Assembly: GCA_025210615.1 (NCBI GenBank)
Contig: JAOARJ010000002.1
Coordinates: 62,001 to 126,000, forward strand
Source of the DNA: Candidatus Altimarinota bacterium
GTDB taxonomy: Bacteria; Patescibacteriota; Gracilibacteria; BD1-5; UBA6164
Reading direction: 5' to 3'
DNA: 64,000 bases
Position 1 is the first letter of the stretch. Every line of letters begins with the position of its first letter. Below are positions 1 to 64,000 of the stretch, one piece after another. Both the position numbers and the translations under genes were made by a program. Below the pieces are notes generated by a model, which was not told where the DNA came from, made no database searches, and saw only the letters and a list, made by a program, of their open reading frames with translations.

Positions 1-72
1 AGCGAAATAACGAGTTTAGAAAATACAACTGAAGAAGATATTGCTGCGTTAGTTGATACACTTTTTGATTAA
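1..72 (+). CDS. C-terminal end of an unidentified protein (partial)
   Basis: The frame starting at base 1 is open and ends with TAA at 70-72. It gives only 23 residues, ending in ALVDTLFD, with an acidic, helix-prone composition. The rest of the gene lies outside the window, so no function can be assigned. Confidence 0.5.
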   Translation, partial: SEITSLENTTEEDIAALVDTLFD

Positions 73-132
73 AACTTACTATTTTCTTACAAACAAAAAT
101 TATAAAATATATATAGAATTAATGATAAAAAT

Positions 133-1020
133 ATGAAAAAAATAGCTAATTTTACATTAACTAGACTGATAACTAAAAAAATGTTTATTTTGGTCTTTTT
201 CGGCTTATTTATGTTTAATAATAATATTTTTGCAGTAAAAATTTCTGATTTAGATATAAAAGAAGACAGAGAAAAAATTATCATTATTTTAAATAAATTT
301 AGAGATTTATCTCCAGAAGAAAAAAGAGAATTTACTAGAAAATTAAGTAGGGAAGATAGGCAAAAATTCCAAGAATTTAAATCACAAATTCAGGAAAAAA
401 TAAAAAATAATAAACCTAAAAGAATTAATCCTGATAGAGAGTTTATTAGTAGAGATAATTTTTTGAGAGATCAAAACAGAATAAAACCAGAAAGAAAAGA
501 TAATAATAGAGAAAAGCAACCAGAAAATAATTTAAGAGAGCATAATAATTTTAAGGAAGATAGAAGACCACCTAGACCACCAATGTTTGATCAAAATAAT
601 GAAAGACATAAAAAAATAAAAGAAAGATTAGATAGATTAAAAGATAATTTTGAAAAGAAAAAAGATACAATAATAAGAGATTATAAGGAGTGAAAAATAA
701 GTAGGGAAGAGGCTGTAAAAAAACTATTTTCAGAGAGAGAAAGATTAATAAAATCTCATGATAGAGAAATAGAAAAAACAATGCAAGAAGAAGTTAAGGA
801 AAATATAAATAGATTAAAAATTACTCTTCAAAAAGAATTAGATAAAAAGTTAAAAAATACTTATAAATTATCTAGTGATAGACAAATAGAGCTATATAAT
901 AATATTATAGAAAAAATAGATATCGCTTTAAATAATACAAAAATAGAAGAAAAAAATAAAGTTTTATTCACTTTATTAAAAGATATATTACAAGAAAAAA
1001 TTGATAATTTTAAAAAATAA
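133..1020 (+). CDS. Exported Lys/Glu/Arg-rich protein, function unknown
   Basis: A 295-residue frame from ATG 133 to TAA 1018-1020. It contains one in-frame TGA at 691-693, read here as Gly; treating it as a stop would split the protein into two pieces that are both open in the same frame. Residues 1-35 carry a basic start and a hydrophobic stretch (MFILVFFGLFMFN) followed by a signal-peptidase-like ending near NIFAV, so export is likely. The rest is highly charged and rich in Lys, Glu, Arg and Asn, with a Pro/Arg patch around residues 138-150 (RRPPRPPMF) and a helical C-terminus. No known domain is recognised. It resembles the next gene in style (exported, charged, helical). Confidence 0.75.
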
Positions 1021-1215
1021 GTATAATTATATCTTAACAAAATAACAAAAAGCCGCAAAAAATAAAGAAAAATATAGATGATATATAATAAATATACTGT
1101 TAAAATAGAGGAGTAAAAGAAAAAATAATTTTTCTTACAAATCTCTTACGATGACTAGTTATTATAAGCGTAACCTAAACAGGTAAAAACATTATTATAT
1201 TTTAACTTTATAGTT

Positions 1216-2334
1216 ATGAGAAATACAAAAAAATTACTACTTGCTAGTTTGTTAATAGTAAGTATTGCTGGAGCTTTAAATGCTAGCGCTGATGAATCTT
1301 CTACAGAAAATAAAAATGGAAGACCAATGATGAATGCTATGCAAAAATGAGTAAAGCAAGGGATGAATAAAATGTGAATGGAAGCTTTTTCTAATCTAGA
1401 TGAGACTATTCAAGAAGAAATTAAAGCTCTAATGGAAAAACATAAAGAGGATATGGATGAAGTAAGAGAAAAAATGAAAAATACTGATTTAACAGATGAT
1501 GAAAAAGAAGATTTAAAAGAAGAATTAAAAAGTATTAATGAAGCGTTCATTGAAGATTTGAAAGAATTAGTATGAGATGATGAACAAGCTTTGGCTTATA
1601 TTGAAAAAATGGAACAATATTGAGAAATGAAAGGTGAATATAAAGAAGATAAAGCGAATTTAAAAGAAAGCAAGAAAGAAATGAGAGAGGAAAATAAATA
1701 TTTAAGAGAAGGAGTTAATGATAATAGAAAAGATTTTATTGATGAAAATGGTACTTTTGTAGATGCTTTTTCTAATTTATCTGATGAAATTAAAGAAGAA
1801 TTAAAAACTTTAAGAGAACAGTATCAAGCCGATATGAAAGAACTTAAAGAAAAAATGCAAGAAGAATGATTAACTGCTAATGACAGAGATGTATTAAGAG
1901 AAGATTTTTATGAAATTAATGACGCTTATCTTGAAAAAATTAAAGAATTAGTTGCTGAAGATGAAGATGCTGTCGCTTATTTAGAAGCTAGAGAAGAATT
2001 AAAAAATAAAAATAGAGATAGCAGAGAAAAAATTAGAGAAAATCAAAAAGAATACAAAGCAGAAAAAAGAGAAATGATTAATAAATATAGACAAAAATTT
2101 GCTTCTCAATTAACTCAAATTCTACCAAAATTATCAGTAGAAAAATTAGAAACTATTTTAGAAAGAATAGTTGCTATGGTAGAAAAGATTGAAGCGAATG
2201 AAAATATGAATGAGGATAATAAGGAAAAAATGACTTCTCAATTAATTTCTTTACAAGAATTAATTCAAGAAGAGATTGAATCTAGAAATAGCAGTGAAGA
2301 AGAAACTTTAGATTTATGAGAATTATTTGAATAA
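1216..2334 (+). CDS. Exported acidic coiled-coil protein with internal repeats
   Basis: A 372-residue frame from ATG 1216 to TAA 2332-2334 with several in-frame TGA codons read as Gly. The N-terminus is a clear signal peptide (KKLLLASLLIVSIAGALNASA), so the protein is exported. The body is Glu/Lys-rich and strongly helical. Two copies of a repeat of about 120 residues are visible: DAFSNL or EAFSNL, then EIKEEL or EIKALM, a charged helix, then a KIKELV or DLKELV motif followed by DEDA(V)AYLE or DEQALAYIE. The first begins near residue 55 and the second near residue 175. This is a tandem duplication inside the gene. No enzymatic motif is seen; a structural or surface role is only inference. It ends at a strong terminator. 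Confidence 0.8.
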
Positions 2335-2349
2335 AATTAATTAACAAAA

Positions 2350-2382
2350 AAAGAGTCTTAATTATTTAGACTCTTTTTTTAT
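2350..2382. terminator. Bidirectional rho-independent terminator
   Basis: Perfect 9-bp stem AAAGAGTCT / AGACTCTTT with a 9-nt loop, followed by a T run. It lies between convergent genes (1216-2334 on plus, 2379-2977 on minus) and probably serves both. Confidence 0.85.
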
Positions 2383-2977
2383 AATTTCTGAATAAAAGTA
2401 ATAATTTCTTTTTCTATCGATAAGAAAATTTTTTTAAAAAAATATGAAGAAGCTCAATTGCTTGAGAGAATTGAATTTACATCTATTTGAATATTTGTTG
2501 CTATTCAATGATCTTCTCCTTCAATAACTTCTTTATAAAATCTATATGTTGCTTCTGTTATTATATCAGAATTATTATTTATTTTATTTCTTATAATCCA
2601 ATTTATTCAACCAGAAACTTTATTAAAAGGAAAGGGAACTAAAGAAGATAGTTTTTTATGTTTTTAGGATTATTAAAAGCTCTTTTAAAGGATTCACAAT
2701 AAATATAGTGATTTAAATTTTCATAATTATTAGGAAAAAATAAAGTTGCATTTCCTACTAAATCAGCTCAGAAAATATCTATAATACTTCAATTTATAGA
2801 CGGTGAAATAGCTTCTCCCTCTATTTTTATTCATTTATAATTTAAATAATTTGCGATAGGAGTTAATTCTTCAGGAGTTGGAGAAGGAATTCATCTATCT
2901 TGAAGTTGATCATTAATAAAAATGAAATTATGACAATGATTAATATCTTCTCAGGAATCTGGATTTGCGTTTAACAT
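2379..2977 (-). pseudogene. Hypothetical protein gene interrupted by a one-base frameshift
   Basis: Reading from ATG at 2975-2977 (minus), the frame is open until a TAG near 2648. A second frame then continues without interruption to TAA at 2379-2381. The two frames join if one base is added to the T6 run at 2652-2657 (A6 on the coding strand). The total span of 599 bases equals 600 minus one, which fits a single-base loss. The restored protein would have 199 residues, with PFNKVSGGINWIIRNK in the second half. No family is recognised. It is either a decayed gene or carries an assembly error in a homopolymer. Confidence 0.55.
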
Positions 2978-3173
2978 TGTTTTATTATTTTAGGTGTAAT
3001 ATTTTGGTTAATATTTTTTTTTGAGAGTAAGGGATTATTTATATTTATTTTACATTAAAAATCAAGTTTAAAATTATAAAAAAATAAAAATATCAAAAAA
3101 TTATAATTTTCTCTTGTATTTTAAAGAAAAAAAGCTATATTATATCTAGTATTTTTTATAAGGAGAGAAATTT

Positions 3174-4490
3174 ATGATAAAGAAAATAAAAAATTTAATA
3201 GCCTTGGATAATCCTATAAGATTATTTTATCATTTTTTGAAAGCTATGACAGCTAGTATTATGTATGGTTTTCCATCAAAAAATATGACTGTTATAGGTG
3301 TTACTTGAACAAATTGAAAAACTACAACGACAAATATCATCGCAAAAAGTCTTCAAAAGGCATGAAAAAAAGTTTTTATGTTTTCAACAGTAAATTATAT
3401 TATAGGAGATAAAGAATATCGTAATGATACGAAAATGACTTCTCCTGATCCTTTTTTATTGCAAAAATTATTAAAGCAAGCAAAACAAGAATGATGTGAG
3501 ATAGCGATTATAGAAACAAGTAGCCATGCGATAACAATGCATAGAATTTGGTGAATAAATTATGATATGGCAGTACTAACGAATATTTCTCAAGACCATT
3601 TAGATTTACATAAAACTATGACAAATTATGTAAATACAAAGAGAAGATTGTTTAAGTCTCTTATTGCTTTTGATAGAAAACCTTGAATAAAAAAGACAGC
3701 TATTATCAATGTAGATAGCGATTATGCTGATTTATTTATGGATGAAACTTATGATAATTTATTTGCTTATTGATTTTGAACTGAATCAAAATTAAGAGCT
3801 ACTGATATAAAACATAACATAGATTATACGACTTTTAATGTAAGAATTCCTTGAAATACATTAAATATAAAAACTAAATTTAGATGAAATTTCAATGTTT
3901 ATAATATTTTAGCAGCCATTTGAGTATTGCTTAGTTTTAGTATAAAACCAGAAAAAATAGAACAAGCAATAAGTGAAATTACTGCTGTTCCTTGAAGAAT
4001 GGAAGAAGTAGAAAATTCTCACTGACTAAATATTTTTGTTGATTATGCTCACACTCCTGACGCGCTTACTCAAGTTTTAGATACACTTAGAGAATTTGAA
4101 TGAAGATGAAAAATTTATACAGTTTTCTGAGCGACTGGTGATAGAGATAGAACAAAAAGACCAGCAATGTGACAAATTGTTAGTGAAAAAAGTGATGTAG
4201 TTATTTTAACAGAAGATGATAATTATAGTGAGTCAGTATCTCAAATTATAAAAGATATTTTACCTTGAATAAATAGAAAAGAGTGAGATACTTTTTGGAT
4301 TATTCCAGATAGAGAAAATGCGGTTAGATATGCTCTTTTAACTGCTGAAAAATGAGATATTGTATTAGTTGCTGGTAAATGAGATGAACATGCTATAATA
4401 ACAAATGATTGACCTAAAAAATGGCATGATAAAACAGTTATAGAGCAAATATTTAAAGATATTGAAGATAATTCTATAATAGATAAATAA
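3174..4490 (+). CDS. murE: UDP-N-acetylmuramyl tripeptide synthase (Mur ligase family)
   Basis: A 438-residue cytosolic Mur ligase that adds an amino acid to UDP-MurNAc-dipeptide during peptidoglycan synthesis. The ATP-binding loop GVTGTNGKTTTT is near residues 38-50, with two of its glycines encoded by TGA. ETSSHAI and NISQDHLDLHKT are the usual central-domain motifs, and the C-terminal domain contains DYAHTPDAL and GATGDRDRTKRP. The P-loop is much closer to the start than in E. coli MurE (about residue 110), so the N-terminal UDP-binding domain is strongly reduced. At the position of the specificity loop the sequence reads TEDDNYSE rather than the DNPR of diaminopimelate enzymes. ATG 3174 is preceded by AAGGAGAG, one of the few clear Shine-Dalgarno sequences here. 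dnaX follows after 29 bases. Confidence 0.92.
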
Positions 4491-4519
4491 TATAATATAG
4501 TAAAAATAATTATAAAAAA

Positions 4520-6397
4520 ATGTCGTTATATTTAAAGTATCGTCCGAAAACATTTGAAGATTTAGTTGACCAAGATTTTGTAAAACATACTCTTCAGGAG
4601 GCTATAAAACAAGATAAGACAGTGTGAGCTTATCTATTTTGTGGTCCTAGATGAACTTGAAAAACTTCGTCAGCTAGAATTTTTGCTAAAGCGGTTAATT
4701 GTAAACCATTTGATGAAAAGCAATTAAATATTTCAGCAAAAAATATTTTTGATAATATTTTAAAATATTTTGAAGAAGAATATAAAATAAAAATTGATTT
4801 GAGTCAATTAAAAGATGATGTGACTAAATTTAAAAATATAAAAGCTTGATTAGATATTAATTTTTCAAAGAATAGTTTTAATTTTATATACCATTTTTGA
4901 AGTGCAAAACATTATCATTTTGCTGAAAATTATAGTTCTTTAAAAAAGAGATGGTTGGAAAAGAATTTAGAACTTTATGATACTATAGATAGTTCAGATT
5001 TCGGATTATCTAATTTTAAATCTTGATTAGAATCTTTTAATAATTCTTTCATTGAGCCAAAAATTAATTTTCCTTGTAATTGATGTCCAATTTGTTATGC
5101 TTTTGATGAATGAAAATTGCTTGATATTATAGAAATAGATGCGGCGAGTCATACTGGAGTTGATAATATTAGAGAAATCATTGAAAGAGCGCAGTTTGCT
5201 CCGAATTTAGCAAAATACAAAATCTATATTATTGATGAAGTACATATGCTTTCTAAAGGGGCGTTTAATGCTTTATTAAAGATATTAGAAGAGCCACCTG
5301 CACATGTGAAATTTATTTTGGCGACAACAGAAGTTCATAAAATTCCTGAAACGATTTTATCAAGAACTCAAAGATATGATTTTAAAAGAATTACATTAAC
5401 TTGAATTATTAAAAGACTAGATTATATTGCTGAAAAAGAATGAGTAATTGCAGAAAAAAAAGCTTTAGAATATATTGCGAATAATTCAGATTGAGCTTTA
5501 AGAAACGCGATAAATCAGTTTGAACAATTTATTATAAATAATGAGGTAAAACTTGAAAATATTACAAAAATTTTATGATTAACAAGTCAAGATGAATTAG
5601 AAAATATTTTGTATAAACTACTTACTAAAGACAAAATAGCGATAAACGATATTGAAGAACTTTATAATAATTGAAAAAATATTAAGCTATTTATCAAAGA
5701 TTTATTATATTTTACGAAAGATAAATTATTAAATAAAATTTGAAGCGAAGAAGAAAAAAGTTTAATAGAAATTTTAGAAGAACTAAACAGCGCTTATATA
5801 AAGTCAAAAACTAGTTTTGATGAGCTAACTCCTTTTATAATCGCAGTTGTTAAATTAATTTCAAATCATAATTACTGAGAAGAAGTAGTAAGCAATAAAA
5901 AAGTTGAGCCTATAAAAGTAGGCGTCAGCACTACTAAAGTAAATAATCAAGAAAATAATTTTAAAAAACCAGAAAAAAAAGCTAATAATATTGAGAATAA
6001 TATTATAGAAGAAAAAGTTGAAAATAAACAAGAAAATAATAATTTAGATATAAATTTAGATGATATTGCTGATATTTTTTGAGAAGATAATATAGAAAAT
6101 ATTCCTCAAAATGAAGTATCAAAAATAAAAGAAAATAATAATGATTTTAATAATATTTCTGGATTACCATTTGAAATAAAACAATTAACAGCTATTATAA
6201 GCCAAACAAAATGAATGGCTATGGTAAGTTCTTGATTAAAACAATCTAATTGTGATATAACTTCTGATAGATTTATTGTAGAAACTAAGACAAATTTAGT
6301 TTATAATAAACTTAATAAAGCTGAAAGTATAGATATTATTAAAAAATGATTAGGAGAACTTTGACACAATTTAGAAATTGAAATTAAAAAAATATAG
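4520..6397 (+). CDS. dnaX: DNA polymerase III subunit gamma/tau with an enlarged zinc module
   Basis: A 625-residue clamp-loader ATPase. The N-terminus [18 protein letters not shown] is typical; Walker A is CGPRGTGKTSSA near residue 42; Walker B is YIIDEVHML near 237; sensor 1 is [12 protein letters not shown] and the arginine-finger segment is SRTQRYDF. The zinc module is unusual. The first cysteine is residue 61 (AVNC), but the other three (CNGCPIC) are residues 186, 189 and 192. About 115 extra residues lie between them, where E. coli DnaX has eight. The insertion is charged, aromatic-rich and unrecognised. The C-terminal third has an Asn/Glu-rich linker and a tau-like tail. valS follows after 26 bases, suggesting co-transcription with murE. 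Confidence 0.95.
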
Positions 6398-6423
6398 TTT
6401 TAGTAATTAAAAATAATTAAATT

Positions 6424-9081
6424 ATGAGTGAATTTTCTAAAAAATATAATCCTGCCGATTTTGAATCAAATATTTATAAAAATTGGGAAGAAAATGCTTT
6501 ATTTATGCCGAAAGAAAGCACAACTTGAGAAAAGTTTTTTATTCCTATGCCACCACCTAACGTAACTGGTGTTTTACACCTTTGACATGCGCTTACTTTG
6601 ACTCTAGAAGATATTATGACAAGATATCATAGAATGAAAGGAGATAAGACTTTATGGCTTCCTGGTACTGATCACGCTGGTATTTCTACTCAAGCAAAAG
6701 TTGAACAAAAATTAGCCGCGGAAGGGAAAACTAAACATGATTTAACAAGAGAAGAATTTTTAGATGAAGCGTGGGATTGGAAAGACAAACATTGAGATAT
6801 TATTACAACTCAAATGAGAAAAATGTGAGCGAGTTGTGATTGGTCTAGAGAGAAATTTACAATGGATGAAGATTTAAATAAACGTGTAACAAAAGCCTTT
6901 GTAGACCTTTATAATAAAGGATTAATTTATAGATGAGAATATATGGTAAATTATTCTCCATGATTAAATACTGTAATTTCTGACGCGGAAGTTGAATATA
7001 AAGAAGAAAAAGCGAAATTGTATTATGTGACATATTTTGTATCTGGAAGTGATAAAGAAATAGTTGTAGCGACTACTCGTCCTGAAACTATGCTTTGAGA
7101 TGTAGCTGTTGCGGTTCATCCTAAAGATAAAAGATATAAAAAACTTGTAAAAGCTGGTAAAAAATTGATTTTACCGATTGTAAATAAAGAAATCCCTATC
7201 GTTTTTGATGAAATGGTTGATATGGAATTTTGAACTGGAGCTGTAAAACTTACCCCAGCGCATGATAAAGATGATTTTGAAGCTGCTAAAAGATTAGAAC
7301 TTCCATTAGATGAAGTTGTTTTATCAAAAGATTGAATAATGACAGCAAAAGCTGGTATTTTTGAAGGTCAAGACTATATGACAGCGAGAAAAAATATTAT
7401 AGAATTACTTAAAGCAAAAGGAAATCTTAAAGCGATAGAAAATTATGACCATAGAGTTGGTTATTGTGAAAGAAGCGGAGCAAAAGTTGAAACAATTATT
7501 TCTAAACAATGGTTTGTAAAAATCGCTCCTATAGCTGAAAAAGTTATAGCAGGATATAAGAAAAAAGAATTTGAAGTTATTCCTTCTAGATTTAATAAAA
7601 CTTTTGAAGATTGGTTATTTAAATTAAATGACTGGTGTATTTCAAGACAATTATATTGGGGACATCAAATACCAATTTATTATAATAATGAAACTGGAGA
7701 AGCTGTTGCTAGTGAAGAAGATTTAACAAAAACAGGTGATTATACTCGTGATCCAGATGTGTTAGATACTTGGTTTAGTAGTGCTATGTGGCCATTTTCT
7801 ACTCTTGGTTATGATATGTGGTGAGGAGAACAACCACAAGATGTAAAAGATTTTTATAGTGCAGATATGCTTGAAACTGGGCATGATATAATTTTCTTTT
7901 GGTGTATTAGAATGCTTTTATTTTGATATGAATTTACTTGAGAAACACCTATTAAAAAATTCTATTTACATTGACTTATCTTTGATAAAGAAGGTAAAAA
8001 AATGAGTAAGAGTTTAGGGAATTGAATTGACCCATTAGATGTTATTGCAGAGCACGGAACTGATGCATTAAGAATGACTTTGACAATAGGGAATACTCCT
8101 TGAAATAATCTTAAATTTGATATGGATAATGTTATCCAAAGTAAAATGTTTATCAATAAACTTTGGAATGCTACGAGATTTGTTTATACAAATTTTGAAA
8201 AAACAGGTTCTAAAGTAGAAACTGATATGGATAAATTGTGAAGTGAATTAGTAGAAAAATATGATGATTTAATGCTTCATGAAAAATGGATTTTATCAAG
8301 ACTTAAAACTATTATAAATGGTACTACAAAAGGAATGAATGAATATTTATTCTCTGAAAGTGGAGCTGATTTATACGCGTTTACTAAAAATGAATTCTGT
8401 GATTATTATATTGAGGAATATAAAAATGCTTCAGAAAATAGTAAATATGGAGAAAAAGTTATAACTTTTGTAATTAATTCGTTATTGAAATTATGGCATC
8501 CATATATTCCTTTTGTAACGGAAGAATTATATAATAAATTATGATTTACTGGAGATTTAATTAGTCAAAAATGGATTAATTTTGATTTAAGCGAAGACAA
8601 AGAAATAGTAAAACAAAAAAATAAAATCATAGAAGTTATTAAAACTATTAGACAAATTAGAGCGGAAAACGCGATTATGCCTTCTAAACAAATAAAACTT
8701 CATATAACAGCTAAGGCTAATTATAAAGATTTAATAAATTCTTGGGAATATATTATTTCTCCTATTGTAAAATCAGAAGTTACGGTTGTTAATACGACTA
8801 AACCTGAAAATGCTGATGAAATGGCTTTATGAGTTGTAAAATGAGGAATAGAAATTTATGTAAATACTGATAATGCTCTTGATAAAGATAAAGAAATTGA
8901 AAGATTGAATCTTCAAATAAGCGATACTAAAGATTATATTTGCATATTAGATAAAAAGTTATTAAATGAAAGTTTTGTAGCGAATGCTCCGAAGGATTTA
9001 GTTAGAGCTGAGATGGATAAGAAAGATAAAGCTATAGAAAAATTAGCGAAACTTGAAGAAAAGTTAACTAGATTAAAATAG
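6424..9081 (+). CDS. valS: Valyl-tRNA synthetase
   Basis: An 885-residue class Ia synthetase that charges tRNA-Val. The class I signature HLGHA is near residues 51-55 after PMPPPNVTG, with its glycine encoded by TGA. The TDHAGIST motif follows. The editing (CP1) domain lies between roughly residues 160 and 400 and contains the TTRPETML(G)D motif. [11 protein letters not shown] marks the catalytic core, and [15 protein letters not shown] near residue 525 is the KMSKS loop. The C-terminal 70 residues form the coiled coil expected of ValRS. Length agrees with the family. ATG 6424 has no Shine-Dalgarno sequence but sits behind AAATT. A terminator follows the gene. Confidence 0.97.
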
Positions 9082-9103
9082 TAAAATAATTTAATTAAAA
9101 TAA

Positions 9104-9135
9104 AAACTCCTAATTAACAGGAGTTTCTTTTTCTA
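9104..9135 (+). terminator. Rho-independent terminator after valS
   Basis: Stem AAACTCC / GGAGTTT with a 9-nt loop followed by an interrupted T-rich stretch, 22 bases after the valS stop codon. Confidence 0.8.
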
Positions 9136-9180
9136 ATTTTTTTTAATATTGCAAGAGTAATAATTCTTTAAATTATCATC

Positions 9181-9402
9181 TTAACATTCACTTGGAGTGA
9201 AATGATCTAATTCATCATCTACTTGATCAGCTGGAGTTATTCTTTCATCTTCCATTAGTTCAACGAAATATTTTACAGCATCTGCGTTAGTATTAACCAT
9301 TTTTTGTGCAACTTCTTCAGGTGTTTTAGTTGCTCCAATTACTCCATTTACTCCATTTACTCATTCTATATGATCTAGTCATTCACTTCAATCTATAGTC
9401 AT
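9181..9402 (-). CDS. Small acidic protein, function unknown
   Basis: A 73-residue frame from ATG at 9400-9402 (minus, preceded by TAATT) to TAA at 9181-9183. Three TGA codons near the start are read as Gly. The sequence has an N-terminal Gly/Val-rich part (GVNGVNGVIGATKTPEEVAQ) and an acidic C-terminal part ending in HFTPSEC. No signal peptide, membrane segment or known motif is visible. It is downstream of the 9490-10020 gene on the same strand, with an 87-base gap. Confidence 0.6.
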
Positions 9403-9489
9403 AATTATTTAAGTTATAAATTAATATTTATCTTTTATATCTATTTTTTATCTGATGTCAAATTTATTTTAGGATAAACTCTTACTAGA

Positions 9490-10020
9490 TTAAGAATTTC
9501 TTCTTTTTACAGAATCGTGTTTATTTCTATAATGAGTAACTTTTTCTTCAAAAGCTTTTTTATCGGGTAAATCAGGAACATATTGACGGAGATCTTCTTT
9601 TTGCTCATTTCTTGCTATAGCTATAGCACATATTTGAGGATACTTAACTTTAACTCTATGACATATATATTTCAAAACAGCAGGGTAATCTCTTGCAATA
9701 ACCCAACATGATTCATGGTATTTCATTTGTATTTCTTCTGATACAAATTTTATGTTTAATGGATCAAAATCTAAAGCCATTTGTAAATAAAATTCTTTAT
9801 CTTCATTAGGCACTTCATTAAATTTTCAAGCTTCTATTAATTGCGAATATTTAGAGTATTTATTTTCTTCTGTTTCTTCTGATTGTTCATCTGGGGCATC
9901 AGATTTCCCTATTATACTATAATAAGCATCTTTTACAGTACCTAATGCATTTCGGAACATTCTTCTTAATGGATCATCTGAATTTCATTCTGAAGAAGAT
10001 TCAGGAATATCTAAACTCAT
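9490..10020 (-). CDS. DUF4116-like repeat protein, function unknown
   Basis: A 176-residue frame from ATG at 10018-10020 (minus) to TAA at 9490-9492, with two TGA codons read as Gly in the first half. The N-terminal 65 residues are acidic and low in complexity. The second half has a helical pattern (EFYLQMALDFDPLNIKFVSE, then SCWVIARDYPAVLKYI and a further weak unit) that resembles the roughly 50-residue repeats of DUF4116 proteins. The assignment rests on the spacing of Ala/Leu positions and should be taken as tentative. No signal peptide or membrane span is seen. Confidence 0.6.
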
Positions 10021-10166
10021 AAGTTATTAAATTACAAAATATTTTTATTTTTATACTTGTTTTTATTTAAAAGTCAAATTATTTTTAGAGTTAATTATTT
10101 TTTGCTTATTTAAAATATTTATATATAATCTGTTTTGTTTTAAAATATAAAAAATTATAAAAAATT

Positions 10167-11252
10167 ATGAAAATCTGAATTGTTTGATTACCTAATGTTT
10201 GAAAATCAACCTTATTTAATGCTTTGACAAAAAATTATAGCGCAGAAGCTGCTAATTTTCCATTTTGTACAATAGAACCAAATGTTTGAATTGTAAATGT
10301 TAATGATTCTAGAATGCAAAAAATATCAGATACTGTAAATGCTCAAAAAATTATTCCAGCAACTGTAGAATTTACAGATATTGCAGGTATTGTTAAGTGA
10401 GCGTCTAAATGAGAAGGTTTATGAAATAAATTTTTGGCAAATATTCGTGAAGCTGATGCTATTTTGCAAGTAGTAAGAGTCTTTGAAAATAGTGATATTA
10501 TTCATGTACATTGAGATGTAAATCCTCAAAGTGATATCGAAGTTATAAATAGTGAGCTTATTTTAGCTGATATTGAGAGTTTAGAAAAAAGAATTAATAA
10601 TAATTCTAGAAAAGCAAAATCTGATAAAGATTTAGCAATGCAATTAGATTTATTTGAAAAAGTAAAAAAGTTTTTGGAAGAAGGGAATTTAGCGATTAGT
10701 TATGATTATAGTGAAGAAGAATTAGAACTTATGAAAGATTCTCATTTATTGACTTATAAGCCATTTGTATATGCTGCTAATGTAAATGAAGAAAATATGG
10801 ATATTTCAGAAGAAGAATTAAGAAAAATATTAAATATTCAAGATAAAAATATAAAAGTAGTTGCAGTTTGTGCTAAACTTGAAGAAGATATGGTTGAAAT
10901 GAGTCAGGAAGAAAAAAATGATTTTTTAACAGATATGTGATTAAAAACAACAGGTCTTGATGAACTTATAAAAACTTGTTATGACGCATTATGACTGCAA
11001 TATTATTTTACAGCTTGAGAAAAAGAAGTAAGAGCTTGGACTATGAAAAAAGGATCAACAGCACCACAGGCTGCTTGAGTAATACATACAGATTTTGAAA
11101 GATGATTTATTAAAGCTGATGTTGTAAATTGCGTTGATTTCGTAGAATTATGAGGTTGGAGTAAAGCTAGAGAAGCTGGGAAAGTTAGTATGCAAGGTAA
11201 AGATTATATAGTGCAAGATTGAGATGTAATTTTGTTTAAATTTAATGTATAA
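10167..11252 (+). CDS. ychF: Ribosome-associated GTPase/ATPase YchF
   Basis: A 361-residue Obg-family P-loop protein, close to the usual 363. G1 is GLPNVGKST at residues 6-14, with two TGA-encoded glycines. G3 appears as DIAGIVKGASKGEGLGNKFL, the YchF signature. A coiled-coil insertion lies around residues 130-180, and the C-terminal TGS domain contains TMKKGSTAPQAAGVIH and ends with DGDVILFKFNV. YchF binds ATP in preference to GTP and associates with ribosomes. The start ATG is preceded by AAAATT without a Shine-Dalgarno sequence. Confidence 0.97.
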
Positions 11253-11319
11253 TTAAAATTTGTTTTTTGCTTAAAAGTAAGTAGAAAATATTAAATTTTA
11301 TTTTAGTTAATTATTTCAT

Positions 11320-11715
11320 ATGCTGAGTTCAGATGTAATAAATAGGTGAAAAATAGTATCAGAAGATGAAAGAGAAATTTTATCAAAGTATCTTAATACT
11401 ATTCCATTAAAACAAGAAAAGGAATTAGCAGAAAGAGCTAATAAAGTTATACTAGATTCTTTAAAATATGATAAAACTATTTTGATTTCATTGGAACATA
11501 TTATTTGAACTTTTTTCATGGATCAATTGTCTACTAATCATAAGATAAAACCCCAAGCAGAAGAAATTGTTTTATTAGTATTTGAAAAGTTATGTATTGA
11601 TTTAAATAGTCCTGAGATAGAAATTCTTCCTAATATAAAAAAATTTCTGGAAGCAAAAAAAGATATTTGAAGTACCATAGAAGATGTTTCTTGAAATAGT
11701 ATGAAGCAATTATAA
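11320..11715 (+). CDS. Hypothetical helical protein
   Basis: A 131-residue frame from ATG 11320 to TAA 11713-11715, with several TGA-Gly codons. It follows ychF by 67 bases on the same strand. The sequence looks soluble and alpha-helical (EDEREILSKYLNTIPLKQ, then AERANKVILDSLKYD). No signal peptide, membrane segment or catalytic motif is visible and no family is recognised. Confidence 0.65.
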
Positions 11716-11735
11716 AATAATTAGTATATAAAAAT

Positions 11736-11763
11736 TTGACATTATATACAAAATAAATATATT
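11736..11763 (+). promoter_or_regulatory. Promoter of the 11.8-kb RNA candidate
   Basis: TTGACA at 11736-11741, a 16-bp spacer and TATATT at 11758-11763. The same hexamers and spacing occur at 15445-15472 in front of another non-coding transcript. Confidence 0.6.
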
Positions 11764-11769
11764 AACCTT

Positions 11770-11899
11770 AGTAAAATAATTTACTATAATAACTGGGGAA
11801 TATGTTTAGCCAAAAAAATACAAGGAGTAATAACTTCTTGAGGTGAAACATAAATATAATAATGTTTTAAGGAGAAGCTTTTAGTGAGCTTCTTTTTTA
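11770..11899 (+). ncRNA. Candidate small structured RNA with its own promoter and terminator
   Basis: About 130 bases without a plausible ORF. Hairpin AGTAAA/TTTACT comes first. It is followed by a longer stem pairing ATGTTTAGCC (from about 11802) with GGTGAAACAT (to about 11851), which carries an inner helix CAAGGA/TTCTTG and an A-rich bulge. The end is a terminator with stem GAAGCT/AGCTTC at 11874-11892 and seven following T residues. A start near 11770 is inferred from the promoter. It matches no RNA family I recognise (not SRP, RNase P or tmRNA). It could also act as a leader for the gene at 11926. Confidence 0.5.
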
Positions 11900-11925
11900 T
11901 TGTTTTATTTTCTTATTAAAATATT

Positions 11926-12372
11926 ATGAGGGATTGTACAATTGACTTATGATGAGGAAAATCTGTATCAAAAATTTCTTCTGCGTATGAAAGCTTTTTA
12001 TCTGGGGAATTAAATAATGCACAAAAAATTAGAGAAGAAGTATCCGGTTTAACTGCAGATTGTATTACAACTTTAACAAAACAAGAAAATATATGACTTG
12101 TTGCTAACATTCCAGTTGAAAAGATAACAGAATGTATGATAAATTCTTTAGAAAAAGAAATTACACAATCTGGATTAAAAACAGATCTTAACTGATATCA
12201 AGAATTTAGGAAAAATACAACTCGTTATTATGTTAATGATTTAAGAAAAATGTGAGTTCCTGATCATAAAATAGTTGAGGCTATAATGTGACTAGAAGAA
12301 TATTTAGAAATCCATTTTTTAAAACCACAAGATATTTTAGAACATTGCCATTTAGAAAAAGTAATTCACTAA
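11926..12372 (+). CDS. Hypothetical protein
   Basis: A 148-residue frame from ATG 11926 to TAA 12370-12372 with multiple TGA-Gly codons, for example DLGGGKS near residue 8. It is predicted soluble, mostly helical, and ends in a His-containing tail (DILEHCHLEKVIH). It starts 27 bases after the terminator of the RNA candidate, so its expression may depend on readthrough. It is convergent with, and directly abuts, the methyltransferase gene on the minus strand. No family recognised. Confidence 0.65.
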
Positions 12373-13332
12373 TTATTTTTTCTTAAGCTTAGCTATAAAA
12401 AATCATTCAGTAGATTCACTTGGTAAGATTTTTAATGACGAACTTACTCTTGAATCAAAAATTTGTTTTCACCATTTTTTTAGCGCGGGAATTTTATAAG
12501 GAATATCAAAATCTATTTTTACTATTTCTAAATCTTTATATTGAGATAAGATAAAATTAATTATTGCTTCATTTTCTTCTGGTGCGAGAGTGCAAGTTGA
12601 ATAAACTAATTCTCATCAAGATTTTAATAGAGGAATAACGCTTTTTAGAATTTCTTTTTGAAGTTTTGCTTTAGTTAAAGTATTTTTTCTTGATAAAAAA
12701 TGATAACTTTTTTCATTGTTTAAATTTATTCTTCATTCAGCCGTACAAGGAGCATCAATTAATATTTTATCAAAGCTATTTTCTTCAAAAACTCATGATA
12801 ACTTAGTAGCATCTTGTTGCAATGAATTTACAATGTTAATTCATTGTTTTTTTATATTATATTTTAGTTTTTCTAGTCTGATTTTATTTAATTCTAAGGC
12901 AGTTATTTCTCAATTATTTTCCATTAAGGTAGCCATTTGTGTCGTTTTACTTCAAGGGGCACTACAAGTATCTAATACTTTTTCTCAAGATTTTGGATTT
13001 AAAATTATAGTAGGTATTTGAGAAGAAATATTTTGCAAGTAAATTTCTCAATTATTATAACAATCTAGCTTTCTAATCTCATTTTCAAAAGCATTTTCAA
13101 CTAAATAGCTATTTATTAAATAATCAATTTTAGTTATTTTTATATTATTATTTTTAAATTCTTCTAAAACTTTATTTATATCAGTTTTTAAAGTATTAAT
13201 TCTAAAAACAGGCTTTCTTTTTTCTATTAAAAAAGCCTTTTCTACTTTATTTAAAATATTATTATTATCAGGAAAATAATTTTCAAATCTATTTATCCAA
13301 TTGTTTGGCAAATTTTTTAGAGATTTTTTCAT
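12373..13332 (-). CDS. RsmB/NOP family RNA cytosine-C5 methyltransferase
   Basis: A 319-residue SAM-dependent RNA methyltransferase of the NOL1/NOP2/Sun family, expected to make m5C in rRNA or tRNA. Motif I is DTCSAPGSKTTQMA, motif IV is IDAPCTAEGRI with the first conserved cysteine, and motif VI is VYSTCTLAPEENE with the catalytic TC cysteine. The N-terminal 90 residues form the usual small substrate-binding region (VFRINTLKTD). It is shorter than RsmB and lacks an NusB-like extension, so it is closer in size to RsmF-like or YebU core enzymes; the target base cannot be named. The start overlaps the end of the upstream DedA gene by 44 bases, indicating translational coupling. Confidence 0.88.
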
Positions 13333-14062
13333 CTATTTCGTTGTTTTTAAGTTCTAAATATTTTTTAAATTCTTGTCTTTTAAATTTATAAATATATAGT
13401 CAGAATAAAACTATTAATCATAGCATTATATAGCCGATATATTTCACTATTATTTCATAATTATCAGCGAAAAATAATCAAATAGAAACAAAGGTTACAC
13501 TCCAGATTATACTTCAAATTATATTATAAATTATAAAAGATTTTGGTTTCATTTCGTAAGCTCAAGCGACAAATGGGATAAAAGCTCTAGCGACTTGATG
13601 AAATTTTGAAAAAGTTATTCAAACTGCTCAGTATTTCTCTACTCATTTTTTTAGATAAATTCATTCAGTTTTACCTACTCAGAACCAATCTCAATGTTTT
13701 TCTAAAAATTCCATTCACCAATATTTTCAAAGTAAATATCAAATATAATTTCATAAAACAGCTCAAAAACTAGCTACAAAAATTATTCACATGTAGTCTA
13801 CTTTTGCATAAAATCATCAAGAAATAAGCAAAGTATTTTGTCATGGAATTAAGATTCAAAGCACTGGAAATGATTCTATTAAGCTAGAAACAAATACTAC
13901 AACATAATTCCAAGGTCATAGCGTTTCGACAACTTCTTTTAGCCATTCTATAATATTTAACAAAACTTGTTTATCAAAAAAAGCTAAATAAGTTAGATAT
14001 AAAGTTAACACAAAAAATAAAGTGAGAATAAATTTTCCCAACAAATTCAAAAAAGTCTTCAT
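13289..14062 (-). CDS. DedA family membrane protein
   Basis: A 257-residue polytopic inner-membrane protein. Signature features are ILIPGQNTLLISGGF, the GLYLLGYLLWKYWGMEF-like re-entrant region and SKFHQVARAFIPFVAGAYEM followed by NIIWSIIWSV, matching the F.R..R.....AG..... pattern of DedA/VTT proteins. Family members act as lipid scramblases or transporters (for example of undecaprenyl phosphate). The first 30 residues are a transmembrane helix, and the C-terminal 35 residues form a charged cytosolic tail that overlaps the next gene. The start at 14062 is an ATG with an AT-rich upstream region. Confidence 0.88.
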
Positions 14063-14186
14063 TATTTTATAATTTTAATTATATTTTTACGTTCTTATTT
14101 TAATAAAAAAATTTTAAATGCAAAAAGATTTTGAAAAATAATTATTTTAAGTAAAATTTTATCTTAATTAATATCTAAAAAATTAT

Positions 14187-15134
14187 ATGTTTGCGATTGT
14201 GATACCATTTTCTCGTAGTATGGATGATAAATGATTTTTTTATATTATCCCTGAAAAAATAAAAGATGACATAAAAATATGACAAATTGTTAAAGTTCCT
14301 TTTGGCCAAGATGAAATTTTAGCGATAGTTTTAGATATCGTATGAAAAACTGATATTCCTGAAGATAGACTTAGAGAAATTCTAGAAATTACTTTTAATA
14401 AGCCACTTATAAATCAAAATAGGGGAGAGTTAATAAAATATATTTCTAGTCATTATTATAATTTGATTCATAATAGCTTAGCTTTATTTTTACCTAAAAA
14501 TTTGAGATGAAAATTAGAAAAAAATAAATTAAAATTAGAAACAAAAAATACTTATAATTATAGTTTTAATACTAATAAAGCTCTAACTGCTCATCAAGCA
14601 GAAGTTTTAGAAAAAATAAATAATTCTAATAATAATAAAATTTTATTATTTTGAGTAACTGGCTCTGGTAAGACAGAAATTTATGTAAACCTTATAAAAA
14701 ATGCTTTAGATGAAAATAAGCAAGCGCTTATACTTGTTCCTGAAATTATTTTAACTTCGCAAATTGCTAATTATATAAAAAATGTATTTTGAGAAGATGT
14801 AATAATTATAACTTCTGATACTTCAGAAGCTCAAAAAACTAAATATTTCATAGATATAGAGCAAAATAAAGCAAAAATTATAATTTGAACGAGGAGTGCG
14901 TTATTTTATCCATATGATAATTTGGATATAATTATCATTGATGAAGAACACGATGATTCTTATTTATCAAAAGATACTCCGAGATATGATTGAGTTTTAA
15001 CAGCGATGAAGATGTCTGATATTTATAACTGCAGGTTATTATTAGCTTCAGCAACACCGAAAACGACACATTTATATAAAACTAATTCATGAGAATTAGA
15101 GCTAGTGAATTTAATTGAAGAGTATAAAAAATAG
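14187..15134 (+). CDS. priA: PriA N-terminal half (3'BD and first helicase domain), truncated
   Basis: A 315-residue protein corresponding to the first part of primosomal protein N'. The N-terminal 3'-DNA-binding domain is present (residues 1-100, with [17 protein letters not shown]). Helicase motif I is [11 protein letters not shown] near residue 156, [14 protein letters not shown] follows, motif II is IDEEHDDSY, and motif III is ASATPKT. The frame then ends with TAG at 15132-15134. The zinc-binding module and second RecA domain of full-length PriA (about 730 residues) are missing, and no such sequence follows. Replication-restart helicase activity would not be expected from this form. It could be a truncation or a lineage-specific short PriA. 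Confidence 0.88.
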
Positions 15135-15158
15135 GGCGGCACAGCTTGCTGTACCACC
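15128..15158 (-). terminator. Terminator of the small membrane gene at 15168-15362
   Basis: On the minus strand GGTGGTACAGC pairs with GCTGTGCCGCC (11 bp with G-T pairs, 2-nt loop at 15146-15147), followed by CTATTTTTT. The G-T pairs are only favourable in the minus-strand transcript, which fixes the orientation. Confidence 0.75.
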
Positions 15159-15167
15159 TTTAAAAGA

Positions 15168-15362
15168 TCATTTATCTTCTTCACCTTCTTTCTGAGAAGG
15201 TGAGGGAGTCATTGCAAGGCAAATCGCCAGACTAGACATTATACCAGCCATTAATCCTACGAATGGCTTCAAATGCCATAGTACCCATCCAATAACTAAT
15301 CCTCCCATAATGGGGATAGCTATTCTTTCAGGGTAAAAAAATATTTTTTGTTTTTGTTTCAA
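15168..15362 (-). CDS. Small two-helix membrane protein, possibly acquired
   Basis: A 64-residue protein with two hydrophobic helices (AIPIMGGLVIGWVLWHL and VGLMAGIMSSLAICLAM) and a charged tail PSPSQKEGEEDK. The start is TTG at 15360-15362, chosen because AAGGAGG lies eight bases upstream, a much better Shine-Dalgarno sequence than most genes here have. All of its glycines use GGN and none uses TGA, although neighbours use TGA heavily. Base composition is also less AT-rich. These features suggest recent arrival from an organism with the standard code. The gene at 61280-61555 has the same character. Confidence 0.75.
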   Translation of the reverse strand: MKQKQKIFFYPERIAIPIMGGLVIGWVLWHLKPFVGLMAGIMSSLAICLAMTPSPSQKEGEEDK

Positions 15363-15444
15363 TTTACTTTCCTCCTTAAAAAATATTATAGAAATTTATC
15401 TGATTTGTCAATTTTTATTTTAATTAATAATTGTTATAAAAAAT

Positions 15445-15472
15445 TTGACAAAATGGATTATTAAAATATATT
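15445..15472 (+). promoter_or_regulatory. Promoter of the thrS-upstream RNA
   Basis: TTGACA at 15445-15450, 16-bp spacer, TATATT at 15467-15472. It directs transcription towards the structured region and thrS. Confidence 0.6.
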
Positions 15473-15479
15473 AAATGTA

Positions 15480-15638
15480 GTTAAATTATTTTTTAACCAA
15501 GACCACGATGCTCGCAAAACTTGATACCATAATCCTTGCATAACACTTTAGTTAGCTAGAGATTTTAAGTCGCGCGCATTATAAATAATGAAACTTAAAC
15601 TATAATTCTGCTAACCATTAGTGAAGCAGGATTTTTTA
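15480..15638 (+). ncRNA. Candidate structured leader or small RNA upstream of thrS
   Basis: About 160 bases with no ORF between a promoter and thrS. A nested structure is visible: TTTTAAGT pairs with ACTTAAA around an inner CATTAT/ATAATG hairpin (about 15571-15602). It ends in a strong terminator at 15604-15638 (AATTCTGCT / AGCAGGATT plus a T6 run), 36 bases before the thrS ATG. The terminator in front of thrS suggests either an independent small RNA or attenuation control. The T-box core sequence is absent, so a classical tRNA-sensing T-box is not supported. The exact start is inferred from the promoter. Confidence 0.5.
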
Positions 15639-15673
15639 GCGCGAAATTTTTTAAAAATTAATTTAATATAATT

Positions 15674-17425
15674 ATGAACGTAGAAGTTAAAAGACATTCG
15701 CTAGCGCATATTTTGGCGCAAGCAGTAAAAGAGCTTTATCCAGAAGTTAAATTATGAACTGGACCAGCAATTGAAAATGGATTTTATTATGATATAGATT
15801 TTTGAGAAACTGTTTTACATGAAGATGAATTAAAAGTGATTGAAAAAAAGATGAAAAATATCATTAAACAAAACCAAACTTTTAATCAATTTAGCTTAGA
15901 AATTCACGAAGCTATAGAATTATTAAAAGAAGAAAAAGAAAATTATAAACTAGCAATAATAAATAAATTAAAAGAAGAATGAGAAATTGAAATAAGTTTT
16001 TACGAAAATATTAATCAAAAAAGAGAAAGAGTTTTTCTTGATATGTGTAGTTGACCTCATGTTGAAAAAATGAGTGAAATTGATGTAAATTCTTTTAAAT
16101 TAGATAAAATCGCTGGTGCTTATTTTCAAGGTGATAGTGAAAATAAAATGCTTACTAGAATTTACTGATTAGCTTTTGATTCACAAGAAGAATTAAATAA
16201 TCATTTGGTTTTTTTAAGAGAAGCTAAAAAGAGAGACCATAGATTAATTTGAAAAAAACTTAATTTATTTTCATTTCATGATGAAGGACCTGGTTTTCCA
16301 TTTTGGCATCCAAAAGGTTCTATAATGTTCAATGAATTAGTGAAGTTTATGCAAAGCGAAAATAAAGCTAGAGGATATGATGAAATCAAAACTCCACCAG
16401 TTTTAAATGAAGAGTTATGGCATATGTCTGGTCACTGGGCTAATTTTAAAGAAAATATGTATTTTACTGAAATTGATGACCAAAAATTCGCTATAAAACC
16501 TATGAATTGTCCTGGTTGATGTTTAGTTTTCAAGACTCAACAATTCTCTTATAGAGACTTACCGATTAAAAATGCAGAATTTTGATTAGTTCATAGACAC
16601 GAATTATCTTGAGTGTTACACTGATTATTTAGAGTAAGAAGTTTTACACAAGATGATGCGCATATTTTCATTGATAATGAAGGATTACCAAAACAAATTG
16701 AAGATACAATTAAATTTGTGGAAGATATTTATAAAGTTTTCGGATTTGAAAAAATCAATACTTTCGTGGCTACTAGACCAGAAAAATCATTATGAAGTGA
16801 CGAGGTATGGGAAATAGCACAAAAATCTTTAGAAGATGGATTAAAAGCTGCTTGATTAGATGATTTTAAAATCAAAGAAGGTGAATGAGCTTTCTATTGA
16901 CCAAAAATCGAATTTAATGTAGAAGACTCATTATGAAGAAATTGGCAATTATGAACTATTCAAGTCGATTTCTCAATGCCTGAAAGATTTTGATTATTCT
17001 ACACTTGAAAAGATTGAGAAAAACATACTCCAGTAATGATTCATAGAGCTATTTTTGGTTCACTAGAAAGATTTATGTGAATTTTAATAGAACATTTTAA
17101 TTGAAGTTTTCCACTTTGGATAGCTCCAGAACAAGTTAGAATAGTTCCTGTTATGGAAAAAGCTAATTCTTATGCTGAAAAAGTTAAAAAAGAACTTGAA
17201 GAAGCATGAATTAGAGTAGAGGCTGATTTATCTGACGATTGACTAAATAAAAAAGTAAGAAACGCAGAAAAACAAAGAGTGAATTATATCTTGGTAGTTT
17301 GAGAAGAAGAAATGGCTAACAGTACAGTTTCAGTTAGAAATTATAAAACTAAAGATCAATCTAGTAATTCTATTGAAGAATTTAAAAATAATATTTTAGA
17401 AGAAGTAGAATCTAGAAAAATATAA
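15674..17425 (+). CDS. thrS: Threonyl-tRNA synthetase lacking the TGS domain
   Basis: A 583-residue class II synthetase that charges tRNA-Thr. It starts directly in the editing domain ([17 protein letters not shown], then DMCSGPHVEK with the conserved cysteine), so the N-terminal TGS domain of E. coli ThrRS (642 residues) is absent. Catalytic-core motifs follow: KPMNCPGGC, motif 2 as [22 protein letters not shown], and motif 3 as [18 protein letters not shown]. The C-terminal anticodon-binding domain contains [15 protein letters not shown] 15674 is preceded by AATT. Expression may be controlled by the leader at 15480-15638. Confidence 0.96.
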
Positions 17426-17453
17426 AATATTTATAATATAAGTTTATTTTTTT

Positions 17454-17492
17454 AAAAGTCGTGGATATATAATATACTCACGACTTTTGATT
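17454..17492. terminator. Bidirectional terminator between thrS and the zinc-ribbon gene
   Basis: Ten-bp perfect stem AAAAGTCGTG / CACGACTTTT with a 15-nt loop; A and T runs on both sides allow use by both convergent genes. Confidence 0.85.
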
Positions 17493-17504
17493 TATTTACA
17501 AAAT

Positions 17505-19214
17505 TTAATTAAAAGTTTTATTATAACAATCTTCACAATAAACAATTTCAGGAGAATTTTCAGGATAACTTGTCTGGATATCTCTTCAGCATTTATCGCA
17601 ATTTCTATCAAAAATTTTTCTAGGATTTCTCTCGCCAAGCCTTTCTTTATGTCTTTGATCTGGGTGTTTTTTTGGAATAGGTAAATTAAATTTTCTATAA
17701 AAATCTAATTCTTGAGCGATAATTCTATATGGTCTATTTGTTATACTGCATTTTAGCGCCCAATTTAGAATATCATCAGGGATTTCCTCTATATTTTCTG
17801 GAAGTTTTTCAGCTGGGATAATTTTTTCTACTTTTGGAATATCAGCCTCATAGTCTGACCAGTTTAATCATTTTCTTTTTGCTGATTGTTTTGTTTCTGG
17901 ATAATATTCGTTGGCGACAGTTTCATTATATCCAAATGGACTTAAATTAGAAGAGAAGAATTCTCACCATTCTCACAGCTTTTCCATATAAGCGATAATT
18001 TTTGGTATTAATTCTTCGTATTCGTCTTTTGTATATTGTTTATTTAGGATGCAATATTTTTTATTTTTAAGTCAACTACATCAAAAACAATTTTCACAAT
18101 AATAGCAATTTTGACAATAATAAATATTATTACAATAGTTACAAAATGTTGAAAAAATTACCTTATAAGAATCTAATTGTACTGATACTCATTCATAAAA
18201 TAATTCTCATTTTCCTCAAAAAGATAAATCTTGAGAATCTTTTGTCCGTCATCAAATATAACAATGTTTAGAATTTTGATATTCTTCAACAGAAAAACAA
18301 TTAGAGATATTTTTTGAATTATTTATATCATCTCAAGTGCAGTTTTTACTATTTGTTATATTTAAATTTTTACGAGGAGTTTTTAATTTTACTTTATTAA
18401 ATATCTTTTTTACTTCTTCCAAATTGCTATAATTTCATAGTTTTAATTCTTCTTTTTTTGCTTCATATTCCTGCTTAGTATATTGTTTATTGAATATACA
18501 ATATTTTTTATATCTTAATCAAGCACATCAAATACAATGTTCACAATTTTCTAAATCATATCAAAGAAAACAATTTTGACAATTTTTTGAATTTTCTAAA
18601 AAAAAGCATTTATAGACATTATAACAAATTGAGCATTCATAACAATATTCGCTATCAAAAAGCCTAAAACTATCAGTACTGTTTTTTGTGTTTATATAAA
18701 AATTTCAGTAGATACAATCCTCAGCCCAATGACATCAAAATACTAAATAACAGTTTTTTAAATCTGCAGCAAAATTTGCATAGCTAGAATTTTCTGAATT
18801 TTGATTATGTAAATTAATTTGAGGAACTTTTTTCATTAAGTCTTTAAATTGTTTGAAAAAAGATTTATTAAAATCAAAGTTTTCCCCATAATCTAGAGCA
18901 TTCCATTTATCTGTCCACCACTCTTTGGATTCATAAACAGTAAAATCTTTATCAGGGCTATAGATGGAAATTATAGGCTTTCAAGTTGCGTCACAATCTC
19001 TTTTATATAATTTTCTTTCATTTCTAAATGAAAATCTTCTTTGGCTTCTACAGTCTGGACACAAAGCAGGAGAGGGGATATTATATCTTTTTCATTTAAA
19101 AACGGGAGAAATTTTTTTATAAAACTCTTCATCTTTATTTGTGATATCAAATTCTGCATTACAGAATTTACATTTTTTAGTTAAGATAACTTTTTCTTCA
19201 CTATTGTTATACAT
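17505..19214 (-). CDS. Cysteine-rich zinc-ribbon repeat protein (paralog A)
   Basis: A 569-residue protein from ATG at 19212-19214 (minus) to TAA at 17505-17507. The N-terminus has a CKFCNAEF ribbon half and a second CPDCRSQRR pair. The middle has repeated Cys pairs (CYECSICYNVYKCFFLENSKN and similar) and the unit GL(R/K)xKKYCI(F/L)NKQYTKxEYE, seen twice. The C-terminus has FDRNCDKCGRDIQ followed by YCEDCYNK. These spacings imply several structural zinc sites. Two paralogs lie at 20217-21899 and 31512-33206. Proteins of this type occur in CPR genomes without a known role; a DNA- or RNA-binding function is only inference. No signal peptide is present. Confidence 0.8.
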
Positions 19215-19312
19215 ATTTTTTAGTTACAAAAATATTTTTAATATAAATAATTATTTATTAGTTAATTTATAATTAAAAATCACAATAAGTAAAGTTTCAT
19301 ATTTGTAAAAAC

Positions 19313-19341
19313 TTGATTTTTACTTTAAAATAAAGTATAAT
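19313..19341 (+). promoter_or_regulatory. Promoter of the TrmB-type regulator
   Basis: TTGATT at 19313-19318, a 17-bp spacer and a perfect TATAAT at 19336-19341, 35 bases before the start of the regulator gene. It lies in the divergent region shared with paralog A. Confidence 0.7.
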
Positions 19342-19375
19342 AAGTGTGATTATATTTTCACAACAGTTTAATAAT

Positions 19376-20146
19376 ATGGATTTTCAGGCTTATTTTAAAA
19401 AATTATGATTTTCTCAAAGCGAATGAGAAATATTTTTAGCGTTATATAAATTATGAACGCAGCCGGCATCAGTAGTCGCGAAAAACCTTAATATGGAGAG
19501 AACGACAGTCTATAAAATTTTATTAAAATTATCAAAAGAAAACATTATTTCCGAGACTTTAAAATTATGAGTGAAACATTTTTTTGTGCCAGATATTTCT
19601 ATTTTAAAAAAATATACCAAAAATAAATTAGAAGTTTATAATAATCTGGAGAAAAATTTTTGAAATATAGAAAAAGAATTATTAAGCTATAATCAAAGCC
19701 AAAAACAAGCTATTCCAAAAATAAGTATTTTTAATTGAAATGAATGAATAAAAAATATTTATCAAGATATTTTGGATAATGTTTTAAATAATAATTATAT
19801 TTCGATAAAATTGTTTGCTTCTAATACTTTTGATTCTGCTGCGATTTGAAACAATATTATAAAAAAACATTCAAAAAATTTTATAAAAAGTTTAAAAGAA
19901 AATAATATTTTTGTGGATACTTATTTGTGAGAATGAGCGATGACACTTGAAAATATTAGTAAAATAGTAGAAGTTGAAAAATTAAATAATTTATCAGCCG
20001 CTAATTCCACTGTAAATATTTTTGTCGCTGGACAATGTGTTTATATCATGATGTTTATTGAAATTCCGTATGCGCTAAAGATTGAAAATAAAGATTTATC
20101 TTATGTTTTTCATTTTTTATTTGATAATCTAAAAATTAGTGAGTAG
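19376..20146 (+). CDS. TrmB family transcriptional regulator
   Basis: A 256-residue protein. Residues 1-80 form the winged helix-turn-helix of the TrmB family (FGFSQSEGEIFLALYKLGTQ with ASVVAKNLNMERTTVYKILL as the HTH). The remaining part is a non-DNA-binding region of the kind found in short TrmB proteins. It is divergent from paralog A and 71 bases upstream of paralog B and the ATPase gene, so control of these neighbours is plausible but not shown. Stop is TAG at 20144-20146, followed directly by TGA. Confidence 0.8.
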
Positions 20147-20216
20147 TGAAAATTTATTTACTTTTTTATAAAAACTATTATTATAAATCAAATAATTAAT
20201 ATTTTTTTATTTATAT

Positions 20217-21899
20217 ATGTCTGGAAAAATTTGTAAAAAATGCTGAGAAAAATTTATTTTTACGCTTGATGATAAAGATTTTATAAAAGAAGTTTCTCCT
20301 ATTATTAATGGAATAACTTATAATTTTGTAGTGCCTGAAATTTGTCCTAGATGTAAAGAAATGCATAGATTAGCTTTTAGAAATGAAAGACAGCTATATA
20401 AAAGAAAATGTGATATTACAGGGGAAAATATAATTTCAATATATTCTCCAGATAAGAAATATAAAGTCGTGAGTAGTGATTATTGGTGGAGTGATAAATG
20501 GGACGCTCTAATTTTTTGAAAAGATTTTGATTTTGAAAAAAGTTTTTTTAAGCAGTTTTGAGAATTAAAAGAGAATGTACCTGTTGCTAGTCTTTTTTGA
20601 AGTCAAAATGAAAATGTAATGTCGAATTTTACGGATAGTAGCGAAAATGTTTATTTATCAACTTGAATTTACGAATGTAAAAATACTTATTATACTTGAT
20701 TATCAGCGCATTGCAATAATACTTTGGACTGTTATGATTGTGGAGATATGGAGTTCTGCTATAGGTGTATAAAAAGTGCGAATTGTATTAATTGCACTTT
20801 TGTGGATAATTCAAAAGAGTGTAATGATTGTCATTATTTATTTAGTTGTGATGGACTTGATAACTGCTTATTTTCAGTAAGCCAAAGTAATAAAAAATAT
20901 TTAATTTTAAATAAGCAATATACTAAACAAGAATACGAAAAAATAGAAGAAAAAATAAATAATAATCTAGAAATAAAACAAGAATATATAGCTAAATATA
21001 AGGATTTATTAAATAAAACTCCAAGGAGAAATTCTTATTTTTTGCAATGTGAAAATGTAAGTTGAGATGATATAATGTTTTCAAAAAATATTGAAAATTG
21101 AATCACTGTAAAACATAGTGAAAATTGTAAAAATTGTTATGTTTTGTTTGGTGTAAAAAACTGCCGTGAGATAAATAATATGGAAATTGATAGCCAATAT
21201 TTATATGATTGCATTTGATGTTGAACGCTTTATAAAGGTGCTTTTAATATAACTTGTCGGTGAAGTAAAAATTTATATTACTCAGAGAGTTGTTATAACT
21301 GCGAAAATTGTTTTTGATGTACTGGATTAAGAGATAAAAAATATTGTATTCTAAATAAACAATATACAAAGCAAGAATATGAAGAAAAATTATTAGAAAT
21401 TATAAAATATATGACATTAAAAACACAAGAATGGTGAAAATTTTTTCCAGCAGAGTTAAGTTATTTTTGATATAATGAAAGCGCTGCGCAGGAATTGTAT
21501 CCATTATCTAAAGAGAAAATTCAAGAAAAATGATTTAAATATAGTAATTATGAAAGACCTATTCCAAAGGTAGAAAAAATTATAGAAGCAAAAGATTTGC
21601 CAAATGATATAAATAAGATAACAGATAGCATTCTAAAGCGGGCTATTAAATGCGAGAGAACATGAAAATTATTTAGAATAATAAAAGAAGAACTGGACTT
21701 TTATAGAAAAATGAGTATAAGTATTCCAAGGCTTCATCCCGACGCGAGATTTAATGATATATTAAAAGACGCAAATCCGAGAAAATTTTATGATAGAAAA
21801 TGCGCAAAATGTAATAAAGAAATAAAATCAATGTACGCACCAAATAGGGAAGAAACAATCTATTGTGAAGAATGTTATAATAAAACTACTTATTCTTAG
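20217..21899 (+). CDS. Cysteine-rich zinc-ribbon repeat protein (paralog B)
   Basis: A 560-residue protein from ATG 20217 to TAG 21897-21899. It aligns along its whole length with the gene at 17505-19214: CKKCGEKF and CPRCKEMHRLAFRNERQLYK at the N-terminus, Cys-pair repeats in the middle (CYDCGDMEFCYRCIKSANC), two copies of the KKYxILNKQYTKQEYE unit, and DRKCAKCNKEIK with YCEECYNK at the C-terminus. Several glycines are TGA-encoded. The stop codon directly touches the ATG of the ATPase gene, indicating co-expression with it. Confidence 0.8.
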
Positions 21900-24170
21900 A
21901 TGATTAATAAAAATAATATGAATACTTTTTTTCTAAAGCCAAATCATAATTTTAATAAGGAAAATTCCATTTTTTCTGAGTTTTTAGATGATTTTTCTAA
22001 GGTTTGAGAAAATAGTAAAATTTTATTATGACTTAACTATAATAAGAGCCAAGTTTATTATTCTTTGGATTGTGATAATGAGAATTATAATGATTTTGAA
22101 GCGCAATTTTATACAACTTTTAATGAATTTAAAATAGAATCAGATTATAAAAATACTATTTGGAATTATGATTTAGAAAACACTGTTTTATGAGAAATTA
22201 CTCTTGAGAATAAGTGATTTTATCCTTTTAAAATAAATAATAGTTCAAATTTTATTTATAACTTATTTAGACAGTTTGAAAAATTAAATAACACAACAGA
22301 TAAATTCTGATTTTTTATTGAAGTAGAGCCATTGAGTGAAGAAAATTTATTTTTTTATATTCAATATAAAATCGCTTTTATTTTATTTAAATTAAAATTA
22401 TATTTCTTATTTTTGAAATATTTATTTAAAAATACTAGCGATAATAATTGGAAAAAACAAGGAAATAAATATTTTGCTGAGAAAATAAAATGAAGGTTAT
22501 ATAAGACAAAAGTTTATTTATTAATGCAGTCTGATAATAAAAAAATGGCTGAAAATAAATTAAATAAAATTTTTTCTAGTTTTAGTGTTTTTAAAAATTA
22601 TCCGCTTAATAAATTTAATTTAAAAATAAAAAATAATATTACTATCAATAATGAAAATCTAAATTCTGAGATTAGTAATTTAATCAAATCAAACATTTTT
22701 TCTTGAGAGGAAATAAATAATTTATATTATTTTTCAAAAAAATTAACTAAAGAAGCGTCTTTATATAAGGAAAATTCTACAAAACTTCCTGTTCCGATTT
22801 GAATTCCAACAACAAAAGATATTAGATTAAAAAATTGAGAAAAACAAGCGACAAATATTTTAAATAATATGAATATTTTATGATTTTCAAATTATCGTTC
22901 GATAAATATTCCCATTTGAGTTTATGATGAAGATAGACTTAAACATACCTATATTATAGGGAAAACTGGTACTTGAAAATCTAAATTAATAACAAACTTA
23001 GTGAATATTGATTTGCAAAATTGAAAATGAGTGGCGGTTATTGATCCTCATTGAGATTTGATAGAAGATATTTTGATGCAAATCCCTAAAGAAAGAGAAA
23101 AAGACTTGATTATTTTTGACCCAACTGATACTAATTATCCGTTTTGTTTTAATCCATTGAAAATGAAACCTTGAGAGTCTAAACAGATTATTACAAAGGG
23201 ATTTATTGATATTTTTAAAAAATTTTTTGGTGTAAATTGGAATGATAAATTGGAACATGTCTTGAGAATGATAATTTTGGCGTTACTTGATAAAAAAGAT
23301 TCGACGGTTTTTGATATTGTAAGAGCTTTGACTGACAGAGATTTTAGGTATGATATGATTGAAACAATTGAGGAAGATGTTGTGAAAAATTTTTGGACAA
23401 ATGAATTTTCTTGATGGTCACAAAATTTCAATAATGAAGCTATAATGCCGATAATTAATAAAATTGGACAACTTTTTTCAATAAATTACATAAAGAATAT
23501 TTTTGCGAATCCAGAAAATAAATTAGATTTATCAGAAGTTTTAAGTGAGAATAAAATATTGCTTATAAAATTATCAAAATGAGCCCTGCAAGAAGAAGTT
23601 ATGTGATTTTTGTGAGCAATGTTTGTGACTAAAATTTACCAAACGGCAATGTGAAAACAAAATATAGACAGAGAAAATAGAAATCCATACTTTTTATATA
23701 TTGATGAATTTCAAAATTTCGCTACAGATACTTTTAATGAAATTTTATCTGAAGCTAGAAAATATGGGCTTTGATTAACGGTTTCTCATCAATTTTTAAA
23801 ACAAATTCCAATAAATATTTCTAATGCTTTATTTTGAAATATTTGAACGCTAATCAGTTTTAGAGTATCTAGTGAAGACGCTTTAATACTTGAAAAACAA
23901 TTTTCTCCATTTGTTGATAATTATAGTTTAGCAAACCTTAATCAAAGGGATTTTTATGCTAAATTAACTATAAAATGAGAATCAAAAAATCCGATAAGCC
24001 TTAGGACACAGTTCAGTCAAGAACAACCTTTAAATAAGGATTTCATAGAAAAATTATATAATATTTCAAGAAAAAAATATTGTAAAAAAGTAGAAAAACA
24101 GGTAGAAAATAATTTAAAAAGAAAAAAAGAAGATAAAAAATCTTCTAGTTTTATAGAACCTATAATTTAA
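21900..24170 (+). CDS. VirD4/HerA-like DNA-translocation ATPase
   Basis: A 756-residue protein starting at the ATG that abuts the previous stop (a second ATG at 21918 is possible). Residues 1-300 are not recognised and include one hydrophobic stretch near residue 165. The ATPase part has Walker A IIGKTGTGKSKLITN near 353 (second P-loop glycine TGA-encoded), then VIDPHGDLIEDIL, Walker B PYFLYIDEFQNFATD near 598, and SHQFLKQIP after it. This pattern is typical of the VirD4/TraG and HerA group used in conjugative DNA transfer and pilus systems. No relaxase lies nearby, so its partner is unknown. The Lys-rich tail ends before a terminator. Confidence 0.85.
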
Positions 24171-24246
24171 TGAAGACTCTTTAAGCAAAATAAATAATAA
24201 TATAAAAAAAGAGTTGCTGAAAATTAAGTATAAAGTTAGATAAATA

Positions 24247-24272
24247 AAAAGAACCTATTTAGGTTCTTTTTA
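24247..24272 (+). terminator. Terminator downstream of the ATPase gene
   Basis: Stem AAAAGAACCT / AGGTTCTTTT with a short ATTT loop and a T run. It can also serve the convergent minus-strand gene at 24286. Confidence 0.85.
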
Positions 24273-24285
24273 ATATAAACATAAT

Positions 24286-24813
24286 TTAAAGTAATGGGTA
24301 TTTTTTAAATTTTAAACAACTATTAATATAATCAAAATCAATATCTTCCTTAAAAGGACATGTTCTTTCAATTCCTTCACAATAAATTTCGGGTTTTAAA
24401 AAATGGAACATCTTTTCTGGTAATTCAGGAAAAGAATTTAATAAAAAGATGTTGTCTTTTTCATCAATTTTTGTTACTATAAAAATACAAAAATCCGTTT
24501 CTATTTTTCAAGTTAGAGGATAAGAGAAAATAATAAAAAAGTCTGAGTTTTTAAAATCTATTCTCTCGGGAATTACATATTTATCTATTTTTTGTATTTC
24601 TGAGATTTTTTTTATATTTACAGTCGGTGTTTTAGCTGATTTTTCACTTCAGAAATAGAAATTTAAACTATCAAATTTTCTTCTATCTTTAATGACATAT
24701 CTAAACTCAAACTCTCAAACCTCTTTTAAAATAAATTTTAAAAAAGATTGCAAATCAAAAGATTCAATTCTATTGCTTAATAAATAATAATATTCATATG
24801 ATTCTTTTTCCAT
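24286..24813 (-). CDS. Candidate immunity protein for the RHS protein
   Basis: A 175-residue soluble protein from ATG at 24811-24813 (minus) to TAA at 24286-24288. It is not recognised by motif. It lies ten bases downstream of the RHS gene on the same strand, the usual place for the cognate immunity gene of a polymorphic toxin. Features are an acidic N-terminal helix (MEKESYEYYYLLSNRIE), a mixed alpha/beta middle and a C-terminal CEGIERTCPF segment. The immunity role is inferred from position and size only. Confidence 0.6.
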
Positions 24814-24823
24814 TTTCTAAAAA

Positions 24824-27800
24824 TTAATTATCTAAATCTTTTACTTGCTCTTTTGTTAAATTAACTGTAGTTTTTAATTTTCAAGCATTTTTTCAACTAG
24901 TATATATATCAACTCAAACATCTTTTCAGTCTACTTTTTTATAATATCTATCAAAAGTTTCACCATCTCTTCATACTTTTCACTTCTTAACTTTAGAATA
25001 ATCAGTCAAGACGTTTTCTAGCATACCTATAAACTCTTTTCAATCTTCTTTTAAATTTCAACTAAATCATAATTCTTTTCAATGTTTACTAAAAGCGTGT
25101 TGGATTCTTTTAAAATCTTTCCTTAAATCTTTTACATCAAAATTTTTAGCATCTTTTATTGTTTTTAGAACAAGGATTAATCAGGCTAATCAAGAAGAGT
25201 TTTCTTCAATCTCTGAAATAATATTTCAAGTATAATCAAAATCTCAAGAACATCATTCTCAAACACATTTAGTATCAAGAAGAAAGTCTAGTCAAATTTT
25301 TCATAATTCTAATAATCAAGTTCATACCATCTTAACTCATTCCCACACTTCTTCTAAAACCATTCCACTTGGATCCACATAAATAAGGGGATTATTCGCT
25401 ACATAAGAATAAGCGTTTAACTGTTGTGGATCTGAAAGTAATCTTATTCATCTTTTGGTATTTCAAACCTCCCAAAATACAGCATCTTGTCAATAAAACC
25501 TTCAAATATGTGGAGAATAATATCTTACCTCAAAATATTGTAATCAAGATTCTTCATCTTGTTCTTTTCCTGTAAATAAATAATCATTGCTATAAGTATT
25601 ATCCCTAAACATAACTCTTTGTTCACCAAAAGGATAATAATCTACAGCTTGTAAAATCTTTCAAGTATCATCAATATCAATACTCGCTCAAGATAAATGA
25701 TCACTTATATTGAAAATAGTTTTTTCAGCTTCTTCATTCTCTTTTTCTATTGTAGCGATTTTTTTATCTAGTGCAAGAATAAATTTTCTCTTTTTTGTAT
25801 ATGGCTTTTTAATTTTTCTTGTGACTGTTTCTTGTGTTTGAGTCTCATTATTAAAGATACTTTCAGTAACTTCAACAAAATAATATCAGCTTTCTAATTC
25901 ATAATTATCTCAAATATATTTATTTTCTGTATAATCTTCTCAAACAAAAGTATTTTTTTGTACTCTATTATTAGCGTGATCATAAATATATTCTCAAGTA
26001 ATTTTATTTCCATTATTATTAAAAGAAAAATTAGTTAAGTCAGAGGCCGAATTATAGATGTAATTTTTTATATTTTCTCAAAAGATTTCTTTATTTACAT
26101 TTCATAATCAGTCATACTCAAAAGTTGTATCTCACGCTTTATTAACAGCATGAGGATTAAATCAAGAATTATATTCATAATTTCAAATTCTAGAATTAGA
26201 TAACATATTTCAAATACTATCATAAGTATAATTTATCTCTTCAGTAGAATCTGTATTATAAACAGCTTTTATAAGCCTGTTTAAATCATCATAATTATAA
26301 TTTACTTTCTTTTTTAATACGCTGTCAGCTTTTTCTTCTAGATTTATTATATTTCAAATATTATCAAAATTATAAACTAAATCTTGATAAATATTATCTC
26401 AATTATAGGCTGTTTTAGCTTTCAATCTATATCAGTAATTATAATCAAAATCTTTTTTTTCTATAGTTCAATTAGCGTATTCTATTTCACTAATTTGATA
26501 ATCATCATTATATTTTACACGCGTAACTAAATCACTATTATTATATTTTATTTTGTTAATATATCCATTAACATAACTATAACTAGAGTTTGTATTATCT
26601 GGATAAGTAATAGTTTTTAGTTCTCATCTAGGTGTAAAATTATAATTTATATCATAACTATTTCAATCTTTATAAATTTTTCTATTTTGAATAATTTGTC
26701 CAAAATAATTATAATTATAAATTTCTTTGTATCATAAATAGCTTGTATTAGATAATTTTCACTTGCTATAATTTCAAATATCATAATTATAAAGAGCTTT
26801 TCATTCTTCTGTTATTTTTTGAGTGACTCTATCTAGATTATCATAATCATATCTTATAGCTTGTCAATTTAGCAATGTTTTTAATACAATATTGTTATTA
26901 TCATCATATTTAAAGGCTATAAATTTTGGATTAGCTTCACTATTAGAATGCAAATCTTCCATTTTTTTTATTCTGCCTAAACTATCATAATATAAATTTC
27001 TTATATTATTTTTACTATCAATTTGTTTAATTAATTTTTGTAAGCTATTATATTTATAATTAGTAGTATATTGCTCACCAGAATTGTATTCTATAACTTT
27101 TTTTAAACTTCAATAAGCGTTATATTCAAGCTCTTTTTTTATTCATTTTTGATTAATTAAAATATCTTTATATGGCAAGTAATCATGAAGAATTATTCAC
27201 GTTTCATTTTTTTGTTTAATTAATCTTCATAGTCAATCATATTTAAAATAATTTCATTTTTCAGTTTCTCAAATAGGAGAATAATTTATTCAAGTTTCAT
27301 ATTTTGGATAAGTGACAAACTCTTTTTTATCTAGTTTATTATACCTCGTTTTTACACTTGAATATTTATTATTTTCTTTACTAGAAACTTTTATTTGAAT
27401 AGTTTTTCAGAATCAATCTACGTAAACTCTAGAAGTTATATTATTGTTGTTATTTTCTCAAGAATAAGAGATTTTTTCGCTATAATTAGGTTTTACATTA
27501 GTATTATAGTTATATTTTTCTAATAATATTTTTTCTAAAGTTTGTCATTCTGCTTCGCTAGTAGGATTTATTATTTCTACTTTTGTAGGACGACCAAAAT
27601 TATCATAACTTATCTGTCTAGTTATTCAATTTATATCAGTTATTTTAGTCGGTTTCTGAAAAGCATAATTATAAGAATATTTTACGCTCCAGTTTTTTGG
27701 ATTAGTTTCACTAGTTTTTAATAAATTATACTTATTATATTTAAAAGTAGAAGTGAATCTTTTTGCATTAGTAGAACTAGTTAAAACTCAAGAAGTATAA

Positions 27801-29611
27801 CCATAACTTTCTCTTAAATATCTATTTTCATCTTCAAAAAATCTTTGTTTTTCAGTTAATAATCATTTTTTTATTTCACATTTATTTAAATTATCATAAA
27901 AATATATTTCACTATTAACTAATTTTCTATTATTATCAACTAAAGTTTGTTCACAAGGATTATTAACAAAAATATTATTTTTACTATCAATATCAGTAGC
28001 ATATTTAATAGTTTTTGTTATTTTATCATCTAGAATATCAGTGAAATTTCAAGAATTAGTATCAGCATTAACAAATCAATAATTAATTTCTTTTGTTAAA
28101 TTTCAATAACTGTCATATTGTTTGTAATTAGCAGTATCTTTATGTTCTCAAGTTTTTTCATTATATTCAATATTTACTTCATTTTCTGGAAATACGAAAT
28201 ACGCTCAATTTCATCTGTCTTTTTTTATCCATTTTGTAATACTAGTTTTTAATCTTTCTCATTTTTGATTAACAGTTTCTTGTCTATATATTCTTCATTT
28301 TTTACTTATATGATCCTCAAATTCTCATAATTTAGAATCTTCTGAATTATTTTTATCTTTATCACTTTGATGAAAATAAACGCTTGTAATATTATTGTAA
28401 TCATCAATGATATTTACTTTACTAAAGCCAGTATATCATCTATTATAAAAATTACTTGCATCAAAATAATAATGTCATCAAAAATAATCATAAATCTTTT
28501 GAGTTGTTACTCAAGTTATACTATCAATAGTTGTTACTTTATATAAAGTTTTTATAATAAAGGGAACAGTAGTTTTTTTATATAGAGCACTTGATTTATA
28601 TTCCATTTTAGTTACTCATCATTTTCAGTTATCAATCTCACTAAGTAGATTTAATCAAGCTCAAGACGCGTGATATTTAAATTTTAAGATCTCTAAAATA
28701 TCGCTTCAAGATTTAGTTATAACGCTATTTATTTTTGGAAAAGGTGTTTCAATATCGCTATATTTTATCTCATAAGTCTTAAAATTGTTATAGCTAGAAT
28801 TTTCTAAAACATTTAAATTTACACTTTGAAGTAATCTATGATTTTTCTCTTTAAATCAATGAATATAACTTTCCATAGAAAAATCTCTCTCAGTATAATT
28901 TAGAGTGATTTTATATAGAGGATTTTCTAAAGTATTAGAAATGTTAAATCAATATTTTATTTCTTTTAAATAAGCTCTATTATCTTTTTTATTATAACTA
29001 TATTCTATTTTATATCAGAAATTATCTTCTATTTTAGCAAGTAAATAAGAAAAAGTTTTATTATTCTCTGGATTAATTATTTTATAGTTATTATTAGTTC
29101 AGAAATAATAAGTTTTTCAGCTTCTGTCTTTTATAGTCCAAGAATCTGTTTCTGAATTAAAGTTATAAATATTTATGTCATTTCATTGTTTTGCGATATA
29201 TTTTCAATTTGTGGTTTCAATAAGTTCACCATTACTAAAATTAGAATTAATAGAAAATTCATTAAGTTTATACAGATTTTCAAGTCATTTTCTAGTACTT
29301 CTAAAAATTTGTTGATTTTCTATACTAAAACCATAACCAGCATTATTTAAAAAATCTGCTGTCGAACTATTATAGCGAAGATTTAATCCTGGAGTAAGTC
29401 ATCTTTGTCCTTCAGGGAAGCTAAAGTCAACACTATAATTTGCTCATCATGAAAATAAATCGTTTTGAAATGAAATATTTAAATTATTAGCGCTTTGGTT
29501 GCTTTCTTTAGTAAAATCTTGAAAAGAAGAAGTATTTCCTCAATAAGAAAAATTAATTCACAAAAATAATACTAAAAATAAGCTAAACAAAGTCTTCAAA
29601 ACTTTATTCAT
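24824..29611 (-). CDS. Secreted RHS/YD-repeat protein with variable C-terminal toxin-like tip
   Basis: A 1595-residue protein from ATG at 29609-29611 (minus) to TAA at 24824-24826. A signal peptide (LKTLFSLFLVLFLWINFSYG) is followed by an SpvB-like start (SVDFSFPEGQRWLTPGLNLRY). A very long series of Tyr/Asp-rich YD repeats follows. The RHS-core ending contains YYPFGEQRVMFRDN, GLQYFEVRYYSPHIGRF and NAYSYVANNPLIYVDPSG. After this junction about 160 residues form a unique tip with a helical linker and IQHAFSKHGKELGF, resembling the HAF.KHG motif of some RNase-type polymorphic toxins. Toxin activity is inferred. It sits between the LamG gene (21 bases upstream) and the candidate immunity gene. 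Confidence 0.85.
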
Positions 29612-29632
29612 TTATAAAATTATTAAATAATA

Positions 29633-31177
29633 TTATTTGGCGCAATCTCAGTAAAATCAAGTTTTACCATTAGTATTTTTTGTAACTTGTACACATCTGT
29701 AAGCAACCTCAAAGTTCATGTTTCATTTATTTAACATAATTGCGTATTTTTTATATTCATGAGTACTAGTAGAATGAGGAGTTTCATTTGTCTCAAAAGA
29801 AGTTATTAATATATCGGGTAGACTATCTCAATTTATATCAGTAAACATAGACGGATAATTTGTACTATTAGATGTAGCTAGAACTCACTTACTAAAAGTT
29901 GGTAATTGTTTAAGTATTATTAATAACGGATCAAAATCTTTAGGTGAAGTGGAATATTTCCAATTATTGAAATAAGCAAATAAATCAGAAAATTTTACAG
30001 GAGTTGTAGCTTCAGCAATTCATTCCATAACATTACTAACTTTATAATTAGTTATATTATCTCAGTGAACAGCCTTAAAACATACTTGTTTTCAATTATT
30101 TTGTTTATCTGAAAAATTTAATTCTCAGGAATAATCTATAAAAGTTAAAGTTTCATTACAAATATTATTTTCAGTTAAACTATATCAAGAAATATTTCAA
30201 TATTGACTTGTTGCCGAATAAGTTTGTATTCATCAAGTAAATTTTCAAGTAATTGTTATTTCATTTTTTCTGTATTCTTCATCTATATTATAACTTATTT
30301 CATGTTCATAAGTTCAATCATTGACTTTTATTTTTAATAAATTAGCCGTTGTATTATATGGTATTAAAACTTCTTTTTCTACTTGTTGATTTATATCAGT
30401 AGTTAATGTATTGATATTACTATAATTATTAGAATCATAAGCATAACTTATATTCATTTCTTCTCAAATATTATATTCATCTTGAACTTTTAATTTTATT
30501 TTGTAGTTATTTCAAACTTTAGAAATAATTCAATCTTCTGTAGTTAATTTAGTCAAGGTAAAATCTCACTTTATTTCTTGGTACAATGCTAGGATTTCAT
30601 TTTCGGTCAGAGCTTTTTCATATAACCTAATGTTTGCAACATTATGCATATTAAGTAAACGATTAAATCCGTTTGTATTAGTTATAGTTCAAAGTAATTT
30701 TGAATCAATATAAATTTTATATGCTGATATTCACCATTCTGGACGCACAATAACCATATGATGCCGTTCTTTTTTTTTGAAGGCAGTATGATTAGGGAAA
30801 GTTCATTTTTCAGTGTTTATATATTGTCAATTAGAAAAAATTTTTAAATAACGATATTCTGTTCAAACATTTCAATTTATAATAAGTTGTTGCCCTTGGT
30901 TAAGATCTTTAAACCAAAAAGATTGACTTAATCATTGATTTTCAGTAAATCAATTAATACTTTTAGCATAATCAAATGTATCTGATTTTGTGACTCAAGT
31001 CCATCCTTTTATTTGATTGTTTCATCAAAGAGTGTTTGATCATCATTTTTCAAACAAAAATTCTCAAATTAATCAATTTGTTGGTATATCACTACTTCAA
31101 GTAGCGTTTACATTCACTATGTTCATATTTCATAAAATAAGCGTTAGGCTTAATATAAAACTTAGTAATTTTTTCAT
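29633..31177 (-). CDS. Secreted LamG-like protein preceding the RHS gene
   Basis: A 514-residue protein from ATG at 31175-31177 (minus). It has a signal peptide (KKLLSFILSLTLILGNMNIVNVNA). Residues 30-195 look like a concanavalin/LamG jelly-roll (LIGEFLFE start, YKIYIDSKLLGTI and NIRLYEKALTENEILALYQE at the end, typical of LamG_3). The middle is beta-rich, and the C-terminal region contains FTDINGDSLPDILI, an Asp-rich calcium-binding or FG-GAP-like motif. With the RHS gene only 21 bases downstream, the two are probably one surface or secreted system. A role in adhesion or in delivering the RHS protein is inference. Confidence 0.78.
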
Positions 31178-31335
31178 ATAAAAAATTTACAAAATAAAAT
31201 CTTGAGTAAAAATCACTCAAGATATTTATATTTATTTTTATTTATTTTGCAAATAAAAATTTATTTAAGTATATATTTATTGTAATTATATTCTTTTTTT
31301 ATATTTTTTCTTACTACTTATATAAAAAAACAAAA

Positions 31336-31369
31336 GCAATTAATCTCGTTTTAACACGAGATTAATTGC
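31336..31369. repeat. Long hairpin, copy 1 of a family upstream of rep sequences
   Basis: Perfect 13-bp arms GCAATTAATCTCG / CGAGATTAATTGC with an 8-nt loop. It is followed by GAAATATATTAAAACATAAAA, nearly the same as after copy 2 at 38454-38487. It lies about 37 bases before the rep remnant. It could be a replication-origin hairpin or a terminator. Confidence 0.7.
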
Positions 31370-31405
31370 GAGAAATATATTAAAACATAAAAATTAAATA
31401 AAAAT

Positions 31406-31492
31406 AAAATAGTATTTTTCTGACTTGATGGGGTAGAAATTTGCGCAAAATTTTTATACGAAGAAATCTTTGAAAAATGGATGAAATATTAA
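31406..31492 (+). pseudogene. Remnant of a Rep_trans initiator N-terminus
   Basis: A 28-codon frame (KIVFFGLDGVEICAKFLYEE) corresponds to residues 14-33 of the intact Rep at 38810. DNA similarity (AAAATAGTATTTTTCTGA) begins just before it. The frame stops at TAA 31490-31492 and nothing further of rep follows. It shows that a third related element was once present or recombined here. Confidence 0.75.
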
Positions 31493-31511
31493 ATACTGTT
31501 AAATTTATTTT

Positions 31512-33206
31512 TTAATAAAATTCTTTATTATAACATTCTTCGCAATATATTATCTTTGGTGAATCCAGTCTATAACTTGTCTGAATATCTTTTCAGCATT
31601 TTTGACAGTTTCTATTAAAAATTTGTCTTAAATTTCTTCTCTTTACTCTTTCTTTATGTCTTTGATCTGGATGTTTATTAGGAATGGGAAGATTAAACTT
31701 TCGATAAAAATCTAATTCTTGTTTTATTATCCTATAAGGTTTATTAGTAATTTCACATTTTATAGCCCGATTTAGAATATCATCAGGAATATCTTTAATA
31801 TTTTTTGGTAATTTTTCAGCTGGAATAATTTTTTCTACTTTTGGGAAAGGTGGTTCGTAATCAGACCAATTAAATCATTTTTCTAAAGCTACTTCTTTTT
31901 CTAATGGATAATATTCATTTGCTACTGTTTCATTATATCAAAAAGGGCTTAAGTCATAAGAAAAAAACTCTCACCATTCTCAAGTTTTTTGCATATGTTT
32001 TATTATCTTGGAGGCTAATTTTTCATATTCATCTTTAGTATATTGTTTATTTAAAATACAATATTGCTTATTTTTTAATCAACTACATCAAAAACAATTT
32101 TTACATCAAACACAATAAGAACAATAAATCATATCAGAAGTATTATCTACAACTCAACGACAAAATAATAGATTATATCAAGATCTTCAAATTTGCAATC
32201 ATTCATATCATTTAGTTAGATCATATCAGAAATAAGACGAATCCATACTATCTTGTCCATATAATATGTAATCACAATATTTTAAATTTTCGCTATTATA
32301 AACTTCAAAACAATGATGACAATTTTTTGTATTAAAACCAATATCTCAAGAAAAATTTTCATTATTATTTCATAAAAATAACTTTTTAGGAGTTTTTAAT
32401 ATTAATTCTTGATAATATTTTTTATATTTTTCTAAATTATTTAAAATTTCTTCTTTTCTTATTTTATATCCTTCTTTTGTATACTGTTTGTTTAATATGT
32501 GATATTTTTTATTTTTTAAACCAGAGCACATTATACAGTTTTCGCAATTATTACAATCATATAAGTAATATGAATTTTTACAATAATCTGATTTATCTCA
32601 ATAAAATACTTTGTAACAAAAATTACAATCAACTAGTTCGTATCATATTTCGCTTTTTACTACTCATAAACTATCAATAATTAAGGCTGATTGTTGAATA
32701 TTAGCTGAGTAAAGACAATTTTCTATTCTTCAATAACAAAAACATAAATAACATCATTTTCCACTTCATCATTCGTTTGTATATTCACAATTTTCATTTT
32801 TTGAATGCATTAAAGATTGTGTCGGAACTTCTAATATTAATTCTTTAAACTGTTCAAAAAAGTTTTTATTAAAATTTAAATTAATTCAGTAATCTAATCA
32901 TTCAAATTTATTACTCCACCAAATTTCTGTTTTGATAACTTTTCATTTGTAAGTTGGTTTATACATAGAAATTATTTCTTCACCTGAAAAATCACAATTT
33001 CTTTTATATAGTCTTTTTTCATTTCTGAATGCTAATCTTCTTTGATTTCTGCATTTTGGGCATAAATTAGGGAAGGGAATATTATATTTTTCTCAATTAA
33101 AAGTAGGAGAAATTTTATCATAAAATTCTTTATCTTTGCTTGTTATATAAAATTCAGTATTGCAAGATTTACATTGCTTTGTTAAAATAACTTTTTCCTC
33201 TGGCAT
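31512..33206 (-). CDS. Cysteine-rich zinc-ribbon repeat protein (paralog C)
   Basis: A 564-residue protein from ATG at 33204-33206 (minus) to TAA at 31512-31514, closely related to the proteins encoded at 17505-19214 and 20217-21899. It has the N-terminal CKSCNTEF and CPKCRNQRRLAFRNEKRLYK pairs, central Cys-pair repeats with the KKYHILNKQYTKEGYK and NKQYCILNKQYTKDEYE units, and the C-terminal ribbon ending in YCEECYNKEFY. Unlike the other two it has no regulator or ATPase partner beside it. It stands alone between the rep remnant and a patch of decayed genes, consistent with spread by duplication. Confidence 0.8.
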
Positions 33207-33288
33207 ATTTTAAAATTAATTACTATTTTTATAACTTATTTATAAGTATTTTTATTAAAAAGTAAAATATTTATTTTATGTAAATAAA

Positions 33289-33322
33289 AAAGTAATATCT
33301 CTTATAAGATATTGCTTTTATT
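33289..33322 (-). terminator. Probable terminator hairpin
   Basis: Stem AGTAATATCT / AGATATTGCT (ten pairs with one G-T) with a 6-nt loop and T-rich flanks on both strands. It lies between the minus-strand genes at 33601 and 33206 and probably ends transcription of the former. Confidence 0.6.
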
Positions 33323-33379
33323 TATTAATTTAGTGATAATAATTGTTTTGAAAATATAGAAAAATTCTATAATAGATAG

Positions 33380-33495
33380 ATTAGTACTAAAAAGATGTAC
33401 TATTAAGAGATTTAAACGTACTTATAAAGTATATAAAATTAAATTATAATGAAGTAGATGAGATACTAGATGATATTGAGAATTTTTTAAAGTAA
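33380..33495 (+). other. Short open-frame remnant
   Basis: A frame without a start codon encodes a 34-residue helical tail that ends LNYNEVDEILDDIENFLK before TAA at about 33493. It looks like the last piece of a degraded gene. Nothing else is seen in this stretch. Confidence 0.3.
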
Positions 33496-33505
33496 AATCT
33501 CTGTA

Positions 33506-33590
33506 TGTTTTCTTTATTTGTAAGATAATAATTGTGTCAATAAATAGATACCAGCCCTAATTATTTTAGAGTTGGTATTATTAATAATAT
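33506..33590 (-). pseudogene. Decayed partial copy of the 33601-34095 gene
   Basis: About 85 bases here match the 5' part of the neighbouring gene (around 34000-34080) with few differences, including the CTTTATTTGTAAGATAATAA block and the inverted GGTATT region. Reading frames are broken, so it is a dead duplicate of the membrane-anchor region. Confidence 0.55.
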
Positions 33591-33600
33591 TTTAATATTT

Positions 33601-34095
33601 TTAATCATCTTCGCAAGGATTAGATATTATACGTTCAAATAAATCACGATTTCCATCCCAGCAACCTTTTCATTTACTTCAGTCTAAATCTGGCATTCAT
33701 AAACAAATTTCTTCTTTAACTATATCATATTTTGGATATATATAACTTTTGGTTCAATATTTATCAATGTATTTATTGGATTCTAACTTAAATCAAAAAA
33801 TATATTTCTCTCATCAATTTTTATTACTTAAATAATAACAATTTTTAATAGGTTCTATATTTATATTAAATTGTTTATTAAAATCTCATATATTATCAAA
33901 ACTGTAAGAATTTTTATCTAAAGAATTTAAAACTGATTTAACTTTTTCTAATTGTTCAAAATTATACTCATCAATTTTTATTTTTTCTTGTTCTTCTTTA
34001 TTTGTAAGATAATAATTATATCAATAAATAAATACCAACCCTAAAATAATTAGGGTTGGTATTATAAATAGTAACATTTTTATATTTTTTTGCAT
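33601..34095 (-). CDS. Membrane-anchored hypothetical protein
   Basis: A 164-residue protein from ATG at 34093-34095 (minus) to TAA at 33601-33603. The N-terminus is a single transmembrane helix (MLLFIIPTLIILGLVFIYG) after KNIK, followed by a short coiled segment and an extracytoplasmic domain. The C-terminal half carries Gly residues encoded by TGA and a tail with GKGCWDGNRDLF and a final CEDD. The anchor plus small beta-rich domain resembles pseudopilins, but no prepilin-peptidase motif is evident. It is upstream of a terminator and has a dead partial copy next to it. Confidence 0.65.
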
Positions 34096-34153
34096 AAAAT
34101 TATAGTTATTTTTATTACTTTTTATTATATACTAATAAAAATATATTTCAATA

Positions 34154-37100
34154 TTATTTTTCTTTTTTATTTTCTTTTGAAGATTTTTCTATTTTTGTAG
34201 AATCTGTATCTAAAGAAGGTGAAGTAATTAATACAGCAGGAGAAGAAGTTGGCAATAAATAAGTATAGTCTTCATATATTCAATCTAAATTTTTATCTAT
34301 TTCATAGGTGATAGAATTAAATTCGTTATTATAAACTTTTCACCAATCAATATTATATTGTTGAGGTTTTATATCTGATAGTATATTTTTTTCAGTAATT
34401 TCTCATGTTCAACCATTATAAAAATTATCTATTAGAATATTGTATTCTCAAGTTTTGTTATCATCAAAATTTATTTTTATATTGCTTTTATTTATATTAA
34501 AAGTGTCTATTTCTCATTCTGTAGTTTCCACTGATTCTATTTTTGTATAGGAATTTCATCATGCTACCATTAAATCATAACTTTCAGAATCTTTTCAAGT
34601 AATTTCTATAGTTAAATTATCTTGGTTTTCTGGTAAATATATTTCTTTCCATTTGTTTTCTGTATTTCAATTAATTGATATATTTATAGGAATAATAACC
34701 TCTACTCAAGGTATTTCTTCTAAAATTTCTCAATTTTGGAATCATGATTTTCTTCAATTAGAATCTTTAATAAGAAGGTCTGATTTTCATGAAAAAGCAA
34801 ACTTTAAATCAGACTCTCAAAATCAATCAGGAATTCATTTTTTTTGATTATAATATAAATGTTCAACATCCATTAATGACATTTTTGTAAATCATTCTAG
34901 GTTATTATAAAATGAATGTGAAGAAACAAATGTTCAATCTGAATTAATATCAATGTATTGATTATAAGCATTTCTTTCTCGTCTATCAGGATAAGGAACA
35001 TTATTATCCCAGATATAAATTCTATTTCAATTTTCAATAGTTTCTACTTTGTAAGGAATTACTGCATGTCCTCAACCATCCCAATAAAAAGCTAGGATAT
35101 AAGTTTTATCAGGGTTATCCTTAATTGTATTCGGTATATCATCTATATCAATTAAATATTTTTTATTTTCAGAATATTCCTTTTTATAGTGTCCACTATC
35201 AAAAGCAAGTTGAAAAGATAAAATTACTTCTAATGTTTTATCTATAGTATAAAAATCCCAGATACCATTAATTTTATTACTCCAATCATCATTTTCTAAG
35301 CTAGGAGATTCTATTTTTTCCCGTAATGTTCAAGCCTCTACTTTTTCATAAAAATCTGGATAATGTTTTTTAAAGTAATCTGGATAAACATATAGCATAG
35401 CAGCAGATGCCGCCATTCAGAAACAATTACCTCCTTGGAATTTACTATCTTTATTGAGTCAAAGGCTTTCAAAGGCGCGAAGCATTTCTACATCAGTTAA
35501 AGAATCTATATCAAAACTTTTTTTAAATATATTCCATCTTGTTCAGTTTAATATATCCCAATCAAATATAGTTGTATTATCAAAAAAGAAAAATTTTTTT
35601 GATTCTTTTATTTTTATTGATTTTCAAGTAAGTACTCAATTTGCTATACTGTTATTATAAAAATTGTATCCATAAGGATAAGGTTCGAATCCTTCAAATA
35701 AAGAAAAATCTGTTTCTCATTCAAAATCTATCCATTCACTAGTATCTCAATTTTCATTTTGTGTTCTTACCTTCCAAGAATAATTTCAAGGTCATTGATA
35801 ATGCATAAATCATTCGTGAAAAGATTCTGTATTATAACTAGTATAAATACAACTTCATTTTGAAGGTCAAGAAATTGAAAACTCTAATCTTAATTTTTCT
35901 CAAGTGGTATTTTGTATACTAGCACCTAATATAATTTTCCCTCATGATTGTTCTTTTCAGATAGCTTCTCAAGGTTTTATAGGAAGCTTATTATCCATTT
36001 CTGAATTTTGATATTCTTGAACTAAATTTTCTGGTACAGGTAAAGAAGCACTTTCTTTAAATTCAACACTATTTATAACAGGAGTTTTTGTAGTATCATA
36101 GATATCTCAAGCTAAATCTATTTTATAATATAATTTATCAGTAGTGAGTCAAAATATATTATTTAGATTTAAATCAGTGTTTCAGTTTAATTTTGAATTA
36201 TCTATTTTTTTGAAATTAGAGCTTCAAATATATATTCTTGCTCAACGGAATTCATATAAATCTTGTCCAGGAATATATTCAAATCTTATACTCCAATCAT
36301 CTTTACTTTGTACTGTAAAACTTCAAATATTTCAGTCTTTATCTAGAAATATTTTATCTCAAACATTAACTTTTGATAAAATTTCTTGCCTTGTTCAATT
36401 TGTAAAGTTATCTTGAAATAACATTATTGCATCAGGCATAAAATCTACTCAAGATTCATTTGCTTCAAACAATGTTTCTTCAGTTGATTTGTTTGCTAAA
36501 TAAAAATCATAATTAGTTCAACTTGGAAGAGTTGAATTAACATCTATTTTTATATTATTTAAAGTTTTTCAAGCTGATATTTCAGGACTCTTATATAATC
36601 AATCATCTAATGCTAAGTGATTATCATTTCAATCTTTTTTTGTTTTTAAGAGTTTATTTCTGTAATTAAAGCTATTATAATATATATAATCTCATTCTTG
36701 AAAACTAATATTAGCCTGAGAAGTATCTGTTACTTTATCTCAGAAAGAATTTACATCACTTCAATCTTTTTTGACCCTATATATTTGTCAGTCACTAGTT
36801 CCGTGATAATAAATATAATTTTCATCATGAGTATTTTCTGTATCACTTGATGAAAAATAACTATAAGGTCTATCTAATATTTTTGTTCAAGTTAAATTTG
36901 AGTCATATCTATACTTTTTATATATTTTATTATTATCTTCTGAGTTAAGGTAGTATATATAATTTCCATCGTATATAGCAGAATTATATTCTATTCTTGA
37001 ATTTAAGAATTTTGTTCATCAAGAATTAATATCACTTCAATTTTTATTTGCTTTATAAACTCTACTATTATCGTTCCGGTTTTGATAATATATATAATCT

Positions 37101-38254
37101 CATTCTTCAAAAATTTTGTATGGATATTTGATGTTGATTATTTTTTCTCAACTTAATGGTATTTCAGGTAAATTTCTTTCTAATTTATATAATTTACTAT
37201 TTTCTCAGAAATCGTTATAATAAAGGTAATTTTCATCATAAATTTTTCAAAACCGAGAAGATGGTTTTGCTATAATTTTTTTTCATCAAGTATTAGATTC
37301 AGAACCATCTTTTTTAATCTTATATAAAGCCCAAGAATCTGATGAATTTCCATAATAAATATAATCTCAATCATGAAAATTATATTGTTCAAAATTAGAA
37401 ATTATTTCTTTTGAGCTTAATGTATTTTTATTTATTCTAAAAGCTTTTCTTCATGGCCGGGTATAATAACCACTAACATATATATAGTATCATTCTGTAA
37501 ATAATACTTTTATATCTTTAATATTTGATACTTTTGTTCCTCAAGAAATCAATTCACTTCAATCTTTTTTTATTTTATATAATTTATAGGAATCGTTTGA
37601 ATTAGTATAATATATATAATTTCAATCTTCAAATTGATAACCTCAAAAAGAATTTCATATAATTTGTCATATAATATTTTTAAATTTAAGGTCAATATTA
37701 TATTTTCATAATCATATAGATTGATTAATGGCTCTAGATTTTGAAAAAGAATCAGGTTTCAGGTTTAATTTTTTTGAATTTGTTTCTTTAGTTTTTAGTG
37801 TTTCAGGATTATTTCTATAATATTTATCTTTTTCTTTTATAAAATCAGTATATTTTATATATTTTCAAGAGTTAAAATATTTTAAATTATAATTATTTCT
37901 ATCATAGAAAATTGTTTTATCTTTAATTTTATTAGAATTTAAGTTATGAAAAATATCTTTTTTAAATTCTAATTTATAAATAAATCAGCTTTTCAGTTTA
38001 TCTATATAATAAATATTGTTTTTTGTATGAAATAAATAAGTAAAATCTGAGAATCTAATAGATAAATTTTTGTCATCTGTTTTTTCTTTTTTTGTACTAC
38101 TTTTGGTTTTATCTAATAAAATATTTTTCTGTGCTTTTGTTTTAATAACCTTGTCAATTGTATTGTTTAAGTTTTCAGCTAGAATAATTCACGAATTTAT
38201 AGAAAGACCATAAATAAGGGTAAAAATAGCTGCAATTATTTTTTTATTAATCAT
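34154..38254 (-). CDS. Giant secreted protein: beta-propeller-like repeats plus cysteine-protease-like domain
   Basis: A 1366-residue protein from ATG at 38252-38254 (minus) to TAA at 34154-34156. A signal peptide (KKIIAAIFTLIYGLSINSG) is followed by a Lys-rich region. From about residue 190 to 520 a repeat of roughly 45 residues recurs (DGDYIYYxNSxDSxxLYKIKKDGS), as in DUF5050-type propellers. Around residue 890-1040 comes a domain with FQGGNCFGMAASAAMLY, then GGGHAVIPYKV and YIWDNNVPYPDR. The Cys, His and Asp/Asn order fits a papain-like peptidase fold. The C-terminal 200 residues are beta-rich with a Ser/Lys tail. A surface protease or effector is likely; the substrate is unknown. Confidence 0.75.
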
Positions 38255-38453
38255 AATTACAAAAAATTAATAGATAAAAATGCCGGCAAAAATAACTATA
38301 TAGTATTTAAAAATATAAGCAAATATTTTTATATAAAAAGTTTTGACTTTTGGTTTTTTAATTTCAAAATAATAAAAAAGTATATAATAAAAGAGAATGT
38401 ATACAAAAATAATATTTTTTTATTTTAGCAACACTTACACTCAAAAAACAAAA

Positions 38454-38487
38454 GCTATTAAGCTCGCTCTAGTACGAGGTTAATAGC
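38454..38487. repeat. Long hairpin, copy 2, upstream of rep 1
   Basis: Arms GCTATTAAGCTCG / CGAGGTTAATAGC (13 pairs, one G-T) with an 8-nt loop, followed by GAGATATATTAAAACATAAAA as in copy 1. It lies about 320 bases before the rep start. Loop and arms are nearly identical to copy 3 at 46244-46271. Confidence 0.7.
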
Positions 38488-38517
38488 AGGAGATATATTA
38501 AAACATAAAATTTAAAA

Positions 38518-38545
38518 TTGACAAAAATAGAAAAAACTATATAAT
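38518..38545 (+). promoter_or_regulatory. Strong promoter upstream of rep 1
   Basis: Perfect TTGACA (38518-38523) and perfect TATAAT (38540-38545) with a 16-bp spacer. It is about 265 bases before the rep ATG and is followed closely by a terminator hairpin. Confidence 0.75.
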
Positions 38546-38551
38546 ACACGC

Positions 38552-38604
38552 ATATATAAAAGGCTACAAGAAAACTATAAAAAGTTTTTGCGTGGTCTTT
38601 TTTT
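38552..38604 (+). ncRNA. Candidate short RNA or attenuated rep leader
   Basis: Downstream of the perfect promoter, GGCTACAAGAAAACT pairs imperfectly with AGTTTTTGCGTGGTC (38562-38597), followed by a T7 run. A transcript of about 50 bases is expected. As rep 1 lies 200 bases further on, this could be a copy-control RNA or an attenuator; neither is proven. Confidence 0.5.
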
Positions 38605-38711
38605 GTATTTTAAATATCGATATTTTCAATTTTTTTATTTAATATAACATTTTTTCAAAGTCAAAATATTTTTTAAATTATACTAAATTTTATTAAATAA
38701 TTAAAATTAAG

Positions 38712-38733
38712 CTCTTACACAATAATATAGGAG
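38712..38733. other. Hairpin motif shared by the two rep upstream regions
   Basis: CTC-N3-CACAATAATATAGGAG followed by CAGT, 77 bases before the rep 1 ATG. The counterpart at 47785-47806 has the same core ACAATAATAT and compensating changes in the stem. It is a candidate origin or regulatory element. Confidence 0.5.
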
Positions 38734-38809
38734 CAGTACCTAAACCCCTAACGGTATACCAATTATTTTATTTAATGTAACCCGGGTTGCGTAATATTTT
38801 TTTATTATT

Positions 38810-39739
38810 ATGACAACACAAAACATAAACACAAACATAAATCAAAACAAAATAGTATTTTTCTGATTAGATGAATTAGAAATTTACGCAAAATTCAAAC
38901 ATGAAAAAATGTTTGATGAAATGGAAGTTAGAGATGAAATACCTTTAACTTTTGAAGAATTTGAACTTACTAAAATAGAAGTTCCAAAATACGAATATAA
39001 AATACTTTTTAAAACCTGAGAATATTCATTTTGAGCTTTCTATAAGTGAGATAAAACATTACCCATTCCAACGAAAGATTATTTCGTGATATACTCTACT
39101 GGTTTTAGATTATTTAATTATAGTCAAATTAGTACCTTATTTAATTCTTACTTTATTCTAGAAAAAGTAAAAAGAATTGATATTACGATTGATTTAGAAA
39201 CTAGCATTGGAAACCTTTTAAAAGATTTTAAAGAACTCAAGCAGTCTTGAGGAGCTATTTATTGAGCTGATTGAAAAATACAAACTAAATATTTTTGACA
39301 AGTCCAAAAATCACAAAATAAAAGAAGTCTGATTAGAGTTTATGATAAACTTCTAGATATTAAGAAAAAAGTAAAAGATAAGCTCTATACGGATTATTTA
39401 TTATTAAGTAGTGTTACTAGGGTAGAACTAGAAATACGCGCGGAATTAGCTAAAAATATTGACATTAAGGATATCTTTAATACTGACACCCATATTTGAC
39501 TCTTTAAAAATTATCTTTCAAGACATATTGAAATTTTTGAAGAGTTGGAATGAGAAAAAATGTCATTATATAGACCAAAAGAACAAATAGTAGACCCAGA
39601 GTTATTACAATCAGCACATTATAAAAATCATTGTGACAAAATATTTTTATGACATGCAAGATGAGTTATAAATAGATGAGCTTGTCCAGTTAGATTATTG
39701 ATAAACAATGTGATGATAATGCTTACTTGGTTATCATAA
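38810..39739 (+). CDS. Rep_trans family replication initiation protein 1 (C-terminus probably frameshifted)
   Basis: A 309-residue initiator of the Rep_trans type, which nicks one strand at an origin and starts rolling-circle replication. Recognisable features are KRIDITIDLETS, the region QKSQNKRSLIRVYDKLLDI with the candidate catalytic tyrosine, and SVTRVELEIRAELAKN. It matches Rep 2 (47875-48933) along most of its length. After residue 300 the match stops, but in another frame it continues (LLGYHNIEETIERE and on to TAA at 39807-39809). That frame overlaps the next ATG exactly as in element 2. A one-base indel near 39700-39720 is therefore likely. Confidence 0.82.
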
Positions 39740-39801
39740 TATAGAAGAGACTATAGAAAGAGAAAAAGATATTGAACTCTTACTCTTTAGTCAAAAGCTC
39801 T

Positions 39802-39936
39802 ATGAATAAAGAAAAAATACAAAAATATCAGGAGATTTTGAAAAGAAATTATCCTTATTTCTCAGAAGAGGAGAGTAAAAAACTAATAATTTTACTTCAA
39901 GATTTCTTAGAAACTTGGGTAGAAAAAAATACTTAA
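39802..39936 (+). CDS. Small partner protein downstream of rep 1
   Basis: A 44-residue protein (NKEKIQKYQEILKRNYPYFS then a helical end ETWVEKNT). It is homologous to the 52-residue protein at 48920-49078 behind Rep 2 (shared E(I/V)xxxYPxxS and a following amphipathic helix). In both elements its ATG overlaps the end of the rep frame. The conservation suggests a function in replication control, though nothing is known directly. Confidence 0.65.
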   Translation: MNKEKIQKYQEILKRNYPYFSEEESKKLIILLQDFLETWVEKNT

Positions 39937-39941
39937 AAGTA

Positions 39942-39969
39942 TTGAAAAATTTATAAAGTAGAGTATAGT
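39942..39969 (+). promoter_or_regulatory. Cargo promoter of element 1
   Basis: TTGAAA (39942-39947), 16-bp spacer and TATAGT (39964-39969), followed by AAATATTTTAATCTTTAA. The whole block recurs at 49088-49115 with the same hexamers and spacing, directly before the cargo gene in each element. Confidence 0.7.
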
Positions 39970-40003
39970 ATGGGAAATATTTTAATCTTTAAATTTTATT
40001 AAA

Positions 40004-40837
40004 ATGGAAGTATCTAATATTACATGAGCAGGTAAATTCGCTGAAAAACTTTTAGAAGTTACTTCAGAATGAATTTGAGCAGTTTATAATGATATACAAG
40101 AACCAAAGAGGTTAGAACAGCAATGAGAGATTATGGCTGAAAATGAGAAAAAAATGATAATTGCAAGAGCTGAATGAATGGCAGAGGCAATGAAAATTTG
40201 AGCTAAAGCGGAGCTTGAAATAAGAGCAATGCAAAGATTATCTTTTGAAGAAGTAAAGAAACAAGAAAACATTGAAAGTATTATAGAATGAGCTTCTCAA
40301 ATGTCTGACTGAGAAGTTTCAGATGAAAAATTAGATGAAGATTGGATAACTAGATTTTTCAATATTGCAGGAGAAATTTCATCGGAACAAATGCAAGTTA
40401 TTTGGAGTAAAATTTTAGCTTGAGAAATAAAACAACCGTGAAGTTATAATTTAAGGACGTTACAAGTTTTAAGGAATATAAATCAAAGTGAAGCAAATAT
40501 TTTTTCTAAAATTTTACCTTTAATAAATTCTAGTTGACATATAATTAAAATTTGATTTAATAATCACACTAATAATAAAATTTTTGATTATGTTGGAGTA
40601 ACTTTTTCTGATTTCTTGAAATTACAAGAGGCAGACTTAATGAATACTAGAGAAGACCTTATTACAAATTATTCTAAAAATACTCCATATTATATAAAAA
40701 TAACTAATAAAATTATTCAATTTACTTCTCCAGTTGATTTTAACTTAAATATTTATAGTTTAACTTGAGAGGGGATAGAATTGTTTAACTTACTCAATAA
40801 TGATATCAAAAAAATGAAAATTATATTAAAGAACTAA
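40004..40837 (+). CDS. DUF2806 family protein (cargo of element 1, C-terminus probably frameshifted)
   Basis: A 277-residue protein with the DUF2806 layout. A basic and helical N-terminal half contains QENIESIIEGASQMSDGEV. The signature block follows (DEDWITRFFNIAGEISSEQM, then WSKILAGEIKQPGSYNLRTLQVL). The annotated frame stops at 40835-40837. A neighbouring frame continues with ENYIKELTEVLRAKG to TAA at 40897-40899. Restoring one A in the A7 run near 40808 joins the two, giving a protein that ends six bases before the recombinase. Function is unknown; its cargo position suggests an accessory trait such as defence. Confidence 0.75.
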
Positions 40838-40904
40838 CAGAAGTATTAAGGGCTAAATGAACTGATTTTAAACTTTTAGATTTTATTAATAAGAAATAAA
40901 CTTT

Positions 40905-42320
40905 ATGAAATCCCTAATATACTACCGTAAATCAACAGATAGAGATGATAAACAAGCAAACAGCTTGGAACATCAATTAAACAATTGTAGAAATACTGCA
41001 AGGCTTTTTGAACTGGAGATTTTTGAAGAAATAGGGGAAAGTAAGAGTGCGAAAACTGAATTCACTCGCGAATGATTTAATAAAATGATTGATTTATGTA
41101 AGAAGAAAAAAGTCGATTATATCATCATAGATGAACCTAAGAGACTTTCTAGAAATAATATTGATACTTCTAGAATAGTTGATTTAATGGATAAAAAACT
41201 AATAAAATGAATTCTCGCTACCGGAAGAAAACATATGGGCGATAATTCAAGAGATAAATTTTTATTACAACTATATTTATCGCTTTCTAAAATGGATAAT
41301 GAAGATAGAGCGAAAGATGTAAAAGATAAAATGGAAACAGCTGTTAAAAAATGACAATGGATGTGAAAGGCGGTTTTTGGTTATAAAAATGTCTGAACTA
41401 AATGAAAAAAGGATGTAGAATTAGTACCCGAAGAAGCTAGATTAGTTAAGAAAGCTTTCAAGATGAGAGTTAATTGAAAATCGCTACAAACTATCACAAA
41501 TTTTATAAATAATGAAATGTGATTTAACTGGACACCGGAAAGGACTAGAAAAATGCTTATGAATACCAAATATTATTGATTACAAAGCTTTTGAGATATA
41601 AAATGTAAACTTAATAGTCCTTGATATAAACCGATTATTTCAGAGGAATTATTCAATAAAGCGAATAAAATAGTGAGAACTATCCAAATTAGAGAAAGAC
41701 CGGATTTGCCGAAATATTTTAAAGGCTTATTAAAAGATACTGACGGAATTAATTTTTATCCTTACATAAAGAAAAATAAAGACTGAAAAACGTGAAATAT
41801 TTATTATCATAATTCTTGATACAAAAGCCAATATTATGTAAATATTAGTGAAAAGGCAATTTTTGAAGAGTTTGAAAATTATTTAAAAAACTTTAGTTTG
41901 CCAGCTTGAATTATGGAGTTATGTGAAGAGATGTTAAAAGATATCTTCAAAAATAACGTCATTGATAACGAAAAAGAAGTAAAAAGTGTTGAAAATAAAA
42001 TATTAAAGCAAGAAGAAAGATTAGAAAGTATTAAATTAAAATGGATTGATTGAAAATTAAATGATGAAGAGTATAAAAACTTCAAAAAATCATTTGAAAA
42101 AGATAAAAATGAATTAGAAAAAAATAGAGTAAATTTACTTCAAGAAAACACTAAAATTGATGAAAAAGTCAAAAGTTGTTTAGAAGTCTTGTTTTCGCTT
42201 TCTAATAAGTATTCTTGACTTTCTGATGAGAAAAAAGTAGAAGTTATAAAAATGATTTGTTTAGAACTTTTATTAAACACTAAAAAAGAGCTTCTGACAG
42301 GGAATACTCCACTACTATAA
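40905..42320 (+). CDS. Large serine recombinase 1 (nonsense-truncated C-terminus)
   Basis: A 471-residue site-specific recombinase. The N-terminal resolvase domain has IYYRKSTDRDDKQANSLEHQ with the nucleophile Ser in RKSTD, followed by IIDEPKRLSRN and the long E-helix region. The recombinase domain and zinc-ribbon-like/coiled-coil region are in the middle (KYFKGLLKDTDG, then a long Glu/Lys coiled coil from about 350). The gene ends LLTGNTPLL at TAA 42318-42320. The recombinase 2 gene has GAA at this point and continues SSKILNFSFGTP. A single G-to-T change therefore cuts off at least the last 12 residues. The recombinase may be impaired. Confidence 0.85.
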
Positions 42321-42356
42321 AGCTCTAAAATTTTAAATTTCTCTTTTGGTACTCCT
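42279..42356. repeat. 78-bp att-like segment, copy 1 (junction of elements 1 and 2)
   Basis: Identical at 74 of 78 positions to 52094-52171, although the recombinase sequences just upstream are diverged. It contains nested inverted repeats: AGAGCTT / AAGCTCT outside and GGA / TCC inside. It ends in CTCTTTTGGTACTCCT, which includes the 3' end of tRNA-Glu (reverse complement). It is the likely recombination site between the tandem elements. Confidence 0.75.
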
Positions 42357-42443
42357 TGAAAAATTATAGATTGAAAGTTTTTTAATGTAGTTTCTAAAGT
42401 AAAAATGGAAGATATTTTACAAATTGAGAAGTTGATGAAAAAA

Positions 42444-42470
42444 GCACTAGATTAAACTAGTGTTTTTTAT
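42444..42470. terminator. Terminator at the left end of element 2
   Basis: GCACTAG / CTAGTGT stem around 42444-42463, loop ATTAAA, then TTTTTATTTTTTT. It lies right after the TAA that closes the frame continuing from the recombinase, and overlaps the end of the convergent minus-strand gene at 42457. Confidence 0.8.
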
Positions 42471-42837
42471 TTTTTTGCATTAGATATTTAATTCAATGAT
42501 ATATTTTTATTATTTGCATAATTGATAATAAAATCATAAATAAAAGTCAAGCCTTTAAACTATTTATTTCTATATTAAATAAATGATTTAATCAAATTTC
42601 GTTAATATAAATTAAAATTATAATACTAAAAGTAATATTAAAAAATAATATTATTTTATATTTATTTAATTCTGCTTTTAATTCAAATATTAGAAACAAT
42701 ATAAAGATTGTAAAAACTCATAAAGTTCATTTCATAATATCAAGAGCAGTATTTCAATAAAAAATACTTTCCTCATATAATCATCATAAAAAAGCTATAT
42801 TAAGGAAATATATAGTAAAAAAAATTATAAATTTCAT
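42457..42837 (-). CDS. Small polytopic membrane protein
   Basis: A 126-residue protein from ATG at 42835-42837 (minus) to TAG at 42457-42459, using TGA for several glycines. Four hydrophobic helices are visible (FIIFFTIYFLNIAFLGG, VFTIFILFLIFEL, IILFFNITFSIIILIYI and AGLLFMILLSIMQII), ending with a basic tail QKNKKH. It is the last gene of the minus-strand cargo block behind the MuF-like gene. Membrane proteins of this type beside toxin-like genes are often immunity proteins, but this is inference. Confidence 0.65.
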
Positions 42838-42838
42838 A

Positions 42839-43253
42839 TTATTTAAAGTAAGTATTATAAATATCAGGATAAAATTTCCAGAGTAATTCTTTTTCTGCTT
42901 CTTGATACGCTTCTCATATTTTTTCAGGTTTTTCAATTGTTTTTCTAATCAATTATTAAAGCCCAATTTGGATAAATCAAATTTAAAAAATATAAATAAC
43001 TAAAAATATAAATTATATATAAGATATAAATAAAAATTGAGACAAATATAGTTTTTTTCTTTAAAAAATTTTTCTTGAAAAAATATAAAATAATAATTCA
43101 AAGTGGCATTATCCATCAAAACATAATGCCAAAAGCCATATAAGATATAAATGTTAAAGCAACAGTTTCGCTTGAATATAAAATTACAGTAGATAATACT
43201 ATCACAAAAATAACTAAAATTATTATCTTATTTTTTTTAATTATTTTTCTCAT
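42839..43253 (-). pseudogene. Frameshifted small membrane protein
   Basis: ATG at 43251-43253 (minus) opens a frame with two or three hydrophobic helices (IIILVIFVIVLSTVILYSS onward) that stops at TAG 42945-42947. A second frame continues with KTIEKPEKIGEAYQEAEKEL and ends at TAA 42839-42841, just before the next ATG. The span of 415 bases equals 138 codons plus one base, so one extra base near 42955 explains the break. Restored length is 137 residues. It is a decayed gene or an assembly error. Confidence 0.55.
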
Positions 43254-43614
43254 AAATTATTATTATTATTATTATTATTATTATTTAAATATTTTTCAAC
43301 TTCTTGATAATTTTCATTTCATACCCAAGTTCAATCTTCCTTTGGTTCTCAATATAAAAATAAATCTTTATTTTCAATGATTATATCTAAAATTTCTTCA
43401 TCAGTTTTATCTTTGTATTTTTCTCATAAACTTCTTCCAATTGAATTATTATACAAATCTATTATACAAGTTATTCAAGTATTTCAATCTTCGTATTCAT
43501 GGTAATCTCACATTTTTTTTGCGACTTCAGGTCAGAAATCTTTAGCATTTAATGCGTTCCGATAAGCGTGTCTAATTGCATCAGGTAGGACATTATTTGA
43601 GGGGCTTTAATCAT
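43241..43614 (-). pseudogene. Frameshifted DUF6973-like protein
   Basis: ATG at 43612-43614 (minus) opens a frame that fails after about 20 codons. A second frame contains SNNVLPDAIRHAYRNALNAK, GDYHEYEDGNTG and IDLYNNSIGRSLGEKY. This Asp/Arg/His pattern followed by an LxNNxxGR motif is like DUF6973 domains found in toxin-related contexts. Adding one base to the G4/C4 run near 43601-43604 joins the frames, and the span of 374 bases is one short of 125 codons. The C-terminus carries an Asn run from the ATT microsatellite. The family name is tentative. Confidence 0.55.
43256..43285. repeat. (ATT)10 trinucleotide microsatellite
   Basis: Ten perfect ATT units, read on the minus strand as a run of Asn codons at the C-terminus of the DUF6973-like gene. 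Length changes would add or remove Asn residues without shifting the frame. Confidence 0.9.
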
Positions 43615-43645
43615 ATTTTTTTAATTTTATTTAAATTACCAAATA

Positions 43646-43942
43646 TTAATTTCAAATAGGAAATAATATTATAAAAATTTTAGAAAAAATAAAGAGATAA
43701 ATTATATTAGAAAAATAAAACAAAATAATATATAAAATCAATTTTTTATTAAAAGGTTTTTTAAATAAAAGAAAATATAAAATAACTAAAATAGGAATAA
43801 CCCATCAATAATAAACTATAGAAAGTAGTAATACTATAAATATAAAAGATAAACTTTCTCCTAACAACAAAAATATAATTCAAATAATTATCCAAATTAT
43901 AATAAAAATTGCATATTTATTTTTGGGGATTAATTTTTTCAT
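43646..43942 (-). CDS. Small three-helix membrane protein
   Basis: A 98-residue protein from ATG at 43940-43942 (minus) to TAA at 43646-43648. Three hydrophobic stretches are visible (IFIIIWIIIGIIFLLLG, FIFIVLLLSIVYYGWVIPIL and LYIILFYFSNIIYLFIF). The start overlaps the end of the MuF-like gene by 26 bases, so translation is probably coupled. A role as immunity or escort protein for the MuF-like product is possible but unproven. Confidence 0.65.
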
Positions 43943-45602
43943 AAACTTTAGGGTTAAAATATTTTATAACTTCTTTATTTAAATCTTTTTTCATTGTTTT
44001 TTCAAATTCTCTTTTTGTTTTATTTCTTATATAATAATCTAAATATTTTTTTCAAATATCATCAATATTAATACTTTCATTTTGAGCTTCACTCATTAAA
44101 TTAATAAAAACATTATTTTTTTCTTCTTTTGTTTCTAGATAAGGTTTTAATTGAGAATAAACAGCTCAAGCTTTATAAAATCTCCTATCTCTGAATTCAT
44201 CTGTCAAATCTTTTGTTCCTTTAAATAAAAGTTCATACCCTTCTCATCACAAATTAATAAAATGTATATTAAATCAACTTTTATCTCAATTATATCAAAT
44301 AAAAAAGTTTCATACTTCATCTAGCTTAACTTTCTTTCAATATAAATTAACAAATCAATCTTCATCCACACATTTTTTAAAGTTTTCATCATTTTTAACA
44401 TCAAATTTTCAGTTAGTTTTATTATTTGGAATATAATTTACAATATTTGTTTCATTGTCGGCTTCTTTTAGTTTTTCTTCAAATAATTCTGTTATATCAT
44501 GATTTTTGATATTTTTTTCTTCTCTTTCCTTTCTTTTCCTCTCCTTTTCCGCTTCTTTTTTACGCTTTTCTTGCTGCTTTTGAATTCTCTCTTCTTCCAT
44601 TAAATCAGTAATCTGCTTATTCTTAAGTATATATTTTTCAATACTAAAGTCAAGATTTTCTTCAGTTTTAAACTCCAAATGGCATCTACATCCGTAATGT
44701 CAAGGTGGCGAAAAATGCCCACTAATGAAATTATCACTAAACGGAATATAGCCCTGCATCGCATTATATTCACAAATACTCTCAACTCTACTATCATTTT
44801 TGGTAATCCGTTTTTTGTATCATTTTAAATTATTTTCTTCTAAAAAAGCCTGAAAACAAGCTGTTTTATTATTATGAAAAAGCGTATTTATAATACAGTC
44901 GCAATAATTTTTATTTCTTTTTGAGTTGACAATTTTTTCTAATTCTTCTCAAATAACTTCCAAAAAATCAGGATTTTCTTTAAATTTATTAATAATTTTT
45001 TCAATATATTTTACTTGATTTTGATAAATATTTTTCGCTATTTCAAGAGGATTATTAGAAATTAATAAATCTTGAATACTATTTTGAAAATTATTTTTTG
45101 AAGATAAAAACTGCATTTTAGGTGTTTTTAAAAATCAATTTTCATCATATTTTCTAATATTTGGCAAAATTTTTTGATTATTTTCAGGAAAAATATTTAT
45201 TATTTCAGGTAATTTTTCCATTTTTGGTCATCAAAATATTTCATCAAGATTTTTATTATTTTCATTATTATTATTATTATTAGAATTTTGAGAATTATTT
45301 TGAGTTAAAAAACTCGGAAAATTTTCATCCCAAATTCATAAAACTTCTTTATTAATTCACAAAATATTACTTTTAGATTCTTCAGATTTTTCTGTGATTT
45401 TATTACTATTTATCGCATTTTTTCAAAGATTAATAATCTCTTCCAAATGCGGATTTAATACTGAAATAAAATTATTTTCGATATTTTTGTCATAAAAATT
45501 CTCTTCTCAAAAGTTTATTTTTTGATTAATTTTATTAATATTTTTTGAAGTTAAAATTTTAAATTTTTCTTCAAAATTATCATAGATTTTTCGGTTTAAC
45601 AT
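43917..45602 (-). CDS. MuF-like (phage head morphogenesis) protein with an extra C-terminal domain
   Basis: A 561-residue protein from ATG at 45600-45602 (minus) to TAA at 43917-43919. The first 200 residues are Asn/Lys-rich and helical. At residues 250-300 the sequence ESICEYNAMQGYIPFSDNFI followed by HFSPPGHYGCRCHLEF matches the end of the phage Mu gpF / minor head protein domain. A highly charged coiled coil (ERKRKEREEKN) follows. The C-terminal 200 residues are a separate domain (GEGYELLFKGTKDLTDEF, AGAVYSQLKPYLETK). MuF domains fused to a C-terminal effector are a known arrangement in phage-borne polymorphic toxins, which this resembles. The tip is not identified. Confidence 0.7.
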
Positions 45603-45691
45603 AAATAAAAGTTAAGTTTTAAAGTAACTTAAAACTTTAGAAAAAATACTAGAATTTTCAATGTCTTTTATTTTATGTTCATTATATTTTT

Positions 45692-46141
45692 TTAAAAAAA
45701 TTGTTGATTAATTTTTTTTGATGTTTTATTAAAAGTAACGTTAGAAGATTTTGAAGAATTAGAAACATTTTCCATTAACCAATATTTTAGCTTTCAATTC
45801 TTCTTTTTAACTAAAATTATTCTTAAATATGCTTCAATTAGTTGTATTCATAATGACTTATCTGCTTTTCAAGATTTATTTGAATTAGAAAAAGAAACGC
45901 AAGGAGGTGATCATGTAATAATATCAGAATCAGGAATTATTTCATTTATTTTCTCAGGAGTATCTAACTCTAATATATTTCCATGATAATGTCTAGCGTT
46001 AGGATGATTTAATTTATGTGTATCAATAGCTGGCTTCCACAAATCTAATCAAAAAATTATATCTATTCACTTTTGTCTAAATCACTCTGAAAATCAACCT
46101 GCTCAACAAAAAAAGTCTACAGATGTAAGTCTGTTTTTCAT
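45692..46141 (-). pseudogene. Truncated cytosine-C5 DNA methyltransferase
   Basis: A 149-residue frame from ATG at 46139-46141 (minus). It has motif I VDFFCGAGGFSEGFRQKG, a motif II-like GLDLWKPA, motif IV GSPPCVSFSNSNKSG with the catalytic cysteine, and WLMENVSN as motif VI. The target-recognition domain and motifs VIII-X are missing. After the TAA at 45692-45694 another frame stays open for about 30 codons, reachable by adding one base to the T7A7 tract, but it does not contain the missing motifs. The enzyme is probably inactive, leaving a relic of a modification system. Confidence 0.75.
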
Positions 46142-46243
46142 TATCATTTTTATTATAAAATTTATTAATATACAGATATTATTTAAAAAAAGAGTAAAGT
46201 CAAAATGAATTCCATTCTAATATGATAATTTTAAATATTTTCT

Positions 46244-46271
46244 ATTAAGCTCGCTCTAGTGCGAGCTTAAT
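46244..46271. repeat. Long hairpin, copy 3
   Basis: Perfect 11-bp arms ATTAAGCTCGC / GCGAGCTTAAT with loop TCTAGT. The left arm and loop match copy 2 (38454-38487). Here it sits between the minus-strand methyltransferase and the plus-strand gene at 46356 in element 2. Confidence 0.7.
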
Positions 46272-46355
46272 AAATCTGATATAAAATAAATTTGAAAAAT
46301 ATCTATTTTTATTTATTATCTATATGAAGAAATCTTTATATTTTAATTTTAAATT

Positions 46356-47519
46356 ATGCAAAACAAAAATAAAAATAATGTAAAAATAGAAGATATATTA
46401 CTATTTTTAAATAGATTTGATAAAGAAAAGTTTAATTTGAATACTGAAAAAATTCCACCATCAATGTTTTTTACTCATAAATGAAAAACATTAATTAATA
46501 AAAAACAAGTTTGACATATAGTAAATGATACTACACTAAGAAATTTTATTATTTTAATAAAACTATTTAATGAAAATTTCTTAAATATAGATATATTTAG
46601 TTATAAAATAAAAGATGAATGATTAAGACGCTTATTTAAACAATATGAAATAAATAATAATTTTTCTTGAATAACTCTTATTGATAGAAATTCTTTTTAT
46701 AAACCGACTTTATTAGAAAGAATATTTTGAATAAAAAAACATAAAGTAAAAATAAAAACTAAAGTAGATTTAAAAGCATTATTAGAAATACATTTTGATT
46801 ATTTTTTACAAAATATAACTTATTTAGATGACTTTTTAATGGAAGTTTATACTAGCTTTAGTTTTTTAGAATGAATATTGTTTTTTATAGAAGATAATCA
46901 AAATAAAACTAATTTTAATAAACAATTAAATGCCTTTTATAAACATATACAAGAACAAATTTGAAATAGAGAAAATTATATTAATTCAGTTTGTTTTTCT
47001 TTTAAAATAGAAGATTATATTAAAAATTATTGATATTTTTTTAAAATTGCAGATAAGTTAGAAGAAAATTGAATTTTAAAAATAAAAGATGTTTTTATTA
47101 AAGATAATTATATTACTTTTGAATTAGAGAAAATAAATAAATTTCATAAAGAAAATATATTGAAACTTTTTTATAATTCTGAATCTTTAGAATATATTAA
47201 ATGAGATTTTTATATTTTTTGAGAAAAAATACTTTTTAGAAATAAAAAAGATAAAATTTATAATATTTATAAATTAATTTTTGATTACTTTTCGGAAAAT
47301 AATGTTAATAAAGTAAGTTTATGAGATTTAGAAGAATATTATAAAAACAATAAAAATAATTATAATTCACCTAAAAATTTTAAAGTAGATTATGAATATT
47401 TTAGAAAAAGTTTAGATGAAAAAAATAAGGAAATTCAAGAAAAATTTAACTTAGATAATACTTTTATAGGAATTAATACAAAAGCTATACAATGCGTATA
47501 TTTCAATACGGAAAGTTAG
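46356..47519 (+). CDS. Hypothetical protein of element 2
   Basis: A 387-residue soluble protein from ATG 46356 (preceded by AAATT) to TAG 47517-47519, using TGA for most glycines. It is Lys/Asn/Phe-rich and largely helical, with a segment HKGKTLINKKQVGHIVND near residue 42 and KGDFYIFGEKILFRNKKDKI near 290. No signal peptide, membrane span or catalytic motif is apparent. It sits upstream of the origin-like region of the element and is not matched in element 1, so it is probably accessory. Confidence 0.6.
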
Positions 47520-47567
47520 TTTATTTCCGTTAATTCCGATGATTTTATAAAAATAAAACATACAATT

Positions 47568-47612
47568 GCACTCAAGCCAAACGGTTTATCCGTTGGCGAG
47601 GGTGTATTTTTT
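47568..47612 (+). terminator. Terminator after the 46356 gene
   Basis: GCCAA(A)CGG pairs with CCGTTGGC inside an outer GCACTC / GAGGGTG stem, followed by TATTTTTTAT. Confidence 0.7.
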
Positions 47613-47643
47613 ATATATCCGAAAATATTGCAATATTTTACTA

Positions 47644-47778
47644 GATTTTTTCTTCTTATGAGAAGTTTTCTTCAAATTGTAAATTATAGTCAAGTTTTGC
47701 TCTTTTTGACTGATATAAGGGCACTAAACTTGACGATAATCAATTTGAATATCATATATAATCTCATAAGAAAAAATC
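47644..47778. repeat. 135-bp imperfect inverted repeat, candidate replication origin of element 2
   Basis: Outer arms GATTTTTTCTTCTTATGAGA and TCTCATAAGAAAAAATC pair except for a CTT bulge. Inner arms CAAATTG...GTCAAGTTT and AAACTTGAC...CAATTTG also pair. The centre is about 25 bases. It lies about 100 bases before Rep 2. No equally large structure was seen before Rep 1. Confidence 0.75.
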
Positions 47779-47784
47779 AAAAAA

Positions 47785-47806
47785 CTCCCATACAATAATA
47801 TGGGAG
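47785..47806. other. Hairpin motif upstream of rep 2
   Basis: CTCCCATACAATAATATGGG plus AG, followed by CAGT, 69 bases before the rep 2 ATG. It corresponds to 38712-38733 in element 1, with the loop ACAATA conserved and stem bases changed in a pairing-preserving way. Confidence 0.55.
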
Positions 47807-47874
47807 CAGTTAACTAAAAATTAGTACTAAATTACTTTATATTAGTACTCGCGAGTCATTATTTATTAATAATT

Positions 47875-48933
47875 ATGACAAAAAATATATTAAAATTAAA
47901 TAAAATAATCCATCATTTTTGATTAGACCATTTAGAAATCTTTTGAACATTCAAAGATGAAAAATTATTTGATAAATTAGATTTTGATAACTCTAATTAT
48001 GGCGAATTTAATGACTATATTATAGAAAAACATCAAGCCCCAAAATACGCTTATAAAATAACTTTCAAACAAGATAATTATACTTTATTTGCGTACTATA
48101 AATGAAAAGAAAAAGCTGAAAAACAACCAGTCGCAACTAAAGATTATATCACTATTTATTCCACAGCTTTTAAATTACTTGAATATGAAGAAATATTAGG
48201 TTTTATCGAGCATTATCTAACTTTAAAACATTGTAGAAGGTTTGATATTTGCCTTGACCTTAGATTTGAAATAAACGAATTATTAAATAATTACTTTGAA
48301 AAAATCAAGACTTGAAGAGAGTTTAAAAAATCTTGAAAAATAGAAACGAGATATTATTGAGAAATGAAAAATTCTAAAAATAAAAGACAATTAATAAGAG
48401 TTTATAACAAAAAATTAGATATTCTAGAAAAAAGAAAATTTAATCTTTACTGAGATTATTTATTATTTGAAAATATGACTAGAGTTGAGCTTGAAATACG
48501 CCAAGAACTAGCTAAAGTAAGGAATTATAACGATGTTTTTGATAATAAATTGCTTATTTGAATTTTTAAAAATTATTTGTATAAATACACTAAAATTTTT
48601 GAAGAATTTCCTTGAGAAAAAATTACATTATACAGAGCTCCAAAAGTTAAATTAGACGATGAACTTTATCAAAGTTTAGTTTACAAAACGAAAAAAGAAG
48701 AAAGATTTATTTCATCAGCGAAAACAATTTTTAATCTTTGATTTTGTCCGATTAGAGTTTTACTTTGTGAGTGATATATAAAAGAAAAAACGAGATTAGC
48801 CCTTTGAATAGAGAAAATCGAAGATTTAATCAATAAAGAAAAGAAATTAATTGACAGAGCTTTTGAAGATAGATATTTCAGAGAAAACACGGAAAAAGTA
48901 TTATCTAACTTCTACAAATATGGAAAATTTTAG
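47875..48933 (+). CDS. Rep_trans family replication initiation protein 2
   Basis: A 352-residue rolling-circle initiator, intact counterpart of Rep 1. It contains HHFGLDHLEIFG near the N-terminus, CRRFDICLDLRFE, ETRYYGEMKNSKNKRQLIRV with YNKKLDI carrying the likely catalytic tyrosine, and NMTRVELEIRQELAK. The C-terminal part (RLALGIEKIEDLINKEKKLI) is what Rep 1 has lost through its frameshift. The TAG stop (48931-48933) overlaps the ATG of the small partner gene at 48920. The gene follows the inverted-repeat region. Confidence 0.88.
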
Positions 48934-49078
48934 GTTAGATAAAGAAAAATATATGGATAGACTGCAAGAAGTCTATCCTCAATGTAGCAAACAAGAATTA
49001 ACACAAATTTTACTTTTAAGACTAAGTTTTTGGGAAATGATAATTGATGATTTTGAAAATTTGGAGATTAATTATTAA
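48920..49078 (+). CDS. Small partner protein downstream of rep 2
   Basis: A 52-residue protein (ENFRLDKEKYMDRLQEVYPQ then CSKQELTQILLLRLSFWEM) related to the 44-residue protein at 39802-39936. The start ATG at 48920 lies inside the end of rep 2, so the two are translationally linked. It is helical and slightly acidic. Start upstream of 48920 is unlikely because the overlap arrangement is the same in both elements. Confidence 0.68.
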   Translation: MENFRLDKEKYMDRLQEVYPQCSKQELTQILLLRLSFWEMIIDDFENLEINY

Positions 49079-49087
49079 AAAAATGTA

Positions 49088-49115
49088 TTGAAAAATTTAT
49101 AATTTAAGGTATAGT
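49088..49115 (+). promoter_or_regulatory. Cargo promoter of element 2
   Basis: TTGAAA at 49088-49093, 16-bp spacer, TATAGT at 49110-49115, then AAATATTTTAATCTTTAA. Same block as 39942-39969. Confidence 0.7.
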
Positions 49116-49149
49116 AGGAAAAATATTTTAATCTTTAATTTTTGTAAAT

Positions 49150-49611
49150 ATGACTAAAATTCTTCTAGTAAGATTTGAAAAAAAAGTACTACATTACATT
49201 ATATCTGAAATAGACAAGGATTTAATAATTATAGATAAAAATAAAATCTCTTTTAATGATAGTTTAACAGATTGAGAAAAGTATAAAAAAATTTTAGACG
49301 AATTGTTAATAATAAAGGAAAAATATGATATTGAAGAAGTTTTATATCAATGATCTTTAAAGCCGTTCAGATGATGTATAGATGAAGTTAGATATTGAAA
49401 TGAGTGTATTTTAGATTTATTTTGTTATCAAAACAGAATAGAATGTTTAAAATTAAATAAAAATATTGTTGCAAAAAAAGTATGAATAAAATTGAAAGAT
49501 GTTAACATTTTATTAGAAAGAAAGAAAATAGAAATAGTTGATAAATATAAAATCACTAAATCTGATATTTTAATAGAAATATTAATTCTAGTTTTAATTA
49601 TTAAGTTTTAA
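49150..49611 (+). CDS. Hypothetical cargo protein upstream of the kinase
   Basis: A 153-residue protein directly behind the conserved cargo promoter, with five bases between its TAA and the kinase ATG. It begins with a beta-strand-like TKILLVRFEKKVLHYIISE and contains VLYQGSLKPFRGCIDEVRYG and KNIVAKKVGIKLKDVNILLE. The pattern is faintly like an RNase H-fold (RuvC-like) domain, but catalytic acids cannot be assigned with confidence. The C-terminus is hydrophobic (ILIEILILVLIIKF) and may bind membrane. Partnership with the kinase is inferred from the spacing. Confidence 0.62.
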
Positions 49612-49616
49612 AAATT

Positions 49617-50693
49617 ATGGAATTTGAATTACCTAGTAATTTGAGGTTTATAAAAGAATTATGAAAGTGAGGTTTTTGAAATGTTATTTTATGTCAGAAC
49701 ATTTGTTTAAATAATACATTACAAGCTGTTAAAATTATTATAAATAATTCCCCTAATGATAAAGAAAGAAAAAACAAAGAAGAAATACTAAAACAATTAA
49801 AAGATAATATTTTCGAGGCTTCCATTCAAGCGTATTTAAACGATTCTGATTATATTGTAAATATTTATGAAGCAGAACCAACTGATGATTGAAATTTTTT
49901 AATTCAAATGGAGTTTTTGGAACAATGAAGTCTTGAAAAAATATTAAATGAAAATGGTTTTTTGAATGTTGATGAAGTTTTAAAAATAGCAAAATGTATA
50001 TCTTTTGCATTGAGTTATGCACATGCTAAAAAAATTTTACATTTAGATATAAAGCCATGAAATATTTTAAAAGAAAATAGTGATGTATATAAATTGTCTG
50101 ATTTTTGATTATCAGGAATAAAAAACTCTTTTTGAAAGACTAATTTTAGAAGTATTTATGAGCTCAATGTTACACCAGAATATCTATCATGAGATAAAGA
50201 GGCAACAGAACAAAGTGATATATACATGTTTTGAATAACTTTATATAGACTTTTAAATTGACCTTTATTTGTATTAAAGCAATTTAGGGAATGAAATGTT
50301 AAACAAAAAACAATAGATTGAAAATTTCCAAATAGAAACAAATATTTACCGCATATTCCCAGTAGAATAATAAGAATAGTTAATAAATGTTTAAATGTAG
50401 ATCTAAATAAGAGATATAAAAATATGTTAGAGATTAGACAAGATTTATGAAAAATTAATTGTAGTTACATTTGGAAAAAAAAGAATATTAGTAATAATAG
50501 GTTACACTGGGAGTGTTTTCAAAATAATGTGAAAAAATTTGATTTAAAATGCGAAATAAATGAGAAAGGAATACGGGATCAAAAGTTAACTAGATTTCCT
50601 TCTAATAGAAAAATAAAAAAATATTGTATTAGTAAGAAAACCTATAAACAACTGGAAAAAGAAATTAAAAAAGTATTTAATGATTTTTTTTAA
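49617..50693 (+). CDS. Serine/threonine protein kinase (cargo of element 2)
   Basis: A 358-residue Hanks-type kinase. Motifs in order are the G-loop LGKGGFGNV at residues 15-23 (several glycines TGA-encoded), AVKII with the ATP-binding lysine, HLDIKPGNIL (catalytic loop with Asp), SDFGLSG (DFG), TPEYLSGDK (APE-like) and SDIYMFGITLYRLLNG. All key residues are present. After the kinase domain about 80 residues form a basic tail with YIWKKKN and CEINEKGIRD that is unassigned. It has no membrane span, so it acts in the cytoplasm. Kinases in mobile-element cargo often act in phage defence or in regulation; which applies here is unknown. Confidence 0.9.
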
Positions 50694-50716
50694 AATTACA
50701 AAATAATATAAAAATT

Positions 50717-52225
50717 ATGAAAACAATAATATACTACCGTAAATCAACGGACAGAGATGATAAACAAGCAAACAGCTTGGAACATCAACTCACAAACTGC
50801 AGGCGCGTTGCTGAAAAATATAACCTTGAAATTTTCAAGGAAATAGGGGAAAGTAAAAGCGTGAAAACAGAGTTTACAAGGGCTTGATTTAATGAATTAA
50901 TAGACCTTTGTAAAAAATATAAAATCGATTTTATCATTATTGATGAACCGAAAAGATTATCAAGAAATAATATTGATACGAGCCGTATTATAGACCTTAT
51001 GGATAAAAATATTATCAAAGGTGTATTGGCTACAAGTAGGGAATACAGAAGTGATAATTCTAGAGATAAATTCTTATTACAACTGGATTTATCATTATCA
51101 AAAATGGACAATGAAGATAGAAGTAAAGATGTAAAAGACAAAATGGAAACTTGTATTAAAAATACTAAAAGATTCCTATCTAGAGCGCCTTATTGATATA
51201 AAAATATCACGATTAAAAAATGACATAAAGATATTATATTAGATAAAAAAGAGGCTAAAATTATTAAGGAAATATTTGATTTAAGGTGTGAGCATAAATC
51301 TTTTTGAAAAATAGCTTTAATGCTTAAAGAAAAATATTGAGATACTTTAAATATTAGATTAGAAGCTAATAGGATACAAAAAATTATTACTAAAAAATTC
51401 TATTATTGAGTTTTTGAGTGGAACGGACAAGAAGTAATTTGAAGCCATAAACCGATTATTTCTAAAGAAACTTTTGATAAAGCAAATTGATTTAAATGAA
51501 TTTTTGAAACTAAAAAAACGCAAGAAAAGCAAGAAAAATGAACTAGATTATATCACTTGAAATGATTTATAAAAGATACTTCTTGAATTAATCTTTGCGC
51601 TTATCAAAAGGCTGGTCATACATATTATATTAATCAATATAGAAGCAATGAAAAGCTAAATATTAGAGAAGATATTATTTTTGATAAGTTTTGAGAATAT
51701 CTAAAAAATTGTGAAATAAATAATGAAACTTTAGAAAGCATTGATAAAGACTTGATATTAGATTTATTAAAGAAAAAGAAACTTGAGAATAACGAAAATC
51801 AAATTGATTATGAAAAAGAAATTGAAAAATTAAAAAATAAACAAGAAAATTTACTTGATATGAGATTAGAAAACAGAATTAATGAAGATTTATTTTTGTT
51901 AAAAAATAACAAAATAGAAGAAAATATTAGATTATTAAATGAACAAAAAAACACTAAGAAAAAAGATAATTTTGAAGAAAGAGTCCTAAAAATAATTGAA
52001 CTCACTCCAAGCCTTTATACAAGCTATAATTTAGCAAATAAGCAGTTAAAATCAAAGATTATTAGAAAACTTCAGATTGAACTTTTAGTAGGTACTAAAA
52101 AAGAGCTTCTGACAGCGGATACTCCACTACTAGAAAGCTCTAAAATTTTGAATTTCTCTTTTGGTACTCCTACGGGGAATTGAACCCCGGTTTCCGCCGT
52201 GAGAGGGCAGCGTCCTAGCCACTAG
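50717..52225 (+). CDS. Large serine recombinase 2, reading into the tRNA-Glu gene
   Basis: A 502-residue recombinase expected to integrate and excise element 2. The catalytic domain (IYYRKSTDRDDKQANSLEHQ, IIDEPKRLSRNNIDTSR) is nearly the same as in recombinase 1 at protein and DNA level, while the rest is diverged. The recombinase domain has PIISKETFDKAN. A Cys pair typical of the zinc ribbon is weak (SCGINLCAYQK region with GHTYYINQ), and a Glu/Lys coiled coil follows. The last residues after SSKILNFSFGTP are read antisense through tRNA-Glu to TAG at 52223-52225. In the excised circle the frame would instead read into 42357-42455. Confidence 0.85.
52094..52171. repeat. 78-bp att-like segment, copy 2 (element 2 / tRNA-Glu junction)
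   Basis: Direct repeat of 42279-42356 with four mismatches, lying in the 3' end of the recombinase 2 gene. Its last ten bases (TGGTACTCCT) are the reverse complement of the CCA end and acceptor strand of tRNA-Glu. After base 52171 the two copies diverge completely. Confidence 0.8.
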
Positions 52226-52236
52226 ACGATAGGAGC
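52162..52236 (-). tRNA. tRNA-Glu (anticodon CTC)
   Basis: Minus-strand gene starting GCTCCTATCGTCTAGTGG at 52236. Acceptor stem GCTCCTA pairs with TAGGAGT; the anticodon loop CTCTCAC is closed by CTGCC/GGCGG; the T arm is CCGGGGTTCAATTCCCCG. CCA is encoded (52162-52164). The 3' end serves as the attachment site of element 2, so integration restores an intact tRNA. The recombinase frame overlaps it on the other strand. Confidence 0.95.
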
Positions 52237-52261
52237 GCAAAAGAAGCCTTTTTAACTTCTT

Positions 52262-52540
52262 TTATTTTTGGTACATATTTATTTCTTCTCATTTTGTATT
52301 TGTAAATTGAGAAGTTAGTATTAGAAATCAATCTATAAACCAAATAATCCAGAATATTGGTATTAATAAATATCCAATTAAAATTATTTTTAGAAAGTGA
52401 CCTATGTAGAATAGAAATCACATTCATAATCAACTAGAAAGTTTACCATTTAGAATACGGTGTAATCAAAACATTCATCAAAATAACCATATTAAAATAG
52501 TTAAAATCCATTCGTTATTAATTTTTTTACTTTCTGTCAT
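52262..52540 (-). CDS. TM2 domain membrane protein
   Basis: A 92-residue protein from ATG at 52538-52540 (minus) to TAA at 52262-52264. After a short cytosolic start (TESKKINNEWILTILIWLF) it has GGMFGLHRILNGKLSSGLG, the conserved turn of TM2 proteins (GxxGxHRFYxGxxxxG), and a second helix pair ending FIDGFLILTSQF. Most of the glycines are TGA codons. TM2 proteins are small membrane proteins of unknown function. It lies directly upstream of tRNA-Glu on the same strand. Confidence 0.82.
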
Positions 52541-52561
52541 ATTTATTTTTTAGGCAATAAA

Positions 52562-53026
52562 TTATCCTAATTCAGCTCTTAATTCTTCTAAATTTTTACC
52601 ATCAATATCAGTAGTAATACCACCAGCTCTAGCTGTACCTTGAATAATTTTTACAGCACCAGCCATATCAACAGCATTTAAATCTGGCATTTTAATTTCA
52701 GCAATTTTCTTTAATTGATCTAAAGTCATGTGACCAACTTTTTCAGTATGAGGTACTCCTGAAGCTGATTTTAATCCTAATTCTTTTTTAATTAAGAATG
52801 CAGCAGGTGGAGTTTTTACAATAAAATCAAAACTTCTATCTTCATAAACTGTAATTACAACAGGAAGTTTCATACCCATTTGATCTTTCGTTTGATCATT
52901 GAATTTTTGTGTAAATTCACCGATTGGTACTCAGTATTGACCTAATGCAGGACCTACTGGAGGAGCTGGATTAGCTTTACCAGCATCAATTTGAAGTTTA
53001 ATTAAACCTTTTATTTCTTTAGCCAT
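52562..53026 (-). CDS. rplK: 50S ribosomal protein L11
   Basis: A 154-residue ribosomal protein from ATG at 53024-53026 (minus). It has the L11 N-terminal signature ([20 protein letters not shown], then [14 protein letters not shown]) and the C-terminal rRNA-binding domain ([48 protein letters not shown]). It binds 23S rRNA in the GTPase-associated centre. The length is slightly above the usual 141-145. rplA does not follow; the next gene on this strand is the TM2 protein, so the classical L11-L1 operon is broken. Confidence 0.97.
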
Positions 53027-53060
53027 TTTTATTATAGTTAAAATTTTTAATATTTTTGAT

Positions 53061-53089
53061 ACTCTAAATCGCGACCAACTCATTAGAGT
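53061..53089 (-). promoter_or_regulatory. Hairpin in the 5' region of rplK
   Basis: ACTCTA / TAGAGT arms around a GC-containing loop (GCGACCAA), 35 bases before the rplK start. It could be a leader element; no known ribosomal-protein leader is recognised. Confidence 0.3.
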
Positions 53090-53214
53090 TTAATATATAA
53101 TTAATTTTTATATATTTCTTAGAAGCAGCGTGTATATTGTATAGATTTTGCGAAAAAATCAAATTTTTTTACCACTTTTTTATTATTTTAATTAAAAATA
53201 ATTTTTTCACATTT

Positions 53215-54141
53215 TTATTGAATATATTTATTGTAAGAAATTTCTTCTCAGTCTAATTGATTTTTTGTAGGATTTGTAGATAATAAACCGCAGTATTCAA
53301 GTAATAATTCAGGATCTATTTCATACATATATGACATATCTAAATCATCAGTTTCTATAAGTTTTTTTAGTCAATTTAAAGTATTTTTTGTTTTATAAAA
53401 ATTATTATCTTTACTTTTAATTACAGATAAAAAATGTGATAAACACTCAGTTCTCATATCTTTGTTATATAAAAAATAAAAGTATGAAAAAAAGATTCAA
53501 TTATTATCTTCAGGGTTATTTTTTATAAATAAAACAATTATATCATCCATATTTAATAATTCCATTCAAAACTGTAAAGTTATATATTCTATATTTATTC
53601 AAGCCATTTTTTTAGTCTGAAATAAAATAATCTCTATAATATTTATTTTTTGTTTTTTATCTAAAATCTCTCATAATAAAATACTAACAATAAATTCTTT
53701 TTTGTTTTTATACTCAGAAAAAATATGTATAAAAATTTCTTGAAAACTATTTTTATCTACTTTTATTAAGAAATAGGACAATTCATTTATATCTTCATTA
53801 TTAATATGCTTTAAAATAACTTTTAGCACATTAGGAGAGAAATTCTCTATAAAATCAAAGACAAAATTTATTCAATTTTTTTCTACTAATATCTCTATAA
53901 AATCATCTATTTTTCAAACTACATCAACATCTTTTAATGTTAATAAAATATTTATTATTTTTTCATCACTTCAATATTTTATAGAATTTAAAAAATCATT
54001 CGTTATTTCTATTTGTTTTTCTTCTTCAGCTTTTGTTTTTATTTGTCATGAAGTTTGGATAGATACCTTTTGAAAAGTTTTTTTAGAGTCATTAATATAA
54101 GGGAAATTTTCTTTCATATAATCAATAACTCTTTCAAACAT
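53215..54141 (-). CDS. Hypothetical helical-repeat protein
   Basis: A 308-residue soluble protein from ATG at 54139-54141 (minus) to TAA at 53215-53217, with several TGA-Gly codons. The sequence is a series of amphipathic helices rich in Ile, Leu, Phe and Asn (for example NVLKVILKHINNEDINELSY and KKEFIVSILLGEILDKKQ), suggesting a HEAT-like or other alpha-solenoid fold. No signal peptide or catalytic motif is present. It stands alone, divergent from the exported protein at 54282. Confidence 0.65.
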
Positions 54142-54220
54142 ATTTTTATAATTTATTACTAAAAAGAATGAATTTTAAAATAAAAAACAAAAAAGTCAAA
54201 GTTTTTTTACTAAATTAAAT

Positions 54221-54249
54221 TTGACTTATCTATACTTTTGGTGCATAAT
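54221..54249 (+). promoter_or_regulatory. Promoter of the exported protein at 54282
   Basis: TTGACT at 54221-54226, 17-bp spacer, CATAAT at 54244-54249, 33 bases before the start codon. Confidence 0.65.
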
Positions 54250-54281
54250 GGGCACATAAATTTATAAATAATTACTATATT

Positions 54282-54785
54282 ATGAAAGGTAAAAAAAATA
54301 TAATCAAAGCTACAATGGCTATTGTTAGTACTTTATTTGTTGCTTCTGCTGCCATGGCTGCAACTGATATTACTTTAACTAATGGTATTATTACAAAAGC
54401 TGTTTGGGATAAAATTAATTGAGTATTTCAATATATAGATATTCAAGAAGCCGGTGTTATAAAAATTACTAACTGAGGTACTACGACAGGTATAAATTTA
54501 ACTGTAGAATGAAAAGTTTGTTATAGATCTGGAGCTACCGTTAATTGAACTAATACAACTGTAGCTGATGGAGCTGCCATTACTACTGAAAAATGGACAA
54601 ATTTACAAAATGTTTTAAATAAAATGAGTTATAATGATGGAACTAAAACAATCACAATGACTCCAGCTGCTACAACTAATGAACTAGTTGCTACAGGGCA
54701 AATTTGTTGGGCAGGACCAGATAAAGACATCTCTACTACTGCGGATAATGTTTGTCTTAATGATGGCGAATGTATCGGTGATTAA
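54282..54785 (+). CDS. Exported pilin-like or surface protein
   Basis: A 167-residue protein. The signal peptide KGKKNIIKATMAIVSTLFVA plus SAAMA is followed by ATDITLTNGIITKAVWDKI. The mature part is Thr/Gly/Asn-rich and small-residue-rich, with two cysteine pairs (VCYRSG, ICWAGP, NVCLNDGECIGD) that could form disulphides. Its own promoter and terminator make it a single-gene transcription unit, as expected for an abundant surface protein. Similarity to pilins is in general character only; no prepilin cleavage motif is seen. Confidence 0.75.
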
Positions 54786-54801
54786 AATATAATAAAAAGT
54801 A

Positions 54802-54832
54802 AAAACACTTTATTAATTTAGAGTGTTTTTTA
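54802..54832 (+). terminator. Terminator of the exported protein gene
   Basis: AAAACACT / AGTGTTTT stem with a 12-nt loop and a T-rich tail. Confidence 0.8.
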
Positions 54833-54844
54833 TTTGATAATTTT

Positions 54845-55522
54845 TTAATAAGATTCAAAAAATATATTTTCTTTGCTTTTTTCTTTTAAATCTTCTACAA
54901 TAGGTTTTACAACTTGTGGTCATCAACAGATATAAAATTCATCAAAATCTTTTATATTATCCTTAGATAAATAAGAGCTTATATATCAATATTCATATCA
55001 AGTTTGCATTTCTCTTGATAAGAATATTTTATAATCAAAATTTTTATATTTTTGCTTTAATTTTTCAAGTTTTTCTTTATAAAAAACATCTTTTTCATAC
55101 CTTAATCAAAATAATAATAAAACTTTATTTTGTGAATTATTTTTTTCTAAAAAAGATTTAGCTTGATAATAAATTGGTGCAAATCAAGTCCCCGTAGCTA
55201 AAAATAATTTATTATTATCAGTCTTTTTTAAAGTAAAAACTCATAATGGATACATTCAAGATAATTTTTCTCAAATATTTAGACAACAAATAAGATTACT
55301 TCAATATCAAATATTTTTTATTAATAAAGTTATTTCAGAAGTTTTTTCATTATAATCGGCAATAGAATAAGCTCTTTTAATAATTTTATCTATTTTTTGA
55401 ATATTGAAAATAACAAATTGTCATGGAATGATTTCTTTTTTTTCTGAAGGTTTAAAAATAAGTTCAAAAACATCTTCTGTAAGTTGTTTTTTATTTATTA
55501 ATTCAAAATTTATTAAATTCAT
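54845..55522 (-). CDS. FAD/NAD(P)-binding flavin or ferredoxin reductase family protein
   Basis: A 225-residue oxidoreductase of the ferredoxin-NADP reductase fold. The FAD-binding barrel has PGQFVIFNIQ and KRAYSIADYN (RxYS motif), followed by LIKNIGYGSN and LNIGEKLSGMYPLGVF. The nucleotide-binding half has LFLATGTGFAPIYYQAK, LLFGLRYEKDVFY and FYICGGPQVVKPI. It lacks a 2Fe-2S domain, so it resembles NAD(P)H-flavin reductases or the reductase subunit of larger enzymes. The electron acceptor cannot be told. It stands alone. Confidence 0.88.
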
Positions 55523-55654
55523 ATTTATACATTAAAAATATTATTCTAATTTTATTTTTTTTTTGTTAATATTGCAATAATTTTTCTAAAAGACATTGAG
55601 AATTATTATTTTGAAAATATTTTTGAAAGGCATTTTATATATTAAAAACCTTTT

Positions 55655-56005
55655 ATGAACACAAAAGAAATAATTTTTTCTTATTTTAATAATTTTAATC
55701 CTGATGTAAAGGTTTATTCTCTAAACGCTCCCACTTGAAGCGAAAAACCGTTAATAGTTTTTAATAGAGAATATTTTAAGATAAACTTTTTAGGGGTTAG
55801 AAATGAAAAATTTGAAATAAGTCTTTGGACTGAAAAGGAAAGTGATTTAGAAACGCTTTTAACTCAGTTAGTTACATATATTTATAATACTAATATAGCA
55901 GGTATTAAATCGAAAAAAATATGAAAAATAGAAACTATATCTGATACAGCTTGAGATGCAAAATGAGCAAAAGTAGAACTATTTTTAAAATTTAAATGAA
56001 ATTAA
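55655..56005 (+). CDS. Phage tail-completion-like protein
   Basis: A 116-residue protein from ATG 55655, ending at TAA 56003-56005, one base before the next ATG. It has an alpha/beta pattern (NPDVKVYSLNAPTGSEKPLI then LETLLTQLVTYIYNTN and GAKVELFLKFKGN) like tail terminator or minor tail proteins that precede the tail tube gene in siphophages. This is supported mostly by its neighbours: a tail-tube-like protein follows directly and a portal protein is 1.3 kb further on. Confidence 0.5.
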
Positions 56006-56006
56006 T

Positions 56007-56510
56007 ATGCAAAATATTTTATTTTGAGCTGGAGAATTATTTGTTTTTGATGAGCAAAATAGTAATTATAAAAGTTTATGAAAACTTAATAAGGCAACTC
56101 TAGAAATAAATAAAGAGATAAAACAGCGTGTAGGGGATAATAAAATTCTTCCTCCTAGAGAAATTATAAAAGAGATAATTTTTAGCGCGAATTTATATGA
56201 AATAAATATAGAAAATATAGCTTTATTATCACCAAATTGTAATAAAATAGAATGAGAAAATAAACAAGAATTAATTTATTCTAATTTAAGAAATATTTTT
56301 AAGTTTAATAAATTTAAGTTTGAAAATATAGGTAATGATGGCAGAAAATTTGGTTTTGAAATTTTTTCTTGATATAATAAAGCATCTATAAAAACAGAAT
56401 TTAAAGAAGATTCTAGTAAAGATGAAGTGGTAAATATTCCGATAGAAATAGTTGCTTATAAGGATAATAATGAAAATTTAATAAAAATTTTTGATGAAGT
56501 TCATAAATAA
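56007..56510 (+). CDS. Phage tail tube-like protein
   Basis: A 167-residue protein beginning QNILFGAGELFVFDEQ, then SLGKLNKATLEINKEIKQRV and ANLYEINIENIALL. The 'GAGEL(y/f)V ... G.L..A.LEI..E.K' start is typical of siphophage major tail tube proteins, in which it leads into a beta-sandwich. The second half is beta-rich and ends in VHK. It is cotranscribed with the upstream gene and ends in a terminator. Confidence 0.55.
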
Positions 56511-56512
56511 AA

Positions 56513-56541
56513 AAACTTCTTAAATTAAATAAGAAGTTTAA
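56513..56541. terminator. Terminator between convergent genes
   Basis: Ten-bp stem AAACTTCTTA / TAAGAAGTTT with a 7-nt loop. Confidence 0.8.
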
Positions 56542-56570
56542 TATTTGTATTTTATGTAGATTATAATTTT

Positions 56571-57179
56571 TTAGTTATTGTTAAATTTATAGAATCCAAG
56601 TCATAGATTATCTGTTTTTAATCATTTTTCAAAGTATGACTTTTTAGTATTCTTTAGCCAAACAAGTTCAGCGTTTAAATATGATTTTATTTCTTTTAGA
56701 ATATTATCCATATCTCCAGAAGTAAGCCTATATCATCACATTTGTTTTTTAGATAACATATTTTTCATTATTGATTCTATGTTAACTATAAGAATTTTTA
56801 TCTTGAGATTATATTCTTTTTCAAGTTTATATTCTTCCATATAGAGAACTTTTTGTTTTTGTAAAACAATATCTATGATTATTTTATTTAAAGCTATTAC
56901 TTCAGTTATATATCTAATTAATTCTGGTTTGATTTTTGAATTAAAATCATCTTGCATATATTTCATTACACTAGAATTAAACTGGTAGAGCGAAATATCT
57001 CATAAAATATAATCAATTTCATTTAAAAATTTTTTAGTATTTCTATTTTTTTCTACAAATTTTTTAAACGTGAGAAAATGTTGTTCTCTTTCTTGTTTAT
57101 TATTAGGAATTGAAATCCCTTTTAATATAGGAGAATTCTCTATTTCTATCGGCAGTATTTTTTTTACAGTTTTTATCAT
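56571..57179 (-). CDS. Hypothetical protein within the phage-like cluster
   Basis: A 202-residue protein from ATG at 57177-57179 (minus; a TTG one codon upstream is a less likely start) to TAA at 56571-56573. It is Lys/Ile-rich and helical, with a long coiled region (IIIDIVLQKQKVLYMEEYKL) and a C-terminal GLGFYKFNNN. It lies between the tail-like genes and the portal gene but on the opposite strand, so it may be an insertion or a regulator. No family recognised. Confidence 0.62.
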
Positions 57180-57314
57180 CAAGTAAAACTAAATTAATAA
57201 ATAATTAATAATTCAAGCTAATTATAACATAGAAAAATACTCTTTGCAAGATAAAATTTGAGAAAATATAAAAAATAGAAATAAATAATATTAAATAATA
57301 ACAAAATTAATAAT

Positions 57315-58412
57315 ATGGAAGAAGAAAATAATAATATAAAAATAATAAAAACAGTTAAAAGACCTGTTTCAAAACAACTTAAAGAAGAAAATTATTTCAA
57401 ATGAGAAGTTACTCCAAAAATAGACTTTAATAAAATATTAGATGTTTATAATAAAAGTTTTATAGCTAGCTGAATTACTGATAAAATAGCATCTACTCTG
57501 AATAATTGATTTATTTGTCAAGATAAGCAGTTATTAAAAGTTGCGACTAATTTTGATATAGAATTTTTGGTAAAAAATTTGGTAGTATGTGGAAATGCTT
57601 TTTTTGAAGTAATTAGAAGAGGGGATTGAACTATTGTTGAACTAGTACCAATGCTTACTTCAACTGTTACAATAAGTGAAGATTGAAAATTTTTTATTCA
57701 GAAAGTCTGAACAAAAACGAAAAGATTTAATAGATTTACACCATTAAAATATAGGACAAGCGGTTATTTAACTTCTCTTAATGAAGTTTATCACTTTAAA
57801 AATTCATCTCTTACGACAAGTTTTTATGGAGATAGTTTATTTGAAAGTATTATTGATCAACTTATTTTGGTAAATTATATTGATGCTTATTATAATTCTT
57901 ATTTTGAAAATGGAACTATAAGAACAAATATTTTTACTGATAGTGAATCTAAATTGAGCGATAAAGATAGGGAAATTTTAACAGAATTTTTTAAAGCTAA
58001 ATTAAAATGAAGTAAGAACGCTTTTTCTACTGCTATTATTCCAGCAGAACTTAAAAAACTTAATTTATGAGATGAAATAGATACTAATGCATTTATAAAT
58101 TATCGTCAAGAACTACTAAAAAGTATAGCAATTAGATTAAATATTCCATATGATTTAATAATTAGTGATAATTCAAATAGAGCGAGTATAACTGTTGCAA
58201 TGGAAGCTTTTAATGCTTATACTATAAAACCAATTCAAAATAGAATATTAAAAGATTTAAAAAATATTTTTCAAGATTTTAAAGAGATTGAAACATTAAA
58301 ATTTAATCAATTAGATACAAAAGATCAGCTTGAAGAAGCACAAATTAATGAAATATATTTAAAAACTTGAGTTTATACTCCAGAAGAAGTAAAAAATAAA
58401 TTAAAAAAATAA
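57315..58412 (+). CDS. Phage portal protein
   Basis: A 365-residue protein of the HK97-type portal family, the dodecameric ring through which phage DNA passes. Family features are NLVVCGNAFFEVIRRGDG, ELVPMLTSTVTISEDG, EVYHFKNSS followed by YGDSLFESI, YFENGTIRTNIFTDSES, LLKSIAIRLNIPYDLIISD and the C-terminal ELLK...TGVYTPEEV pattern. Length fits a slightly short portal (usual 380-420). No terminase, capsid or protease gene is found in the window, so this is part of a remnant or of a larger element outside. Confidence 0.85.
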
Positions 58413-58414
58413 TT

Positions 58415-58507
58415 ATGCAAAAAATAATAGTTAAAATGAAAAGTATCTTTAAAAATAATAAAATAAATAACAAAATAAAAAGTAATTTAATTGATATTAG
58501 GTACTAA
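58415..58507 (+). CDS. Very small ORF behind the portal gene
   Basis: A 30-residue Lys/Asn/Ile-rich frame from ATG 58415 to TAA 58505-58507, two bases after the portal stop and preceded by AATT like many starts here. In phage clusters the next gene would be a scaffold or protease; this may be the broken start of one. It is weakly supported. Confidence 0.3.
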   Translation: MQKIIVKMKSIFKNNKINNKIKSNLIDIRY

Positions 58508-58560
58508 AATTACTTTAAATATAATAAATTTAGTTATTTAATAAAGATATAACAAAACAA

Positions 58561-58592
58561 AAAAAGTCTACAATTAAAGTAGACTTTTTTAA
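58561..58592 (+). terminator. Terminator of the portal operon
   Basis: AAAAAGTCTA / TAGACTTTTTT stem with a 9-nt loop and T run. Confidence 0.85.
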
Positions 58593-58693
58593 AATAGATA
58601 TGGTATCGAAATAAAATCAATATAATAAAATATTTTTTATTAAAAGATTTTTTCAATACTTTATTTTATTTAAAACATTTTATTTAAAACAAG

Positions 58694-58731
58694 AATTAAC
58701 ATAACTTATATTATGTTAAGTTATGTTAATT
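58694..58731. promoter_or_regulatory. Long palindrome, candidate operator
   Basis: Perfect 14-bp arms AATTAACATAACTT / AAGTTATGTTAATT around a 10-base centre, which itself contains ATTATGTTA, giving a third half-site. The half-site TTAACATAACT recurs at 61714-61724 between the promoter and start of clpC. It looks like the binding site of a dimeric repressor. Confidence 0.65.
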
Positions 58732-58758
58732 TCCCTTTTCTGTTTAGTGCCAGGTTTT

Positions 58759-58796
58759 ATCGTAAAAATCCGATTAAATTAGGAATTCTTTACGAT
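58759..58796. other. Hairpin in the 58.5-59.1 kb non-coding region
   Basis: ATCGTAAA / TTTACGAT with an inner ATCC / GGAAT continuation. No gene is near, and a role as terminator is unlikely because no T run follows. Confidence 0.45.
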
Positions 58797-58910
58797 GTAA
58801 ATGAACTTTTACACGTATATAATATAAACTATGTTTTTTCAAATAAAAACACGAAAAATCAGACAACTTAAATGTAAAAATCATTTAAATTATAACTAAA
58901 ATACTAGTAG

Positions 58911-59005
58911 AAAAAACCACCTCGGGTAAAGGTGGCGCAAACTGATTTTGCTCTATATTCTGCTCCATAACATTCAACTATGGGGCAAAATCGTTAACTT
59001 TAGGC
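58911..59005 (-). ncRNA. Candidate small RNA with own promoter and terminator
   Basis: About 95 bases on the minus strand. The expected RNA starts near 59005. It forms a long stem GATTTTGCCC / GAGCAAAATC with an inner hairpin CCATA / TATGG, and ends in the terminator CCACCT...AGGTGG with six T residues (58911-58935). It contains no ORF. The SRP RNA core sequence is absent, so it is not annotated as 4.5S RNA. A role is unknown; it is divergent from the XRE/DUF2178 pair. Confidence 0.55.
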
Positions 59006-59011
59006 TTTAAT

Positions 59012-59039
59012 ATTTTATTTAGAATGGCTTTTTTGTCAA
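59012..59039 (-). promoter_or_regulatory. Promoter of the minus-strand small RNA
   Basis: On the minus strand TTGACA (59034-59039), a 16-bp spacer and TAAAAT (59012-59017). Confidence 0.65.
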
Positions 59040-59076
59040 GAAAAATTTATAAAGTTAGAAAAATATAACTTTTTAT

Positions 59077-59107
59077 TTGACAAAAAGTTAAAAATAAATA
59101 ACATAAT
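59077..59107 (+). promoter_or_regulatory. Probable promoter of the DUF2178/XRE operon
   Basis: TTGACA at 59077-59082 and CATAAT at 59102-59107 with a long 19-bp spacer. The -10 lies in the short palindrome AACATAATGTT, which resembles the half-sites of the 58694 palindrome. This could be autoregulation by the XRE protein encoded at 59592. Confidence 0.5.
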
Positions 59108-59150
59108 GTTAGAATATTCTAATATTTATTTAAAAAATAACTAAAAAATT

Positions 59151-59582
59151 ATGAAAAATAAAGATATTAAATATTATTTAAAACAAGCTGGAATAATATA
59201 TGGATTATTCTGAATAATCTTTTGAATGATATATTTATTAAACCAATATATGCCGGAATTCACAATAGAAAAATGATGACATTTTAGTTATGGTTTTATG
59301 ACTTGAATCTTAATAGCGTTATTTGTAAAAATAATTATAAAGAAAACTAGAAAAGATAAATATATTGAAAGAGATGAAAGAACTAATAAAATCGGTTATT
59401 ATGCCTTAAGTTGGTCATGGACTATTGTTTTATTGACAGCTTGCGCGATAATGCTTGTGGCTTCTATTTGGGGATTAAATTTATCTTGATTACAAATTAC
59501 TACAATATTTTTTGTGGAATTACTAGTAACAGGAATTGTATTACAACAATGGTTTTATAAAAAATGAGATATTAATTGTTAA
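59151..59582 (+). CDS. DUF2178-like membrane protein
   Basis: A 143-residue protein with four hydrophobic helices (IIYGLFGIIFGMIYLLNQY, FSYGFMTGILIALFVKIII, TIVLLTACAIMLVASIWGL and ITTIFFVELLVTGIVL). The cytosolic loop IERDERTNKIGYYAL is characteristic of DUF2178 proteins, which are commonly paired with a small XRE regulator as here. It is followed after nine bases by that regulator. The function of the family is unknown; a membrane sensor or transporter accessory is possible. Confidence 0.72.
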
Positions 59583-59591
59583 TAATTTATT

Positions 59592-59792
59592 ATGGAATTA
59601 ATTACTACAATAAAAGAAAATAGAGCTAAATTCTGATTAACTCAACAAGATTTAGCTTCTAAGGTCTGAGTTAGAAGAGAAACTATTATTTTTTTAGAAA
59701 AATGAAAATATAATCCTTCTTTAAAATTAGCTATTGATATAGCAAAGACTTTTTGAAAGCCTATAGAAGAAATTTTTAAATATAAAAAATAA
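59592..59792 (+). CDS. XRE family HTH transcriptional regulator
   Basis: A 66-residue single-domain regulator. The helix-turn-helix reads [35 protein letters not shown], the canonical Cro/YozG layout, with several glycines TGA-encoded. It is shorter than average but complete. It is expected to bind as a dimer, and the palindromes near 59103 and 58694 are candidate sites. It is coupled to the DUF2178-like gene upstream. Confidence 0.88.
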
Positions 59793-59852
59793 ATTTGTAA
59801 AATTATAAAAATAGACTAATATAATTTTAGTTTATTTTTTAAAGAAAAAATT

Positions 59853-60083
59853 ATGGATAATAAAAAACCAACAGAGTACCAATTAATGCTAAGAAAAATC
59901 GTGATTCCTATTGCTGTTTTAGAAATGATAATTGTTTGAATTTCAGCTTATTTATTTCAAAATAAAATAATTTCGGAAAATGAGTTAAAAATTTATATTA
60001 TTTGAGCTTCTATAATGACAGTAGCCGCTCTAATTATAGGTACAATAAGATATATTAAAAAAATAAAAGAAAAAGCTGATTAA
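59853..60083 (+). CDS. Small two-helix membrane protein
   Basis: A 76-residue protein from ATG 59853 (preceded by AAATT) to TAA 60081-60083. Two hydrophobic helices (IVIPIAVLEMIIVGISAYLF and IYIIGASIMTVAALIIGTI) are separated by an acidic loop, with a basic end IRYIKKIKEKAD. It may belong to the same accessory unit as the XRE pair. The stop codon lies in the terminator hairpin. Confidence 0.62.
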
Positions 60084-60099
60084 TTTCAGCTTTATTTTA
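60072..60099. terminator. Bidirectional terminator between the small membrane gene and grpE
   Basis: AAAGCTGA / TCAGCTTT stem with a 6-nt loop and AT-rich tails on both sides, overlapping the 3' ends of both convergent genes. Confidence 0.75.
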
Positions 60100-60648
60100 T
60101 TGTCAATTTCATACTACAACTTTTGCAACTCTAATAATTTTATCTCACATAATATATCATTTTTCAAATTCATCTACTATAATCCCCTCTTCCCCTGGTA
60201 TTTGCGTCATAACTTCATGTTTATCAGGATTTACTTGTTCTCATTTTGAATTAAATGGTTTTATATTTAATTCATCTAATGTTTTAAGTAGTGATTTATA
60301 GTTTGATACTACAGCTTCATATAAAGTTCAAGTTTGGTTGTTTTCAGGAGTATTATTTATAATTCTTTCTAAATTATCAATTGTAGGAAGAATTTTTTCT
60401 ATTATTTTTTTAGTTAAGAAAAATATTGTATCTTCCCTGTCTCTCTGCGTTCTTTTTTGAAAATTTACATAGTCTGCTTGTTTTCTAGCTAGAGCTTCTT
60501 TTAACTCTTTATTTTCTTGCTCTAATCTATCTTCGTAATTACTATCTTTGTTTTCTTCTTGATTTTGTATATTTTTTAAATCTTCTTGCAGCGATTCTTC
60601 TAAATCTTTTAATTCTTCATTGTTTAAATTATCGTTATCTTGTGTCAT
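60097..60648 (-). CDS. grpE: Nucleotide exchange factor GrpE
   Basis: A 183-residue co-chaperone that releases ADP from DnaK. The acidic N-terminal tail and long coiled coil (LEQENKELKEALARKQADYV) are followed by NFQKRTQRDRED. The dimer region has KKIIEKILPTIDNLERII, and the C-terminal beta domain reads EVMTQIPGEEGIIVDEFEKGYIMGDK and IIRVAKVVVGNGQ. The ATG is at 60648 (minus). dnaK and dnaJ are not adjacent in the window; a YtxH-like gene lies 32 bases upstream on the same strand. Confidence 0.95.
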
Positions 60649-60679
60649 TTTCTTCTTTTATTTATTATTTTATATTATA

Positions 60680-61171
60680 TTATTTTTCAAATTTTTTAAT
60701 TTTTTTATGTAATTGTTTTAAATATTTTACTAATTTTTCTCTATATTCTTCTACTAATTCTGGAATTTCTCATTTAAATTCATTAATTTCTGCTAATTTT
60801 TCTTCATAATATTCTTCGGCTTTTTTAAGAGCTTCTTTTGAATATGTCTCACCTAAGTCTTTTAATTTTGATAATTCTTCTTCTCATTTAGCTTTATAAT
60901 CGTCAAGTAAAGTTAAAAATTCTTCTTTCTTTTGATTATATAAAGCAATATTTTCTTCATTAATAATTACATCTTTTGTATCTTCATAAACTTCTCTATG
61001 GATATCTATAAAATTTCTAAATAAAACTTTACAAATAGATTTATCATCGCTATTATGGGCTACTTCTAAATCTTCTTTAAGTTTTGGTCATCTATCTTTT
61101 GAATATAAACTAGCTACTGTTACTCAACCAAAATAACCTAATCCTAGTAAGAATAAATTTTTCTTTTTCAT
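60680..61171 (-). CDS. YtxH-like membrane-anchored coiled-coil protein
   Basis: A 163-residue protein from ATG at 61169-61171 (minus) to TAA at 60680-60682. A short glycine-rich membrane anchor (KKKNLFLLGLGYFGGVTVAS) is followed by a highly charged helix ending in KYLKQLHKKIKKFEK, the layout of YtxH-type stress proteins. A middle part has a cysteine (SICKVLFRNFIDIHRE). It precedes grpE and probably shares its transcript, consistent with a stress-related role. Confidence 0.68.
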
Positions 61172-61252
61172 AATTTTATATTTAATAAATATTTTTTTAT
61201 ATCTTAGATTATAATGATTTTTTATTTTTTTCAATATTATTTTTATATAATC

Positions 61253-61288
61253 AAAAGACCGCCAGAATAGTTTCCTACTCTAACGGTC
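61253..61288 (-). terminator. Terminator of the small membrane gene 61280-61555
   Basis: On the minus strand GACCG / CGGTC closes an AGAGTAG-GAAA-CTATTCT hairpin, followed by TTTTGATT. It overlaps the stop codon. Confidence 0.8.
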
Positions 61289-61555
61289 AATTTGCTGGAT
61301 AATTATAACAAGGAATATTACTACCACTATTACAACAGTAACTCCTGCTATAATTTTACCTTTCTCCTCTTCTGTTGTTTTTTTAGGAAGAGTTTCAGCT
61401 TGAGATTCTAACTCTTTTTGAGAGATGAAATTCCAAATTTTCTCGAAATAGTAACCTGAAGTCAAGCCTATAAAAGCTACTCCAGAGATGAGAATCAGCG
61501 GACGCCAATTCTCATATTTAACAAATTGAAAAAACTCTTCAAGAAGTTCAATCAT
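61280..61555 (-). CDS. Small single-pass or two-pass membrane protein, possibly acquired
   Basis: A 91-residue protein. ATG 61553-61555 is preferred over the GTG at 61558 because the AAGGAGA sequence is then six bases away. It contains a first helix (RPLILISGVAFIGLTSGYYF) and a second (IIAGVTVVIVVVIFLVIII) near the C-terminus, with a charged segment between. All five glycines use GGN and none uses TGA. The strong Shine-Dalgarno, near-overlapping terminator and codon use match the gene at 15168-15362 and set both apart from their neighbours. Confidence 0.75.
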   Translation of the reverse strand: MIELLEEFFQFVKYENWRPLILISGVAFIGLTSGYYFEKIWNFISQKELESQAETLPKKTTEEEKGKIIAGVTVVIVVVIFLVIIIQQIDR

Positions 61556-61677
61556 CACTTTCTCCTTTTTTTATTTTCCAAAATATATTTTTAAAACTTT
61601 TTGTTTTATTATAATTAAATTATAAAAATAAGCAAATAGATATAAAAAAACTTTTTAACAAAAAAGTAAAAATTGTT

Positions 61678-61705
61678 TTGTAATAAGTTAAATATTGTGT
61701 ATACT
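61678..61705 (+). promoter_or_regulatory. Promoter of clpC
   Basis: TTGTAA at 61678-61683, 16-bp spacer, TATACT at 61700-61705, about 65 bases before the start codon. Confidence 0.6.
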
Positions 61706-61712
61706 CTAATAA

Positions 61713-61736
61713 GTTAACATAACTAAGTTAGTTAAC
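61713..61736. promoter_or_regulatory. Candidate operator in the clpC leader
   Basis: GTTAACATAACT followed by AAGTTAGTTAAC, an imperfect palindrome placed just downstream of the -10. Its left half matches the half-site of the 58694 palindrome. It is neither CIRCE nor a CtsR heptad repeat. Confidence 0.55.
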
Positions 61737-61768
61737 CATAAATTTAAAAGATAAAATATAACTAAATA

Positions 61769-64000
61769 ATGGGAATGATAAGCAATAGTTTTTCGGATTT
61801 TTACAAAAAAATATTAATAGACACTGAAAATAAAATAAAAGATATTTGACTAAAAACGACAATTGAATTTGATGTTTTTATGGAAATTTTAAAACAATCT
61901 CAAAATAACGCTATTTGAGAACTTTTTTCTATTTATTGAATTAATGAAAAATTAGTTTTAGAAATCGTTTCCAAGACAGGTTTTTCTCATTTAATTGAAG
62001 ATAGAAAATGAGTTTATACTGGAATGGAGCAAAGTTTAAAAGATATATTACTTGAAAGTGTAAAAATAGCTTCCAGTTTTTCAAAACCTAAAGCGAGTAT
62101 TGAAGATTTTATTTTAGCATTAATTTCTAGTAATAGCTGGTTTAATAGAATTTTAGATTTCGTATGAATAAACCCTAGTGATTTAGAAAATCATTTGATA
62201 GATTTAAATAAATCTGGTAGCGTAGATTGAAAAATAGATAAAAATACTTTTAATGCGTGAGATGAGTGAATTGAAAAATTACTTTGAGCATTAACTGATA
62301 ATTTAATGTGATGATGAGATGATGGAATTGACTGAATTCCAAATATAAATATAGACGCGCCGCATGAAAAACAAAAATGAAAAGATGATAGCATGACTCC
62401 TGTATTAGATTTTTTCGCTAGTGATTTAACTAGTGAAGCGAAAAATTGAGAAATTTGAAAAGTTATTTGAAGAGAAACTGAAATAGAAAGATTAATAGCT
62501 ATTATAAATAGAAAGACAAAAAATAATCCTGTTTTAGTTTGAGAACCAGGGACTTGAAAAACAGCCGTCGTAGAATGATTAGCACAAAGAATAGCAGAAG
62601 GAACTGTCCCTTTTTCTATGAAAGATAAAAAGATTATGGCACTGGATATGTCTAGTTTAGTTGCGTGAACAAAATATAGATGAGAATTTGAAAATAGAAT
62701 TAAACAAATTATTGAAGAAGCATCAAAAGCTGAAAATGAAGTTGTTTTATTTATTGATGAAATCCATACTATTATTTGAGCTGGTGGGACTGAATGAAGC
62801 TTAGATGCTAGTAATATATTAAAACCTGCGATGTGACGTTGAAAAATTAGAGTTATTTGAGCTACTACACTAAACGAATACCAAAAATATATTGAAAAAG
62901 ATGCTGCGCTAGAGAGAAGATTTCAAAGAATTGCTGTTGATGAACCAAATTATAATACAGCTTTAGAAATTATTTCTTGAATAAAAGAAAGTTTTGAAGA
63001 ATATCATAATTTAATTATAACTGATGAAGCTGTAGAAGAAGCTGTAAAATTATCTACAAGATATATTACAGATAGATTTTTACCGGATAAGGCGATAGAT
63101 TTAGTTGATGAAGCTTGTAGTTTAAAAAGTATGAAATATAATCATAATGAAGAAGAAGTTCAAAAAATTAAAGAACAAATTGTTTCTTTAAATAAAAGAA
63201 TTGAAAATTCAGTCATCGCTCAACATTATAAAGAAGCTAATAGATTAAAAGAAGAAGTAAGTATTTTAGAGAAGAAGATACAAGAAAAAAAGAGAAAATT
63301 TAATATTCCTAGAGAAAAAAGATTTAAAGTTACTCCTCTTGATATTCAAAAAGTATTAAGTATTGCGACTGGAATACCTGTTACTGATTTAAATCCTAGT
63401 GATATTTCTAAATTAAAAAATTTACCTAAAAAATTAAAAAAATATATTATCGGACAAGATGATGCTGTAAAATCTATTGTCAGCTCTATAATGAGAAGTA
63501 AAGCTGGTATAGCAAGTGAAGCTCGTCCTGTTTGAAGTTTTTTATTTTTAGGTCCTACTTGAGTCGGTAAAACTGAGTTAGTAAAAGTATTAGCTCGTGA
63601 ATTTTATGGTGATGAAAAAGCTTTGATAAAAATCGATATGAGTGAATATAATGACAAAACTTGAGTAAATAAACTTATTTGAGCTAGTGCTTGATATGTT
63701 TGATATGAAGAGTGATGACTGCTTACTGAAAAAGTAAGAAAAAAACCTTATAGCGTAGTTTTATTTGATGAAATTGAAAAAGCTGATTTTGAAATTTATA
63801 ATTTATTATTACAAATTCTTGAAGAATGAAGATTAACAGATAGTAAATGAAGAGAAGTAAATTTCAAAAATACTGTAATAATTATGACAAGTAATATTGG
63901 TCAAGAAGAATTTAATTCTAAGGCTGAGATGATTTGATTTAATGTAACTGACAGTGAAAAAGATAAAATTCAAAATGATTTTGAAAAAGCTAAAAACAAT
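61769..64000 (+). CDS. clpC: ATP-dependent Clp protease ATP-binding subunit ClpC (3' end outside window)
   Basis: The first 744 residues of a double-AAA+ unfoldase. The N-terminal 140 residues are a divergent Clp-N domain. The first ATPase domain has [20 protein letters not shown], Walker A VGEPGTGKTAVVEGLAQRIA near 260 and Walker [17 protein letters not shown]. The M-domain is short and contains the UVR-like [20 protein letters not shown], which marks ClpC rather than ClpB. The second domain has [20 protein letters not shown] and [22 protein letters not shown] encodes most P-loop glycines. ClpC feeds substrates to ClpP. The gene has its own promoter and a candidate operator. Confidence 0.95.

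Follow-up and report, generated by a model that had tools for sequence, protein, structure and literature searches.

The tRNA-facing end of serine-recombinase elements in Gracilibacteria probably combines coding sequence, a tRNA terminator and an integration site

Two tandem elements at a tRNA-Glu gene

The window, by which we mean the whole 64,000-nucleotide stretch analysed here, is read correctly only with genetic code 25 (TGA = Gly, Gracilibacteria-type), and the named relatives are Candidatus Gracilibacteria MAGs; all readings given below are drawn from MAG sequences. The following genes and features are central to the locus.

40905..42320, + strand: rec1, large serine recombinase of element 1 (code 25; Pfam Resolvase 1.9e-19, Recombinase 5.4e-12)
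42279..42356: 78-bp segment copy 1, junction of element 1 (left) and element 2 (right)
42357..52171: element 2, whose cores lie 9,815 bp apart (the core repeat matches at 25/26 positions over that spacing)
50717..52225, + strand: rec2, large serine recombinase of element 2 (Pfam Resolvase 3.3e-18, Recombinase 9.7e-15; PHROG integrase 7.5e-51)
52094..52171: 78-bp segment copy 2, junction of element 2 and tRNA-Glu
52162..52236, - strand: tRNA-Glu(CTC), the integration target, adjoining rec2

Two elements lie in tandem in the tRNA-Glu(CTC) gene, and each 78-bp copy is the tRNA-proximal end of one of them. The rec1 frame stops at a TAA codon (42318-42320) within copy 1, and the rec2 frame, in the integrated form, enters the antisense of tRNA-Glu. 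Core matching over ~62 kb upstream did not locate the left end of element 1, and the native terminator of the window itself was therefore not seen.

Both recombinases carry a Resolvase catalytic domain followed by a Recombinase domain, each above its Pfam cut-off, and the catalytic serine S10 of the N-terminal motif IYYRKSTD was invariant in every sequence of our alignments A1 and A4. A structural model of the relative L136 contained long helices (338-385 and 391-414), as in the coiled-coil region of large serine integrases, and the best PDB matches were YokA and the A118 integrase. The motif ELxIxxKKEL, modelled as strands at L136 454-469, is conserved throughout the recombinase family. Assignment to the SCC cassette chromosome recombinases (Ccr) was rejected, with a CcrA score of 49.8 bits against a curated NCBIfam cut-off of 700, and the curated XisF cut-off was likewise not reached. 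As regards attP x attB recombination, the forms seen were integrated products and displaced host ends only.

Element 2 further encodes a protein (43917-45602, - strand) that weakly matches phage portal/minor-capsid sequences and whose C-terminal part contains an Ntox44 toxin domain; the element also carries a truncated C-5 cytosine methyltransferase gene (45692-46147, - strand). A repeated inverted-repeat sequence, CTATTAAGCTCG..CGAGCTTAATA, was found at 31325-31412, 38443-38530 and 46242-46272, upstream of related ORFs (38810, 47875); it may be an origin of replication, and near 31.3 kb a third element may have left a remnant.

A class-wide search returned a recombinase match in 138 of 353 genomes, including a set of close code-25 relatives. 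The 3' ends of the latter lie at tRNA-Glu, Arg, Cys, Lys or Trp genes, with the frame running antisense into the tRNA, and most encode a KKEL-like motif just before the core, the KKEL AAAAAA run being a T-tract on the tRNA-sense strand that abuts a hairpin. Standard-code Patescibacteria recombinases of the same family (L155, L160, L161, L163, L168, L172-L174, L176, L177 and L179) likewise have their ends at tRNA-Gln, Ser or Ala genes, so that tRNA targeting by serine recombinases looks widespread in Patescibacteria. Recombinases that share 48-55% identity with rec2 and contain 12-24 TGA codons in frame (L136, L138 and L139) occur on contigs bearing the labels Campylobacterales, Motiliproteus sp. 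MSK22-1 and Arcobacter; these contigs are probably Gracilibacteria-derived, or else reflect transfer across genetic codes.

Conservation of the 78-bp pair

The original prediction described a 78-bp segment far more alike between the two copies than the sequence before it, and this description was confirmed. The copies at 42279-42356 and 52094-52171 differ at 4 of 78 positions (42301 G/C, 42303 A/G, 42318 T/G and 42335 A/G), while the recombinase genes just upstream are diverged, at ~50% identity. Ungapped identity per 26 positions on the same diagonal was 10-17 upstream of 42256, 22-25 across the segment and 3-5 after it, and the probability of at least 74 matches in 78 given a 57% background is ~5e-14. 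The inverted repeats are likewise present as described, with AGAGCTT at 52102-52108 pairing with AAGCTCT at 52135-52141 around an inner GGA/TCC stem, and the last bases of the segment, TGGTACTCCT, are antisense to the 3' end of tRNA-Glu(CTC) with its CCA. No third copy of the 78-mer was found in the genome.

That DNA rather than protein is under constraint, as had been proposed, was borne out. From position 460 onward, 21-22 of the 22-23 codons for residues shared by rec1 and rec2 are identical, compared with 53-76% in the rest of the two genes, which is near the expectation from codon usage. In copy 1 the 36 untranslated bp that follow the TAA codon match copy 2 at 35 positions, so the constraint is not purely on protein, and in a relative (G121:C62) conservation extends past a frameshift. 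A protein-level cause, in which a conserved KKEL beta-hairpin at the recombinase C-terminus would account for the conservation, could draw on the family-wide ELxIxxKKEL motif and on its strands in the L136 model. The segment nevertheless survives where the recombinase has been lost, which, together with the synonymous conservation and the persistence past stop codon and frameshift, led us to reject a purely protein-level cause and to regard this explanation as very improbable.

The near identity of this particular pair is a separate matter. Other pairs are 72-85% identical, against 95% for these two copies, and the near-complete codon identity lies above the family's ~0.7 (p ~0.003). Conservation is also not confined to the segment: rec1 and rec2 are unusually alike over their first 30 codons (83-88% at the nucleotide level), and rec1 is a mosaic whose first 145 residues and tail are nearest to rec2's group and whose middle is nearest to L069/L079/L087. 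Recent common descent, or gene conversion between the tandem recombinase genes, therefore comes close to an even call as a contribution to the pair's identity, beside constraint or instead of it; the mosaicism or gene conversion probably adds to constraint. What descent and conversion leave unexplained are the shuffle test, covariation, strand bias and displaced terminators described below, which recur in many genomes. We conclude that the constraint is family-wide, with exchange between the lineages of the two elements added here, and that both most likely act.

A predicted antisense terminator

The inverted repeat had been ascribed to recombinase binding. On the tRNA-sense strand it takes instead the form of an intrinsic terminator:

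52097..52143, - strand: predicted antisense intrinsic terminator for tRNA-Glu, within the rec2 coding sequence (hairpin AGAGCTT...AAGCTCT, then T6)
42282..42328, - strand: the same predicted terminator hairpin in copy 1 (shuffle test and folding)

The last ~105 nt of each gene were recoded in 100 shuffles with synonymous codons drawn from the gene's own usage, a null that takes codon choices as independent. The hairpin and T-tract of copy 2 scored -17.0 against a null mean of -3.9 (0/100 shuffles; -17.5 kcal/mol, z -3.8) and those of copy 1 scored -12.9 against -3.4 (0/100; -13.4 kcal/mol, z -2.8). An antisense hairpin with T-tract was found in 22 of 26 recombinases, covering Glu, Arg, Cys, Lys and Trp targets, with at most 3 of 100 shuffles, and mostly none, equal or better. 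Among these 26, L081 was borderline (6/100), L092 and L095 gave no hairpin and T signal, and L097 did not rise above its own null.

The strand that folds better is that of the tRNA transcript in 34 of 36 junctions, by a mean of 4.8 kcal/mol, compared with 216 of 469 windows in which the antisense strand folded better elsewhere in the genes (p ~7e-10). In group b, ten hairpins in the same register had 97.5% of cells paired, and both partners had changed in 5 of 12 pairs (GAG/CTC to CAG/CTG, for instance); the covariation score was reached by none of 500 shuffles and register slides failed, with the caveat that these sequences are related. Covariation was counted in group b only; in group a the GAC-type and GAG-type hairpins lie one base apart in register. 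Across relatives, the comparison of recombinase 3' ends that the original prediction had called for yielded no 78-mer conserved throughout the family; at that scale the structure and the KKEL/T-tract are what is preserved. The inverted repeat sits 20-60 bp from the core, varies in sequence with compensating changes and is followed directly by the T-tract on the tRNA-sense strand, and the hairpin is retained past the frameshift in G121:C62.

Element-free tRNA-Glu genes carry a native hairpin-T terminator shortly after CCA, and the stable hairpin with its immediate T-tract occupies this same position, downstream of the tRNA on the transcribed strand. We infer from these sequence features that tRNA transcripts end at the hairpin in vivo. 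As a negative control, related standard-code Patescibacteria recombinases with tRNA-Gln or tRNA-Ser targets were tested and mostly lacked the terminator. It is thus characteristic of the code-25 clade rather than produced by the test, and targeting of a tRNA does not in itself require it.

The att arm and core

The part of the segment nearest to the tRNA behaves differently.

52144..52171, + strand: putative att half-site, an ~18-bp arm ending ..AATTTCTCTTT plus the core TGGTACTCCT (tRNA 3' end with CCA), common to far ends and empty sites
42329..42356, + strand: counterpart of this arm and core in copy 1, forming the left att of element 2

These last ~28 bp, arm and TGGTACTCCT together, are common to the recombinase end, the far ends and some empty sites, and they alone look like att sequence. 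Left ends diverge after GGTAC, for which reason the crossover is placed near it, its exact position there being our reading of the alignments. In six reconstructed attP sites no palindromic centre strong enough to place the dinucleotide was found, with only 9-13 of ~23 matches. Binding by the recombinase to the inverted repeat and the whole 78 bp, as an attP arm or accessory site, would find some encouragement in the shared ~28 bp and in a weak inverted repeat, AATTTCTC/GAAAAATT, that flanks the core of the reconstructed attP of element 2 with 13 of 24 matches. Yet among elements at a common tRNA the stem varies in sequence with compensating changes, and its register differs from group to group. 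Wobble pairs are favourable on just one of the strands, the palindromes in the reconstructed attP sites are weak, and the hairpin lies beyond the about +/-25 bp expected of a serine integrase attP. Binding may thus cover at most the ~28 bp beside the tRNA (52144-52171), the inverted repeat behaving as a terminator, and we consider it unlikely that binding explains the conservation as a whole.

Displaced terminators and small cassettes

A native-looking hairpin-T terminator was found directly before the core at the far ends of elements in eight genomes (G101, G102, G103, G104, G105, G109, G111 and G119), and in G101 and G105 it is one and the same displaced terminator with different elements inserted. 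Integration therefore replaces the terminator of the tRNA with one borne by the element, and in recombinase-bearing elements the predicted replacement is written antisense in the recombinase gene. The terminator end is kept without an adjoining recombinase in G105, G111 and G123; the 2.1-kb insert of G105 has lost the recombinase but keeps its last ~40 codons with hairpin and arm. In G107, recombinase-less cassettes are separated by four left ends within 2.5 kb, and their junction hairpins differ.

Further cases were noted in passing. The four left ends of L238 (G107:C6, 7109-9648) lie 0.56-1.2 kb apart and bound small recombinase-less cassettes, one with a NUDIX-like ORF, in an apparent cassette array; another contig of G107 ends at tRNA-Glu. 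In G085:C3 (L077, 1194-1265) a 23-codon recombinase N-terminal remnant precedes by ~190 bp a left-end junction that keeps the hairpin tail, this element being internally deleted with both ends retained. The 2.9-kb insert of G119:C43 (L100, 1861-4750) has near-identical terminators at its far end and beside the tRNA.

Proposed organisation of the segment

The overlap, structure, synonymous constraint, covariation, strand bias, displaced native terminators and tandem arrangement, all as read from sequence, make us fairly confident that the 78-bp segment is the tRNA-facing end of large-serine-recombinase elements that insert at tRNA genes, a compressed multifunctional junction that includes a tRNA terminator. 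Counting from the tRNA, the last ~10 bp would restore the acceptor end of tRNA-Glu with CCA and hold the crossover core. The next ~18 bp would form the recombinase-side att arm, resembling the sequence that naturally follows the tRNA. In the next ~47 bp, the hairpin and T-tract on the tRNA-sense strand would end the tRNA transcript, the host terminator having been pushed to the far end of the element. The other strand is recombinase coding sequence throughout (..KKELL..TPLLESSKILNFSFGTP), and in the circular element its frame would continue through the core into the left end. The likely benefit would be intact tRNA expression, with no antisense transcription from the tRNA promoter into the element.

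A recombinase frame that crosses the core

At left ends the recombinase frame remains open past the core and leads into conserved tails in two recombinase groups. In the window this region comprises:

42354..42452, + strand: C-terminal extension PGKIIDGKFFNVVSKVKMEDILQIEKLMKKALD encoded at the left end of element 2, continuing the recombinase frame in the circular form of the element
42439..42468, + strand: predicted intrinsic terminator where the extension stops, a 12-bp stem at the stop codon followed by a T-rich tail

The tails PEKFDIRTFKKELSRLNIEDLREFHKFIKKLT (L136), PEKFCVRTFREYLRKIDFEKLREFYKILKI (G103 left end), PGKIIDGKFFNVVSKVKMEDILQIEKLMKKALD (window) and WYSGERGMRTIGLLYDYV.. (group b) are most conserved at second codon positions (0.83, against 0.63 and 0.59), and a profile built from six tails matched further left ends, for example in G107, G085, G117 and G090 (E 1e-10 to 4e-7). 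In the full-length L136 model, in which few sequences cover the tail, two confident tail helices follow a low-confidence linker at the core. A universal C-terminal tail was rejected: its length varies, there is almost none in some groups, and some left ends add few residues (LKKIILELL in L134; short in L071) or stop right after the core (L200/L202).

Since the recombinase frame crosses the core into conserved left-end tails, attP would lie inside the recombinase ORF and integration would swap the C-terminus. As judged from integrated element ends, the frames of two groups appear to continue past the core in this way; an intact circular element was not seen. In circular element 2 the predicted junction ..TCTCTTTTGGTACTCCTTGAAAAATTATAG.. 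after the rec2 tail would give a recombinase with a 33-residue extension. It is conceivable, and we put it forward tentatively, that this bacterial serine integrase divides its own gene when it integrates and that the division acts as a switch. The circular form would bear a tail of C-terminal helices, and integration would exchange it for an antisense-tRNA tail while also supplying the tRNA with a new terminator; cassettes that lack a recombinase but share these ends (G107, G105 and G117) would be mobilised in trans and form arrays at tRNA genes.

Relation to known systems

Large serine integrases (phage A118 Int, SPbeta YokA/SprA, phiC31 and staphylococcal Ccr) share with the present enzymes the Resolvase and Recombinase domains, Ser10 and the long coiled-coil; here, by contrast, there are many tRNA targets, the frame crosses the att core and an antisense tRNA terminator lies in the coding sequence. 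The composite SCC islands of staphylococci resemble the locus in their serine recombinases and in the tandem arrangement of elements at a single gene's 3' end, but their target is rlmH and not a tRNA, and we know of no comparable overlap of gene, att and terminator in them. A change of C-terminus through an attP within a repressor gene is familiar from mycobacteriophages. In the integration-dependent immunity of these phages attP lies in the repressor gene, and integration alters the C-terminus of this regulatory protein (PMC4557955); the likeness lies in the changed C-terminus, of a repressor there and of a recombinase here.

Suicidal (SSV-type) integrases, in which att lies within the integrase gene and splits it on integration, have been described as exclusive to Archaea (PMC8371274). 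They are tyrosine recombinases that lose their catalytic part, whereas here a serine recombinase in a bacterial genome would lose a short C-terminal tail only; it works alike but is not a member of that class. With tRNA-targeting islands that use tyrosine integrases (Islander type), the entered tRNA gene is restored and the original fragment displaced (PMC4383910). Restoration of the tRNA gene is common to both, and here the terminator would be restored in addition, antisense to the recombinase. A literature search on serine integrases with tRNA sites and terminators and on Patescibacteria, in which subscription journals were mostly outside coverage, found no description of such an arrangement.

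On this reading, one short stretch of DNA would carry the end of a protein-coding gene, an antisense tRNA terminator and an integration site, which would explain how elements can enter a tRNA gene repeatedly without damage to its expression. Gene-splitting integrases, hitherto described as exclusively archaeal tyrosine enzymes, would be extended to bacterial serine recombinases, and the signature of left-end tail, terminator and core may offer a simple route to small mobile cassettes in candidate-phyla bacteria.
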